From positions 1 to 64,000 of the forward strand of contig JAJYEQ010000005.1 of assembly GCA_021785695.1 (NCBI GenBank): a stretch of 64,000 nt of DNA, written 5' to 3'. Shown piece by piece: positions 1 to 64,000 of the stretch (position 1 is its first letter; the number at the start of each line of letters is the position of its first letter). Under the pieces are notes generated by a model. That model did no database searches. It saw nothing but the letters and a program-made list of their open reading frames with translations, and was not told the DNA's origin. Source of the stretch: Actinomycetes bacterium. GTDB taxonomy: Bacteria; Actinomycetota; Acidimicrobiia; Acidimicrobiales; RAAP-2. A program made the translations under genes and the position numbers.

Positions 1-75
1 TTGAGGGGACGGGGCGTCGACAGTCTGCCGAGCGTGACGTTGACGACCGACGACAAGAGTTAGGGTGTCGGAAAC

Positions 76-117
76 TGTTCACTTTTCGAGCGTTGAAAGT
101 GTCCAGTTTTCGAGCGT
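76..117. repeat. Two 18-nt direct repeats TGTTCACTTTTCGAGCGT / TGTCCAGTTTTCGAGCGT; possible IS21-family terminus remnant
   Basis: 76-93 and 100-117 match at 16/18 positions with a 24-nt period; similar in style to the multiple terminal repeats of IS21-family elements. No istA/istB in the window. Confidence 0.4.
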
Positions 118-230
118 CGTCGACACCGGCACACCGGTAACTGGAGAAGCCTTGGACCAGCCGAACGGTCCAGGTGAGATGGTCGGTGAAGGTGCGGTGA
201 AGGGATTCGTGCCAGTCGGACATTTACATA

Positions 231-794
231 GTGATGAGAGCAACTGAGCAACAGGGACGCGACAAGGACTCGGAGTTAGCACGAGTAGTCGCCACGCATC
301 GTCAAGCACTGTTGCGTTATGCACTTCGTCGCCTCGACGACCATAGTGCTGCCGAAGACCTCGCAGCTGAGACTTTCGTCGTTGCCTGGCGTCGCTTCGA
401 CGAGAAACCTCCGCGAGACCACGAGCTTTTCTGGCTCTACGGCATCGCGGGTCGTGTCCTGTCCAACACCTTGCGAGGTCGCCAGCGCTCACTGCGTTTG
501 GAGATGCGCCTGGCCCTCGAGCGAGAGCGCGCCCAGGACGCGCCACGGTACAGCGAAGAGGACATCAAGCAGTTGATGGAAGCCCTGGCCGAACTACGCC
601 CAGAAGAGCGAGAACTGCTCCAACTCACCTACTGGGAGCGCCTGTCGTACCGCGAGATAGGGCTCGTCCTCGGCTGCAGTGAGAAGGCGGCTGGCATTCG
701 CATGTCACGAGCTCGTCAGCATCTTCGCCAACTGCTCAACGCGACCAGCAGCACCGCCAGCATCACGCCCCTACGGAATCAGGAGACACTCTGA
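231..794 (+). CDS. ECF-type RNA polymerase sigma factor
   Basis: Sigma-70 region 2 (ALRRLDDHSAAEDLAAETFVVAWRRF) and region 4 (LRPEERELLQLTYWERLSYREIGLVLGCSEKAAGIRMSRARQHLR). Start is GTG 231 or ATG 234. Confidence 0.88.
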   Translation: MMRATEQQGRDKDSELARVVATHRQALLRYALRRLDDHSAAEDLAAETFVVAWRRFDEKPPRDHELFWLYGIAGRVLSNTLRGRQRSLRLEMRLALERERAQDAPRYSEEDIKQLMEALAELRPEERELLQLTYWERLSYREIGLVLGCSEKAAGIRMSRARQHLRQLLNATSSTASITPLRNQETL

Positions 795-1870
795 TGAACG
801 ACGACCTAATCAACATCTTGATTGCCGACATCGACCCCGTTCGCGACCTCAACGACAACGCACTCGATGAACTCGTGCCCTACGACCACCTGATGACGCT
901 GGTGCTGTCTGGCATCGAACAGCCTGCGACGCGAGCCGTTCGTGCCCACACCTCTATCTGGCACCGGGCATCGCTACGCATCAGCGCAGTAGCGCTAGCC
1001 GTCGTATTGGTTGTGTCCGGAGCCGTTGCCTTCCTGGGTTCGTCACCCACCGCCGTATCCGGTGGCTTCGCCCTGGGCGTGGTTCACTCGTCGTGGGTTG
1101 AGTACAGCGCCAGTCGATTGGCACAGGCGACCTACCGCGCTGCATCGCGGAGTATGGCGGCAGCGCTGGTAAGCAGAGGACGGATTGGTACGGTTCTGCG
1201 CCTCGACGGGCTAACCATTGCCCCACCCTCGCCCTCAACCAAGCCACGCGTTTCAGCAACGCAGATGGCCAGCGAACTCTGGGCTACGACTGCTCTTGCG
1301 GGCCAGAGCAAGGTGGCCTTCGGCTATGGCGACATCACGCTAAATCTCTCCCAGGACCGAGCGCCGAGACTTCACCGTGTGCCCGTCTGGGTGGCGATCG
1401 CAACGTCGAAGCCTTGTACCACCACGAGTGCGTGCAGCGCTTCGGCGATAGCTTCCCTGCCCCTGACAGTCGTCGTGAGTGGATACGGCTTGCCCAACAG
1501 TGAAAGAACCACTGGCGTTCCCCTCGCATTCACCTACAAGACCGGCAGAAAGCATTCCGCGACAAAGCCCCAGCTCCTCGCAGCCATCGAACAGGTCTCC
1601 GTCAGCTGGCTACAAGATGGTCGAGTCTCGAAGAGACGCCTCCACATCACTGCCATGGGTGTTCCCTGCGGGGCATTGAACGGCTACAGCCTTGCGACCA
1701 ACGCCGAGGGCACGACGCTGACTGTCAAGGGACTGATACCCGAGTCCACATTCGGGGACTTCTGCACGCTCGCGATTGCCGTCCGTAAGGTCATTCCTTT
1801 GCGTGGCACCAGCGCCGGTGCGACAGCGATTCATCACGCGCCAATAGGACCAATACGGGCGACGAAGTAA
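794..1870 (+). CDS. Single-pass membrane protein, likely anti-sigma/partner of the upstream sigma factor
   Basis: ATG overlaps the sigma-factor stop (ATGA); cytosolic N-terminus, one TM (ISAVALAVVLVVSGAVAFLG), long extracytoplasmic region. Confidence 0.6.
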   Translation: MNDDLINILIADIDPVRDLNDNALDELVPYDHLMTLVLSGIEQPATRAVRAHTSIWHRASLRISAVALAVVLVVSGAVAFLGSSPTAVSGGFALGVVHSSWVEYSASRLAQATYRAASRSMAAALVSRGRIGTVLRLDGLTIAPPSPSTKPRVSATQMASELWATTALAGQSKVAFGYGDITLNLSQDRAPRLHRVPVWVAIATSKPCTTTSACSASAIASLPLTVVVSGYGLPNSERTTGVPLAFTYKTGRKHSATKPQLLAAIEQVSVSWLQDGRVSKRRLHITAMGVPCGALNGYSLATNAEGTTLTVKGLIPESTFGDFCTLAIAVRKVIPLRGTSAGATAIHHAPIGPIRATK

Positions 1871-2124
1871 GCACGGGCTGTGGTCTTGGAGGACTTTGGT
1901 CGCTGATGACACCCCACCTTCGTCCGCTTGCCCGCTACCGACGAGTTCGTCATCGGTGCATCACGAGCTGGTCTGTTCAGTCTCCACGTGACGGTCTTCT
2001 TGAGACCTTTTCGCCTCGCCCACCGCGCGTTGCGCGAGCCGGTAGGGTCACGGTCGCACGAATCGGGTTCGATGCGGACGTCGAGTGTCGCGCGGGTTCT
2101 TCGCCAACGCCCGCGCCGTTGAGT

Positions 2125-2412
2125 TCAGGCGGCGTTCGAGCCGTGCTCCACGGTCCTCGATACCGTCCCAGTTCTCGCACTCCCTCCTCGTGCTGCGATC
2201 TTGATCGCCCGCGTCTCGGGCACGTTCGAGAGCCGCGACGAGAAGAGTGGATCAGTCATGTGTCGGTCGTTGGTGACGAGCGTCGCGCATCCATAGTTCC
2301 TCGCGTCTTGGTCGACGAGGTCCTCGTCAAGCGAGAAGTTCCGGTAGTCACCACGCCGGGTGAGGCGCCGGAGCGGGTTTCGCCGCCGGGTCGTCCCCGG
2401 GTCGCCGGACAC
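2125..2412 (-). pseudogene. Probable remnant of a VapC-like PIN-domain toxin (C-terminal part only)
   Basis: Minus-strand ORF carries LVDQDARNYGCATLVTNDRHM...SNVPETRAIKIAA, typical of the C-terminal part of PIN domains; no N-terminal catalytic part in frame. Confidence 0.35.
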
Positions 2413-2669
2413 ATGCGCACCTCATCGCGCTGGTGAAGCTCGAAGCGTACGCAGCGTGCGCCGGCCGCTCTCCAGGGCCGCGCGAGCAGCGGCTCCCTCA
2501 AGGGGTCGCCTGAGCGGTGGCCTGGATCATCGCGACTTGCTTCCCCCGGGTCTGGGGTGCGGCCCAGCCCTGGTTGAGCCCGCCGCCCGCCGCTATAGTC
2601 ACGGTCCACGCAGTCAGCGTCTGAGCGCATCCATCCTCGCAGCCAACCCCAAAGGAGAAGTACCCAACG

Positions 2670-3941
2670 ATGACTCTCCTGGCGCCGCGCGCCCCGGACG
2701 CCGATGAGAGTCGCGCGTTGTCCGCGCGATGGCTTCCCAAAACCCCCTGGGTCCCCGCCGTCGCCGTCACGGGCTGGCTCTTGTGGGCCTACCTCCACCT
2801 CCGGCCGGCCGCATTTATCCCCGCGGCGGCACATCCCGGCGCCGTGTACGCGCCGTGGTCGTACCGCCACGTGGCGTACTCCGACCTCATCTCGCTCTAC
2901 TACAGGTTCAACTTGGGGAACCACGCCCTGCCCTACGTCCACACCCCGGTCGAGTACCCGGTCCTCACGGGCATGTTCATGTGGCTGGCGGCCTGGGCGC
3001 CAGGTGTCCAGGGTTACTTCTTGGTGAGCAGCCTCGGGCTAGTGGCCAGCGCGCTCGGCACCGTGTACTTCCTGCACCGGATCAACTGGCGCCTCGCGTG
3101 GACCTTCGCCCTGTGCCCGCTGCTGCTCGTCTACGGGCTGTTGAACTGGGACCTCTTGGCGATCTTCTTCATGGTCGCCGGCTGGGCGCAGTTCCGATCG
3201 CGCCGGTACGCCTGGGCGGGCGTCTTGCTGTCGCTGGGGGTGTGGGCGAAGTTCTTCCCCGTCATCGTGCTCTTCTACTGCGTGATCTGGCTGCTACGCG
3301 ACTCTCGCGATCGAGTCCACGCACGCCAGATGGTGCTGTGGTCCGCAGCCGTCGCACTCGTCGTCAACGTGCCCTTCGCCCTGGCGAACCTCAGGAACTG
3401 GGGTCACTTCTTTGTCTTCAACGCCAGGAGAGGAGGCCACGGCGGGATCCTCTACGAACTGCGCCTCGCGTCGACGCTCCCCATCCCGGTCGTGGACCTG
3501 CTCAGCGGTGCCCTCGTCGTGCTCGCCGTCGCCCTGCTCGTGCCCCGCGTCCTTCGGGGGGGCTCCCCGATCGCCGCCGCGGCGATCACCTTTGCGGTGC
3601 TGTTGCTGGTCAACAAGGTGAACTCCCCCCAGTACATGCTGTGGCTCTTCGTGTTGGGAGTCATCGCGGAATGGCCCGTGTGGAGCCTCGTTCTCCTGAG
3701 CATCGCCGGGCTCGTCAACTACGCGGACGCCATGATGACGCTGTACCTCTCACGCACCCATAGCCCGGCGTTCGCGTGGTTCTTCCAGACGCTCTATCCG
3801 TGGAACCGTGCGCTGAAGAACGTCGCGGTCGCCGTGAGCCTCGTCCAGGCCCTGGCTCGGGGCCAACGGTCGGCCCCGATCAGTGACGCCGAGCAGGGGC
3901 CCTCGGGGTTGCTACCGCCACACGAGCTCGTGGCGCCATAA
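2670..3941 (+). CDS. Polytopic membrane glycosyltransferase-like protein (GT87/DUF2029-like)
   Basis: 423 aa, many TM helices, PVEYPVLTGMFMW loop typical of GT87-type proteins. Confidence 0.7.
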   Translation: MTLLAPRAPDADESRALSARWLPKTPWVPAVAVTGWLLWAYLHLRPAAFIPAAAHPGAVYAPWSYRHVAYSDLISLYYRFNLGNHALPYVHTPVEYPVLTGMFMWLAAWAPGVQGYFLVSSLGLVASALGTVYFLHRINWRLAWTFALCPLLLVYGLLNWDLLAIFFMVAGWAQFRSRRYAWAGVLLSLGVWAKFFPVIVLFYCVIWLLRDSRDRVHARQMVLWSAAVALVVNVPFALANLRNWGHFFVFNARRGGHGGILYELRLASTLPIPVVDLLSGALVVLAVALLVPRVLRGGSPIAAAAITFAVLLLVNKVNSPQYMLWLFVLGVIAEWPVWSLVLLSIAGLVNYADAMMTLYLSRTHSPAFAWFFQTLYPWNRALKNVAVAVSLVQALARGQRSAPISDAEQGPSGLLPPHELVAP

Positions 3942-4123
3942 CACCCGGTGGGCGCACCGGTCGAGACCGCAGCGCGACCGCTGAGGGTTCTCCCGGGGCC
4001 TTGGCGACCTCGACGATCGCGCACTGCCGGCGTCCGGTGGAGCTGCGAGCCGTCGCCGGAGTCGCCGACCAGCCTTGCGCCGGCGCGCCCATCACACGAC
4101 ACAGCGGGCACGCCCGGCGGGTC

Positions 4124-4891
4124 CTAGATGCCCGGCGCGAGGCCTCCGTCGAGATTGATGCCCACCCCGGTGATGTAGCTGGCGCGCGGCGACAGCAGGA
4201 AGGTCACGAGGTCGGCGAACTCGTCGGAACGGCCCACCCGGCCCAGCGGGATGCGCGCCTCGGCTGCCACGCGCCGGTAGAAGACGTCGAGCGCCTCACC
4301 GGTCATGGCCGCACGTCGCTCCCACTGACCCGACTCGATCATGCCGATGAGGACGGCGTTGACGCGCACGCCGTGCGGGGCCATCTCGGTGGCTAGGGCC
4401 TTGGTCAGGGCCAGACCCGCCGCCCGCGACGCCGCCGTCGGCGTCGAGCCCGCGCCCGGGGCCCGCGCCGAGATCGCCAGGACGTTCACCAGGGCTCCCG
4501 CGGTCTCCCGCAGCGCCTCGGCGGTCCGGCGCGCCAGGTGCACCGCGGCCACGACCTTGAGCTCGAAGTCGTCTCGCCACTGCTCGTCCGACGAGCCCAC
4601 CACGGCCCCGCCCGCCGAGCGCCCCGCATTGGACACCACCCCGTCGAGCCGACCGAAGGACTCGAGGGCCGCCTCGACGAAGCCATCGAGCTGGTCGGCG
4701 TCGGTCACATCGGCCACCACGCCCAGTCCGTTCGGACCCAGCCGGCGCCGGGCGCCCTCAACGCGCTCGGGCGACCGCCCGCACACCGCGACGCGGGCAT
4801 CCTCGGCCACCAGCCGCTCGGCCAGAGCCAGCCCGAGCCCATCGGTTCCTCCGGTCACTAGATAGGCACGACCCGCCAAGTCCAGGTCCAC
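4124..4891 (-). CDS. SDR family oxidoreductase with atypical catalytic motif
   Basis: TGGTDGLGLALAERL nucleotide-binding motif, NAG motif, C-terminal GVGINLDGGLAPGI. GTG start at 4891; the 741-aa ORF upstream of this runs antiframe through the MFS gene. Confidence 0.85.
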   Translation of the reverse strand: MDLDLAGRAYLVTGGTDGLGLALAERLVAEDARVAVCGRSPERVEGARRRLGPNGLGVVADVTDADQLDGFVEAALESFGRLDGVVSNAGRSAGGAVVGSSDEQWRDDFELKVVAAVHLARRTAEALRETAGALVNVLAISARAPGAGSTPTAASRAAGLALTKALATEMAPHGVRVNAVLIGMIESGQWERRAAMTGEALDVFYRRVAAEARIPLGRVGRSDEFADLVTFLLSPRASYITGVGINLDGGLAPGI

Positions 4892-4929
4892 GCATCCCTC
4901 CTCCCGATCGGCGCCCCTGGGCGCTGAGC

Positions 4930-6330
4930 CTAGTGAGGAGCGCCGTCGTGGTCGAGGGCGCGACGGCTGGCCTCGGGCAGCAGCGCCGTGGTGGCCAGGC
5001 CGGCCAGAGCGGCCGCCGCGGCGACAACCAGCATCCCGCGCAGGCCCCAGCTCGCCTCGAGCCGCGGGACGAGGAAGACGCCCACGAATGCCCCGAGCTT
5101 GCCGATGCCGGCCGCGATGCCGTGGCCCGTCGTGCGCATCTCGACGGGGAAGACCTCCGAGGGGAGCACGAAGGTCGTGGTGTTGGGTCCGAACTCGGTG
5201 AAGAAGTAGCTGATGCCGAAGATCGCGATGAAGCCACCCACCAGGGTGGTCAAGCGCGGCACGGCGGCCAGCAGGCCGAAGCAGATCGCCATCATGGCGA
5301 AGCCCATCCACTGCAGGCGGCGGTGCCCGATGCGGTCGATGCGGGCGACCGCCACGATGTAGCCGGGCACGGCGAACACCAAGAACAGGACCAGCGAGAG
5401 CACCATCTTGCCCTCGAGGCTGGCGTTGGGCGAGACCTCGCTCAAGATGCTCGGCAGCGACAGCGTGTTGCCGTAGTACGCGTAGTCGAAGAGGAACCAG
5501 CTTCCCGCCGTGCCCAGCACCAGGCGCCACATGGCACGACTGGAGAAGAACTGACGCACGCTCATGAGCGTCCGCGTCGCCGGGGCGACGTTGGACACGT
5601 CGATGATCCCGTCGGAGAAACGGTGCAGCTCGGCTGCGGCTTTGGCGTTCGAGCCCTTGACGTGCGCCTGGAACCGCGGGGACTCTGGCATGCGAGCGCG
5701 CAGGTAGATCACCGCAGCCGCGGGCACCGCACCGATCACCAGCAGCAAGCGCCACGTGAGCGTGGTGGCGATGCCCGACGACAGCAGGGCCAGGCCCACC
5801 AGGGGGCCCACGATGAGACCGAGCGCCTGCATCGAGAAGACCAGGCCCACGAGACGACCCCGGTCCGCACGGTTGGAGTACTCGCTCATCAGCACGGCCG
5901 ACACCGGGTAGTCGCCACCGATGCCGAGGCCCAGGACGAAGCGCGCCGCGATCAGCACGAGGACGTTGGGGGCGAGGGACGAGGCGACGGCGCCGATCAT
6001 CATGATGAGGGCGACGGCGGTGTAGACAGACTTGCGCCCCACCACGTCGGCCAGGCGCCCAAAGGACATCGCCCCCACGAACGCGCCGAGGACCGCAGCG
6101 CCGGTCACCCAGCTGGTCATGGTCGTCGACAGGGCCCACTGCGTCTGCACCAGGGAGGCCACGGTCCCGATCACGAAGAGGTCGTAGGCGTCGGTGAAGA
6201 AGCCCATCCCCGAGATCACGACGGCCCGCCGGTGGAAGCGACTGGTGGGCGCGTCGTCGAGGAGTTGGCCGATCGTCGGCCCGACCGGCTCGATACTCGA
6301 CTCGCTCGCGCTCTGCTGTGCGAAGGACAC
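4930..6330 (-). CDS. MFS transporter (sugar/phosphate:H+ symporter-like)
   Basis: 12-TM pattern, FGRLADVVGRKSVY and PSEVFPVEMRTTGHGIAAGIGKLGAF motifs. Confidence 0.85.
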   Translation of the reverse strand: MSFAQQSASESSIEPVGPTIGQLLDDAPTSRFHRRAVVISGMGFFTDAYDLFVIGTVASLVQTQWALSTTMTSWVTGAAVLGAFVGAMSFGRLADVVGRKSVYTAVALIMMIGAVASSLAPNVLVLIAARFVLGLGIGGDYPVSAVLMSEYSNRADRGRLVGLVFSMQALGLIVGPLVGLALLSSGIATTLTWRLLLVIGAVPAAAVIYLRARMPESPRFQAHVKGSNAKAAAELHRFSDGIIDVSNVAPATRTLMSVRQFFSSRAMWRLVLGTAGSWFLFDYAYYGNTLSLPSILSEVSPNASLEGKMVLSLVLFLVFAVPGYIVAVARIDRIGHRRLQWMGFAMMAICFGLLAAVPRLTTLVGGFIAIFGISYFFTEFGPNTTTFVLPSEVFPVEMRTTGHGIAAGIGKLGAFVGVFLVPRLEASWGLRGMLVVAAAAALAGLATTALLPEASRRALDHDGAPH

Positions 6331-6510
6331 GACGCACCGCCTCTCTCATTCGCCCCTCGCAGTGTTCTCCCGCCGAGTTGCCGCGAGATGAGTGGCGGGT
6401 GAACGGGGGGTGAACGGCGTGTGAAAGTCACCTGAACGACGTCGGGGATCGGCTCCTGGCACACCGAGACGCGGCCGGTAGCCTGGAGAGCCGAAGCGCG
6501 AGGAGACCGG

Positions 6511-8223
6511 GTGTTCCAGATCCGCCAGTACGACGTCGACGTGTCGGCACCACCCATCACCGACGAGGAGCTGCGACGCCGCTGGGGCCAGTTCCACGCC
6601 AACATCCGGATGGTGTCGGCCAGCCGCTGGCGCCAGACGATCGGCCGCCTGCTGGGTGAGGAGACGTGGCGCTACCGGGCCGCGCGCCTGGTCGGTCGGC
6701 CCCTGTTGCGCGCCGTACGTCGCGTGCGCGGCACGGCCAAGAAGCCGCCCACCACGATCGTCGAGACCATCGAGCCCGACGAGGCCTACTTCCCCATCAA
6801 CTACCGCCCCCACCTCCTCGAGCGACCGGTGCGCAGTCTGGAGGCCCAGCGCGACAGCCAGTCCACCGTGCTGCGCATCGACGAGTCCGCTCCCGATGCC
6901 CGCGCCGAGATCGAGCGCCTGAACCGCGAGCTGGCGAGTGTTCGCACGCGCTGGGTCATCCTGGCTGACCGGGCCGACGCACCCGGCGACGCGATCTTCG
7001 CCGCCGAGGCGCTGGTCACGGTCGCCGAGCCCGATGCCGACGTCGTGTTCGCCGACGAGTTCTGGCCCTCGGCCCACCAGCCCTCGTTGAAGAGCCCCGC
7101 CGTCGGCTACCACACCCTGCTCAGCTACAACTGCGTGGGCCGGCCCGCGATCGTGCGCGCCGAGCGCATCCGCGAGGTCGGGGGCTTGGACGTCGCGGCC
7201 GGGTGGGCCTTTGAGCACGACCTGTACTTGCGCCTGCACGAGGCGGGTGCCGTCTTCCAGCACCTGCCGCATCTGGTGATCGGGGGCCGCCCCGCATTCA
7301 CCGCGAGACGCGAGCACCTCGACGCCGACACCGTGGCCGTGGTCTCGCGGGCGCTGGCGCGGCGCGGCTGGTCCGGCACCGTCGTCCCGGGCGACCTGCC
7401 GGGGACGACCCGGTGGCGTCTTCCGGTGCCCCAGCCCGCCCCGTCGATCGACATCCTGATCCCGACCCGTGACCGCGTCGACCTGGTCCGGCGCTGCGTG
7501 GACTCGATTCGCGAGCAGACGACGTACCCCAACTACCGCATCGTCATCTTGGACAACGACTCGGTCCAGCCCGAGTCCCTGGCCTACTTCGCCGACGAGG
7601 GGTTCCCCGTGGTGCCCTGCCCGGGGCCCTTCAACTACGCCCACATCGTGAATCGCGGCGTGGCCGCCGCCGAGGCCGAGTACGTGGTCACCCTCAACAA
7701 CGACACGGTGATCGTCACGCCCGACTGGCTCGAGCGCCTGGTGTCGCTGGCCTCGCTCGAGGACGTCGGGTTCGTGGGCGCGTGCCTGCTGGACCCCGAA
7801 GGTCGCCGCGAGCACGAGGGGATCGTCATCACCCCCTACCCCCAGCACCTGCGCACCGACTCCAACTACCCGGTGACCAACCAGTACGCGGTATCGGTGC
7901 GCGACGTCGCGGCGGTCACCGGAGCCGTGCAGATGGTGCGACGGGACTGGTGGAACGAGCTCGGGGGCATGGACGAGGACCTGGCCGTCGTGATGAACGA
8001 CGTGGACATCTGCCTGCGCTCGCTCGTCGCGGGCCGGGCGGTCATCTTCGACCCCGACGTGCGGCTCTACCATCACGTCAGCTCGTCGCGCGGCACCCTG
8101 GACCCCCTGGTCGATCGCAACCGCTTCATCCGGCGCTGGGACATCTTCGGCTCCTTCAAGGATCCCTACTTCTCCGAGTCGCTGCTCCTGCTCGGCGAGA
8201 CGATGTACTACCGCTTCCGCTAG
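6511..8223 (+). CDS. Family 2 glycosyltransferase, two-domain
   Basis: SIDILIPTRDRVDLVRRCVDSI..., LNNDT motif, FVGACLLDPEGRREHEG; GTG start. Confidence 0.85.
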   Translation: MFQIRQYDVDVSAPPITDEELRRRWGQFHANIRMVSASRWRQTIGRLLGEETWRYRAARLVGRPLLRAVRRVRGTAKKPPTTIVETIEPDEAYFPINYRPHLLERPVRSLEAQRDSQSTVLRIDESAPDARAEIERLNRELASVRTRWVILADRADAPGDAIFAAEALVTVAEPDADVVFADEFWPSAHQPSLKSPAVGYHTLLSYNCVGRPAIVRAERIREVGGLDVAAGWAFEHDLYLRLHEAGAVFQHLPHLVIGGRPAFTARREHLDADTVAVVSRALARRGWSGTVVPGDLPGTTRWRLPVPQPAPSIDILIPTRDRVDLVRRCVDSIREQTTYPNYRIVILDNDSVQPESLAYFADEGFPVVPCPGPFNYAHIVNRGVAAAEAEYVVTLNNDTVIVTPDWLERLVSLASLEDVGFVGACLLDPEGRREHEGIVITPYPQHLRTDSNYPVTNQYAVSVRDVAAVTGAVQMVRRDWWNELGGMDEDLAVVMNDVDICLRSLVAGRAVIFDPDVRLYHHVSSSRGTLDPLVDRNRFIRRWDIFGSFKDPYFSESLLLLGETMYYRFR

Positions 8224-8248
8224 GCCCGGACCCCCTGGCGGGCTTGGC

Positions 8249-8260
8249 TAGCCTGGTCCG
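8249..8260 (+). promoter_or_regulatory. Leaderless-type -10 (TAGCCT) with 6-nt spacer to GTG 8261
   Basis: TAGCCT-ggtccg-GTG; no Shine-Dalgarno sequence. Confidence 0.55.
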
Positions 8261-10525
8261 GTGCCCCCCTGGCGACAACGCATCGCAGCTCTGAACCGCC
8301 GCCTGCCGGCGTGGACGTGGCCCGCCGTCATCATCGGGGTGGCCGTCCTCGTGGCCAACTTCATGTACACGCTGGGACTGGCGAGCAACGATCCCATCAG
8401 CTTCACCTCGGGAATCGCGCGCACGGTGTGCCGCGTGACCTGTGGGCGTCCCGCGATCGATCCCAACATCGGATTCATCACCCAGCCGCTCGGCCACCTG
8501 TCGGCGATGGACCTCCTGCACGGCCACCTGCCGTGGTGGAACTACTTCGAGGGCCTCGGCCAGCCCCTGGCCGGGGAGATGCAGGCCGCGTCGCTCCTGC
8601 CGCTCACCCTCCTGTTCGCGTCATCGGCTGGTCTCCTCTGGTTCCACCTGGCCCTCGAGTTCATCGCCGGCCTGGCCACCTACTTCCTGGGCCGCCGCCT
8701 CGGGATGCCCGCCGTGATCGCCACCGGCATCGGCATCGTCTTCGCGCTCAACGGGACGTTCGCCTGGCTCGGCAACTCGGTGCTCAATCCGGTCGCCTTC
8801 TTGCCCCTCATGCTCCTCGGCATCGAGATGGCCTACGGGGACCTCGACAGCGGCCGGCGGCGCGGGTGGTACGTGCTGGCGGTGGCCCTGGCGCTGTCCG
8901 TCTACGCGGGATTCCCCGAGGTGGCCTTCCTGGACGGGCTCTTCGTTCTCGCGTGGGCCGCGGTCCGCCTCTTCGCGCTCCCCCGAGCTCGGCGCTGGCT
9001 GGCCGCGCGCCACATCGCCTACGGCGGGGCCCTGGGACTCCTGCTGGCCCTGCCGATCATCGTGCCCTTCGTCGACTTCTTGCACGTGGCCAACATCGGC
9101 GGACACGTCGGCGCCGTCGACGGCTCCGCCGTCCTGCCCACCCAGTCGCTGCCGATGTTCCTCGACCCCTACATCTACGGCACCATCTTCTCGAACCACA
9201 GCCACCAAGCCACCAACGCCTGGGGCACGATCGGCGGCTACCTGCTCGCGGGCACCACGACCCTCGCGCTCCTGGGCCTCCTCGGACGGCGCCTGCGACC
9301 GCTGCGCATCGCCCTGGGCGCGTGGTTCCTCCTGTCGCTGGGTGCCATGCTCAACGTGCTCCACGTACGCGCGCTGTGGAACCTGATCCCCTACGTCAAG
9401 CAGATCGCCTTCTCGCGCTACGACATGGCCACCCTGGAGCTCTCGGTGGTGGTGCTGGCGGGCCTCGCGATCTCCGACCTGGTCACCTCGCGAGGGGCCC
9501 GGCGCCTGTTCTTCGTCACCACGCCGCTTGGCGCGCTGCTCCTGGCGTGGTCCGCCCTCAGCGCGCGCGCGGTCAACGCCGGCTACGTGCTCACGCACCG
9601 CGACCGCATCATCCTCCTGGGGCTCCACGCCCTGCCCTTCATCGCCGTCGGCCTCGTACTGGCCGCCGGTTTCCTGACGCGGTTCCGCTGGGCCCCCCTG
9701 GTCCTGGTCACGCTGCTCAGTGGGGAGGCGGCTCTCACCTACCTCGTCCCCACGGCTGAGGCGCCCACTTCGGTCACCGTCGACCAGGGTCCCATCACCT
9801 ACCTGCAAAACAACATAGGGCGCGCCCGCTTCCTGGACTTCGAGGTGCTGTTCCCCAACTGGGGCTCGCAGTACAACCTGCCCGAGCTCAACGCCATCGA
9901 TCTCCCGTTCCCCACGGCCTTCGCCAACTACATCGCCACGCAGCTGAACCCCGCCATGGTCCCGTCGCGCCAGTTCATGACCCGGGGCGGCTTGGCGGGG
10001 ATCATCCAGCAGGAGCACGAGCTCCTGGCGCACCTGTCCTCCTACCGGGCGGCCGCCGTGCGCTACCTGGTGTTCCCGGTGGGCGTTCAGCCACTGCCGG
10101 CGCTGACCAAGATCGGCGTGCGCGAGGTCTTCGCCGACCAGATGGTGGGCATCTACAGCCTGCCCGGGGCCACGACCTACTTCTCGAGCCCGACGGCCGG
10201 GTGCACGGTCATCGGCACCGGGTTCGCCCACGCCACCGTGACCTGCGTGCATCCGGGAACCGTGGTGCGCAGCGAGCTGATGATGCCCGGCTGGCACGCC
10301 ACCGTCAACGGCCAGTCGGCGGCCATCGGAACCCTGGACGGCGTCTACCAGACCGTCGCGGTGCCCGCGGGGAACTCGACGATGTCGTTCTCCTTCCTGC
10401 CGCCCCACGAGGAGGCGGCTGGGGCGGGCTTCGCCCTCGCCGTGCTCATCATGATCGGCCTCCCGCTCGCCGACCGGTGGCGCCGACGACGCCCGCGGCG
10501 CCACGCACCCCGCCACGCCGCCTGA
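8261..10525 (+). CDS. YfhO-like large integral membrane protein
   Basis: 754 aa, multi-TM with C-terminal extracytoplasmic domain (SELMMPGWHATVNGQ...TVAVPAGNSTMSFSFLPP) typical of the YfhO family. Confidence 0.75.
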   Translation: MPPWRQRIAALNRRLPAWTWPAVIIGVAVLVANFMYTLGLASNDPISFTSGIARTVCRVTCGRPAIDPNIGFITQPLGHLSAMDLLHGHLPWWNYFEGLGQPLAGEMQAASLLPLTLLFASSAGLLWFHLALEFIAGLATYFLGRRLGMPAVIATGIGIVFALNGTFAWLGNSVLNPVAFLPLMLLGIEMAYGDLDSGRRRGWYVLAVALALSVYAGFPEVAFLDGLFVLAWAAVRLFALPRARRWLAARHIAYGGALGLLLALPIIVPFVDFLHVANIGGHVGAVDGSAVLPTQSLPMFLDPYIYGTIFSNHSHQATNAWGTIGGYLLAGTTTLALLGLLGRRLRPLRIALGAWFLLSLGAMLNVLHVRALWNLIPYVKQIAFSRYDMATLELSVVVLAGLAISDLVTSRGARRLFFVTTPLGALLLAWSALSARAVNAGYVLTHRDRIILLGLHALPFIAVGLVLAAGFLTRFRWAPLVLVTLLSGEAALTYLVPTAEAPTSVTVDQGPITYLQNNIGRARFLDFEVLFPNWGSQYNLPELNAIDLPFPTAFANYIATQLNPAMVPSRQFMTRGGLAGIIQQEHELLAHLSSYRAAAVRYLVFPVGVQPLPALTKIGVREVFADQMVGIYSLPGATTYFSSPTAGCTVIGTGFAHATVTCVHPGTVVRSELMMPGWHATVNGQSAAIGTLDGVYQTVAVPAGNSTMSFSFLPPHEEAAGAGFALAVLIMIGLPLADRWRRRRPRRHAPRHAA

Positions 10526-10540
10526 GCCGGCCCGACCGCG

Positions 10541-11473
10541 CTACCAGGGCTGGGGGGCGCCCGGCGTGCGCGAGGCGTAGAGCGCGAAGAAGTCCTTGGT
10601 GCTCACGGCCAGGTAGCGCGTCGGGATCTGGTTGGGGTTGGGCGTCTGCATGGTCGGGCTCGCCGCTCCGGGCCCCCCGTAGGTGATCAGCACCGGCCAC
10701 TCGGGGTTGATGTCGAGCTCCATGGCCCGGATGCAGTGCAGCTGCACCATGAGGGTGGCCAGCATCGACGACGTCAGGCCGGGCGCCGCCGCGTAGACCA
10801 GGTTGCCCGACGCGTCCACCCCGAGAGCCGAGCGCCACACCGCGGGGGCCCCGTAGAGGGTGAGGCCCCAGGCGGCGTTGTCGGCGCTGGCGGGCGTGGG
10901 CCGGCCGGCCGCCACCAGCAGGGGCAGGTTCTGGCGGGCCAGCACGACCGTCGCGGGCGGGCGCGGCCCGCCGGTCCAGGTCAGGACATCGACGCGCCCA
11001 CTGCGGTAGCGCACGACGGTCGCCAGTCCCCGGCGCATCGGGGCGTAGAGCGTCTGGTGGGCGAAGAAGCCTCCCGCGGCGTCGACCTCGTAGAACCCGC
11101 CGTTGAAGGTCACCAGCAGGCTCCGCCGCGCGGTCGGGGGCACCATCTCGGGCCCGCGGTCCAGAGCCGACGGGCCCGGCACCTTGTAGCCCGGGTAGAG
11201 CGCGAGCAGCGTGGAACGGGCATGGAACCACGCCGCGGTGGCCACGATCGTCGGCTGAGACGACCAGGGCCGCCACGAGTTGACGAGCACCGAGGTCGCT
11301 GAGGCCCACGTGTCCACCGGATGCCAGGGCGTGCAGCGCAAGTGGCCCGACCACACGACGCACACGGGCGGGTGCACGCGAGGGCGAGGCGGTGCCGCGC
11401 TCGACGCGCCCGCGCTGAGCGTCAGCGCACCGACGCTGAGCGCCACCAGGAGCCATCGGGGGCGCACGAGCAC
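10541..11473 (-). CDS. Secreted phosphodiester glycosidase (NAGPA)-like protein
   Basis: LLVTFNGGFYEVDAAGG..., AMELDINPEWPVL, signal peptide-like N-terminus. GTG 11473 chosen because TAGACT lies 7 nt upstream. Confidence 0.65.
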   Translation of the reverse strand: MLVRPRWLLVALSVGALTLSAGASSAAPPRPRVHPPVCVVWSGHLRCTPWHPVDTWASATSVLVNSWRPWSSQPTIVATAAWFHARSTLLALYPGYKVPGPSALDRGPEMVPPTARRSLLVTFNGGFYEVDAAGGFFAHQTLYAPMRRGLATVVRYRSGRVDVLTWTGGPRPPATVVLARQNLPLLVAAGRPTPASADNAAWGLTLYGAPAVWRSALGVDASGNLVYAAAPGLTSSMLATLMVQLHCIRAMELDINPEWPVLITYGGPGAASPTMQTPNPNQIPTRYLAVSTKDFFALYASRTPGAPQPW

Positions 11474-11540
11474 GGCCGTCAGTCTACGAAGTGCGTCCAG
11501 CGCTCCCGTCGCTGCGATACCGTCATCGCGGAGGACCAGC

Positions 11541-12539
11541 ATGCCTGAGAACGTCGTGTCACCCCCGGGGACGGCATCCGCGCGCGTGGTCGAGCGCCGG
11601 CTGGGCGTCACCATCCCCTTCGATGGCGTGTCGCTGTCCGAGCACCGCGGCTGGTTCGCCCGCCTGGCCGACCTGGGCTACACCGACGTGTGGTCGAGCG
11701 AGGTCGACGGGTCCGACGGGTTCACGCCGCTGGCCCTGGCCGCAGCCTGGGAGCCCCGCCTGCAGCTGGGACTCGCCATCGCCCCGGTGTTCACGCGGGG
11801 TCCCGCGCTGCTCGCCATGTCGATCGCCGCCCTGGCCGAGGTGGCCGGCGACCGCCTGACTGTCGGCCTGGGAGCCTCCAGCGCCCCGGTGGTCGAGCGC
11901 TGGAACGGCATTCCCTATCAGCACCCCTACGCACGCACCCGCGACGTGCTCCACGTCGTCCAGCGCGCCCTGGCCGGTGAGCGGATCGACGAGGAGCTCG
12001 AGACCCTCACCGTGCGCGGCTTCCGGCTCAGCCGCCCCGTGACCACGCGTCCTCGCCTGATCCTGGGGGCGCTGCGGCCCGGCATGCTGCACCTGGCCCG
12101 CGACGAGGCCGACGGGGCGGTGCTCAACTGGCTCAGCGCCAGCGACGTCACCCGCGTGCGCCAGGAGCTGGGCGACGCCTTCGTCGCCGCGCGGCTCTTC
12201 GTGATCCCGACCGCCGACGCCGAGCGCGCCCGGACCCTGGCACGACGCATGATCGCCGCGTACCTGACGGTTCCGGCCTACGCCGACTTCCACCGCTGGC
12301 TCGGGCGGGGGCCCCAGCTCGAGGCCATGTGGGCCGCCTGGGCCGCGGGCGACCGGGCCGGGGCCAACGCCGCCATCCCCGACGAGGTGGTCGACGAGCT
12401 GATCATCCACGGCCCGGCCGAAGCCTGCCGGGAGCACATCGCGCGCTACCAGGACGCCGGCGTCGACGCCGCGGTGCTGGCGATCCTCTCGCCGCCCGAC
12501 GAGCTGGCCGAGGCCGTCGCCCGGCTGGCCCCGCGCTGA
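11541..12539 (+). CDS. LLM-class F420-dependent oxidoreductase
   Basis: LGVTIPFDGVSLSEHRGWFARLADLGYTDVWSSEVDGSDGFTPLALAAAWEPRLQLGLAIAPVFTRGPALLAMS, luciferase-like TIM-barrel pattern; GGAGG upstream. Confidence 0.85.
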   Translation: MPENVVSPPGTASARVVERRLGVTIPFDGVSLSEHRGWFARLADLGYTDVWSSEVDGSDGFTPLALAAAWEPRLQLGLAIAPVFTRGPALLAMSIAALAEVAGDRLTVGLGASSAPVVERWNGIPYQHPYARTRDVLHVVQRALAGERIDEELETLTVRGFRLSRPVTTRPRLILGALRPGMLHLARDEADGAVLNWLSASDVTRVRQELGDAFVAARLFVIPTADAERARTLARRMIAAYLTVPAYADFHRWLGRGPQLEAMWAAWAAGDRAGANAAIPDEVVDELIIHGPAEACREHIARYQDAGVDAAVLAILSPPDELAEAVARLAPR

Positions 12540-12577
12540 GGGCGCTCAGCCTTCCTACACTGGCGGGGGAGGTGGAC

Positions 12578-13096
12578 ATGGCTGAGGGCGAGCGCCAGGA
12601 GCACGCGAGCGTGCGCATCGGGGTGGTCGACACGATGTTCGCGCGCTACGACATGGGAGCGGCCGCGCGCGCCGAGCTGGCCGAGTGCCCGGGCCACGGC
12701 GAGGACTTCGTGGTCGTCTCGCGCACCGTGCCCGGCTTCAAGGACCTCGCCGTGGCGGCCAAGCAGCTCATCGAGCGCGACGGCTGCGCCATCGTGGTCG
12801 CCCTGGGGATGCCGGGACGCGCCCCGATCGACAAGCAGTGCGCCCACGAGGCCTCCCAGGGCATCATGCAGGCCCAGCTCATGACCTCGACGCCCATCTT
12901 GGAGGTCTTCGTGCACGAGGACGAGGCCGACGACCCGGCCGTCCTGGCCCAGGTCTTCGAGAACCGCTCGCGCCGCCACGCCCGCAACGCCTACTGGATG
13001 CTCTTTGAGCCCGAGCAGCTCCAGCGCCGCGCCGGCCAGGGCGTGCGTCAGGGCTTCGCCGACGCCGGGCCGCTGCGGGTGGGCGAACTTCAGTAG
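12578..13096 (+). CDS. Riboflavin synthase, archaeal (RibC) type
   Basis: GVVDTMFARYDMGAAA...SRTVPGFKDLAVAAKQLIERDGCAIVVALGMPGRAPIDKQCAHEASQGIMQAQLMTSTPILEVFVHEDEAD...GQGVRQGFADAGPLR is collinear with archaeal riboflavin synthases, not with the bacterial two-repeat RibE. Confidence 0.85.
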   Translation: MAEGERQEHASVRIGVVDTMFARYDMGAAARAELAECPGHGEDFVVVSRTVPGFKDLAVAAKQLIERDGCAIVVALGMPGRAPIDKQCAHEASQGIMQAQLMTSTPILEVFVHEDEADDPAVLAQVFENRSRRHARNAYWMLFEPEQLQRRAGQGVRQGFADAGPLRVGELQ

Positions 13097-13101
13097 TATC
13101 G

Positions 13102-13145
13102 CCGGGTAACCACCCGGTAACATCTCCGGGTAACCACCCGGTAAC
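13102..13145. repeat. Two 20-nt perfect direct repeats with hairpin potential upstream of thiolase
   Basis: CCGGGTAACCACCCGGTAAC at 13102-13121 and 13126-13145; each contains CCGGGT-aacc-ACCCGG. Confidence 0.9.
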
Positions 13146-13156
13146 CGAGGAGCAAC

Positions 13157-14365
13157 ATGCCAGAAGCCGTGATCGTCGCCACCGGCCGCAGCCCCATTGG
13201 ACGCGCCTTCAAGGGGTCGCTCGTTGACGTGCGACCCGATGACCTGACCGCTCACGTGGTGCGCGAGGTCCTGGCCAAGGTCCCCCAGCTCGACCCGACC
13301 ACGATCGAGGACGTCATCGTCGGCTGCGGCGAGCCCGCGGGCGAGTCCGGGTTCAACCTGGCACGCGTGGTCGCGATCCTCGCGGGCCTCGATCGCGTTC
13401 CCGGCGTCACGGTGAACCGCTACTGCTCCTCGTCGCTCCAGGCGATCCGCATGGCGGCCCACGCCATCCGGGCCGGCGAGGGCGACGTCTTCGTGGCCGC
13501 CGGCGTCGAGACCGTCTCGCGCTTCGGCAACGGCACCGCCGACTTGCCGGCCGCCATGAACCCGCTGTTCGCCGCGGCCACGGCCCGCTCGGCGGCGCGC
13601 GCCAGCGCGCCGGGCGATCCCTGGACCGCGGCCGCCGGCCTGCCCGACGTCTACATCGCCATGGGCCAGACGGCCGAGAACGTCGCCGAGCTCGAGGGCG
13701 TCTCGCGCGCCGAGATGGACGCGTACGCGCTGCGCAGCCAGGAGCTGGCCGTGGCCAGCCAGTCCAACGGCTTCTTCGAGCGCGAGATCATCCCGGTCAC
13801 CCTCGCCGACGGGCGCGTGGTGAACCGCGACGATGGCCCCCGCGCCGACACCAGCCTGGAGAAGCTGGCCAGCCTGGCCCCGGTGTTCAAGCCGGGAGGA
13901 TCAGTCACGGCGGGCAACAGCTGCCCCCTCAACGACGGCGCCGCGGCGGTCATCGTGATGAGCGACACCCGCGCCCGCGAGCTCGGGATCACTCCCCTGG
14001 CCCGCATCGTCGCCAGCGGCGTGAGCGCCCTGAACCCCGAGATCATGGGCCTGGGGCCGGTGGACGCGTCCCGCCAGGCGCTGGCCCGCGCCGGCCTGAC
14101 CATGGACCAGATCGACCTGGTCGAGATCAACGAGGCCTTCGCGGCCCAGGTCCTGCCCAGTGCGCGCCAGCTCGGCATCCCGCTCGAGAAGCTCAACGTC
14201 AATGGCGGCGCCATCGCGCTGGGCCACCCCTTCGGCATGACCGGCGCGCGCATCATGACCACGCTGCTCAACGGCCTCGAGGACCGCGGCGCGCGCTACG
14301 GCCTCGAAACGATGTGCGTGGGCGGGGGCCAGGGCATGGCCATGATCGTCGAGCGGCTCAGCTAG
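13157..14365 (+). CDS. Thiolase / acetyl-CoA C-acyltransferase
   Basis: TVNRYCSSSLQAIRMAA, NEAFAAQVLPSARQLG, NVNGGAIALGHPFGMTGARI, CVGGGQGMAMIVE. Confidence 0.92.
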   Translation: MPEAVIVATGRSPIGRAFKGSLVDVRPDDLTAHVVREVLAKVPQLDPTTIEDVIVGCGEPAGESGFNLARVVAILAGLDRVPGVTVNRYCSSSLQAIRMAAHAIRAGEGDVFVAAGVETVSRFGNGTADLPAAMNPLFAAATARSAARASAPGDPWTAAAGLPDVYIAMGQTAENVAELEGVSRAEMDAYALRSQELAVASQSNGFFEREIIPVTLADGRVVNRDDGPRADTSLEKLASLAPVFKPGGSVTAGNSCPLNDGAAAVIVMSDTRARELGITPLARIVASGVSALNPEIMGLGPVDASRQALARAGLTMDQIDLVEINEAFAAQVLPSARQLGIPLEKLNVNGGAIALGHPFGMTGARIMTTLLNGLEDRGARYGLETMCVGGGQGMAMIVERLS

Positions 14366-14595
14366 TCGCGCCGCGCGCCCGTGCGCACCGCGCTCGGGTC
14401 ACCGACGAGGCGCGCGTGCTCGGCGTCATCGGCCGTCGTGGCCTCGTCGGGCAACAAGACGGGGATCCCGTCGCTCAGCGCGTAGACCTGGCGCCGGCGG
14501 GGGTTGTACAGGACGCCCGCCGTCTCCACGTACAGCAGCTCTCCGTGGTCCACCGGGTCCACCAGCAGCTCGATCAGCAGCGGGTCCAAGCTCAC
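14362..14595 (-). CDS. Trm112-like small protein
   Basis: SLDPLLIELLVDPVDHGELLYVETAGVLYNPRRRQVYALSDGIPVLLPDEA, upstream of and overlapping the mutase gene. Confidence 0.7.
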   Translation of the reverse strand: MSLDPLLIELLVDPVDHGELLYVETAGVLYNPRRRQVYALSDGIPVLLPDEATTADDAEHARLVGDPSAVRTGARRD

Positions 14596-15959
14596 CGCGC
14601 CTCCTCGATCATCGCGCGCACCTCGGCCAGATGGCGCGCACAGGACACCTCGTCGGCGGCCTCCACGTTGACGCGCAGGAGCGGCTCGGTGTTCGAGGGG
14701 CGCAGGTTGAACCACCACGAGCCCAGGTCCGCGGTGAGCCCGTCGAGCTCGTCGATCACGACCCCGTCGCCGATCAGGCGCTCGCGGACGCGCGCCAGGA
14801 CCCGCGCGGGGTCCTCCACCGGGCTGTTGTGCTCGCCCGAGGCGGCGTAGCGCTGGAAGGGAGCCGACACCGTCGAGAGCGGCTCGGTCCCGTGGCTCAG
14901 CAGCTCGAGCACGATGAGGGCCGTGATCACGCCCGAGTCGGCCCGGAAGTTGTCTCGGTAGTAGTAGTGGCCCGAGTGCTCCCCGCCGAAGATGGCGCCG
15001 GTCTGGGCCATCACCTGCTTGATGAACGAGTGCCCCACCCGCGTGCGCACGCCGACCCCGCCGTGCTCGGCGATCACCTCGGGGACCGCGCGCGAGCAGA
15101 TCAGGTTGAACAGGACGGTCTCGCCGGGGTGCCGGTCCAGCAGCGACGCGGCCACCAGGGCCGTGGTCGTCGAACCGCTGAGGACACCCCCGCGCTCGTC
15201 GACCAGGAACACCCGATCGGCGTCGCCGTCGAAGGCCAGGCCCACGTCGGCTCCGGTCTCGCGCACGCGACGCTGCAGGTCGACGAGGTTGGCCGGGTTG
15301 ATCGGGTCGGCGGGATGGTTGGGGAACGTCCCGTCCAGCTCGGGGTAGAGGACCTCGAGCTCGATGGGCAGGTCGGCGAACACGCGCGGCGCCACCAGCG
15401 CGCCCATGCCGTTGGCCACGTCGGCGACCACGCGCAGCGCTCGCAGGCCTGGGACGTCGATGAAGGAGTGCACGTGCTGGACCCACGCGGGCCACAGGTC
15501 GGCCTCCACGCGCTCGGCGCGGGCCGGGGCCAGTGGCTCACCCACGTGGGCCCCCACCTCCTCGGCGATCTCGCCGAGGCCCGACTCGATCCCGATGGGG
15601 CGAGCCGCCCGACCGCACAGCTTGATCCCGTTGTAGGCGGCCGGATTGTGCGACGCGGTGAACATGGCCGCCGGGGCGTCGAGGTGCCCCGACGCGAAGT
15701 AGAGCAGGTCCGTGGAGACCACGCCGATGTCCACGACCTCGGCGCCCACGCTGCGCGCGCCGTCGCTGAAGGCCTCCACCAGGCTCGGGCCCGAGGGGCG
15801 CATGTCCCGGCCCACGACGATGCGTGGAGTGCCCTGCTGGCGTGCGAAGGCCCGACCGACGGCGGCGGCCACCGCCTCGTCGAGTTGGTCGGGGTAGGTG
15901 CCGCGGACGTCGTAGGCCTTGAAGATGGCACCCAGGTCCACGGCGGCCATGCTACCCAC
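14592..15959 (-). CDS. manB: Phosphomannomutase/phosphoglucomutase
   Basis: FKAYDVRGTYPDQLDE, MFTASHNPAAYNGIKLCG, LAFDGDADRVFLVDERG. Confidence 0.9.
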   Translation of the reverse strand: MGSMAAVDLGAIFKAYDVRGTYPDQLDEAVAAAVGRAFARQQGTPRIVVGRDMRPSGPSLVEAFSDGARSVGAEVVDIGVVSTDLLYFASGHLDAPAAMFTASHNPAAYNGIKLCGRAARPIGIESGLGEIAEEVGAHVGEPLAPARAERVEADLWPAWVQHVHSFIDVPGLRALRVVADVANGMGALVAPRVFADLPIELEVLYPELDGTFPNHPADPINPANLVDLQRRVRETGADVGLAFDGDADRVFLVDERGGVLSGSTTTALVAASLLDRHPGETVLFNLICSRAVPEVIAEHGGVGVRTRVGHSFIKQVMAQTGAIFGGEHSGHYYYRDNFRADSGVITALIVLELLSHGTEPLSTVSAPFQRYAASGEHNSPVEDPARVLARVRERLIGDGVVIDELDGLTADLGSWWFNLRPSNTEPLLRVNVEAADEVSCARHLAEVRAMIEEAR

Positions 15960-18489
15960 CCGTCGGCTGGCGCCGGCCCGTGCGGCGGCGGCGGCGGCGC
16001 CACGCGGCCAGCGCCACCACGATGCCGACGGCGACGGTCACCTCGGACACCAGCGCACCGATGCGCCCGGTCGCGGTCGTCGCGTAGACCAGCGTCACGT
16101 CGTGGGACGTGGGGACCACGACCATGAGGTTCGGGCTCACCCGATAGGGGCCCGCAGCGCCCGTGGCGTGCCAGCGTGGGTAGTAGGACACCTTGACCAG
16201 CGTCGGGACCCCGATCCGGCTCACGTGGAACGAGAGCGACTGGAGTCCCACGTGCACGTCGGTGACGCGCTCGGGCGGCAGCGCGGGCGACGTCGGCAGC
16301 TGGTGGATCGTGGCGGCGTGGGGCCACGATGCCGGCCCCGACGCGGCCGCCTCGACGGACCAGTCGGCCGGCGTGGTCCACCACGTCACGTTGGCGGCCA
16401 GCCACGCCGTCCGGCTGGCGATGCCGGCGACCACCACCGGCGTGTGCGTCAAGCCGGTCACCAGGGGGCTGTGGCGGACCAGGTAGATCTGCCAGCGCAC
16501 GCCCGGCGCAGGCCAGGCCCGCGTCTGGGCGACGAGCTGGAGTTGGGGATCACCGTGGGCCTCAGCGACCGCCAGGGGCGAGAAGGCGATGTAGTAGCGC
16601 ACCCCCAGCTGCTGGAGGTGGGTCACGCCCAGGGGGACGTCGAGGGGACCGTAGGGCAGGCCCACCTGGGGATCGCTGGGCTGCGAGCTGAGCGCGGCCT
16701 GGTCCAAGAAGTGATACGGCGTGGTGGCCGAGGACTCGAAGAACAGCCCCTCCATCGAGTCGACGCAGTTGTTGGTCCAGTAGGGCAGGAGCATCAGCGC
16801 CATCGTCGTGCCGAAGCGGCTCTCGGAGGGTGCGTACTCCCACATGGCGCGCCCGCACCCGTAGCGGCCCGCCACCCGCGCCATCGTCGTCATCAGGTTG
16901 TGGTACTCGGGCCAGGCGGCCTTGGCCTGGTAGCCCGAGTAGTTCCACTGCGCCCAGCTGGTGACCTGGTTCCCCCCGGTCGCGAGCCCGAGGGCCGACG
17001 CCGTCGTCGGGATCAGCCCCGGCAGCGTCGAGGCCAGGCCCAGCACGATGACGGCCACGCCGGCCGTCAGGGCCCGCCGCCCGGTGCGCCGGGTCGCGGC
17101 GGCCGCGTCGCGCTCGTCGGACCCGGCGTCTTCGGCACCCGGGTCCCCACCGGCTCGAGGCGGGCTCGCGTCCGCCATCGCCGGGAAGGCTGCCACGTGG
17201 GGGACGCCGTCGCCGTCGTCGCCCCCGCTGGCGGGGTCCTCGGGGATGTCCTCGACGCTCATGGGGGTCTCGCCAGCCACCGGCTCGAGGTCCTCGCCGT
17301 CGGAGGCGACCTCCACGGGCGGCGCGGGCGCGCCGGCGCGGCCCGCCCCGCGGGCGGACCCGCGCGCGCGCGCCACCCAGCGCGCCAGCAGCCAGCCGAT
17401 CATCCACCCGGCGAGCAGGTGGATGCCGATGAACCAGAACGGGACGAGGCGCTGGTTCCAGATGACGCTCTGGGGATCAACGACGAAGGCGAGGAGCGAC
17501 AGGGCGGTGAGAGCCGTCAAGGTCACGCCGAGCCGGTCGCGCCACACGACGGCCACCACCGCGCCGAGCGCGGCGGCGACGATCACCCAGCGGTCGCCCG
17601 CCGGCGTGCCGGTCGACGTGTACCAGCCCAGGGCACTGAAGATGGCGTGCAGGCTCGACACGTTCACGTTCGAGTAGCCCATGGAGTCGGTGTAGGCCTG
17701 GCTGGTGGCGAAGGGCAGCAGCCACCACGCGGTGAGCCCGGCGCTCAGGAGACCAGCGCCCACGACGAAGCGCAGCGGCCGGGACGCGTCGCCCACCGGG
17801 CGCGGCGCGTGGGGGTCGACCCAGCCGCGACGGGCGAACCACTCGACCACCAGGACCACGCCGCTGGCCGCCACGACCCAGCAGAACGGCAGGACGTGCG
17901 CCAGCAGGGTGCCCGCGAGCCCGAGGGCCGCGAGCCAGTAGCCGCGACCGGTGCGCACGCCCCGCGCGAACAGGCCGATGGTCACCAGCGCCAGGGCCAG
18001 CGACAAGGAGAAGGCGTACTCGCCCGCCAGCGTCGAGAACAGGTTGCCGCCGTCGATGGTGAAGGAGGCGTCGAACAAGAAGGGCAGCGTGGCCATCGCC
18101 AGCGCCGCGGGCACCGGGCGCGGCGCCCGGAAGAGACGCCCGAGCAGGTAGGCACCCACCGGCAGCAGCACCGAGCCCAGGATCGTCGCCAGCTTGAAGG
18201 CGACCGCGGCGTTGATGACGTAGCTGGCCCACAGGGCCAGCACGTCGGGCAGCACGAAGTAGTAGGTGTAGGCGGGCATGCCGGCGAACCAGCCGGGATA
18301 CCAGGGCGTGAGCCCGAAGGGGTCGCCCAGGCTGCGCAGGTAGGCCGGCAGGGCCAGGTGCGCACCGGTGTCACCCCCCGTGATCGTGCTGGTCGAGACC
18401 AGCAGCGCGGGATGCAGCGACCACAGCGTCACGACGATCACCGCGCCGATCGCGATGACGTCGAGCCAGGCCAGCGGGCGCCGCGACAT
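15952..18489 (-). CDS. Large polytopic membrane protein (6-pyruvoyl-tetrahydropterin synthase-related / YfhO-like)
   Basis: 845 aa, ~12 TM, ITGGDTGAHLALPAYLRSLGDPFGLTPWYPGWFAGMPAYTYYFVLP. Confidence 0.65.
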   Translation of the reverse strand: MSRRPLAWLDVIAIGAVIVVTLWSLHPALLVSTSTITGGDTGAHLALPAYLRSLGDPFGLTPWYPGWFAGMPAYTYYFVLPDVLALWASYVINAAVAFKLATILGSVLLPVGAYLLGRLFRAPRPVPAALAMATLPFLFDASFTIDGGNLFSTLAGEYAFSLSLALALVTIGLFARGVRTGRGYWLAALGLAGTLLAHVLPFCWVVAASGVVLVVEWFARRGWVDPHAPRPVGDASRPLRFVVGAGLLSAGLTAWWLLPFATSQAYTDSMGYSNVNVSSLHAIFSALGWYTSTGTPAGDRWVIVAAALGAVVAVVWRDRLGVTLTALTALSLLAFVVDPQSVIWNQRLVPFWFIGIHLLAGWMIGWLLARWVARARGSARGAGRAGAPAPPVEVASDGEDLEPVAGETPMSVEDIPEDPASGGDDGDGVPHVAAFPAMADASPPRAGGDPGAEDAGSDERDAAAATRRTGRRALTAGVAVIVLGLASTLPGLIPTTASALGLATGGNQVTSWAQWNYSGYQAKAAWPEYHNLMTTMARVAGRYGCGRAMWEYAPSESRFGTTMALMLLPYWTNNCVDSMEGLFFESSATTPYHFLDQAALSSQPSDPQVGLPYGPLDVPLGVTHLQQLGVRYYIAFSPLAVAEAHGDPQLQLVAQTRAWPAPGVRWQIYLVRHSPLVTGLTHTPVVVAGIASRTAWLAANVTWWTTPADWSVEAAASGPASWPHAATIHQLPTSPALPPERVTDVHVGLQSLSFHVSRIGVPTLVKVSYYPRWHATGAAGPYRVSPNLMVVVPTSHDVTLVYATTATGRIGALVSEVTVAVGIVVALAAWRRRRRRTGRRQPTGG

Positions 18490-19223
18490 CAGTGGATCCT
18501 CTGGGCGACCAGCGCCCCCACGGCCACGGCATTGAAGGACAGGTGGGTCAGGGCGCTCGGCACCAGACGTCGCGTGCGCAAGGCGAGGACCGCGAGCAGC
18601 ACACCGAGAGCGGCCAGACCGGCGAACTGGGTGGGCTCGCCGTGGGCCAGCGCGAAGGCCACCGCGCTCAGCACCACGGCGAGGGTCGCGGCCAGGCGGC
18701 CCCGCAGGCGCCCCAGGAGGTCACGCAACCCGCGCAGCAGGACGCCCCGGAAGAACCACTCCTCGACCAGGGGGGCCCCCACCGTGGTCAGGACCGCGAG
18801 GAGCACGAAGCTGGCCCCGCTGGTCGCGCCGAAGAGGCGTGTCGCGGGCCGGCCGAGGTTACGCACGTGGAAGGGCCGGTAGGCCAGGATCACGGCGAAC
18901 TGGGCCACGACGCCCACGACGAGGTACCACGCATCCGTGGCGCGCGGTCGCCACTGGTGCGGCCAGGGCCGCAGACCGCCCACGCGGCGGGCGGCGACGA
19001 TCGCGGCGGCGAACCCGCACCACAGGCCGACCAGGCTGGCCGTCGACGCCCACCACGGACTGCGCACCGCGTGGGCCAGGGCCGTCAGTCCCCCGGGGTA
19101 CCCGGCGATGGTCGCCGCGAGTCCCACGAGCACCGTGGCAACCGCCTGGCCGAGCACGAAGCCGCCCGCCGCCCACGCCACCACGACGCCCGGGCGCGCG
19201 GACGGCGGCTCGGGTCTCTCCAC
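18489..19223 (-). CDS. CPBP family intramembrane metalloprotease
   Basis: EExxxR motif (VEEWFFRGVLLRGL) plus FALAHG and LSFNAVA motifs. Confidence 0.85.
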   Translation of the reverse strand: MERPEPPSARPGVVVAWAAGGFVLGQAVATVLVGLAATIAGYPGGLTALAHAVRSPWWASTASLVGLWCGFAAAIVAARRVGGLRPWPHQWRPRATDAWYLVVGVVAQFAVILAYRPFHVRNLGRPATRLFGATSGASFVLLAVLTTVGAPLVEEWFFRGVLLRGLRDLLGRLRGRLAATLAVVLSAVAFALAHGEPTQFAGLAALGVLLAVLALRTRRLVPSALTHLSFNAVAVGALVAQRIH

Positions 19224-19286
19224 GTCTCCTTACGCTAATCTTCACCAGTTCACCGCCTGTGCGGACTCGGGGTCAGCCAAGCCCTC

Positions 19287-19298
19287 TAGATTGGAAAG
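19287..19298 (+). promoter_or_regulatory. Leaderless-type -10 (TAGATT) with 6-nt spacer to GTG of ftsH
   Basis: TAGATT-ggaaag-GTG. Confidence 0.5.
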
Positions 19299-21332
19299 GT
19301 GAGTGATTTCAACGAGCGGCCCGGCTCTCAGCGTCCCGGGCCCGCCGGCCAGCGCCAGATGACTCCCGAGTCGCGGCGGCGCCTGGTCACGGTGGCCATC
19401 ATCGTGTTCATCGTCGGGGTCCTCTTCATCCCCTCGCTGTTCCAGCACAAGACGGTGCGCACCGTGTCGTACTCCTCGCTGCTGGCCGACATCAAGGGCC
19501 AGAAGGTCGTCTCGGCCTCGATCAACAACTCCACGGGCGTCATCACCGGCCAGCTGTCCAACGGTGCCAACTACTCGACCAACGGCCCGTCTCCGGCCAT
19601 CTCCTCGGAGATCGACCTGCTGCGCTCCAACAACGTCACCGTCACGTTCACCAACCCGTCGAGCTTTGCCGCGACGTTCCTGCCGTACCTGCTGTGGATC
19701 GGGATCTTCGCGGGCTTCATGATCTTCGCGTCGCGCCAGGCTCGCGGGCAGATGAACGGCATGATGGCCGTGGGACGCAGCCGGGCCAAGCAGTTCAGCC
19801 AGGACCGCCAGCGCATCACGTTCGCCGACGTGGCGGGCTACCTGGGCGTCAAGCAGGAGATCAGCGAGGTTGTGGACTTCTTGAAGAGTCCCGCGCGCTT
19901 CCGGGAGATCGGCGCGCTGATCCCCAAGGGACTGCTCCTGGTGGGCCCGCCGGGAACGGGCAAGACCATGTTCGCCCGCGCCGTGGCCGGGGAGGCCGGG
20001 GTGCCGTTCTTCTCGGTGTCGGGATCGGACTTCATGGAGATGTTCGTCGGCGTGGGCGCGAGCCGGGTGCGCGACCTGTTCAACACCGCGCGCAAGCAGT
20101 CTCCGGCAATCGTCTTCATCGACGAGATCGACTCCATCGGGCGCAAGCGCGGCGCGGGTCTGGGCGGTGGCCACGACGAGCGTGAGCAGACGCTGAACCA
20201 GATGCTGAGCGAGATGGACGGCTTCGACCAGAACGAGGGCGTCGTGGTGATCGCGGCGACGAACCGACCCGACGTGCTGGACCCGGCCCTCCTTAGGCCC
20301 GGACGCTTCGACCGCCAGATCGTCGTGCCGCTGCCCGACCTGGACGAGCGGCTCCCCATCCTCCAGGTGCACACGCGTGGCAAGCCGGTGGATCCGGGCG
20401 TCGACCTCCAGCTGGTCGCCCGCGGGACTCCGGGCATGAGCGGCGCCGACCTGGCGAACCTGGTCAACGAGGCTGCCCTGCACGCGGCGCGGCGCCGGGG
20501 GGCAACGATCACCATGCAGGACTTCGAGTCGGCGCGCGATCGCGTGATGATGGGCCAGGAGCGCGACACCATGGTGCTCAAGGACGAGGAGCGCACCCGC
20601 ATCGCCTACCACGAGAGCGGTCACGCGCTGCTGGCCTACGTGCTCGACAAGACCGATCCGCTGCACAAGCTCACGATCATCCCCCGCGGCATGGCCCTGG
20701 GTGTGACGATGACGCTGCCCGAGGAGGACCGGCACATCATGTCGCGCGAGCACCTCGAGGACTCGCTGTGCATGCGCATGGGCGGCCGGGTGGCCGAGCT
20801 CCTCGTCTACGGCGACCTGTCGACGGGGGCGGCCGACGACCTGCAGCGCAACACGGACCTGGCCCGCAAGATGGTGCGCGAGTGGGGCATGTCCAAGGAG
20901 CTGGGCCCCATGGCCTGGGGGTCGAACAACCAGGTATTCCTCGGCGAGGACCTGATGCACACCCGCGACTACTCGGACCACACGTCCAAGACCATCGACG
21001 ACGAGGTCGAGCGCATCTTGCGCGAGCAGGAGGCGCGCGCGATCGAGGTGCTCACCTTGCACCGCCACGGACTCGACGCGCTGACCCAGGCGCTGCTCGA
21101 GCACGAGACCCTCGACGGCGAGGAGGCCGCGCGCGTCATCGACGAGGCCTTCGGCGAGCCGGTCCACCCGCGCCAGACCAAGACCGTGAGCTCGCTCAAT
21201 GGCTCGAGCACCCCGGCCCCGGCCCCGGCCCCCGAGCCGACCGCGGCTCCGGCGCCCGCTGCGGTGGAGCCCGCCGGTGCTCCGGCCCCCCGCTCCAGCG
21301 CGCTGCCGCCGCCCGCCCTACCCTCCGTGTAG
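19299..21332 (+). CDS. ftsH: ATP-dependent zinc metalloprotease FtsH
   Basis: Walker [12 protein letters not shown] region, HESGH zinc motif, N-terminal TM pair. Confidence 0.95.
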
Positions 21333-22634
21333 CGGCGTCACGACCACCAGCCCGGCGGGTCGCGTCGGCAGCGTCGCCGACACGACCAGGGCGTCGCGCG
21401 GGGCGCTTACCAGCACCGTGCGTCCCCGCAGGTGGTCCAGTTGAGGCGCGAGACGCCGCAGGTTCACGCTCTGCTCGCTCGGCACGGTCGCGCGAACCCT
21501 CACGCGGCCCGAGCTCACGGTGACCTCCAGGGGATGAGGCGACGCGTCGACGACCGCCACCGCGTCAAAGCCACGCCCCGTGGCGTCGCTGATCAGATAG
21601 GCGCGACTGGGCACCCCCGGCGTGCTCACCAGCCAGCCGCTGGCGTCACCAGTGACCAGCGCCGCGCTGACGGGCGCGGTGGCGCGCACGCGCACGTCGG
21701 CGTAGGCGTGGGCCGGGATGGCTGAGTTCGGGCTGATCGTGATGCGCCCCACGGAGAACGGGCCAACGTTGAGGACCTGGGTGGGGACGCTGAAGCTCCC
21801 CAGGGTGACCGCGGCCCGCACGGCCACCGTTCCCGGACCGGGGTTGGCGACCACGATCGCGGACGCCGCGTCGCGCACCGTCGTCACCAGCGGCAGAGCC
21901 CACGCCGTGCGCGGCGCGGTGGCGCCGGTGTCGAAGGAGACCAGTGCACCGACGCGCTCGACGCCCACCACGCTGAGGGCGCCGCGCAGCACCCGCAGGC
22001 GCAGGCCGACGGTGGCCTGGTCCACGACGCGCTTGGCCAGCGGGAGGGCCAGCACCGACTCGCCGGGCACCGACAGTCCCTGGTAGGCCGCGGGCGCCAG
22101 GAAGCCGGTCGGCGTCTGGGCCGTGAGGTTGGCCACCGCCTCGGTGGGCAGCGGGTTGTACAAGACGAGCGTCGCGTGCGACCCGACCGTCGTGGCCAGG
22201 CCCGTCGCGTCCCACGAGGTCACGCCGCTCGCGGCGCACGGCGCACTGGCCCCGTCGGGGGCCACCGTCGAGGCCGACACGCCCCCGCCGTCGACGATGG
22301 CGGTCACGCCGAACCACGACCCCGCCACGGCGGGGTGCAAGGTCTGGGTGCGGTGGGCGCCCAGATGCAACGTCACCTCGCGGTGACGACCCGGGATCGT
22401 CGAGTCCTCTCGCACCGCCACGGTGCGCGCGGCGTCGGCCGAGTTGGTCAGGGTCACCCACGCCAGGCCGGGCCCCGTGCCCAGTCCCCCGCAGAAGGTC
22501 GCGGTCGACTCGACGCCCGTCACGGTGATGCCGTTGGTGCTCGGTCGCGGGTTGGTGGGCCGGATCAACGTGGCCGCGGCGCCGGTCACCACCACGGCGG
22601 CCGCCACGACCGGGGCCAGCCACCGCCTAGTCAC
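21318..22634 (-). CDS. Secreted/anchored DUF5719-like protein
   Basis: N-terminal TM; Ala/Val/Thr-rich beta protein directly downstream of the large GT2 gene as in other actinobacteria. Confidence 0.6.
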   Translation of the reverse strand: MTRRWLAPVVAAAVVVTGAAATLIRPTNPRPSTNGITVTGVESTATFCGGLGTGPGLAWVTLTNSADAARTVAVREDSTIPGRHREVTLHLGAHRTQTLHPAVAGSWFGVTAIVDGGGVSASTVAPDGASAPCAASGVTSWDATGLATTVGSHATLVLYNPLPTEAVANLTAQTPTGFLAPAAYQGLSVPGESVLALPLAKRVVDQATVGLRLRVLRGALSVVGVERVGALVSFDTGATAPRTAWALPLVTTVRDAASAIVVANPGPGTVAVRAAVTLGSFSVPTQVLNVGPFSVGRITISPNSAIPAHAYADVRVRATAPVSAALVTGDASGWLVSTPGVPSRAYLISDATGRGFDAVAVVDASPHPLEVTVSSGRVRVRATVPSEQSVNLRRLAPQLDHLRGRTVLVSAPRDALVVSATLPTRPAGLVVVTPLHGG

Positions 22635-25600
22635 GCGTCCCCCGCCCCGCCCGGTGGCCCGGCCGGCGCCGGCCCACGAGCCACTCGAGGCGGCTGGCCC
22701 AGCCGAAGCCGAGCCACACGACGGCCCAGAGGGCCAGCGTGAACAGGGCCAGGACGCCGTTGAGGGGGAACTGACGCAAGACGAGCTGGGCGCTGACGGG
22801 TCGCCCGTACCGGTTGATCGTGTAGCGCGGCGCCCAGCCGTCGATCGTGCCCCGCGTGGCGGGCCGCCCGTTGGCCTCCAGGGCGAAGGCCCCCGCCGGG
22901 GCCAGGCCCGCGACGACGGTCGAGCCCGCGGGCACCGTGCCCACCCCGAAGGTCGAGCCCCTCAGGGGGCGGTAGCCAGACGGCGATCTCGCGTCGGCGA
23001 CCGACACCAGCCCGTGGAAGTCCTGGTTGGTGTAGATCGCCACGACCCGCGTGCGCAAGGTGAGGGCGAGGTCGGTCTGGCGCAGCAGTGCCGCCGTCAG
23101 TGCCGCCGGGACGGGTCGCACCGGCGCGCGCTGTCCGGGCGCGCCGGGAGCTGCGGCGTCCATGACGACGATCGTCGAGATCCCGGCGGTCGCCAGCAGG
23201 GCCCCCAAGCGCACGGTGCGCTGGTGCACAGCCAGGGACACCGCCTGCAAGATCACGTCGGAGGTCCCCGAGTCGGGCGGCGTGAACAGCGTGTCTCCGC
23301 CGGGCAGCCCGTTGGTGGACGTGGCCGCCGCGAGCCCCGGCTCGACCGTCCAGCCGGCGATGGGCAGGATCGACGGGTCGCCGAGCCACAGCACCCGGAA
23401 GCCCCCGGCGCCCACGGGCGCCAGGGCGTTCATCGACTCGGCCACGCCGGTGGGCGGCAGGTCGAAGCGCCCGCCGCCCAGCGCGCCGGCGAAGGGCAGC
23501 GCGAGCGCCACGATCGCCACGACCAGCGCGAGCGCCGACCACTGGCGCCAGCCGAACCCGACCGCGCGCAGATCCTCTTCCAGGGCCGCCACCCCGAGGG
23601 CGGCCAGCGCCGCCAGCACCAGGGCGTAGAGCGCCTCGATGACGTCCAGGTTCGGCGTGAAGGTGCCCAGCCAGTGACGTGAGGTCAGGGTCGCCAGCAC
23701 CAGGGCCAGCGCGCCGACGGTGGCCAACCGACTGGCCACCACCCGGCGCGGACCCCGCGTCACGGCCAGGCCGAGCAGGGCGGCGGCCGGCAGGAGCCAG
23801 CCCCACCAGCCCTGGCCGAAGCCCCCGTCGGTCGCGCGCGCCAGATCGGCGAACGAGGGCACCGACCAGGGTCCCCGGGCGGCGCCGAAGACGCCCAGGG
23901 CGCGACGACCCGCCAGCACGGTGTCGACGGTCAGGGGGAGCAGGAAAATCGCGACCGAGCCGAGCACGGCGCCCAGCTGCCGCCACGGGCGCACGTGCCC
24001 ATCGTCGGGGGCCAGCCAGCGCGCCACGATCACCCCGAGGAACACGACCGCCACCGCCACGATCGTGGCCGGCGCCAGGGCACCCACGATGGCCGTCAGC
24101 ATGACCAGGATGGTCCGCTGCCCCGCGCGGGTCTGGCGCCAGCCGGGGTTGCCAAAGGCCACCGCCTCGCCGTAGGGATCGGTGCGCACCCCCGGGACGT
24201 CGAGCACCTCGAGCACCCGCCGCACCAGGAACGGCAGTCCGGCCACCGCCGTCAGGACGTCGATGCGACCCTGACCGATCATCGTCAGGCCGATCGGGCT
24301 GACCAGGGCGACGAAGCCCGCCACCAGGCGGGCCCGGTTGGAGACCACCCCGCGCACCAGGCGGCTCGTGCCGTAGGCGGCCAGGGGCACCGCCGCGACC
24401 AGGGCGAGCCGCGGGAGGATGCCCATCCGGCCCAAGACGAACGTGCCGGCCACGCCCAGGACTCCGTAGCCGGGCATCCCGGGCGTCCCGGTGCCCACGC
24501 CGGCCGGTGACCACGACGCGAAGAAGTGCCGCCACGTGGTCCACCACGAGTCCAGGGGCGCCAGGCGGCCCACCAGCGGCAGGTGCATCGCCACCAGGTT
24601 GCGGACCCCGATCAGCCAGGCCAGGACCAGCACCACCAGCAGCGCCAGCTGGGCCCGGTAGCCCGTCAGCCACGTGGCGGGACCGCGGGCCCCGGCGACG
24701 TGGGACTCCACGTATTCGTCGAAGGCCTCCTCCTCGGCGAAGGCGGCCGCGAAGCCGACACCCTCGTCCTCACCGCCCTCCTCGGGGGGCTCCTCGGGCG
24801 GCAAGATCCCCCGGGCTCGGTCGAAGCCGTCGCGCACCAGCGTGCTGAGGAAGCGGCGCGCCCGGTTGGCCCCGCCGACCTGGAGACGCCGCAGGTCCCG
24901 GTCGCTCAGCACGACGTACGCGGAGCGCCGGCGTCGCCGCTCGCGCACCCGGCGACCGTTGCGCACGATCCAGCGCCACGAGCCCACGATCGCGCCGACC
25001 CGGTCGCCGTCGCGCCCCAGGGCGGCGATCACCAGCTCGGCGACATCGAAGACCAGCTGGGAGACCAGCGTCACGACGGTCTCGAACAGCCCCCAGCCGG
25101 TGGCCGCGACCAGCAGGCGGTGGCGCCGCTGGAGATCCTGGCGCGACGCGCGGCGCGTGCCCACCGCGCTGACCGCCCGCTCGCCGGCCGCGATCGACTC
25201 GCGGTGCGCGACGCGGGCCGCGGGCGCCACGACGATGCGCGCCCCGGCGAGTTGGGCGCGCCAGCAGAAGTCCAGGTCCTCCCCCAGGGCCGGGATCAGG
25301 GGGTCGAAGCCCTGCAGCGCCACGAACAGGTCGGCGCGCACCAACGTCACGCCCCCGGGAGCCACGAAGACGTCGCGCTCGAGGTCCTGTTGCCCGTCGT
25401 CGATCTCGCCGGGCTGGACGCGCTCGCGCACCACGCCGTAGCGGTCGCTGGTCTGGCCCACGTGCAGCAGCGTCACCGGATCGTCGTAGGCCACCACCTT
25501 GGGCGTCACCACGCCGGCATTGGTGCGGAACGCGGCCTCGACCAGCTGGCGCACCACGTCGGGGTCGAGGCGCACGTCATCGTGGCAGAACACGTAGAAG

Positions 25601-25857
25601 GTGGCTCCCTCGACGGCCAGCACCCCGTCGTTGCACGCGGCGGCGAACCCTCGATTCTCCGGCAGCGCCCGGACGAACGCCGCCGGGGCCACGGCCGCCA
25701 CCCGCGCGGCGACGCCCTCGGCGTCCCCGTGGGCCACGACCAGGATGCTGAGCTCGCCGTAGTCCTGGCCGACCAGGGAGGCCAGGGTCTCCTCGAGGTA
25801 CGGGCTCGGAGCGGTGGCCACGACGACGGCCACGACCGCCGGCGCTCGCGTTTCCAT
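22627..25857 (-). CDS. Very large GT2 glycosyltransferase with multi-TM C-terminal region
   Basis: N-terminal GT2 domain (PYLEETLASLVGQDYGELSILVVAHGD, FCHDDVRLD) followed by ~600 aa of membrane segments. Confidence 0.8.
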   Translation of the reverse strand: METRAPAVVAVVVATAPSPYLEETLASLVGQDYGELSILVVAHGDAEGVAARVAAVAPAAFVRALPENRGFAAACNDGVLAVEGATFYVFCHDDVRLDPDVVRQLVEAAFRTNAGVVTPKVVAYDDPVTLLHVGQTSDRYGVVRERVQPGEIDDGQQDLERDVFVAPGGVTLVRADLFVALQGFDPLIPALGEDLDFCWRAQLAGARIVVAPAARVAHRESIAAGERAVSAVGTRRASRQDLQRRHRLLVAATGWGLFETVVTLVSQLVFDVAELVIAALGRDGDRVGAIVGSWRWIVRNGRRVRERRRRRSAYVVLSDRDLRRLQVGGANRARRFLSTLVRDGFDRARGILPPEEPPEEGGEDEGVGFAAAFAEEEAFDEYVESHVAGARGPATWLTGYRAQLALLVVLVLAWLIGVRNLVAMHLPLVGRLAPLDSWWTTWRHFFASWSPAGVGTGTPGMPGYGVLGVAGTFVLGRMGILPRLALVAAVPLAAYGTSRLVRGVVSNRARLVAGFVALVSPIGLTMIGQGRIDVLTAVAGLPFLVRRVLEVLDVPGVRTDPYGEAVAFGNPGWRQTRAGQRTILVMLTAIVGALAPATIVAVAVVFLGVIVARWLAPDDGHVRPWRQLGAVLGSVAIFLLPLTVDTVLAGRRALGVFGAARGPWSVPSFADLARATDGGFGQGWWGWLLPAAALLGLAVTRGPRRVVASRLATVGALALVLATLTSRHWLGTFTPNLDVIEALYALVLAALAALGVAALEEDLRAVGFGWRQWSALALVVAIVALALPFAGALGGGRFDLPPTGVAESMNALAPVGAGGFRVLWLGDPSILPIAGWTVEPGLAAATSTNGLPGGDTLFTPPDSGTSDVILQAVSLAVHQRTVRLGALLATAGISTIVVMDAAAPGAPGQRAPVRPVPAALTAALLRQTDLALTLRTRVVAIYTNQDFHGLVSVADARSPSGYRPLRGSTFGVGTVPAGSTVVAGLAPAGAFALEANGRPATRGTIDGWAPRYTINRYGRPVSAQLVLRQFPLNGVLALFTLALWAVVWLGFGWASRLEWLVGRRRPGHRAGRGTRD

Positions 25858-25867
25858 TGTCGCCAGG

Positions 25868-26779
25868 CTAGTTGGTCGCCCCGTCAGGACCGAGGCGCGC
25901 GGCGACGTCGGCGACCACGTCGGACAGCGTCGCGGCCAGGGCGATGCGCGGCTCCCAGCCGGTCGTGACGTGGAGGCGGCGGGTGTCTCCCCGCGTCACC
26001 GGGATCTCGAGCGGCCGCACCAGACCGGGGTCGCGCACGAAGCGCGCCGCCGGGTAGATCTGCTCAGCCAGCCAGCCGGCCAGATCGGCGATCGCGACGT
26101 CGCGACCCGCCGCGACGTTGTAGGCCTCGCCGCTGCGGCCCAGGAGCGCCACCAGGCGGTAGGCCCGCACCACGTCGCGCACGTCGCTGACGTCGCGGCG
26201 CGCCGACAGGTCCCCGACGGCGACCTCGGGCCGCCCAGCGGCGCGAGCCCGCAGCAGCCGCGCGCTCAGGGCCGCCACGACGAAGTCCAGCGACTGGCCC
26301 GGGCCCACGTGGGTGAAGGGCCGCACGACGACCACCCGCAGGCCGCGGCCGGCCGCCTCACGGCCGAGGCGCTCGGCCTCCACCTTGGAGCGCGCGTAGG
26401 GCGTCTGGGGAGCCAGTGGGCGATCCTCGCCGCTGGGCAGCTCGGCCTCGGGAACTGCTCCGTAGACCTCGCCCGAGCTGACCAGGACGACCGTGGCGGT
26501 GGGCGCAACGCGCTCGGCGGCGGCCAGGACGCTGGCCGTGCCCACGACGTTGGTGCGCGTGAAGGCCGCCGGCCGGCGCCACGACTCCCCCACGTGCGTG
26601 CGCGCGGCCAGGTGGTAGACGACCTCGGGAGGCTGGGCCGCCAGGACGCGCTCGAGCGCGGGGCGATCGGTGACGTCGACCTCCCGTCCCAGCGCGGTCA
26701 CCTCGTCGCCCGCGGCGCGCAGGTGCGCCACCAGGTGGCGGCCGGCGAAGCCGCCGGCCCCCGTGACGAGCGCCCTCAC
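25868..26779 (-). CDS. NAD-dependent epimerase/dehydratase (GDP-4-keto-6-deoxymannose reductase-like)
   Basis: GAGGFAGRHLVAHL, SSGEVYG, YARSK catalytic motif, VGDLSARRDVSDVRDVVRAY. Confidence 0.8.
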   Translation of the reverse strand: MRALVTGAGGFAGRHLVAHLRAAGDEVTALGREVDVTDRPALERVLAAQPPEVVYHLAARTHVGESWRRPAAFTRTNVVGTASVLAAAERVAPTATVVLVSSGEVYGAVPEAELPSGEDRPLAPQTPYARSKVEAERLGREAAGRGLRVVVVRPFTHVGPGQSLDFVVAALSARLLRARAAGRPEVAVGDLSARRDVSDVRDVVRAYRLVALLGRSGEAYNVAAGRDVAIADLAGWLAEQIYPAARFVRDPGLVRPLEIPVTRGDTRRLHVTTGWEPRIALAATLSDVVADVAARLGPDGATN

Positions 26780-27894
26780 GCGCCGCGCGCCGCGGCCATC
26801 TGGTACGCCCGCCGGTGCGCGCGCAGCGAGCGCTCCCAGGTGTACGTCTGGGCCTGAGCCACCGCGCGCGCCGCCACTTCCGCCCGCTCGGCGCCCTCGA
26901 GGTGCGTCAGGCGCTCGAGGGACGCCGCCAGCGCCGCCGCGTCGCCGACCGGGCTGAGTGAGGCCGCCGACCCGGCGACCTCGGCCATGACGGTGCCGGC
27001 CGTGGTGGCGACCGGTGCCCCGCAGGCCAGCGCCTCGAGCACGGGCAGACCGAACCCCTCGGCCCGCGAGGGGTAGGCGACGGCGCGCGCGCCGCGCAGC
27101 AGGGCCGGCAGCAGGTCATCGGCGACGTAGCCCAGAGGGACGATGCGCTCGCGCAGCGGATGCGACGCCACCGCGGCCTCCAGCGCGTCGGCGTGCCAGC
27201 CCCGCTGGCCCACCAGCCACAGCTCGAGATCCGGATCGGCCCGCCCCACCTCCGCGAAGGCCGCCAGCAGCACGTCGATCCCCTTGCGCGGCTCCAGGGT
27301 CCCCACGAACAGCACGTAGGGTCGCCGCCGGTCTAGCTGGCTGGCCGCCCACACCGCCTCGTCGTCGCCCTGGGGGCCGAACCGGTCCAGGTCCACGCCA
27401 TGGGGGGCCACCACCACGGGGGCGTGCTCGCCCACGACCTCGTCCAGGCGCGCGGCCGTCCAGTCGCTGACGGTGATCAGGACGGCTGCGTGGCGTGCCG
27501 CGTACGCGATGGCGTGCTGGAAGAACCGCACCTTGGCCCGCTCGTGGTACTGCGGGTGGGTGAACAGCGTCAGGTCGTGGATGGTCACCACCACCGGGAG
27601 GGGAGCGCCTCGGGGCATCGTGTAGTGGGGCCCGTGCCACACGTCGAGGCCGCGCAGCAGCGGCGTGCGGCCCAGCAGCGTCGCCTCGTAGGCCAGTCGC
27701 AGCGGGCGGCGCGCCGGCACCAGGTCGCGGACGCTCGCGCTCGACCAGGTGCGCCAGCGCTCGCCGTCGCCGCGGCGCGCCACCAGCGTCACCTCGGTCC
27801 CGTCTTCGGGCAGGCGCCGGGCCAGTTCGACGATGTAGCGGCCCGCGCCCGCGACGCGGTCGGGCACCGCCGAGACGTCCAGCCCGAGGCGCAT
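26776..27894 (-). CDS. GT4-family glycosyltransferase
   Basis: VLFVGTLEPRKGIDVLLAAF, AYPSRAEGFGLPVLEALACGAPVATT; start at 27894. Confidence 0.88.
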   Translation of the reverse strand: MRLGLDVSAVPDRVAGAGRYIVELARRLPEDGTEVTLVARRGDGERWRTWSSASVRDLVPARRPLRLAYEATLLGRTPLLRGLDVWHGPHYTMPRGAPLPVVVTIHDLTLFTHPQYHERAKVRFFQHAIAYAARHAAVLITVSDWTAARLDEVVGEHAPVVVAPHGVDLDRFGPQGDDEAVWAASQLDRRRPYVLFVGTLEPRKGIDVLLAAFAEVGRADPDLELWLVGQRGWHADALEAAVASHPLRERIVPLGYVADDLLPALLRGARAVAYPSRAEGFGLPVLEALACGAPVATTAGTVMAEVAGSAASLSPVGDAAALAASLERLTHLEGAERAEVAARAVAQAQTYTWERSLRAHRRAYQMAAARGA

Positions 27895-28919
27895 CACCAG
27901 CCCGCCAGGTGGTCGAGGGCGCACTGGTGCCACGTCAGGTCGGCCACGGAGGCCTGGCGGGCCTCGCGGCCCACCGACCCGCACGTCGCGGCCGCCACCA
28001 GGCCGGCCGCGATGGCGTCGACGTCGAGCGGGTCGACGAGCACCACCTCGGGATTGCCGGCCACCGACGGCGTCGTCGCCGAGGCGACGACGGGCGCGCC
28101 CGCTCGCAGGGCCTCGATCGGCGGGAGCCCCCATCCCTCGTCGAGGGGGACGTAGGCCACGACTGTCGCCTCGGCGAGCAGCCCGAGGACCAACGACCGG
28201 GGCAGCTCACCCAGGACCCGGGCGTCGCCGGTGTCCACCGCGCCCCAGCCCGCCGGTCCCACCAGCACCAGCGGGCCGACCTGGTCGAGGGCGCCCAGCG
28301 CCGCCGCGTGGGCCCGCACCAGGCGCTCGAGGTTCTTGCGCGGTTCGCGCGTGCCGACGGCCAGGGTGAAGGGGCCCGCGACACCGCGCTCGGCCAGGTA
28401 GGCCCGCACCTGGGTCGAGGAGGCGGGTGCGGTCTCCTCGTCGGCGCCCAGACGCACCGGGATCAGCCGATCAGCCGCGACCCCCTCGGCGATCAGGCGG
28501 TCGCCGAGCAGCGGCGAAGTCGTAACGATCCGCACGTCTTCGCGCGCGACCAGGCGGCGCAGCCGCGCCTCGTGGAAGCGTCGGCCGCGCGCCGTCGAGG
28601 CCGGGGCCACGTCGCGCCACAGCAGGTCGTGCACGGCCACCGAGTGCACGGCGCCGGCCCGGCCGCCCCCCATCGGTCCGGCCAGGGAGGGCGCGTGCAC
28701 CACGTCCGCCGCGCGCGGCACGCCCCAGGACCCGCTCGCCCAGGCTGCGGTGACCAGGCCCACCCGCAGGCGTGCCGCCGGGCCGGGACGCGGGCCCACG
28801 GGGTACACGCTGAGGCCCTCGATGCCGGCCAGGCCGCGCAGCAGGCCGCGCACGTAGGTCCCGATCCCCCCGGGCTGCCGCCGCGCCAACTGATCGGTCG
28901 CGACGGCCACGGTCCTCAC
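27894..28919 (-). CDS. GT4-family glycosyltransferase
   Basis: GGIGTYVRGLLRGL, TLAVGTREPRKNLERLVRAH, VPLDEGWGLPPIEALRAGAPVVAS; GTG 28919. Confidence 0.88.
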   Translation of the reverse strand: MRTVAVATDQLARRQPGGIGTYVRGLLRGLAGIEGLSVYPVGPRPGPAARLRVGLVTAAWASGSWGVPRAADVVHAPSLAGPMGGGRAGAVHSVAVHDLLWRDVAPASTARGRRFHEARLRRLVAREDVRIVTTSPLLGDRLIAEGVAADRLIPVRLGADEETAPASSTQVRAYLAERGVAGPFTLAVGTREPRKNLERLVRAHAAALGALDQVGPLVLVGPAGWGAVDTGDARVLGELPRSLVLGLLAEATVVAYVPLDEGWGLPPIEALRAGAPVVASATTPSVAGNPEVVLVDPLDVDAIAAGLVAAATCGSVGREARQASVADLTWHQCALDHLAGW

Positions 28920-29914
28920 GGCGTCCAGTCTCGCACGACCTGGGCGTAGAGCTCGAGGTAGGCGCTGGCCGCGCGCGTGGGGTGGAAGTCGGCGGCACGG
29001 ACCGGACCGGCCGCGCGGGCGATGGCCCGCTGTGCGGGGTCGTCGAGTGCGGCCGCCGTGGCCGACACGATCTCGTCGGGCGACGACGTCAGCACGGCGG
29101 CGCCGCCGAGGAGCTCGCGGGTCACGGGATCCGCCGGCGTCACCACGGGGATGCCCGCGCCCAGCGCCGCGAGGGGCAGCGAGGGGAAGCGCGCCCCGTC
29201 GGCCAGATGCACCAGGACGCGCGCCGCGGCCAGCTGGGCCGTCCCCTCGCGCCGGTTGCGCACGAGCACCGGGCCGCCCCCCACGCGCTCGGCGACCTCG
29301 GCGCTCGACAGCACGATCATCGCCAGCCCGCGGGCGCGGGCCAGGGCCAGCAGACCGTCGGCCACCGCGAGGTACTGGCGAGTGGCCCCCGCCACGTGGA
29401 CGACCAGGGCGGGCGCTCCTGGGGCCTGGGCCCGCACCGGCAGCGCGGGCACCGGCGGTGGCACTGCCACCACCCGGTCGAGTGACACCCCGAGCACCTG
29501 GGCCACCTCCAGGCGCGCGGTGCTGTTGGAGGTGGCGATCAAGGCGCCGCGGCGCAGCGCCCGGCGCAGCCGCTCGCCGCGCTCGCCGCGCGCGCCCCCC
29601 TCGCGCAGGGGTCGCAGGTCCTCGACCGAGATCACCAGGGGGATCTCGCGGGTGGGCGGAACGGTCGGGCCCGCCACGTGCACCACGTCGGCGCCGGCCA
29701 GCCAGCGGTCGAGGGGCCACCCGCGTCCCGCCCGCCACCAGCGCCGCCACCACCACCGGCCGCCCAGGCGAACGTCGGCGTCGGTGGGGGCCGACCAGCT
29801 ACGGAAGCGCACCAGCTCGCACTGCCCAGCCTCGCTGAGGGCACTCGCCAGGTCCACCATGGTCTCGCCGAACGGCTCGAGTGCACCGTCCAGATCGAGC
29901 GCGACGCGCAGCAC
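28916..29914 (-). CDS. Glycosyltransferase (divergent GT4-like)
   Basis: PPPVPALPV..., LPLAALGAGIPVVTPADPVTRELLGGAAVLTSSPDEI; GTG 29914 overlaps the stop of the upstream gene. Confidence 0.7.
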   Translation of the reverse strand: MLRVALDLDGALEPFGETMVDLASALSEAGQCELVRFRSWSAPTDADVRLGGRWWWRRWWRAGRGWPLDRWLAGADVVHVAGPTVPPTREIPLVISVEDLRPLREGGARGERGERLRRALRRGALIATSNSTARLEVAQVLGVSLDRVVAVPPPVPALPVRAQAPGAPALVVHVAGATRQYLAVADGLLALARARGLAMIVLSSAEVAERVGGGPVLVRNRREGTAQLAAARVLVHLADGARFPSLPLAALGAGIPVVTPADPVTRELLGGAAVLTSSPDEIVSATAAALDDPAQRAIARAAGPVRAADFHPTRAASAYLELYAQVVRDWTP

Positions 29915-30726
29915 TAGATCTCCAAGGCCCCGGCGCGGATCTGGCCCAGCCACGCCGGCCAGCCCGCGACCGCCCAGGGGCCAAAGGCCACCGTCGAGGT
30001 CGCCACCACGGCCACCTGGTCGACCGGGTCGACCAGCACGAGGGCACCGCTGCGACCGAAATGGCCGAGCGCGCGCGCGGGCCAGCCGGCCATCCAGTGC
30101 TGCTTGCCGCCGTGAAGCTCGGGCCCCAGGCCCCACGGGCACGGCGCGAAGCGCCCGAAGCCGGGGACCACCCCGTCGAGGTCCCCCAGGTACGGCGTGG
30201 CGATCCGCTCGTGCGTCGCGGGCGCCAGCAGCGACCGGTCCACGAAGGCTGCCGCCAGGCGCGCCAGGTCGCGCGTGGAGCCCCGGATCCCGGCCGCCGG
30301 TCGACCCGCGAGACTCGACGCGACCAGGCCGAGAGGATCGAGCACGCGCTCGGCGATCCAGCGCGCCGGACCCCCAGCGGGGGCCAGCGCCTCAGCCACC
30401 AGGTCGATGCCGACGTTGGAGTAGACACGCCGGGTCCCCACGGGACGCCGGTGGTCGGCCGCCTCGAGCCCGAGGCCCGAGCTGTGGGAGAGCAGATGGG
30501 CTACCGTGGCCCCCGGCGGGCCGGCCGGGTCCTCGTAGCGAACCCGGCCCGCGTCGACCTCGGCCCCCACGGCCAGGGCCACCGCCAACTTGGAGACCGA
30601 GGCCCACGGTCGCTCGACCTCGAGGTCACCCAGCGCCGCCACCACCTGGGCCGGCCCGCCGTTCGCGCGCAGGACGACGACCGCCGGGTCTCCGGGCCAT
30701 CCGTCCACGATGTGCGCGAGGTCCAC
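29914..30726 (-). CDS. Serine hydrolase, beta-lactamase/class C PBP-like
   Basis: SxxK (SVSK), YSN, VAHLLSHSSGLG. Confidence 0.82.
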   Translation of the reverse strand: MDLAHIVDGWPGDPAVVVLRANGGPAQVVAALGDLEVERPWASVSKLAVALAVGAEVDAGRVRYEDPAGPPGATVAHLLSHSSGLGLEAADHRRPVGTRRVYSNVGIDLVAEALAPAGGPARWIAERVLDPLGLVASSLAGRPAAGIRGSTRDLARLAAAFVDRSLLAPATHERIATPYLGDLDGVVPGFGRFAPCPWGLGPELHGGKQHWMAGWPARALGHFGRSGALVLVDPVDQVAVVATSTVAFGPWAVAGWPAWLGQIRAGALEI

Positions 30727-30750
30727 GAGGGGTCACCCTACCCGGGGCCC

Positions 30751-30763
30751 TAGTGTCGTTCCC
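30751..30763 (+). promoter_or_regulatory. Leaderless-type -10 (TAGTGT) with 7-nt spacer to GTG of cofD
   Basis: TAGTGT-cgttccc-GTG. Confidence 0.5.
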
Positions 30764-31678
30764 GTGATTACGGTCCTGAGCGGCGGGGTGGGTGCGGCCC
30801 GCCTGCTGCGCGTGCTCGCTGCGCACGTCCCAGCGACGGACCTGACCGCCGTCGTCAACGTCGGAGACGACTTCTGCCTCCACGGCCTGACGATCTGCCC
30901 CGATCTCGACACTGTGACCTACACCCTGGCGGGTCGCCACGACGAGGCCCAGGGCTGGGGGCTGCGCGACGAGAGCTGGCGCGTCATGGACGAGCTGGCC
31001 CACCTCGGCGGCCCGACGTGGTTCCGTCTGGGTGACCGCGACCTGGCCACCCACCTCTATCGCAGCCAGCGCCTGGCCGAGGGGGCCACCAAGTCCCAGG
31101 TGAGCGCGGAGATCGCCCGCGCCCACGGCGTGGACGTGCGCGTGCTGCCCGCGAGCGACGACCCGATCGCCACGACCCTCACGACCGCGCAGGGCGAGCT
31201 GGGGTTCCAGGAGTACTTCGTCCAGCACCACCACCAGGTCCCGGTGACCGCGATCGCGTACCGGGGGGCGCTCACCGCGGCGCCCGGGCCCGGCGTGGCC
31301 GACGCCATCGAGGGCGCCGACCGCGTCGTGCTGGCTCCCTCCAACCCCCTGCTCTCGCTGGCCCCCATCCTGGCGGTGCCCGGGGTCCGGGCCGCCCTGG
31401 CGGCCCGGCGCGGTCCGAGCGTCGCCGTCAGCCCCCTGGTGGGCGGGCGGGCCCTCAAGGGCCCGGCCGATCGCCTCCTCGAGGAGCTGGGCCACGACGC
31501 GGGCAGCCGGGGCGTGGCCGCCCTCTACGGCGACCTCGTGGACACCTGGGTGATCGACGAGGCCGACGCCGGCGATGCGGGGGACCTGCGCACCCAGGGC
31601 TACGAGGTCCGCGTCACGTCCACGGTGATGGGCGAGCCGGGCCGCGACGCCCGCCTGGCCGCGGCGGTGCTGGCGTGA
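30764..31678 (+). CDS. cofD: 2-phospho-L-lactate transferase (F420 biosynthesis)
   Basis: VLSGGVGAARLLRVL, VVNVGDDFCLHGLTICPDLDTVTYTLAG, SNPLLSLAPILAVPGVR. Confidence 0.93.
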   Translation: MITVLSGGVGAARLLRVLAAHVPATDLTAVVNVGDDFCLHGLTICPDLDTVTYTLAGRHDEAQGWGLRDESWRVMDELAHLGGPTWFRLGDRDLATHLYRSQRLAEGATKSQVSAEIARAHGVDVRVLPASDDPIATTLTTAQGELGFQEYFVQHHHQVPVTAIAYRGALTAAPGPGVADAIEGADRVVLAPSNPLLSLAPILAVPGVRAALAARRGPSVAVSPLVGGRALKGPADRLLEELGHDAGSRGVAALYGDLVDTWVIDEADAGDAGDLRTQGYEVRVTSTVMGEPGRDARLAAAVLA

Positions 31679-32385
31679 ACGCGATCCAGCTGCTCCCCCT
31701 GCGCCTCCTGGCCGAGGTGCACGAGGGAGATGACCTGGCCGCGCTGCTCGCGTCGGCCCTGGCCGACGCGGGCGTCGACCTGCTCAGCGGGGACGTCGTG
31801 GTCGTGACGAGCAAGATCGTCTCGAAGGCCGAGGGCCGCGTGGTCGCCTGGGACGGGACGCCCGAGCACAAGGAGGCCCTGGTGCTCGGCGAGACCCGGC
31901 GGGTGCTGCGGCGGCGAGGCGCGCTCCTGATCACCGAGACACGCCACGGGTTCGTCAACGCCAATGCCGGCGTGGACCTGTCCAACACCGCGGCTCACAC
32001 GGCGGTGCTGTTGCCCCTCGACCCGGATCGCTCGGCGCGCGCGCTGCGCGCCGCCCTGGGACATCGCCACGGAGTCGACGTCGCCGTGGTGATCACCGAC
32101 ACCTTCGGGCGCGCCTGGCGCCAGGGCGTGACCGACGTGGCCATCGGCGCCGCCGGCCTGCGCCCGGTGCTCGACCTGCGCGGCACCGTCGATGCGACGG
32201 GCCGGCGGCTCGAGGCCACCGTGGTCGCCATCGCCGACGAGATCGCGGGGGCCGCCAATCTCGTTCTCCACAAGGCGGCGGGCACGCCCTTCGCGATCCT
32301 GCGCGGGGGCAGCCCCGACTGGCGCGGCACTGGTTCGGTGCGCCGCGACCTGGTCCGCGACCCCGACGAGGATCTCTTCCGCTGA
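31675..32385 (+). CDS. cofE: Coenzyme F420-0:L-glutamate ligase (single domain)
   Basis: DVVVVTSKIVSKAEGRVV, ITDTFGRAWRQGVTDVAIGAAGL; overlaps cofD stop (GTGA). Confidence 0.92.
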   Translation: MNAIQLLPLRLLAEVHEGDDLAALLASALADAGVDLLSGDVVVVTSKIVSKAEGRVVAWDGTPEHKEALVLGETRRVLRRRGALLITETRHGFVNANAGVDLSNTAAHTAVLLPLDPDRSARALRAALGHRHGVDVAVVITDTFGRAWRQGVTDVAIGAAGLRPVLDLRGTVDATGRRLEATVVAIADEIAGAANLVLHKAAGTPFAILRGGSPDWRGTGSVRRDLVRDPDEDLFR

Positions 32386-32399
32386 CGCCCGCGCGGGCG
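32386..32399. terminator. Perfect 14-nt GC palindrome between convergent cofE and manC-like gene; possible bidirectional terminator
   Basis: CGCCCGCGCGGGCG exactly fills the 14-nt gap between the two stop codons; no U-tract. Confidence 0.3.
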
Positions 32400-33416
32400 C
32401 TAGACGCCGCCCAGGCGGACGTCGCCGTAGAGCCACGAGCCCGCCGCCACTCGCTCGTGCGCGCCCACGACGCACGTCGGGCCTAGTTCGGCGTAGGCAC
32501 CGACCACCGCCTCGGGGCCCACAATCGACGAGCGCACCACGGCGCCCTCCTCGATGATGGCCCCGGGCAGCAAGACGGACTGCTCGAGCCAGACCCCCGG
32601 GCCCACGACGCAGTTGGCATCGACGACGGCGTGGACCAGCGTGGCCGTGGGGTGGACCTGGCTGCCCGGGTGCTGCCACGATCCCTGGCCAGCACCTTCG
32701 ACGGGCCCGTCCTTGCCCGCCAGGATGTCGACGTTGGCCTGGAGGTACGTGGCCGGCGTGCCGGTGTCGAGCCAGTAGGCGTGGTCGGGGCGCGCGAACA
32801 GCTCGCCAGCGGCCGCCAGCGCCGGGAAGACCTCGCGCTCGACGCTGACGCGCCCCGTGGGCGCGATGCGCGCGAGCACGCCGGGTTCCATGACGTAGAT
32901 GCCGGCGTTGATGAGGTTGGTGGGGGCGACGCCCTGCGGCTTCTCGAGGAAGCTCACGACGCGGCCGTCGTCATCGGTTGTGACCACCCCGTAGCGCGAG
33001 GGGTCCTCGACGGGGTGCAGCGCGATGGTGGCCACGGCCCCGCGCTGGCGATGGAAGGCGATCAGGGCCGTCAGGTCGAGGTCGGTGACGACGTCGCCGT
33101 TCAGGACGACGAACGTGTCATCGATGCCGGCCTGGCGCGCCGCGAAGCCGATCGCCCCGGCGGTGTCCAGGGGCTCGTCTTCGACGGCGTAGGACACCGC
33201 GACGCCGGCGATCCGACCCTCGGGGTACGCCGCGACGAACTGCTCGGGCAGGTAGCCCAGCGACAGGACGGCCTCGCTGACCCCGTGGCGCGCCAGGTTC
33301 GCCAGCGACCGCTCGATCAGCGGGACGCCCACGACGGGCAAGAGCTGCTTGGGCGTCTCGTACGTGAGGGGGCGCAGGCGCGTCCCCATCCCCCCCACGA
33401 GGATGACCGCGCGCAT
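32400..33416 (-). CDS. NDP-sugar pyrophosphorylase / mannose-1-phosphate guanylyltransferase
   Basis: MRAVILVGGMGTRLRPLTYETPKQLLPVVG, C-terminal hexapeptide repeats. Confidence 0.9.
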   Translation of the reverse strand: MRAVILVGGMGTRLRPLTYETPKQLLPVVGVPLIERSLANLARHGVSEAVLSLGYLPEQFVAAYPEGRIAGVAVSYAVEDEPLDTAGAIGFAARQAGIDDTFVVLNGDVVTDLDLTALIAFHRQRGAVATIALHPVEDPSRYGVVTTDDDGRVVSFLEKPQGVAPTNLINAGIYVMEPGVLARIAPTGRVSVEREVFPALAAAGELFARPDHAYWLDTGTPATYLQANVDILAGKDGPVEGAGQGSWQHPGSQVHPTATLVHAVVDANCVVGPGVWLEQSVLLPGAIIEEGAVVRSSIVGPEAVVGAYAELGPTCVVGAHERVAAGSWLYGDVRLGGV

Positions 33417-34240
33417 CAGCCCTTCGGCGTGGTGGTGGTCGGGGAGGTGGACCCCGGCACCGTCGTGGTCGGCCCGGCGGTCGTGGGCGTCACCGGAACC
33501 GAGGTGGGCGTCAGGGGCACCGAGGTGGGCGTCACGGGCACCGTGGTCGTGGTGGTGGTCGGGGTCACGGCGACCTGGACCATCGCGTTGAGTGTCGCCT
33601 TGGTCGGCGCCAGCGGGGTGACCCCCTGGGGGACGAAGGCCAGCGTGACCCGCAGGTAGCGCGCGAGCTTGATGGCGCCGGGCTTGGTGGTCAGCGTCGG
33701 CGTGGTCGAGCTCAGCGTGGGCCAGTAGGCGTAGACGACGCGTCCGGTCTTGCCCGCGTCGGGCGTCCCGGCGGCGCAGCGCTGGCCGGTCGTCAGGCGC
33801 AGGTGCCCGTGGGCCGTCGTGAGGTCGAGGTTCGTCGCGGTGGCCGTCACGCCGGCGTTCTCGCGGGAGAACTGGGCCAGCGTGGCGTTGTTGCCGGCGT
33901 CGGCGCTCGAGATCGGCGCCACCTTGATCACGTTGGACGCGAGCAGGCTGAGCCCACCGGTCGAGGTGCCCGGGGGCAGGCTGGCGACGCGAGCTCCGCA
34001 GTTGTCCACACCGAGGGCGGCGTACCAGGTGGTGCCGATCTTGGGTGCGACCGCGGGCTGCGCGTGGTGGTGCTGGGGGTGCTGGTACTCGTAGCGCGCC
34101 AGGACGACGCTGGCCAGACCCAGGATCACGACGACGCCGAGGATCCCGTAGTAGTTCACTGGTCGCGATCGCCGGTAGGACCGTCCGCCGCCGGCGGCGC
34201 CGACGCGACTGACCCACTTGCCCGTAGTGCTTTTGGCCAC
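33416..34240 (-). CDS. Membrane-anchored protein with LytR C-terminal-like domain and Pro/Thr tail
   Basis: TM near N-terminus, GVDNCGARVASLPP..., tail VPVTPTSVPLTPTSVPVTPTTAGP. Start GTG 34240 favoured by TAGCGT 7 nt upstream; ORF track start is 34249. Confidence 0.6.
   Translation of the reverse strand: MAKSTTGKWVSRVGAAGGGRSYRRSRPVNYYGILGVVVILGLASVVLARYEYQHPQHHHAQPAVAPKIGTTWYAALGVDNCGARVASLPPGTSTGGLSLLASNVIKVAPISSADAGNNATLAQFSRENAGVTATATNLDLTTAHGHLRLTTGQRCAAGTPDAGKTGRVVYAYWPTLSSTTPTLTTKPGAIKLARYLRVTLAFVPQGVTPLAPTKATLNAMVQVAVTPTTTTTTVPVTPTSVPLTPTSVPVTPTTAGPTTTVPGSTSPTTTTPKG
33483..33545. repeat. Three imperfect 21-bp tandem repeats encoding VPxTPTS units
   Basis: gtgggcgtcaccggaaccgag / gtgggcgtcaggggcaccgag / gtgggcgtcacgggcaccgtg. 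Confidence 0.8.
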
Positions 34241-34280
34241 GGGTGCCACGCTACTAAAAATCGCCCGCCGCCTGGCCGAG

Positions 34281-34354
34281 TAGGGGCGGAGGGACTCGAA
34301 CCCTCACTGAAGGCGGTTTAAGCGCCCTGCCTCTGCCAGTTGGGCTACGCCCCC
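34281..34354 (-). tRNA. tRNA-Leu(TAA) with short variable region
   Basis: Minus strand folds as acceptor GGGGGCG/CGCCCCT, T8A9, 3-bp D-stem GCC/GGC, anticodon loop CTTAAAC, variable region TCAGT, T-stem GAGGG/CCCTC, A73. CCA not encoded. Confidence 0.85.
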
Positions 34355-34426
34355 CAATAGCCACTTGACGCTAACACGCGAGACGGGCGAGGCTGCCCCC
34401 GGTGACGCTCTCGTTAGGCTAGGTCA

Positions 34427-35599
34427 ATGAGGCTTCGGCGGCCCCGGCTGGCCCGCACCCTTGCGGCCAGCGCGGCGGCCATCGCGCTGGTGGTGGCAAC
34501 GCCGCCGCCCGCCGGTGCCGGGTCCATCGCCCAGACCCGCGCCGAGATCGCCAACCTGACCTCTCGCCTGGCCAGCCAGCAGCGCCTGGCCGAGACGACC
34601 GCCAATGCCTTCGACGCCGCCAAGGTCGCCTTCGCCCAGATCACGGCCAACATCCATCGGCTGCGCGGCCGCGAGACCGTCAAGCGCCACGCCATCGCCG
34701 CGACGTCGCGCCAGCTGGTGGCCGCGGTCGTGCGGGCCTACGTCCTCGGGTCGGCAGACGCCCAGATCCTGGCGCTGTTCAACCAGTCGGTCACGACCAG
34801 CGACGCGCGCACCGTCTACCAGGACCGTGCCATCGGCGACCTGACGGACATCCGGCACCGCTACGAGACCGAGAAGCGCTCCCTCGACTCGACCCTGGCC
34901 CAAGTGGCCGCCCAGCGTGCGCTCAAGCAGGGCCAGGAGAGGACCATGGCCAGCCTGCTGGCCCAGAACGCCCGCAACGAGTCAGCCACGCGTACGACGC
35001 TGACCGTGGTCACCCAGACCCTGAGACACCAGATCATCACCTACGAGGTGGCCGCCGGCGCGGCCGCCGCGCGCATCGGTGACGTGTCGGGCGAGCAAGA
35101 TGCCGTCGCCGCGGCCTCGGCCGTGGGCGGGCAGACCGCGGCCAACCTGGTGCTGGCCGCCATCCGCGCCGCCACGCCGCCCCGGATCATCGGCACCGTC
35201 AGCGGCTCGCCCGCGGGGTCCGCGGCCGGCCACGCCGCCGTGGCCGCGGCCGTGTCCCAGATCGGCGTGCCCTACGTGTGGGGCGGCGAGACGCCGGGCC
35301 AGGGCTTCGACTGCTCGGGCCTAGTCCAGTGGGCCTGGGCCAAGGCCGGCTACACCATCCCGCGCACCACCGAGGTGCAGTGGCCGAGCCTGCGCCACGT
35401 GTCGCTCCGCGCCCTCCAGCCCGGGGACCTGCTCTTCTACTGGAATCTCGACGGCGACCACCTGGTCGACCACGTGGTCATGTACGTGGGCAGCGGGCCC
35501 TACGGCACCGACACCATCATCGCGGCCGCGTACCCTGGGACCCGTATCAACTACGCCCCCCTCTTCACCTTCGGACTCATCGGTGCCGCCCGGCCCTGA
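34427..35599 (+). CDS. NlpC/P60 peptidoglycan endopeptidase with N-terminal coiled coil
   Basis: VPYVWGGETPGQGFDCSGLVQWAWAKAGY, HLVDHVVMYVG; signal peptide plus coiled coil. Confidence 0.9.
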   Translation: MRLRRPRLARTLAASAAAIALVVATPPPAGAGSIAQTRAEIANLTSRLASQQRLAETTANAFDAAKVAFAQITANIHRLRGRETVKRHAIAATSRQLVAAVVRAYVLGSADAQILALFNQSVTTSDARTVYQDRAIGDLTDIRHRYETEKRSLDSTLAQVAAQRALKQGQERTMASLLAQNARNESATRTTLTVVTQTLRHQIITYEVAAGAAAARIGDVSGEQDAVAAASAVGGQTAANLVLAAIRAATPPRIIGTVSGSPAGSAAGHAAVAAAVSQIGVPYVWGGETPGQGFDCSGLVQWAWAKAGYTIPRTTEVQWPSLRHVSLRALQPGDLLFYWNLDGDHLVDHVVMYVGSGPYGTDTIIAAAYPGTRINYAPLFTFGLIGAARP

Positions 35600-36521
35600 G
35601 CCCGCCGTCTCCGTGATCATCCCGGCCTACAACGAGGCCCACCGCCTCGCGGCGGGGTACGCGCGCCTGGCCCCGATCCTGCCCTCCCTGGGGGCCGACG
35701 TCGAGGTCGTGATCGTCGACGACGGCTCGAGTGACGCCACCGCGCAGACCGCCGCCCACGTCTACCGCGCACTCGACCCGGTGATCGTGCGCCACCCGCA
35801 CAACCGCGGCAAGGGTGCCGCCGTGGCCACGGGCATCGCGCGAGCGCGCGGCGCACGCCTGCTCATCGTGGACGCCGACATGGCCATCGACCCCGAGCAC
35901 TACCCCGCGCTGGTGGCCGGGCTCGACCGCGCCGACGTCGTGGCCGGGTCGCGCGCCGCAGCCGGTGCCATCCACTACGGGAGCCGGGCACGCACCTGGG
36001 CCGGCCGGGTCTTCCACCTACTGGTGCGCCACTACACCGGCGTGCGCCTGGCCGACACCCAGTGCGGCGCCAAGGCACTGCGGCGGGGGCCCGCCCGGCT
36101 GCTGGCGCTCCTGGGCACCATCGAGGGCTTCGCCTACGACGTCGAGTACCTCCACCTGGCCGCGCGCCTGGGGCTGCGCGTGGTGGCGTACCCGGTGAGC
36201 TGGCGCGACGTCAGCGGCTCGACCGTGCGGCTCTCGCGCGCCCCCCTGGCCATGCTCGGCGACCTGCGGCGGCTGCGGCACACCACCTACCAGCTGCCCG
36301 GCGTCGTCGTCGCGGCCCCCGCGCCGGCGTCGCTCGCAGCCACCCTGCACCACCACGGCGCGCTCGGTGCCGTGATCGCCCACGGGGCCGACGACGACCT
36401 CGTGGTGGTGGGCCGCCACGACGCACTGGCCGCCGCCGCCCTGGCCGCCGACACCGGCGGCTCCCTGGGGGCCGTCGGCCTGGCCGCGCTGGCCGGCCGC
36501 CGGGTCGAGGCTCTCGCCTAG
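35583..36521 (+). CDS. GT2 glycosyltransferase (dolichyl-phosphate mannose synthase-like)
   Basis: VSVIIPAYNEAHRLAAGY, VIVDDGSSDATAQ, LIVDADMAIDPEHYP. Confidence 0.88.
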   Translation: MPPGPEPAVSVIIPAYNEAHRLAAGYARLAPILPSLGADVEVVIVDDGSSDATAQTAAHVYRALDPVIVRHPHNRGKGAAVATGIARARGARLLIVDADMAIDPEHYPALVAGLDRADVVAGSRAAAGAIHYGSRARTWAGRVFHLLVRHYTGVRLADTQCGAKALRRGPARLLALLGTIEGFAYDVEYLHLAARLGLRVVAYPVSWRDVSGSTVRLSRAPLAMLGDLRRLRHTTYQLPGVVVAAPAPASLAATLHHHGALGAVIAHGADDDLVVVGRHDALAAAALAADTGGSLGAVGLAALAGRRVEALA

Positions 36522-37138
36522 CCCCGCGGCAGCAGCCAGTCCGCCACCAGCTGGGGCGCCCGGTCGGCCCACTCCTCGGCGGTCATCGCGTAGCGGGCGT
36601 GGTCCTCCCAGGCACCGTCGATCTCGAGGTAGCGCTCGGCCACGCCCTCGCAGCGCAGACCCAGCTTCTCCACCACCCGCCGCGAGGCACGGTTGCGCGG
36701 GATGATGTTGATCTCGATGCGGTGCAGGCGCAGCGTCTCGAGGGCGAACTGGATGGCCACCACCACCGCCTCGGGCATGAGGCCCCGGCCCGCGACGGCC
36801 TCGTCGATCCAGTAGCCGATGAAGCCCACCTGCATGGGCCCGCGCTGGATCCCCGACAGCGTCAGCTCCCCCACGAAGCGGCCCGCGTAGAAGATCCCGA
36901 ACCCGTAGCCGGTCCCGAGGTGCCGCTCGCGCTCGCGGATGGCGCACCGGCTGGCGAAGCTGCGGCGATCCTCGGCGGCGTAGCTGGCGTGGGCCGAGCG
37001 CGGCTCCCACTTGACCAGCCAGTCGCGGCAGCGCACGCGGACCTCGTGCCAGGCCTCCCAGTCGGCATCGCCGAGGGGGCGAAGCATGACGCGCGACCCG
37101 TAGAGCGTCATCGTCGAGCTGGTGGCACGGCTGATCAC
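36518..37138 (-). CDS. GNAT acetyltransferase (RimJ-like)
   Basis: LRPLGDADWEAWHEVR, IDEAVAGRGLMPEAVVVAIQFALETLRLHRIEINIIPRNRASRRVVEKLGLRCEG. Confidence 0.9.
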   Translation of the reverse strand: MISRATSSTMTLYGSRVMLRPLGDADWEAWHEVRVRCRDWLVKWEPRSAHASYAAEDRRSFASRCAIRERERHLGTGYGFGIFYAGRFVGELTLSGIQRGPMQVGFIGYWIDEAVAGRGLMPEAVVVAIQFALETLRLHRIEINIIPRNRASRRVVEKLGLRCEGVAERYLEIDGAWEDHARYAMTAEEWADRAPQLVADWLLPRG

Positions 37139-37155
37139 GAGGTTTCCTCCCCCGC

Positions 37156-38576
37156 CTATCGTGCCAGGTCTGGCCCAGTGCTCGCATCCGAGCGCAGCCA
37201 GGCGGCCGCACCATCGAGGATGTCGTCTTCCGAGGTGAGCACGTCGGGTGCCGCGAAGCGCTCCAGGATCGCGTGCAGCACGACCAGCCCGGCCACCAGG
37301 ACGTCTTCGCGACCCGGGGCCATCCCGGCGTGCGCCAGGCGCTGGGCCGGCGTCTCGGCCGCCAGACGATCCAGCCAGGCGGCCACGTCGGCCGTGCCCA
37401 CCCGTTGGTGGTGCACGTCCTCGCGCCGGTAGTCGCGCAGGCCCGCCTGCAGCTGGGCCAGCGTCGCCGCGGTCCCGGCCAGCCCCACCACCTGGACCTG
37501 CCCGACCGCCGCGGCCCAGGCCGGGTCGGTGAGCTCGGTGCGCAGCGTGTCGTCGACCAGGCGCCGGGCGGCGCGCCGGGTCGCCTCGTCGAGCACCCCG
37601 GTGCCGGTGACGCGCTCGGTGACGCGCACGCAGCCCAGCTGCAGCGACGCCCAGTGGAACTCTCCCTCCCAGGTCAGCGCCAGCTCGGTCGAGCCGCCAC
37701 CGACGTCGACGACGAGGGGTGGGGCCCCGCCGGGCTCCAGGCCGGCCACGGCCCCGCGGTAGGAGAGGCCGGCCTCCTCGCGTCCACTCAGCACCCGCAC
37801 GCGGAGGCCCGTGACGGCGGCGGCCTCCTCGACGAACTGCTCGGCGTTGCTGGCGTCGCGCACGGCCGAGGTCGCCACGACCAGCCCCTGGTGCGCGCCA
37901 GCGGCCACGAAGCGCTCGCGGTACTGGGCCAGCACGTGCATCGTGCGCGCCCGGGCGTCAGGCGCCAGGCGCCCCGCGGCGTCCACCCCGGCGGCCAGTC
38001 GGGTGATGCGCATGTCGCGCACCAGCGCGCGTCCCTCGCCATCGGTCACCAGCAGGCGCGTCGAGTTGCTCCCGCAGTCGATGACCGCCACCGGCTCGCC
38101 CGCCACCGCCCGGCGCCGCAGCGCCGTCGCCCCCACCTCGGCGGCGACCAGCGCCCCCACGGGGTCGTCGTCGCCGGCCAGGTAGTTGGCCAGGTGCGCG
38201 TGGAGGCACTTGACCCCGGTGCGCGTGCCGCCGACGCCCCCACTGGGCCGCGGCGCGTCGACCCGTCGCACGCGAGCGTCCCGGCGCGCGGCGTAGCGCG
38301 CGTGGGTCGCCGCCAGGTCCGTGGCGGACACCAGGTCCTCGTAGCGATGCACACCGCCGGCCGCCTCGACCCGGCTGACGGCCTCGACCAGCGGGGGGTC
38401 CACGAGCCAGTACAGGGTCGGCAGGGGCGTCCCGTCGTCCAGGTGGGGGGCGTTCTCGATCACCACCGGCTCCCCCGACGCGCGCCGCACGACCACGCGG
38501 AACCACGCCTGCGCCGGGCGCCCCAGCCGGGCCTCCACGGCCCGCCGGTCCTCGACCGGCACCTCGGGACGGTCGC

Positions 38577-38580
<4 letters not shown>
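37156..38580 (-). CDS. ppx: DUF501-Ppx/GppA phosphatase fusion
   Basis: N-terminal ~150 aa VEARLGRPAQAWFRVVVRRASGEPVVIENAPHLDDGTPLPTLYWLVDP...GVKCLHAHLANYLAG (DUF501-like), then VAVIDCGSNSTRLLV...DVGGGSTELAL (Ppx/GppA). Confidence 0.85.
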
Positions 38581-41629
<3,049 letters not shown>

Positions 41630-41633
<4 letters not shown>

Positions 41634-42712
41634 CGATAGGTCAGAGCGCTCGGCGCGCCGAGCACCGACGCGCCCGTGACCGCCGCGGCCGCCGGCACGC
41701 TCGGGGCGCTCACGGTGAGGCCGGTCGAACCCAGGACCCACTGGCCGAGTGCCGGGTCGACGGCCACCACAGCCTGGTCCACGACCCGGCTGCGCACCTG
41801 ATCAGCGCCCAGGGCGTTCAGGCTGCTCACGTCGGACAGTACGCGGGCCGCCGACGCGGCGAAGGTGGCCGGCTTCTCCGAAGTGGCCGCCACGTAGAGC
41901 GCGTAGGTGGTGCCGTTCTGCGTGGTGCTCGAGGGCGTCGTGGGGAAATGGCCCAAGGCGTGACCCGCCACGTCGGCGCGCACACTGGCGTAGTACGGCG
42001 AGGACGGCCCGTAACACCCGTAGGAGCCGCCCCGCGCCCCCGAGGGGTCGAGGGAGAAGCGCTTGGCCAGGGTCGCCACGGAGGCTCCCGCGGCCTGGGC
42101 CTGGGCAAAGGCCGAGACCTCGGCCGCCGGCACCTCGGCCACGCTGATGCACATCGTCATGTACTGCGAGCGGTGATGCGCGTAGTAGGCGTGCAGCGAC
42201 GCGGTCGTCAGGGGGATGGTCGAGTTCAGGCGGTTGACCAGGTAGAGCGACTCGGCCTGGGCGGTCACCTCGAGGGAGCGCATGGCGGGCGTCATGGCCG
42301 CCAGGGCGGTGGCCGCGCTGCCCGGGCAGGTGAAGGAGCGGGCGGCGGCGGCCTGGGTCATCTCGGACTCCAACGAGGCCGTCGCCTGGGCCAGATCGGC
42401 CCCGGGGCGGTAGTGCAGGCTCGAGCGCACGTACTGGTCGATCGCCATGGCCTGGATGCGCAGGTCGGACCACGCCGCCGCGCCGCTGGCCGCCATCGTC
42501 GAGGTACCCGCACCAGCACCGTAGTTGGCGGGGTCAATGGCGGTCAGGTAGCACTGCAGGGCGGTCGAGTTGGCGATGGCGCTCAGCTCGCCGCGTACCT
42601 GGGCGGCCGAGGCGACCTGGCCGTTGACGCGGAGCCCCGACGAGGCGCTGAAGCGGCCCACCAGCACGGCGAGGACCAGGGCGGCAATGAGAGCGGTGAT
42701 GACGCGACGCAC
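41630..42712 (-). CDS. Secreted/anchored peptidyl-prolyl isomerase (SurA/PpiC-like)
   Basis: N-terminal TM, VNGQVASAAQVRGEL, SVAEVPAAEVSAFAQAQAAGASVATLAKRFSLDPSGARGGSYG. Confidence 0.75.
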
Positions 42713-42721
42713 CCGCCCAGC

Positions 42722-45700
42722 CTACCCAGGCGTGCTGGGCTCTTGGGGTCCGGCCACCTCGAGGACCAGGTCGCGCAGCCGCGACGCGGACGCCTCGCGC
42801 GTGGCCAGCTCCACGCGCACCTCGCGCGCGGCCTCGTCGTAGCTGCGCGAGCCGTAGTGGCGCCGCAGGCGCACCTGGACGCTGTAGGGAATCGTCACCG
42901 GGCTCAGGTGCACCGCCACACGGTCCCGTCGCCCGGGACGCGGACGGGCGCTCAGCGTGGTGATGCCCGCCCCCAGGCACGCCAGGCGCAGCGCCGCCAG
43001 CTCGATGAGCCCGACCGCCGGCGCGGGCAACGGCCCGTAGCGGTCGACCCACTCCTCGCGCAGGTCGGCCAGCGCGGCGGCGTCCTCGATGGCGGCCAGC
43101 CGGCGATACGCCTCCAGGCGGGCGTCGTCGCCCTCCACGTAGTGCGCTGGCAGGTGGGCCTCGCCGGGGACGTCCAGGCTGACGGTCGCCACCTCGGCGG
43201 GCACGATGCCCTTGGCCTCGGCCACGGCCTCGGCGACCAGCTGGACGTAGAGGTCGTAGCCCACGGCGGCGACCGGGCCCGACTGGTCGTGCCCGAGCAG
43301 GTTGCCCGCGCCCCGGATCTCCAGGTCGCGCATCGCGATCTTGAACCCGCTGCCCAGCGCCGTGTTGTCTCCGATGGTCCGCAGGCGCTCGTAGGCGGCC
43401 TCCGAGAGGGCGTGCTCGTCGCCGTGGAACAGGTAGGCGTAGGCGCGCTGGCCCGAGCGGCCCACGCGCCCGCGCAGCTGGTGCAGCTGGCCCAGGCCGA
43501 GCCGCTCGGCCCGGTCCACGATCAGGGTGTTGACCGACGGCAGGTCGATGCCCGACTCGACGATGGTCGTGCACACCAGGAGGTCGGTGCGCCGCTCCCA
43601 GAAGTCGATCATCACGCGCTCGAGCGTGCCCTCGTCCATCTGCCCGTGGGCGATCGCCACGCGCGCGTCGGGCACCAGGCGGCCCAGGCGCTGGGCCACC
43701 AGCTCGATGTCGGCCACCCGGTTGTGGACGAAGAAGACCTGGCCCTCGCGCAGCAGCTCGCGGCGCACCGCCTCGACCACGGCCGCCTCGTCGTAGGACC
43801 CCACGTGGGTGAGGATCGGGCGCCGGTCGGCCGGCGGGGTCGTCACCATCGACAGGTCGCGGATGCCCGACAGGGCCATCTCGAGTGTCCGCGGGATCGG
43901 GCTGGCCGAGAGTGTGAGCACGTCGATGCCCACCCACCGGCGCTTGATCGCCTCCTTGTCGGCGACACCGAAGCGCTGCTCCTCGTCCACGACGAGGAGC
44001 CCGAGCTGGCGGAACTGCACGTCCTGGCCCAACAGGCGGTGCGTGCCCACGACGACGTCGACGGTTCCCTCGGCCAGCGCGCGCAGCGTCTCGCGCGTCG
44101 CGGCGTCGTCGACGAAGCGGCTGAGCAGCGCGACGCGCACCGGGAAGCCGGCGAAGCGCTCGCTCAGCGTGGCCAGGTGCTGGCTGGCCAGCAGCGTCGT
44201 GGGCACCAGGAGGGCGGCCTGGCGGCCGTCCTGGACGGCCTTGAAGATCGCCCGCACCGCGATCTCGGTCTTGCCGAAGCCCACGTCGGCGCAGACCAGC
44301 CGGTCCATCGGGCGCGGCGCCTCCATGTCGGCCTTGACGGCCTCGACCGCGACGGCCTGGTCGGCGGTCAGGTCGAAGGCGAACTGGTCCTCCATCTCGT
44401 GCTGCCAGGCGGTGTCGGCGCCGAAGGCGTGCCCGGTGGCCGTGGAGCGCTGGCGGTACAGGTCGACCAGGTCCTGGGCCACCAGGTAGGCCGCGGCCCG
44501 GGCCCGGGCCCGGGTGCGCTGCCAGTCCACGCCGCCGAGGCGCGACAGGCTGGGAGCGTCGCCGCCCGTGTAGGGCGTCAGGACCTCCATCTGGTCGGCT
44601 GGCCAGTAGCTGCGCCCGTCCTTGAACTCCAGGACCAGGTAGTCGCGCACCGTGCCCGAGATGGCGCGCGTCGTCGTGCCGGCGAACCGCGCGATGCCGT
44701 GGTGACGGTGGACGACGTACCCGCCGACGGCGAAGTCGTCGAAGAACCCCTCGACGGCCCGCGCGCGCGTGCGCACGGCCCGGTGGGCGCTGCGCCGTCC
44801 CGTCAAGTCAGACTCGCTCCACACGACGATGTCGGCGGCGAGGGCGGTGAATCCGGCCGGCAGGTGGCTGACCGCGACGCTGAGGCGCGTGTCGAGGATG
44901 GCCGCCGGGTCCGTGGTGACGCTGAGCCCCTCCTCGCGCAGCTGGCCGGCCATGCGCTCGACGGCCGCCGGGTTGGAGGTCAAGATGACGCCCCGGCGCG
45001 AGGTCGGCCACGCGCGCACGTGGGCGGCGATGCGTCCCGGATCGCCCTGGACAACGGGGGGCGACGCCAGCCAGGGCTCGACCAGGGCGGGGTCGGCCGC
45101 CAGGGCGACGACGCGGCGCGACTCGAGGGCGGCGCGTCCCTCGTGGAGCAGGGGCACCGGATCGGGTGACTGCCACGTGGCCGCGACGACGCCGGCCAAC
45201 TCGCTCTCCTCGTCCAGCACGTCGTCGAGGCGCCGCGCGACGCGCTCGGGCTCCACGACCACCAGGACGTAGGACCCCAGCTCGTCGAGCAGCGTCCGCC
45301 GTGACTCGGCGACCAGGGGCAGCCACCCCTCCATGCCGTCAAAGAGCTCGCCCGCGCCGATGCGCTCGAGCACCGGGGCGGCCCAGGGCTGGGCGGCGGC
45401 GGTGGCCCGCGCCCGGGCGCGGCCCGCCAGGCCGGGGCGCCACTCGCGCGCCGGGGCCAGCACCACCGCGTCGCGATCTCCCGCCGAGCGCTGGCTGGCC
45501 AGGTCGAAGACCGTCAGCCGGTCGATCTCGTCGCCGAACAGGTCGAGCCGCACCGGCTGGTCGTGGTCGGGCGACCACAGGTCCACGATCCCGCCGCGCA
45601 CGGCGAACTCGCCGCGATGCTCGACCTGGGCCTCGCGCCGGTAGCCCCACCCGACCAGCCGCTCGAGCAGCTGGTCGCGGTCGATGGCCTCGCCCCGGCG

Positions 45701-46105
45701 CACCACCTGGAGCTCGGCGGGCTCGGGCGGGACGATCTGCACCAGGGCGCGCGCGGCCCCCACGACGACGCGCGGTCCCGTGCCCCCCGCCAGCGCGGCG
45801 CGCAGGCTGGTGCGCTCGGCCATCACGGCCGCGTCGGGCGATACGCGCTCGAGGGGATGGATGTCCCAGGCGCTGACCAGGGCGACTGACGCGGGATCAT
45901 CCAGCCAGGCCGACACCCCCTCGGCGACCAGCTGGGCGTCCTGGGAGGTGGCCACCATCACGGCCACCGGCCCCTCCAGGGCCATCGCCGCCACCAGCGC
46001 GGGCGTCGCGAAGGTCGACGGCGCCACCGTGCCGCGGGCCGCGGCCGCGCGCAGCGGCGGGGCCAGGCGCTCCAGGACGCGCCGCAGCCCGGCGCTGGCG
46101 CTCAC
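42722..46105 (-). CDS. mfd: Transcription-repair coupling factor
   Basis: Full-length 1127 aa; CID, superfamily 2 helicase (CADVGFGKTEIAVRAIFKAVQDGRQAALLVPTTLLASQH), TRCF C-terminal domain; GTG start 46105. Confidence 0.95.
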   Translation of the reverse strand: MSASAGLRRVLERLAPPLRAAAARGTVAPSTFATPALVAAMALEGPVAVMVATSQDAQLVAEGVSAWLDDPASVALVSAWDIHPLERVSPDAAVMAERTSLRAALAGGTGPRVVVGAARALVQIVPPEPAELQVVRRGEAIDRDQLLERLVGWGYRREAQVEHRGEFAVRGGIVDLWSPDHDQPVRLDLFGDEIDRLTVFDLASQRSAGDRDAVVLAPAREWRPGLAGRARARATAAAQPWAAPVLERIGAGELFDGMEGWLPLVAESRRTLLDELGSYVLVVVEPERVARRLDDVLDEESELAGVVAATWQSPDPVPLLHEGRAALESRRVVALAADPALVEPWLASPPVVQGDPGRIAAHVRAWPTSRRGVILTSNPAAVERMAGQLREEGLSVTTDPAAILDTRLSVAVSHLPAGFTALAADIVVWSESDLTGRRSAHRAVRTRARAVEGFFDDFAVGGYVVHRHHGIARFAGTTTRAISGTVRDYLVLEFKDGRSYWPADQMEVLTPYTGGDAPSLSRLGGVDWQRTRARARAAAYLVAQDLVDLYRQRSTATGHAFGADTAWQHEMEDQFAFDLTADQAVAVEAVKADMEAPRPMDRLVCADVGFGKTEIAVRAIFKAVQDGRQAALLVPTTLLASQHLATLSERFAGFPVRVALLSRFVDDAATRETLRALAEGTVDVVVGTHRLLGQDVQFRQLGLLVVDEEQRFGVADKEAIKRRWVGIDVLTLSASPIPRTLEMALSGIRDLSMVTTPPADRRPILTHVGSYDEAAVVEAVRRELLREGQVFFVHNRVADIELVAQRLGRLVPDARVAIAHGQMDEGTLERVMIDFWERRTDLLVCTTIVESGIDLPSVNTLIVDRAERLGLGQLHQLRGRVGRSGQRAYAYLFHGDEHALSEAAYERLRTIGDNTALGSGFKIAMRDLEIRGAGNLLGHDQSGPVAAVGYDLYVQLVAEAVAEAKGIVPAEVATVSLDVPGEAHLPAHYVEGDDARLEAYRRLAAIEDAAALADLREEWVDRYGPLPAPAVGLIELAALRLACLGAGITTLSARPRPGRRDRVAVHLSPVTIPYSVQVRLRRHYGSRSYDEAAREVRVELATREASASRLRDLVLEVAGPQEPSTPG

Positions 46106-46716
46106 CGCGCCGTCACCTGGCGCTGCGCCTCGTCGAGGCCCTGGGTCACCAGCACCTCCAGGATGTCGGCGGCGCGCGCGACGTCCTCGTCCCGGGAGCG
46201 CTGGCGCCCGCCGCTCAGACGGGCCAGCACGTAGTCGGCGCCCATCTCCTTGCGCGGTGGCTTGCCGATGCCGATGCGCAGGCGGGTGAAGGCGGCCGTA
46301 CCCAGCGCGCGGGCGATCGACTCGAGTCCGTGGTGCCCCGCCAGCCCCCCGTCCACCTTGAGGCGGAGGCGACCCGGCTCCAGGTCCAGCTCGTCGTGCA
46401 CGACGACCAGGCGGTCGAGGCTGGCCAGCGAGGCGCGGCGCACCAGGGGTGCGACCGAGCCACCCGACTCGTTCATGTAGGTCGTGGGGACCGCCAGCAG
46501 GACCACGCCGTCGTCGGCCGACGTGCTCCCGATCTCCGCCAGGAGGCGCCGCTCGCGCCGCAGGCGCACCGCCCAGCGCTCGGCCAGCACGCGCACCGCG
46601 TCGCCGCCCACGTTGTGGCGCGTCCCGGCGTACTCGGAGCCGGGATTGGCCAGGCCAACCACGAGCCACGCGCTCGTGGCGCCCCGCCGCTCGCCGCCGG
46701 CGCGCCCGGGCGCCAC
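46102..46716 (-). CDS. pth: Peptidyl-tRNA hydrolase
   Basis: LVVGLANPGSEYAGTRHNVGGDAV, PTTYMNESGGSV, VHDELDLEPGRLRLKVDGGLAGHHGLESI, RLRIGIGKP. Confidence 0.95.
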   Translation of the reverse strand: MAPGRAGGERRGATSAWLVVGLANPGSEYAGTRHNVGGDAVRVLAERWAVRLRRERRLLAEIGSTSADDGVVLLAVPTTYMNESGGSVAPLVRRASLASLDRLVVVHDELDLEPGRLRLKVDGGLAGHHGLESIARALGTAAFTRLRIGIGKPPRKEMGADYVLARLSGGRQRSRDEDVARAADILEVLVTQGLDEAQRQVTAR

Positions 46717-46720
46717 GGCG

Positions 46721-47302
46721 CTACGCCGGTGCGCCGGTCTTGGTCGCCCGTCCAGCGTGGGTGGCCACGACCGTGACGTTCAGGTCGCCCGTCGCGGCCA
46801 CGCCCTCGGGCAGGACCACGTCGGCCAGGCGGATCGACGCGCCGGCGCGCAGGGCCGACACGTCCACGTCGACGTGGGTGGGGATCCTCTCGGGCCGGGT
46901 GCGCAGCTCGAGGGAGAAGATCTGCTGGTCGATCTCCCAGTCGGCGTGGCGCACCTCGACCGCGTCGCCGACCAGGTGCAAGGGCACCTCGACGACGACG
47001 GGAGCGTCGGGATCCACGACCTGGAAGTCGATGTGGGCCACGGTGCCGCGCACCGGGTGGCGCTGGATCTCGCGAGCCATGACCACGAAGGACCGGCCGT
47101 CGGCACTCAGCTCGATCAGGGTGTTCAGGCCTCGCTCGCCCGAGACAGCCTGGCGAAAGGCCCGCGCGTCGACCGCCACGGCGAGCGTAGACACCCCGGG
47201 TCCGTAGACGACGCCCGGGATGGAACCCGCGCGGCGCAGCCGGCGGGACGCGCGCGACCCCGCCTCCCGATCGGTGGACGCCTGCAACGTGACCCGCGAC
47301 AT
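46721..47302 (-). CDS. rplY: 50S ribosomal protein L25/Ctc
   Basis: MSRVTLQASTDREAGSRASRRLRRAGSIPGVVYGPG, VAHIDFQVVDPDAPVVVEVPLHLVGDA. Confidence 0.93.
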   Translation of the reverse strand: MSRVTLQASTDREAGSRASRRLRRAGSIPGVVYGPGVSTLAVAVDARAFRQAVSGERGLNTLIELSADGRSFVVMAREIQRHPVRGTVAHIDFQVVDPDAPVVVEVPLHLVGDAVEVRHADWEIDQQIFSLELRTRPERIPTHVDVDVSALRAGASIRLADVVLPEGVAATGDLNVTVVATHAGRATKTGAPA

Positions 47303-47383
47303 CTGGACTCCTTCACCTGGCGGCCGCCGCCCGCAGCCGCACACAGGGTGGCAAGTCTACCGGCTGCGCACCCCGGGGGAAAC

Positions 47384-48358
47384 TCAGACCTGGTTCTCAC
47401 CGCCGAAGATCGACGAGACCGACGACTCCTCGAAGATCGCCGCGATGGCGTTGGCGATGACCGTGGCGATGGAGAGCACCTCGAGCTTCTCGAAACGCTG
47501 CTCGGGGCGCAGCGGAAGGGTGTCGGTGACGATCACCCGGCCGACCGGGGCATTAAAGAGCCGCTCGGCGGCTGGGGGCGAGAAGACCGCGTGGGTGGCC
47601 ATGACCCAGATGTCCTCGGCGCCGTGGGCCTTGAGCAGGTCGCACGCGGCCACGATGGTCCCGGCGGTGTCGATCATGTCGTCGATCACCACGCAGTGGC
47701 GCCCGCGCACCGATCCCACGACGTGGCGGGCCTCGGCAACGTTGGCCATGCCGTGGGGCCGGGTCTTGTGCACCAGCGCCAGATCGCACCCCAGGTGCTG
47801 GGCGTAGCGCTCGGCCACCTTGACCCGACCGGCGTCGGGAGCGACCACCACGATGCTGTGGGGGTCGACGTGCGCCTGCAGGTAGGTCTCGAGCACCGGC
47901 GCGGCCACCAAGTGGTCGACGGGGATGTCGAAGAATCCCTGGATCTGCCCGGAGTGGAAGTCAACCGACAGCACCCGGTCGGCCCCGGCGGTCTGGAGCA
48001 TGTTGGCGATCAGCTTGGCGGAGATGGGCTCGCGCCCGGTGCTCTTGCGGTCCTGGCGCGCGTAGCCGTAGTTGGGGGCGACCGCGGTGATGCTCTTGGC
48101 CGAGGCGCGCTTGGCCGCGTCGATCATGATCAGCTGCTCCATCACCGCGTCGTTGACCGGTGAGGCGTGGGTCTGGATGATGAAGACGTGGGCGCCGCGG
48201 ATCGACTCGTCGTAGCGGCAGTGGATCTCGCCGTTGGCGAACTCCCGGACGTTGGCCTCGCTGACCTCGACGCCGAGGCGGTCGGCGATGTCGCGCGCCA
48301 GGACGGGGTGCGCGCGCCCAGACACGATGACCAGGCGCCTCTTGGCGAGGGACTCCAC
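47384..48358 (-). CDS. prs: Ribose-phosphate pyrophosphokinase
   Basis: IRGAHVFIIQTHASPVNDAVMEQLIMIDAAKRASAKSITAVAPNYGYARQDRK, VVIDDMIDTAGTIVAACDLLK. Confidence 0.97.
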   Translation of the reverse strand: MESLAKRRLVIVSGRAHPVLARDIADRLGVEVSEANVREFANGEIHCRYDESIRGAHVFIIQTHASPVNDAVMEQLIMIDAAKRASAKSITAVAPNYGYARQDRKSTGREPISAKLIANMLQTAGADRVLSVDFHSGQIQGFFDIPVDHLVAAPVLETYLQAHVDPHSIVVVAPDAGRVKVAERYAQHLGCDLALVHKTRPHGMANVAEARHVVGSVRGRHCVVIDDMIDTAGTIVAACDLLKAHGAEDIWVMATHAVFSPPAAERLFNAPVGRVIVTDTLPLRPEQRFEKLEVLSIATVIANAIAAIFEESSVSSIFGGENQV

Positions 48359-48397
48359 CGTCGTAGCGTACCGCGACCGGTGCGGGGCGCCAGAGGG

Positions 48398-49462
48398 TCA
48401 CGCCGAGCCGGCGGCCTCCACGGTCGATCCCGGCGCGAGGACCTGGAATGAGGCGACGCGCGCTCCCGGCGCGATGCGCACGTTGCGGGCCTCGACGGTC
48501 CCCACGCGCGCCCGGGCGCCCACCACGACGTCGCGCAGGTAGGCGTGGGGGCCCACGCGGGCGCCCGCGCCAATGCGCGTGCGGCCCCGCAGCACCGTGC
48601 CGGGCAGGATCGCGGCATCGGGCTCGAGCAGCACCGTGGCGTCCACGTGGGTGGTCGCCGGGTCCCAGATGTCGACACCGCGGCTGAGCCAGCCCTCGAC
48701 GATGCGCCGGCGCACCACGGCCTCGGCCAGCGCCAGCTGACGGCGGTCGTTCACCCCGGCCACGTCCTCGGCGTCCTCGAGCAGCACCGCCGCCGTCTCG
48801 TGCCCGCCCTCGTGGAGCACCGCGACCAGGTCGGTGAGGTAGTACTCCCCCTGGGCGTTGGCCCGGTCGATCCGCCGCAGCGCCGGCCACAAGACGCTGG
48901 CGCGCACGACCATGACGCCCGAGTTCACCTCGCGGATCGCGCGCTGGGCCTCGGTGGCGTCGGCCTCCTCGACGATGCGCGCGGGCTGCCCGTTCCGGGA
49001 CCGCTCGACGCGCCCGTACCCGTGGGGATCCTCGAGCTCCACCGTGAGCAGGCTCAGCGCGGCCGACGAGGCCTGGTGGGCGACCAGCAGCGCGCGGATG
49101 GTGGGACCTTCGAGCAGCGGCGTGTCGCCCGGCACGATCACGACGTCCCCGTCGTCGCCGACGATCTCGCTCAGGGCGGGGCGGGCCACCGCCACGGCGT
49201 GGCCCGTGCCCAGCTGCTGGTCCTGGTAGGCGAAGGCGACCTCGCGGCGCGCGGCCAGGTCGGCGGACAGCTCCTTTTCGACCCAGGCCGCCTGGTGGCC
49301 AACGACCACGACGGTGGCCGCGATCTCGGGGAGGGCCAGCGCCTCTAAGACGTAGGCGGCCAGCGGGCGCCCGCACAGCAGCTGGAGCGGCTTGGGCCGG
49401 GCCGAGCGCATGCGCGTCCCGGCCCCCGCAGCCAGGACCACCGCCGCTGTCGTTCGCTCCAC
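48398..49462 (-). CDS. glmU: GlmU-type UDP-GlcNAc pyrophosphorylase, short
   Basis: AAVVLAAGAGTRMRSARPKPLQLLCGRPL...LEQQLGTGHAVAVARPAL; ends after ~354 aa inside the hexapeptide-repeat region. Confidence 0.85.
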   Translation of the reverse strand: MERTTAAVVLAAGAGTRMRSARPKPLQLLCGRPLAAYVLEALALPEIAATVVVVGHQAAWVEKELSADLAARREVAFAYQDQQLGTGHAVAVARPALSEIVGDDGDVVIVPGDTPLLEGPTIRALLVAHQASSAALSLLTVELEDPHGYGRVERSRNGQPARIVEEADATEAQRAIREVNSGVMVVRASVLWPALRRIDRANAQGEYYLTDLVAVLHEGGHETAAVLLEDAEDVAGVNDRRQLALAEAVVRRRIVEGWLSRGVDIWDPATTHVDATVLLEPDAAILPGTVLRGRTRIGAGARVGPHAYLRDVVVGARARVGTVEARNVRIAPGARVASFQVLAPGSTVEAAGSA

Positions 49463-49510
49463 CCACCTCTCCTAGCACGCGGGGCGGGAGACTGGCCCGC
49501 CGTCACGCCT

Positions 49511-49528
49511 TATACCCAGGGGGGTATA
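49511..49528. promoter_or_regulatory. CsoR/CstR-type operator-like inverted repeat upstream of thioredoxin
   Basis: TATACCC-aggg-GGGTATA. Confidence 0.55.
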
Positions 49529-49560
49529 CTGGCACCACCAAGCCACGAGGAGGGAGCCCG

Positions 49561-49953
49561 ATGGCAACCGTGCAGCTGACCGCAGAGACCTTCGACGAGG
49601 TCGTCTCGTCCAACGACGTGGTGCTCATCGACTTCTGGGCCGCGTGGTGCGCCCCGTGCCGGATGTTCGCCCCAGTGTACGAGAAGTCCTCCGAGGCGCA
49701 CCCCGACATCGTCTTCGCCAAGGTCGACACCGAGGCCCAGCAGCAGCTGGCCGCGGCCTTCAACATCTTCTCCATCCCCACCCTGATGATCATCCGCGAG
49801 CAGGTCGTCCTGTACGCCGAGGCCGGAGCCCTGCCCGAGCGCGCCCTCGAGGACCTCATCTCCAAGGTGATGGCCCTGGACATGGCCGAGGTGCACGCCG
49901 AGGTCGCCAAGCAGCAGGCCGCCCAGAACGAGGCCGAAGGGGTCCAGGCCTAG
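49561..49953 (+). CDS. trxA: Thioredoxin
   Basis: LIDFWAAWCAPCRMFAPVYEKSSEAHPDIVFAKVDTEAQQQLAAAFNIFSIPTLMI; GAGGAGGG upstream. Confidence 0.95.
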   Translation: MATVQLTAETFDEVVSSNDVVLIDFWAAWCAPCRMFAPVYEKSSEAHPDIVFAKVDTEAQQQLAAAFNIFSIPTLMIIREQVVLYAEAGALPERALEDLISKVMALDMAEVHAEVAKQQAAQNEAEGVQA

Positions 49954-49969
49954 CGTCTACGATGCCTGC

Positions 49970-50863
49970 GTGAACCCGGGCGCGTACGACGAGTTCGCCT
50001 ACCTCCAAGAGAACCTCGACGAGTGGGGGCTGAGCGGACCGGTGCCGCCGGTGCGGCGCTGCTTCGTGGCCGTCGACGGCCTGCGCCAGCTCAGCGGCCT
50101 CCAGTTCGGCGACGGCGAGCCCACGGCGATCTTCCTGCACGGCGTGGGCCAGAACGCCCACACCTTCGACACGGTCGCCCTGGCCCTGCGCCACCCCCTG
50201 CTCGCGCTCGACCTGCCCGGTCACGGCCACTCCGACACCAGCCCCTTCGGTCCCGTCGCCATCGAGGACTACGCGAGCGACGTGATCGCCGCCTGGGAGG
50301 CGCTGGCCCCGGCGGGCCGGCACCTGGTCGGGATGTCGCTCGGGGGCCTGGTGGCCATCGCGGTCAGCGACCGGCGACCCGACCTCGTGGCCTCGCTCAC
50401 GCTCATCGACATCACGCCCGGCGTCACCCCCGAGAAGTCCCGCCACGTCACCGACTTCGTGAACGGGCCCGCCACCTTCGCCAGCTTCGAAGAGATCCTG
50501 GCGCGCACCGTCGAGCACAACCCGACGCGCTCGGAGAGCTCGCTGCGCCGGGGCATCCTCCACAACGCGATCCAGCGGCCCGACGGGTCGTGGGTATGGC
50601 GCCACCAGCGCCACCCCCGCGCCAGCGTCGTGGCCCCCGACGCCGGAGACCTCTGGGAGCGCCTGGCCCGCCTCACCATGCCCGTGACCCTGGTGCGGGC
50701 CCTGGGGCCCGGCTCGGTCGTCGACGACCAGGACGAGGCGCAGTTCCGGCACCTGCTGCCCCACGCGCGCGTCGTCGGGGTCCCCGGGTCAGGCCACGCG
50801 GTCCAGGGCGACGCCCCGGTGGCGCTGGCCGAGATCCTGGCGGCCGCCTGGACAGCACGCTGA
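49970..50863 (+). CDS. Alpha/beta hydrolase
   Basis: IFLHGVGQNAHTFD, LVGMSLGGLVAIAVS nucleophile elbow, VPGSGHAVQGDAPVALAEIL; GTG preceded by TACGAT-gcctgc. Confidence 0.88.
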   Translation: MNPGAYDEFAYLQENLDEWGLSGPVPPVRRCFVAVDGLRQLSGLQFGDGEPTAIFLHGVGQNAHTFDTVALALRHPLLALDLPGHGHSDTSPFGPVAIEDYASDVIAAWEALAPAGRHLVGMSLGGLVAIAVSDRRPDLVASLTLIDITPGVTPEKSRHVTDFVNGPATFASFEEILARTVEHNPTRSESSLRRGILHNAIQRPDGSWVWRHQRHPRASVVAPDAGDLWERLARLTMPVTLVRALGPGSVVDDQDEAQFRHLLPHARVVGVPGSGHAVQGDAPVALAEILAAAWTAR

Positions 50864-50877
50864 GGCCCGTCGAGGTG

Positions 50878-50950
50878 CTGGCGGGGGAGGGCTCGAACCT
50901 CCAACCTTCGGATCCAAAGTCCGCTGTTCTGCCAATTGAACTACCCGCCA
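50878..50950 (-). tRNA. tRNA-Gln(TTG)
   Basis: TGGCGGG/CCCGCCA acceptor, D-stem GTTC/GAAC, anticodon loop CTTTGGA, T-stem GGAGG/CCTCC, G73. Confidence 0.9.
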
Positions 50951-51026
50951 CTACAGTACGAACCGGTCTTCGGCGATTATTAGGCAATCCCCGGCGACCG
51001 CTTACACCGGACCACCACACTAGAGG

Positions 51027-51746
51027 GTGCTCGGTGCCGGAGGAGGTGGTGTGGGGCCAGTCCCGAACCCGTACGTGGCGATCGTCGACGACGACGCGGC
51101 CATCCGCACGGCCCTAGGACGCGCCTTGCGCATGGAGGACTACGACGTCGAGCTGTTCGAGGACGGCTCGTCGGCCCTGCGCGCGGTCCAGCTGCGCGCC
51201 CCCGACGTGATCGTCTTGGACCTGCAGCTGCCCGACATCGATGGGCTGGAGGTGTGCCGTCGCATCCGTCGCGCCGGTGACGCGACGCCGATCCTGATGC
51301 TCACGGCCCGCGACGCGGTCAACGACCGCGTCGCCGGGCTCGATGTGGGGGCCGACGACTACCTGGTCAAGCCCTTCGACCTGGCCGAGCTATTGGCGCG
51401 CCTGCGCGCCCTCCTGCGCCGCCACAGCCTGGCCGAGGGCGACGAGGCCGCCGTGCGCTTCGAGGACCTGACGCTGAACCCCCTGACCCGGGAGGTGACT
51501 CGGGGAGAGCGGACCATCTTGCTCACCAAGATCGAGTTCGACCTCCTGGAGCTGTTCATGCGCCACCCGCGCCAGGTGCTGACGCGCGACCAGATCCTGG
51601 ATCTGGTGTGGGGCTACACCTTCGACTCGGGAACCAACTCCCTGGCCGTCTACATCGGCTACCTGCGCCGCAAGCTCGAGGAGGGGGGCGAGCCCCGCCT
51701 CATCCAGACCATCCGCGGCGTGGGCTACGTGCTTCGCCTCTCGTGA
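51027..51746 (+). CDS. OmpR-family response regulator
   Basis: [37 protein letters not shown], winged-helix C-terminus. Exact start uncertain (51027-51072). Confidence 0.93.
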
Positions 51747-53119
51747 CCTTCCGCCTCCGCGTCATCACCGCGACGCTGGGCGTGGCGGCCGTCGCGGTGG
51801 TGCTGGGCAGCCTGGCCTCGTTCTGGACCACGCGCAACGCCATCATGCACGCGGTGGACCTGTCCCTGGTGCAGTCCTCCCAGTCGCCCTCCAGCCACCC
51901 GGTGGGCGACGAGAACCTGATCACCGGGGCCTACTTCGAGCTGGTGCTGGCCAACGGGAACACCGTGCCGAGCTCGAACGTGCCCATCGACGCCGAGATC
52001 TTGGCCCTCGCCCGGGGCCACGGCCACCAGGTGCTGCGCACGGTGAGCTTTGGCGGCCAGCCCTACCGCGAGCTCATCGTCCCCCTGCCGGCCAACTCGG
52101 TCGTCGACTGCGCCACCGGCCTGTGCCAGGTCAAGACCACGTCGGCCGAGCTGTTCGTGGTCAGCATCGCCGGCCAGGTGGGCGAGCTGCGCCACCTGGT
52201 TTGGACCCTGGTGCTCGTGGTGGCCGGCGGCTTGGCGGTGGCGCTAGGCCTCGGCCTGGCCATCGCGCGAGCGGCCCTCCACCCCCTGGAGAACGTGACC
52301 AACGAGGTCGAGACCGTCGCCCAGACCACCGACGTCAGCCGGCGCCTCGACGAGGGCGCCAACGACGAGCTCGGGCGCCTGCGCCGCGCCTTTAACCGGC
52401 TGATGGACTCGGTCGAGCGCAGCCAGTCCCTCCAGCGCCAGCTGGTGGCCGACGCCAGCCACGAGCTGCGCACTCCCCTGACCAGCCTGCGCACCAACGC
52501 TCAGGTGCTGCGCCGCGCGGGTGACCTGGGCACCGACGATCTCGACCAGCTCTCGGTCGACATCGTCACCCAGGTCGACGAGCTCGCCTCGCTGGTGCGG
52601 GACCTCGGAGAGCTCTCGCGCGGTGAGCGCTCCGAAGGCGCCGTCGTCCCCCTGCGCCTCGATGAGGTCGTCGACGAGTGCGTGGACACCGCCCGCACCT
52701 ACGCGCGCATCAAGGACGTGACCATCGAGATCACCTCGAGCCCCTCGTGGGTGCTCGGGCGCCGCGACCGGCTGGTGCGCGCGGTCAGCAATCTGCTGAC
52801 CAACGCCGTCAAGTTCGCTCCCCCGTCGGGACACATCGCCGTCACCTCGGCCGACGGCGCCGTCACCATCGCCGACTCGGGGCCCGGTGTCGACGAGGCG
52901 GACCGCCCCTACGTGTTCGACCGCTTCTGGCGCTCGCGCTCGGCGCGCGCCCTGCCCGGCTCGGGCCTGGGCCTGTCGATCGTGGCCCAGGTGGTCGAGG
53001 AGTTCGGCGGGACCGTCTCGGTCGACCGTGACGCCAACCTGGGTGGCGCCCGCTTCACCTTGCGCCTGCCCACCGTGGTCGACGTCAGCGGGCTCGAGGG
53101 ATTCTCGGAGAGTTCTTAG
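51743..53119 (+). CDS. HAMP-containing sensor histidine kinase
   Basis: [65 protein letters not shown] 51743. Confidence 0.93.
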
Positions 53120-53155
53120 AAGGCCCCCAGACCTCGCTTAGCGCCACCTGGCACA

Positions 53156-53467
53156 GTGGGCCTGGACATGCGACACGACGCCCACTCCCCGCGCGAGCGC
53201 GACCGGCGCCAGACCCGCGCGCGGCGCGTGGCCCAGATGATCCTGCTGGGATCCGGGGTGGCCAGCGCTGCCTTCGTCGGCTACGCGGCCCGCAGCGCAC
53301 CGGTCGCCGCCCGGGCGACGGCGCCCTCGACCACCACGACGACACCGGCGGCGGGCACCACCCCGTCCTCCTCGAGCGCCGGCAGCTACCGTCCCCCGAC
53401 CACGGCGCCGGTGACCACCACGACCGTGTGCTACACCACGCCGTCGGGCTCGACGGTGTGCTACTGA
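53156..53467 (+). CDS. Small membrane-anchored/secreted Thr-Pro-rich protein
   Basis: Basic N-terminus, one TM, Thr/Ser/Pro tail ending VCYTTPSGSTVCY; between the TCS and apbE. Confidence 0.5.
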   Translation: MGLDMRHDAHSPRERDRRQTRARRVAQMILLGSGVASAAFVGYAARSAPVAARATAPSTTTTTPAAGTTPSSSSAGSYRPPTTAPVTTTTVCYTTPSGSTVCY

Positions 53468-53469
53468 GC

Positions 53470-54366
53470 ATGCGCTTCGCGGTGTGGGGCCTGACGGGCA
53501 CCCTCGAGGTCGAGGACGCGGCCAGCGGCCCGCAGGCCGAGCGCGTGCTGTGGCGCTGGCTCAGGGCCGTCGACGCGGCGTGCAACCGCTTCGATCCCGC
53601 GAGCGAGCTGCGCCGGCTCAACGCGTGCCCCGACGCCGACGTGCGGGTGTCGCCGGTGCTCGAGCAGGCCGTGGCGGTGGCCCTGGCGGCCGCGGCGGCC
53701 ACCGCCGGCGCCTGCGATCCCACCGTCGAGCCGGCCCTCGTCGCCCTGGGCTACGACGCCGACTTCGACGTCGTGGCCTCCCGCATCCCCCGGGCCGCCG
53801 CACCGGCGATCCCGGCGGCCGGGCCCGGGGCGGTGATCCTCGACCGTGAGCGCCACACCGTGCGCCTGGCCCCCGGCTGCCGTCTGGACCTGGGCGCCAC
53901 GGCCAAGGCCCTGACCTGCGACGTCGTGGCCGACGAGCTGGCTGCCCGGGGCGGTGCGCTGGTCGAGATCGGTGGGGACGTCGCGGTGCGCGGGCACGGC
54001 CCGACCGGCCCGTGGGTCGTGGGGGTCGACGACGGCGTGACCACACCGGACACGGCGCCGCGCGTCTTCGCCCACGGGGGCGGCATCGCCACCTCGTCGA
54101 CGGCGCTCCGGGCCTGGCGGCTCACCGGGGGCCGCGCCCACCACATCATCGACCCGCGCACCGGAGCCGCCGCCGCGGGTCCCTACGCCAGCGCCACCGT
54201 CGCCGCGCCCACGTGCTGGCAGGCCAACGCCTTCGCCACCGCCGCCCTGGTATGGGGGGCCGAGGCCCCGGCCCGCCTCGCGCAAGCCGGATGGGCGGCG
54301 CGCCTGGTGGGCGCCGAGGGCCAGGTCGAGCGGGTCGCGGGCTGGCCCGCGGAGGTGCCGGCGTGA
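53470..54366 (+). CDS. apbE: FAD:protein FMN transferase (ApbE)
   Basis: VDAACNRFDPASELRRLN, LDLGATAKALTCDVVADELAARGGALVEIGGDVAVRG, RAHHIIDPRTGAAA. Confidence 0.9.
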   Translation: MRFAVWGLTGTLEVEDAASGPQAERVLWRWLRAVDAACNRFDPASELRRLNACPDADVRVSPVLEQAVAVALAAAAATAGACDPTVEPALVALGYDADFDVVASRIPRAAAPAIPAAGPGAVILDRERHTVRLAPGCRLDLGATAKALTCDVVADELAARGGALVEIGGDVAVRGHGPTGPWVVGVDDGVTTPDTAPRVFAHGGGIATSSTALRAWRLTGGRAHHIIDPRTGAAAAGPYASATVAAPTCWQANAFATAALVWGAEAPARLAQAGWAARLVGAEGQVERVAGWPAEVPA

Positions 54367-54992
54367 CCGGGTTGACCTCGCCGTACCTGTGGTACACGAC
54401 CCGGGCGACCGGACTGGTGGCCCTGGCCCTGCTCACCGTGATGGTCTGCCTGGGGGTCCTGGTGGCCAACCGGGCCGGTGGCGCGCGCGTGGGACGCTTC
54501 GAGCTGGCCCAGATCCACCGCGCGGTCTCGGCGATCACCGTGGCGTTCCTGGCGATCCACGTGGTCACGACCGTCGCAGACAGCTTCGTGGCCACCGGGC
54601 CGCTGTCGATCGTCGTCCCGCTGACCTCGCCCTACCGGCGCGTCGGGGTCGGGCTGGGCGCGCTGGCCCTCGACCTCCTGGGCACCGTCTGGCTCTCCAG
54701 CCTGCTCCAGGCCCGCCTCTCCTACGGCGCGTGGCGCGCGATCCACTGGCTGGGCTGGCTGTGCTACCCCAGTGCCCTGGTCCACGCCCTGGCCACGGGC
54801 ACCGACGCGCGCCACGGCGTGGGCCTGGCGGTCGTCGTGGCCAGCCTGGCGTCGGTCGCGGGCGCGGCCCTGTGGCGCGTCACGGCCCGCCCCGACCGCG
54901 CGGCGGGCCGCACCGCGTTCTCCCCGCCCAGCCGGCCGGAACCCCGGCGGCCCGGGGAGCCACCCGAGGTCGGGAGCCGGACCCGTGGCTGA
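54363..54992 (+). CDS. Ferric-reductase-like transmembrane cytochrome b protein
   Basis: Multi-TM with two His pairs, IHRAVSAITVAFLAIH and IHWLGWLCYPSALVH. Confidence 0.75.
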   Translation: MTGLTSPYLWYTTRATGLVALALLTVMVCLGVLVANRAGGARVGRFELAQIHRAVSAITVAFLAIHVVTTVADSFVATGPLSIVVPLTSPYRRVGVGLGALALDLLGTVWLSSLLQARLSYGAWRAIHWLGWLCYPSALVHALATGTDARHGVGLAVVVASLASVAGAALWRVTARPDRAAGRTAFSPPSRPEPRRPGEPPEVGSRTRG

Positions 54993-56256
54993 CGCGCGAT
55001 CGTTGCCGCGCCTGCTCACCGGCGTGCCGGGCCACCCGGCCAGCCTGGTCGAGCACCGGGCCCGCTACGGGGCAGCGTCCCCGGGGCCCGGCCTGCTCGA
55101 CCAGCTCGAGGCGGCTGGGCTGACCGGGCGTGGCGGGGCGGCGTTCCCGACCGCGCGCAAGGCGGCCGTCGTGCGCGCCCAGCGCGGCCATACCAAGGTC
55201 CTGGTCGTCAACGCCATGGAGGGCGAGCCAGCCGCCCACAAGGACCGCACCCTGCTGGCCACCAACCCGCACCTGGTCCTCGACGGCGCGACCGCCCTGG
55301 CGCGGGCGATCGGTGCGACCCGCGTGGCGGTCGCCGTGGCCCGCGACGAGCAAGCGACGGTGCGCACGGTGCGCCACGCGCTCAGCGAGCGCGATCGCGA
55401 GGACCGCGGCCTGGCCCTGGAGCTGCACACGCCGCCGTGGCGCTACGTGGCCGGCGAGGAGTCGGCGCTGGTGCACTGGCTCAACGACCACCAGGCCCTG
55501 CCCCAGTACCGGCCGAGCCGGCCGAGCATCCTGCGCGTCGCGGGCGCACCGGCGCTGGTCGACAACGCCGAGACCTGCGCCCACGTCGCCCTGATCGCCC
55601 GCCACGGCGCGGCGTGGTTCCGCGCGCTGGGCACCGAGGCGAGCCCCGGCACCACGCTGGTGTCGGTCACCGGGGCCGTGGCGCGCCCCACCGTCGTCGA
55701 GCTGGCCCTGGGCACGCCGCTGCGCGCGGCCCTGCGGGCCGCCGGTGCGGACCTGGCGCCCCAGGCGGTCCTCCTCGGGGGCTACGGCGGGACCTGGCTC
55801 GCCGCCTCCCACCTGGACGCACCCCTGGCCAACGAGGCCCTCCACCCCCTCGGGGCCAGCGTGGGCGCCGGCGTGATCGTGGTCCTGCCGGCCGACGCGT
55901 GCGGCCTGCGCGAGACGCTGCGCATCACGCGCTGGATGGCCCACGAGAGCGCCCGTCAATGCGGGCCCTGCGCCTTCGGCCTGCCCGCGCTGGCCCTCGA
56001 CCTGCAGGCGATCGTGGCCGCGGGACCCGACGCGCCCGTGGCCGCGCAGCGGCTCGCCCAGCGCGCGGACGTCATCGCGGGGCGCGGCGCCTGCCGGCAC
56101 CCCGACGGCGTGGTCCGCCTGGTGCGCTCGGCGCTCGACGTCTTCGCCGCCCACCTGGACGCCCACCGGCGCGGACGGCCCTGCGCCGCCCGGGCGCGCC
56201 GCCCGGTCGTCGCGGTGCCCGAGCTGGAGCCCGAGGAGGACCTGGTATGGCAGTGA
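54985..56256 (+). CDS. NuoF-like NADH-binding flavoprotein with Fe-S binding region
   Basis: GLTGRGGAAFPTARKAAVV, VNAMEGEPAAHKDRTLL, YVAGEESALVHW, ARQCGPCAFG; GTG 54985. Confidence 0.85.
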   Translation: MADARSLPRLLTGVPGHPASLVEHRARYGAASPGPGLLDQLEAAGLTGRGGAAFPTARKAAVVRAQRGHTKVLVVNAMEGEPAAHKDRTLLATNPHLVLDGATALARAIGATRVAVAVARDEQATVRTVRHALSERDREDRGLALELHTPPWRYVAGEESALVHWLNDHQALPQYRPSRPSILRVAGAPALVDNAETCAHVALIARHGAAWFRALGTEASPGTTLVSVTGAVARPTVVELALGTPLRAALRAAGADLAPQAVLLGGYGGTWLAASHLDAPLANEALHPLGASVGAGVIVVLPADACGLRETLRITRWMAHESARQCGPCAFGLPALALDLQAIVAAGPDAPVAAQRLAQRADVIAGRGACRHPDGVVRLVRSALDVFAAHLDAHRRGRPCAARARRPVVAVPELEPEEDLVWQ

Positions 56257-56519
56257 GATCGCGCACCGACACCTTCGTCCTGCTCGTGGACCCGATCCAG
56301 TGTGACGGCTACGGCCACTGCGCCGAGCTGGCCCCCGAGCTCGTCCACCTGGACGAGTGGGGCTACCCGATCCTGGCGACGACCCCCACGCCCCTGGCGG
56401 CGCGCGCCGTGCGCGAGTCGGCGCGCCTGGCCGTGCGCGACTGCCCGCGGCGCGCCCTGCGCGTCGAGCGGCACCCCGGGGCCCCGGTCTCGTCGCGGTC
56501 CGGCCGCCGAAGCGAGTAG
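56247..56519 (+). CDS. Small ferredoxin, [3Fe-4S]-like (CX5C...CP)
   Basis: IQCDGYGHCAELAPELVHLDEWGYPI...AVRDCPRRALRVE. Confidence 0.82.
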   Translation: MAVRSRTDTFVLLVDPIQCDGYGHCAELAPELVHLDEWGYPILATTPTPLAARAVRESARLAVRDCPRRALRVERHPGAPVSSRSGRRSE

Positions 56520-56532
56520 TGTTCTACAGGCC

Positions 56533-56634
56533 ATGGGATCTCTCATCAAGAAGCGCCGCAAGCGCATGCGCAAGAAGAAGCACAAGAAGATGCTCAAGCG
56601 GACGCGCTTCCAGCGCCGCGCGGCGGGCAAGTAG
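56533..56634 (+). CDS. AURKAIP1/COX24-domain protein (bS22-like ribosomal protein)
   Basis: 33 aa MGSLIKKRRKRMRKKKHKKMLKRTRFQRRAAGK. Confidence 0.93.
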   Translation: MGSLIKKRRKRMRKKKHKKMLKRTRFQRRAAGK

Positions 56635-56641
56635 TCGCGCC

Positions 56642-57379
56642 TCAGCGCGCCGTCGCCGTCGTCACCACCCGCACCGGCCCCGCCGGCCCCGTCAGCACCT
56701 CGGGGGACTCGAGGCGCCCCTCCACGTAGAGCGTCGATCCGGACCCGGCGAGGTGCACCGGGCCGTAGCGGGCGCGCAGCCAGTCCAGCGTCGCCGCCAG
56801 GCGCGGCTCGACCCGGCGGGCCGGCTCCTCGAGGTGATTGCGCCCCCGGGGGCGCCAGCCGGCAGCCACCATCTCGTCGAAGGCCTGGTAGCACGCCGGG
56901 GTCGATACCGTGAAGTCCGGCAGCAGCAGCGTGACCTCCCGCTCGACCCAGGGCAGCGGGGTCAGCTCCTCCCCGATCCCCTGGACCAGAGCCCGGCCGC
57001 CCATCTGGCAGAACGGCACGTCGGCCCCGAGCGCCAGTGCGGTCACCGGGTCCACGCCCCCGGCCCAGCGCAGGATCGCGGCCGCATCGGCGCTGCCGCC
57101 CCCCAGCCCTCCGCCGACGGGGATCTGCTTGTCGACCGTGACGCCCGCGGCGCGAGCGACCAGTGCCAGCGCGCGCCCGACCAGCTCGCCGGGACCCCGC
57201 TCCACCGACGCCCCGTAGGGGCCCGTGAAGCGCACGCCCGTGCCGCCCTCGTCGATCCGCAGCTCGTCGCGCAGGCCCAGGGTCACCATCTCGGCGTGCA
57301 GCAGGTGGTAGCCGTCAGCGCGGCGAGCGCGAACCTCCAGGCTCCAGGTCAGCTTGGCCGGTGCCTCCAGGCTCGTCAC
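56642..57379 (-). CDS. ispE: 4-(cytidine 5'-diphospho)-2-C-methyl-D-erythritol kinase
   Basis: APAKLTWSLEVRARRADGYHLLHAEMVTL, IPVGGGLGGGSADAAAIL, GADVPFCQMGGRALVQGIGEELTPL. Confidence 0.92.
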   Translation of the reverse strand: MTSLEAPAKLTWSLEVRARRADGYHLLHAEMVTLGLRDELRIDEGGTGVRFTGPYGASVERGPGELVGRALALVARAAGVTVDKQIPVGGGLGGGSADAAAILRWAGGVDPVTALALGADVPFCQMGGRALVQGIGEELTPLPWVEREVTLLLPDFTVSTPACYQAFDEMVAAGWRPRGRNHLEEPARRVEPRLAATLDWLRARYGPVHLAGSGSTLYVEGRLESPEVLTGPAGPVRVVTTATAR

Positions 57380-58191
57380 CGGGCCGACGCTAGCCGGGCG
57401 AACTCCTCGAGCCCGAGCTGCTCGGGCCGCGCCGTGGGGTCGACCCCGGCCCGGTCGAAGACCGCCGGATCCGACCAGTCGGCGAGCGAGCGCCGCAGCA
57501 TCTTGCGCCGGTGCGCGAAGGCCCGACGCACGACGTCGAAGAGGTCCGCCTCGCTGACGCGCGCCGGGTCGATGCGCACCGCCGCCCGGCGCTCCAGGGC
57601 CACCAGGACCGACTCGACGCGTGGGCGCGGCAGGAAGACGGTCGCGGGCACGTGGCCAGCCAGGCGCGCATCGGCGAAGTAGGCCACGCGCAGCGACACG
57701 CCCCCGTAGGCCGCATCGCCCGGCACCGCGACCCAGCGCTCGCCCACCTCGCGCTGGACCATGACGAAGAGCCGGCGCACCACGGGCTGGGTCTCGAGCA
57801 GCCGCAGCACCAGGGGGGTCGCGACGTTGTAGGGCAGGTTGGCCACGACCACGCACGGGCGCCCCCCGGTGAGCGCGGCGAAGTCCAGCGTGGTGGCGTC
57901 CCCCCCGTGGACCGCCACGCCGTGGGGCTCGACGACGGCCCGCAGCGGGGTCAGGAGATGGCGATCGACCTCGACGGCCACGACCTGGGCGCCCGTCTCG
58001 ACCAGCGCGAGCGTCAGCGACCCGAGGCCGGCACCGATCTCGACCACCAGGTCGCCCCCGCCCACCTGGGCCAGGCGCGCGATGCGGCGCACGGTGTTGG
58101 GGTCGACCACGAAGTTCTGGCCCAGGGCGCGCGACGGGTGCAGGTCGTGGTCGCGCAGCAGGGCGCTCAAGGTGGCGCGGGTGTGGGTCAC
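57376..58191 (-). CDS. rsmA: 16S rRNA (adenine1518-N6/1519-N6)-dimethyltransferase
   Basis: LGQNFVVDPNTVRRIARLA, LVVEIGAGLGSLTLAL, VVANLPYNVATPLVLRLL. Confidence 0.95.
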   Translation of the reverse strand: MTHTRATLSALLRDHDLHPSRALGQNFVVDPNTVRRIARLAQVGGGDLVVEIGAGLGSLTLALVETGAQVVAVEVDRHLLTPLRAVVEPHGVAVHGGDATTLDFAALTGGRPCVVVANLPYNVATPLVLRLLETQPVVRRLFVMVQREVGERWVAVPGDAAYGGVSLRVAYFADARLAGHVPATVFLPRPRVESVLVALERRAAVRIDPARVSEADLFDVVRRAFAHRRKMLRRSLADWSDPAVFDRAGVDPTARPEQLGLEEFARLASAR

Positions 58192-58202
58192 GCCTTAGGT
58201 CG

Positions 58203-59417
58203 TCACCACGTCACGCGCACCTCGACCACCCCCCGCCACAGCGGCGCGAGGAGGCTGAACTGCGTCTCGGACAGGTCCACGACGCGTCCGGGCGCGTAGT
58301 CCTGGCGGTCGGTGACCAGGCACGAGATGGTGCGTCCGGTCGCCAGGTCCTCGACGGTGATGCGCGTGCCCCGCGGGAGGTACCAGGTGGCGCACTGACC
58401 CGGGTAGTACGAGTACCACGTGGCGATCCCGACCCGGAAGTGCGCCGGGGCGACCGTGGTCGTCGCGACGGCCGCGGCGGCCACGCGACGCACACCGCGC
58501 ACCACCATGACCGTGCCGCGCGCCACCCGCGCCCCCGGGCGCAGGCTCTGGGCGGCGACCATGTTCCAAGCCCCGCCACCGGCTACCCGCACGCGCAGGC
58601 GCAGGCCGGCGCGCGCCGAGGTCGTCTCGGCCGCGTGGGCGCTCAGGCCAACCAGGTCGGGCACCTGTAACCCGCTGGCGGGACGCGCGGCGGTGGGGGC
58701 GCGCGGGACCGTCGGGGCGCGCGGGACCGTCACGACGTGAGCGACGGCCAGCACGACCGAGCCGTGCCAGGCGACGCGGGTGCCCGCTGGCGGGACCTGG
58801 CCGGTCACTTCGGTCCAGTCCGCGGGGCCGCGCACGCTGAAGTACAGCCCGGCCCGCGCCATGGCGGCAAAGGCCCGGGACCGGCTCAGGTGCACCACGT
58901 GGGGCACGGTGGTCTCGCCCGAGGGCGACGAGGCCGCCACCCGGGCCACGCCCAGGACGGCCGTCGCGTGCACCGGGAGCGACGCCCCGGGTCGCGGGTG
59001 CTGGGCCGTGACCAGGGTCCAGGTGGCCGGGCCCTTGGTCACGAAGTAGAGGCCCGCCAGGCGCATGGCGGCGAAGACCTCGCTGCGGCTGCGGTAGAGC
59101 AGGTCGGGCATAACGGTCGTGCCCGCGGTGCGGGGCGCCTCGACCGCCGTGTCGACCACGACCGTCGACCCGCGGGGGACCAGGGTGCCGGCGTGGGGCA
59201 CCTCGCCCACCGCGACGTTCCAGTTAGCCGGGCCGCTGGTGCGGAAGTACAGGCCGGCCCGGGCCATGGCGGCGTACGTGCTCGGCCGATCGAAGTGCAC
59301 GACGTCGGGCATGGCCACCGAGACGTGCGAGGACGACGCCCCCGAGAACTCGGTGGCGCCCAGAAGTGGCCCGAGGCACATGATCGCCCCGACCGCCATT
59401 CGCCACGCCAAGCGCAT
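58203..59417 (-). CDS. Secreted protein with four PASTA-like repeats and C-terminal RlpA-like double-psi beta-barrel domain
   Basis: Four repeats of the type MPDVVHFDRPSTYAAMARAGLYFRTSGPANWNVAVGEVPHAGTLVPRGSTVVV; C-term GIATWYSYYPGQCATWYLPRGTRITVEDLATGRTISCLVTDRQDYAPGRVVDLSETQFSLLAPLWRGVVEVRV. Confidence 0.85.
   Translation of the reverse strand: MRLAWRMAVGAIMCLGPLLGATEFSGASSSHVSVAMPDVVHFDRPSTYAAMARAGLYFRTSGPANWNVAVGEVPHAGTLVPRGSTVVVDTAVEAPRTAGTTVMPDLLYRSRSEVFAAMRLAGLYFVTKGPATWTLVTAQHPRPGASLPVHATAVLGVARVAASSPSGETTVPHVVHLSRSRAFAAMARAGLYFSVRGPADWTEVTGQVPPAGTRVAWHGSVVLAVAHVVTVPRAPTVPRAPTAARPASGLQVPDLVGLSAHAAETTSARAGLRLRVRVAGGGAWNMVAAQSLRPGARVARGTVMVVRGVRRVAAAAVATTTVAPAHFRVGIATWYSYYPGQCATWYLPRGTRITVEDLATGRTISCLVTDRQDYAPGRVVDLSETQFSLLAPLWRGVVEVRVTW
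58696..58731. repeat. Two 18-bp perfect tandem repeats encoding VPRAPT linker
   Basis: ggggcgcgcgggaccgtc x2. Confidence 0.85.
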
Positions 59418-59554
59418 TCGCGCCCGGCCTTTCGATGACGTCAGTAGCCCACCCTCCGATTGGTCAGCGCGTCGCCACGCTCCGGACAACGCTAGGCACG
59501 CGGCGCCGCCAGAGCAAGGCGCGCCGCCCTTTTTTCTATCTTACCTGGTGGAAA

Positions 59555-60337
59555 TCACCGTTCAAGCGCGAAGATTCGGCTGGTGTTGGCCGCGCTGGCC
59601 CGGCGCAGCTGGTCGACGTCCTCGCCGCGCAGCTCAGCCACGAACGCGCCGACCAGCGCGACGTTGGCTGGCTCGTTGGGCTGGCCCCGCAGCGGCACCG
59701 GGGCCAGGAACGGGCTATCGGTCTCGACGTGGAGGCGATCGGCGGGTACCAGGCGCACGGCCTCACGCAGGCTCTCGGCATTCTTGAAGGTCACGATGCC
59801 GGCCACCGAGATGTCGCAGCCCGCCGCCAGGTAGCGCTCGGCCTCCTCGGCGGTGCCGGTGAAGCAGTGGATGACCGTGCGCGGCGGCGTCCCCTCGCTG
59901 GCCAAGATGTCCACGATGTCGTCGACGGCCTCGCGCGCGTGGATCACCAGGGCCAGGTCGAACTCGTGGGCCCAGCCCACCTGCTCGGCGAAGGCCCGCC
60001 GCTGGGTCGCGCGCGGGGCGTGCTCGTAGTAGTAGTCCAGGCCGGTCTCGCCCACCCCGACCAGGCCCTTAGGGCCGCTCGCCACCAGGTCGTACAGGGG
60101 CCGGCGATCCTGCGCCGAGTCGTGCGGGTGCAGACCGATGACGGCGTACACCTCGACCGGCTGGGGCCGGGCCGCCAGGTCCAGGGCCTGGCGCGAGGTG
60201 TTCAGGTCCGTGCCCACGACCACCACGCGGTCCACGCCCGCCTGGCGAGCCCGCGCCAGCACCTCGTCGGTGGTCGCATCGTGACGGTCGGCGAAGGCGT
60301 CCTGCACGTGGCAGTGGGCGTCGGTCCAGCCGCTCAC
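59555..60337 (-). CDS. tatD: TatD family metal-dependent hydrolase
   Basis: WTDAHCHVQDAFA, VIGLHPHDS, GVGETGLDYYYEHAPRATQRRAF, VIHCFTGT, HVETDSPFLAP. Confidence 0.93.
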   Translation of the reverse strand: MSGWTDAHCHVQDAFADRHDATTDEVLARARQAGVDRVVVVGTDLNTSRQALDLAARPQPVEVYAVIGLHPHDSAQDRRPLYDLVASGPKGLVGVGETGLDYYYEHAPRATQRRAFAEQVGWAHEFDLALVIHAREAVDDIVDILASEGTPPRTVIHCFTGTAEEAERYLAAGCDISVAGIVTFKNAESLREAVRLVPADRLHVETDSPFLAPVPLRGQPNEPANVALVGAFVAELRGEDVDQLRRASAANTSRIFALER

Positions 60338-61863
60338 GCGGGGCTCACGATCCTGGGGAACAGCGGGGGGCCCGCGTCGAGGCGGATGCCTCCCGGGGTG
60401 CCGCCCCACGCCAGCCCGGCCAGCCCCGCGTCGAGGGGGGACCCCGCCAGACCCAGGCGGCGCCAGATCTCATCGGCCACGGCGGGCATGGCCGGGCTCA
60501 CCAGGATCGCCACGATGCGCAGCGCCTCGAGCGCCTCGCCGAGGACCGCCTCGACCGGCGCTCCCGGCGCCATCTTCCAGGGCGCGTGGCGCTCGAGGAA
60601 CGCGTTGGTCGCCCCGATCAGCGACCAGGTGGCCTCGAGGGCCGCGTGGGGGGCGAAGCGCTCCCAGGCGTCGCGCGCCCGGGCCACGGCGTCGGCCGCC
60701 GGCGCGCGCAGCTCGGCCGGCGCGGGCGGCGCGGGGGCTAGGCCGGCGCACTTGGTCTCCACGACGCGCACCACGCGGGCCAGCAGGTTGCCCAGGTTGT
60801 TGGCCAGATCCACGTTGTAGCGCTGGACGATGCCCTCGTAGGAGAACTCGCCGTCGTTGCCGAGCGCCGTCTCGCGCAGCAGGTAGTAGCGCAGGGGGTC
60901 GACGCCGAACTCCTCGATCAAGGTCACCGGGGCGATGTCGGTCAGGCGCACCGTGCCTTCGGCGGCCATGGTCTTGGACAGCTTCTGCCCGCCGACCAGC
61001 AGCCAGCCGTGGACCTGGACGTGGTGGGGGGGCTCGAGACCCGCCGCCAGGCACATGGCGGGCCACCACACGCAGTGGAAGCGGATGATCTCCTTGCCGA
61101 TCAGGTGGTGGGAGGCGGGCCACCAGGTCGCCACGGTCGAGTCCTCCCGGCCGTAGCCGATGGCCGTGAGGTAGTTGATGAGCGCGTCGTACCACACGTA
61201 GAAGACGTGCGCCGGGTCCCAGGGGACCGGGATGCCCCAGTCGATCGAGGTCCGCGTGATGGAGATGTCCTTCAGCCCGCCGGCGATGAACGCGTAGGCC
61301 TCGTTGCGCTTGGTCTCGGGCGTCACGAAGCCGGGGTGCTGGTCGTAGTAGTCGCGCAAGCGCTCCTCGAAGGCCGAGAGGCGGAAGAACCAGTTCTCCT
61401 CCTCCATCTCGGTCAGGGGCTGGCCGTGGATCGGGCAGCGCCCCTGCGCGCTGGCCTCCAGGGTGTAGTAGTCCTCGCAGCTCACGCAGTAGAGCCCCCG
61501 GTAGAGGCCCTTGTAGATGTACCCGTTGTCGTAGATGGTGCTCAAGAACCGCTGGACCGTCTCGTGGTGGCGCGGCTCGGTCGTGCGGATGAAGTCGTCG
61601 TAGTCGATGTGGAGGGCGTCCCACGCTTCGTGGAAGCGCGCGGCCGTCTGGTCGGTCCAGGCCTGCGGGGTGGTCTCGTGGCGCGCGGCGGCCTCGGCGA
61701 CCTTCTGGCCGTGCTCGTCGGTGCCCGTCAGGAACAAGACGTCGTCGCCCGCCAGGCGGTGCCAGCGCGCCAGGGCGTCGGCGACCACCGTGGTGTAGGC
61801 GTGGCCCACGTGCGGCGCGTCGTTGACGTAGTAGATGGGCGTGGTGATGTAGAAGCGCGCCAC
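60334..61863 (-). CDS. metG: Methionyl-tRNA synthetase
   Basis: FYITTPIYYVNDAPHVGHAYTTVVADALARW, LTGTDEHGQKV, VHGWLLVGGQKLSKT. Confidence 0.97.
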   Translation of the reverse strand: MARFYITTPIYYVNDAPHVGHAYTTVVADALARWHRLAGDDVLFLTGTDEHGQKVAEAAARHETTPQAWTDQTAARFHEAWDALHIDYDDFIRTTEPRHHETVQRFLSTIYDNGYIYKGLYRGLYCVSCEDYYTLEASAQGRCPIHGQPLTEMEEENWFFRLSAFEERLRDYYDQHPGFVTPETKRNEAYAFIAGGLKDISITRTSIDWGIPVPWDPAHVFYVWYDALINYLTAIGYGREDSTVATWWPASHHLIGKEIIRFHCVWWPAMCLAAGLEPPHHVQVHGWLLVGGQKLSKTMAAEGTVRLTDIAPVTLIEEFGVDPLRYYLLRETALGNDGEFSYEGIVQRYNVDLANNLGNLLARVVRVVETKCAGLAPAPPAPAELRAPAADAVARARDAWERFAPHAALEATWSLIGATNAFLERHAPWKMAPGAPVEAVLGEALEALRIVAILVSPAMPAVADEIWRRLGLAGSPLDAGLAGLAWGGTPGGIRLDAGPPLFPRIVSPA

Positions 61864-61880
61864 CGGACCAGCGTAACGAA

Positions 61881-62813
61881 TCAGGGGGGCGAGCCCGGCC
61901 GGAGCGCCAGCGCGGCCGCGTAGGCATCGCGCCGGCCCACGCCGAGCTCGGCGGCCACGAGCGCCGCCGCGTCGCGGACCGAGTCCCCGGCCGCGAGGCG
62001 CGCGGCCAGGGCCGCGCGCACGGCGGCGGCGTCGGGGGTCGCCCACGCGGCGATGTCCGCGCCCGCCGCGCCGGCCACCACCACCACGACCTCGCCGCGC
62101 ACCTCGCCGTCGGGCCAGTGCTCCAGGACCTCGCTGAGACTCCCGCGCACCACCTCCTCGTGGATCTTGGTCAGCTCCCGGGCGATGGCCACGCGCCGGT
62201 CACCGATGACCTCGCGCACCTCGCGCAAGGTCGCGAGGAGGCGCTGGGGGGACTCGTAGAACACGATGGTGCGCGGCTCGCTGCGCCACGCGGCCAGCCG
62301 CGCGCGCCGCTCGGGCCCGCGCCGGGGCACGAAGCCCTCCATGACGAAGCGGTCGGTGTCCAGCCCGCTCACCGACAGCGCGGCCACGACGGCGCTGGGC
62401 CCGGGCACCGTGGTCACGCGCAGGCCGGCGTCGGCCACCGCCCGCACCACCCGCCGTCCCGGGTCCGAGATCGTCGGCGTGCCCGCGTCGGAGACCAGGG
62501 CCACCTGGCGCCCCGCGGCCACCTCGTCGACCACGGCGGTGGCCAGCGCGGCCTCGTTGTGCTGGTGCAGGCTGCGCAGGCGACCGGCGCCGGCGATGCC
62601 GAGAGCCGAGAGCAGGACGCGGGTGCGCCGCGTGTCCTCGCAGTAGATGACGTCGGCCGCCCCCAGTGTCGTGCGGGCCCGGTCGCTCACGTCGCCCAGG
62701 TTGCCCAGGGGCGTCGCCACCAGGGTCAAGGCTCCCGGCGACAGCGCTTCGTGCGTACGGGGGCCCACCACCGCAGACCGTACCGCGCGCGAGGCACTAG
62801 GATGGTCAGCCAT
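61881..62813 (-). CDS. rsmI: 16S rRNA (cytidine1402-2'-O)-methyltransferase
   Basis: LTLVATPLGNLGDVSDRARTTLGAADVIYCEDTRRTRVLL, VALVSDAGTPTISDPGRRVVRA. Confidence 0.95.
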   Translation of the reverse strand: MADHPSASRAVRSAVVGPRTHEALSPGALTLVATPLGNLGDVSDRARTTLGAADVIYCEDTRRTRVLLSALGIAGAGRLRSLHQHNEAALATAVVDEVAAGRQVALVSDAGTPTISDPGRRVVRAVADAGLRVTTVPGPSAVVAALSVSGLDTDRFVMEGFVPRRGPERRARLAAWRSEPRTIVFYESPQRLLATLREVREVIGDRRVAIARELTKIHEEVVRGSLSEVLEHWPDGEVRGEVVVVVAGAAGADIAAWATPDAAAVRAALAARLAAGDSVRDAAALVAAELGVGRRDAYAAALALRPGSPP

Positions 62814-62895
62814 GTCGAAGCGGACCGTCAAGCGGAAGTTGCGCGCCAAGAAGAAGGCCAACCACGGCAAGAAGCCGAACTGCGGCCGCGGCTGA
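62812..62895 (+). CDS. bL37-like small ribosomal protein
   Basis: 27 aa MSKRTVKRKLRAKKKANHGKKPNCGRG; KKKANHGKKPN resembles mycobacterial bL37 (...SKANHGKRPN). Confidence 0.75.
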   Translation: MSKRTVKRKLRAKKKANHGKKPNCGRG

Positions 62896-62913
62896 GCTAA
62901 CGAGCCCCGTGCG

Positions 62914-63276
62914 TCACCGGCCCGGCGTCGTGTGGGCCACCGCTGCGGGCGCGGCGTCGGCCGCGCGCCGGCTGGCGGTGCGCTGGGCCACCCGGTGCTC
63001 CATGTAGAAGGCCAGGCCGGGCACGAAGCCCGCCAGCAGCATCAGCACCACCAGCCCGAGCCCCAGGCGCGCCTTGAGCGCGAGGTGCACGCACAGCACC
63101 ATGTAGATCGGGTAGAGCACCACGCCGTGGCCCACGCCCACGATGGTCACCAGCACGCGCAGGTGCTCCCACAGGGCCAGGTCGGCGCTGTGCAGGATGA
63201 GGAACGCCGTCAGCACCAGCAGCGTGGTCCCGGTCACGAAGGACATCAGCCGGTAGCGCGCGAAGGCCACGCTCAC
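62914..63276 (-). CDS. DUF3817-like small integral membrane protein
   Basis: FARYRLMSFVTGTTLLVLTAFLIL...VGVGHGVVLYPIYMVLCVHLALKARLGLGLVVLMLLAGFVPGLAFYMEHRV. Confidence 0.7.
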   Translation of the reverse strand: MSVAFARYRLMSFVTGTTLLVLTAFLILHSADLALWEHLRVLVTIVGVGHGVVLYPIYMVLCVHLALKARLGLGLVVLMLLAGFVPGLAFYMEHRVAQRTASRRAADAAPAAVAHTTPGR

Positions 63277-63647
63277 GAGTGACCCCACAGCCGGCGCTTG
63301 GTGCGCGTGGCCAGCTGCTCGAGGTGGTCGTTGTAGGCCGCCAGGCGCGGGTCCTCCTCGGTCTCCCGCTCGCGGGCGGCTCGCGCGTCGGCGCGCATGC
63401 GCTGCTCGTAGGCGACGCGCGCCGCCTCGTCCTCGGCGGACACCTTCTCCAGGTTGATCAGTGCGAACCACCCGATCACGCCGAGCACGCCGAACACCGG
63501 CCACTCGATGGCGTAGAGGTAGCTGAGCGCGTTGCCGCCCACGGCCCGGCCGATCTGCCACCACGCTGCGACGGCGCACAGGACGAGCCAGGCTCCCAGC
63601 AACAGGTGGAGGACGAGGGCCCGAGCGCCCCACCACTTGGCATGCAC
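63273..63647 (-). CDS. Two-TM membrane protein of unknown function with charged C-terminal helix
   Basis: 124 aa; overlaps the DUF3817-like gene by 4 nt. Confidence 0.6.
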   Translation of the reverse strand: MHAKWWGARALVLHLLLGAWLVLCAVAAWWQIGRAVGGNALSYLYAIEWPVFGVLGVIGWFALINLEKVSAEDEAARVAYEQRMRADARAARERETEEDPRLAAYNDHLEQLATRTKRRLWGHS

Positions 63648-63698
63648 GGCGACATCCTAACGACGAGGCGCACCCAAGCGCCCCCGTAGGATGAGGCG

Positions 63699-64000
63699 AT
63701 GGCCCCCCGGCTCGCGCCCTTCGTGTGGCGCGACGTGACGCACGTCCAGGTGGTCCCCGGAGTGTTAGCGGCCCTGGTGGTCCTGGCGATCGCCTACGCG
63801 TGGGCCCAGCACCGCGTACCCGGCTGGCCCGCCCGCCGCGGGGTCGCGTTCCTCGGCGCTCTGGCCACCTTGGCCCTGGCCACCCAGTCGGTCGTCGGTG
63901 TCTACGACCGGGCCTACTTCAGTGACCACATGATCCAGCACCTCGCGCTGATCATGGTGGCCGGCCCGCTGCTGGCCCTCTCGGCCCCCTTGGACCTGGC
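63699..64000 (+). CDS. CtaG-like cytochrome c oxidase assembly membrane protein (truncated by window end)
   Basis: Own translation MAPRLAPFVWRDVTHVQVVPGVLAALVVLAIAYAWAQHRVPGWPARRGVAFLGALATLALATQSVVGVYDRAYFSDHMIQHLALIMVAGPLLALSAPLDL; not in the ORF track because it runs off the edge. Confidence 0.75.
   Translation, partial: MAPRLAPFVWRDVTHVQVVPGVLAALVVLAIAYAWAQHRVPGWPARRGVAFLGALATLALATQSVVGVYDRAYFSDHMIQHLALIMVAGPLLALSAPLDL

Follow-up and report, generated by a model that had tools for sequence, protein, structure and literature searches.

An archaeal-type riboflavin synthase has very probably displaced the bacterial enzyme in a clade of Acidimicrobiales

An archaeal-type riboflavin synthase, RibE2, has been described from the rosB cluster of the roseoflavin producers S. 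davaonensis and S. berlinensis, where it is an additional synthase and has been ascribed to horizontal transfer (PMC11039241, which cites Jankowitsch 2012 on the transfer and Kissling 2020 on the role of RibE2). Our plasmid search for relatives of the gene described here returned a single match, to a synthase of the same type encoded on the linear plasmid NZ_CP115301 of Streptomyces camelliae (TIGR01506, 163.2 bits). The gene lies beside ribX and rosB in a cluster that looks like a roseoflavin-type one (L144:7342-14618; ribA, gamma-glutamyltransferase, archaeal-type ribC, ribX, and rosB), and its product is 58 to 68% identical to the Acidimicrobiales proteins versus 50% to RibC of M. jannaschii. 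We found no report of an archaeal-type enzyme as the sole riboflavin synthase in Acidimicrobiales or in a bacterial clade, in a literature search outside which most subscription papers lay. The riboflavin synthases of haloarchaea have been stated to be related to the M. jannaschii enzyme (PMC3403918). This statement sits badly with the result for Haloferax volcanii, used here as a control genome, which matched the bacterial RibE family PF00677 and not the archaeal model TIGR01506, the mirror image of the exchange described below.

The window, by which we mean the whole stretch of 64,000 nucleotides that was analyzed, contains an archaeal-type ribC and the following features relevant to it.

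11541-12539, forward strand: LLM-class F420-dependent oxidoreductase, 332 aa, upstream neighbor (TIGR03841, 296.5 bits, cut-off 213.65; PF00296)
12561-12577, forward strand: likely ribosome-binding site region, GGAGG-type, directly 5' of the ribC ATG (tggcgggggaggtggacATG / tggcgggggaggtggac, then ATG), as read from the sequence
12578-13096, forward strand: ribC, archaeal-type (TIGR01506) riboflavin synthase, 172 aa (TIGR01506, phmmer, AlphaFold2, purifying selection)
13157-14365, forward strand: acetyl-CoA C-acetyltransferase (thiolase), downstream neighbor (NF005890, 680.5 bits, cut-off 580)
30767-31669, forward strand: CofD/FbiA, F420 biosynthesis, context only (TIGR01819, 305.6 bits, cut-off 257.45)

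Translation of the window gives a ribC open reading frame that starts with ATG and ends with TAG, and the motifs that the initial annotation had quoted for its product are all present in it, letter for letter. The oxidoreductase stop at 12539 leaves a gap of 38 nt before ribC, the same distance as had been reported. In codon comparisons, dN/dS was ∼0.07 to 0.13 against seven nearer relatives and 0.33 against one distant relative, which marks ribC as a real gene under purifying selection. The nearest named contig, JAKAUQ010000021 (L133), is 90.7% identical in DNA across 10.5 kb around the gene. No FMN riboswitch was found at the gathering threshold in the window or in the rib operon of the same genome.

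Membership in the archaeal RibC family over the full length of the protein, as the initial annotation had proposed, was borne out by both of the tests that it had named as able to refute it. The model TIGR01506 (ribC_arch) matched residues 14 to 166 along model positions 2 to 151 of 151 with 180.8 bits (E value, 1.5e-53; curated cut-off, 100.55 bits), whereas the lumazine synthase model TIGR00114 gave 28.8 bits, below its cut-off of 84.6, and was thus not the better match. The Pfam search found a single family in the protein, the superfamily model PF00885 (60 bits), and none of the Lum_binding repeats (PF00677) of bacterial RibE. The best solved relatives were M. jannaschii RibC and constructs derived from it (2b98; phmmer E value, 2.6e-50). 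An AlphaFold2 model built from 42 aligned relatives (pLDDT, 85; pTM, 0.80) superposed on 2b98/2b99 with a TM score of 0.94 (by target length) at 1.5 Å, with 54% identity to 2b98, versus ∼0.75 at ∼3.3 Å, with 22 to 25% identity, for the best lumazine synthases. Across M. jannaschii and eight bacterial RibC rows, 51 alignment columns were invariant, including DT, TVPG-KDL, CAH-AS, EVFV, and AG-G-RQG-D-GP. We also built a tree of 18 RibC proteins from Acidimicrobiales, RibC of M. jannaschii as the sole archaeal row, the Streptomyces camelliae protein, and 11 RibH proteins. All RibC rows split from the RibH rows at 100/100, which places our protein with M. jannaschii RibC and apart from bacterial RibH; branching within the RibC part was mostly without resolution.

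The genome that carries the window measures 1.77 Mb and is 92.6% complete, and at that completeness it contained no match to bacterial RibE (PF00677) anywhere. Because the genome is only 92.6% complete, the absence of RibE from the genus leans also on its genus mates, in which RibE was found in 0 of 5 genomes that are 96 to 97% complete. A typical, separate RibH (170.7 bits) is encoded on contig 22, in the order fmt-rpe-ribD-ribBA-ribH, the gene names being assigned by inspection and from homologues in other genomes. There, ribD and ribBA overlap by 4 nt, and the operon therefore has no space for ribE.

The same division runs through the order. Among 199 Acidimicrobiales genomes, 32 carried RibC, 129 carried RibE, and none carried both (hypergeometric P, 9e-18, uncorrected for kinship, so that related genomes enter it although they are not independent). 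The exclusion is strengthened by the wide distribution of RibC, which occurred in at least eleven family-level groups, and by family f101, where one genus had RibC and other genera had RibE. In the family of our genome, 56 of 61 members had RibC, and a single member had RibE above the cut-off. This member, G620, has both synthases. The rib operon of this genome is a usual one that lacks ribE; RibE is encoded on a different contig, beside a very divergent ribBA piece, and is probably foreign or misbinned. Operon structure followed the same lines. In five Acidimicrobiales genomes with RibE, the ribE gene lay between ribD and ribBA; in two more it was followed by ribBA, and ribD was undetected. 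No ribE was found in the rib operons of 16 other RibC genomes, in which the gap from ribD to ribBA was at most ∼250 nt, one of these regions beginning at ribBA with the slot outside its view. All 18 RibC genomes tested for RibH were positive. Thus, the displacement of bacterial RibE that had been put forward as a possibility is borne out by the absence of RibE in the genome, the empty operon slot, and the mutual exclusion over 199 genomes. We consider nonorthologous displacement of ribE well supported by the exclusion and the empty slot, with G620 as one doubtful exception.

Some Acidimicrobiales genomes had neither synthase (G031, G265, G424, G553, and about 30 more, single-contig ones included). 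Since 34 of 37 such genomes also lacked RibH, riboflavin auxotrophy is likely in them and is probably common in Acidimicrobiales; the same count disfavors a third, different synthase. Among the best 80 RibC loci in a contig search, most titles named Acidimicrobiales, Acidimicrobiaceae, or Actinomycetes, and a few named Acidobacteria, which may be misnamed MAGs. Many of these 80 loci appear, from their record names, to come from bogs and palsas.

To describe the history of the gene, we used trees of rpoB and RibBA. In the rpoB tree, all sampled RibC genomes fell within a single 22-genome clade (99/97), together with the RibE genomes of f101 and G081. Monophyly of the RibC genomes alone was rejected (P = 0.003), and four changes were needed. 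The outer branches of Acidimicrobiales encode RibE in typical bacterial operons. A branch of the RibBA tree (91/93) separates the RibC genomes from all others, and the f101 RibE genomes lay apart from their RibC-bearing family mate. These f101 RibE genomes (L190, L191, and L192) have a whole ribD-ribE-ribBA-ribH operon. It is possible that f101 reacquired a bacterial rib operon, which remains a suggestion because the AU test of the f101 placement was not significant (P = 0.127). The pattern in the trees is what one early gain of RibC, followed by later regain of the bacterial rib operon, would give, but several separate gains may account for it as well.

RibC is naturally read as having been acquired from archaea. 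Because the tree holds one archaeal RibC, both origin and direction rest on what is known of the distribution of the family among archaea. Viral contigs contained no RibC relatives and phages gave no match, and we therefore see no sign of a phage carrier. A more specific scenario, which we put forward only tentatively, is that an early ancestor in Acidimicrobiales captured an archaeal RibC once and thereby lost RibE for the whole clade, that f101 and G081 later regained a complete bacterial ribD-E-BA-H operon, and that the Streptomyces RibE2 came from the actinobacterial pool and not straight from archaea.

Riboflavin and F420 share the precursor 5-amino-6-ribitylaminouracil, and the initial annotation had taken the neighborhood of ribC as a coherent F420 context. 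The shared precursor is sound biochemistry, and both the LLM-class neighbor and a CofD/FbiA gene are present in the window, but the context is weaker than had been claimed. An LLM homologue lay near ribC at no fewer than 29 of 133 ribC loci, a subset made up of close relatives, and the thiolase at no fewer than 30 of the 133, again in near relatives; both counts are lower bounds, as the flanks are unequal and many are short. Since the LLM neighbor is conserved in nearby relatives only, the link to F420 is weak, and the adjacency of ribC and the oxidoreductase is local synteny. No rib operon genes were found near ribC at Acidimicrobiales loci within reach of the flanks.

Several other readings of the gene deserve consideration. 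The shared superfamily (PF00885, 60 bits), the weak TIGR00114 score of 28.8 bits, and structural matches that included lumazine synthase folds might point to a diverged second lumazine synthase (RibH2-like) and not a riboflavin synthase. However, TIGR00114 stays below its cut-off and TIGR01506 lies well above its own, RibC and RibH rows part at 100/100, and the gene is confined, among the 199 genomes, to those without RibE; a standard RibH is already in the rib operon, and the genome would then be without any riboflavin synthase. We consider this identity extremely improbable. It is also very unlikely that RibC is an accessory synthase, serving a flavin-type secondary metabolite or F420 supply in place of housekeeping. 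The Streptomyces RibE2 in its rosB cluster (PMC11039241) offers a model for such a role, and ribC does adjoin an F420-dependent oxidoreductase, but no second riboflavin synthase was found in this genome or in nearly all of its family, and the LLM neighbor is not conserved across RibC loci.

The origin of the gene can be questioned in the same way. The wide occurrence of RibC, in at least eleven families that share one rpoB clade, could mean that the gene is ancient in bacteria and has disappeared from other lineages, with no gain by transfer within Acidimicrobiales. We give this very little credence, since the outer branches of the order have RibE in the usual bacterial operons, and no RibC scored above the cut-off outside the order in 398 genomes of the phylum or 198 of the class, nor was any full-length match seen there. 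One actinobacterial MAG (G256, contig 309; L013) carries a 46-residue RibC C-terminal fragment at the end of a contig with 29% GC, which is probably a contaminant.

Our preferred reading, which we hold with high confidence, is that ribC encodes a working archaeal-type riboflavin synthase, the only one found in this genome, and that it was gained by horizontal transfer in an ancestor within Acidimicrobiales, took the place of RibE, and from then on passed mainly by vertical descent. We infer the riboflavin synthase activity from the family. RibC would dismutate 6,7-dimethyl-8-ribityllumazine, two molecules of which would yield riboflavin and 5-amino-6-ribitylaminouracil, and the latter product may return to RibH or pass to the F420 branch. 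RibD, RibBA, and RibH form the ordinary bacterial remainder of the pathway, encoded in one operon without ribE on another contig. Homology with M. jannaschii RibC predicts that the protein assembles into a pentamer whose active sites lie at the subunit interfaces.

If this reading is correct, the enzyme for an essential step of vitamin B2 synthesis, the last one, was swapped for an unrelated enzyme, apparently across domains, and the swap became fixed over many families. The old ribE gene is cleanly gone from the operon, which makes this a well-sampled natural case of nonorthologous displacement. In B. subtilis-type bacteria, the RibE trimer sits inside the RibH capsid; RibC is itself a RibH relative and cannot be presumed to be enclosed in this capsid, which raises a question of enzyme organization. 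It is important to note that annotation pipelines demanding RibE would mislabel bacteria with RibC as riboflavin auxotrophs.

Among the known systems, archaeal RibC (M. jannaschii; PDB 2b98/2b99) has 55% identity to the Acidimicrobiales protein over the full length and the same fold at 1.5 Å. The differences are the host, here a bacterium whose RibBA, RibD, and RibH are of the bacterial type, and a short N-terminal extension of ∼12 residues. Lumazine synthase RibH (TIGR00114, PF00885) has the superfamily and general fold in common with RibC, but RibC scores below the TIGR00114 cut-off, lies 3.3 Å apart in fold, and forms a separate clade. Bacterial RibE (PF00677), a two-repeat beta-barrel trimer, catalyzes the same reaction with an unrelated fold. 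The Streptomyces RibE2 is likewise an archaeal-type synthase in an actinobacterium; however, it is an extra synthase in an antibiotic cluster, whereas the Acidimicrobiales RibC is the only synthase found.
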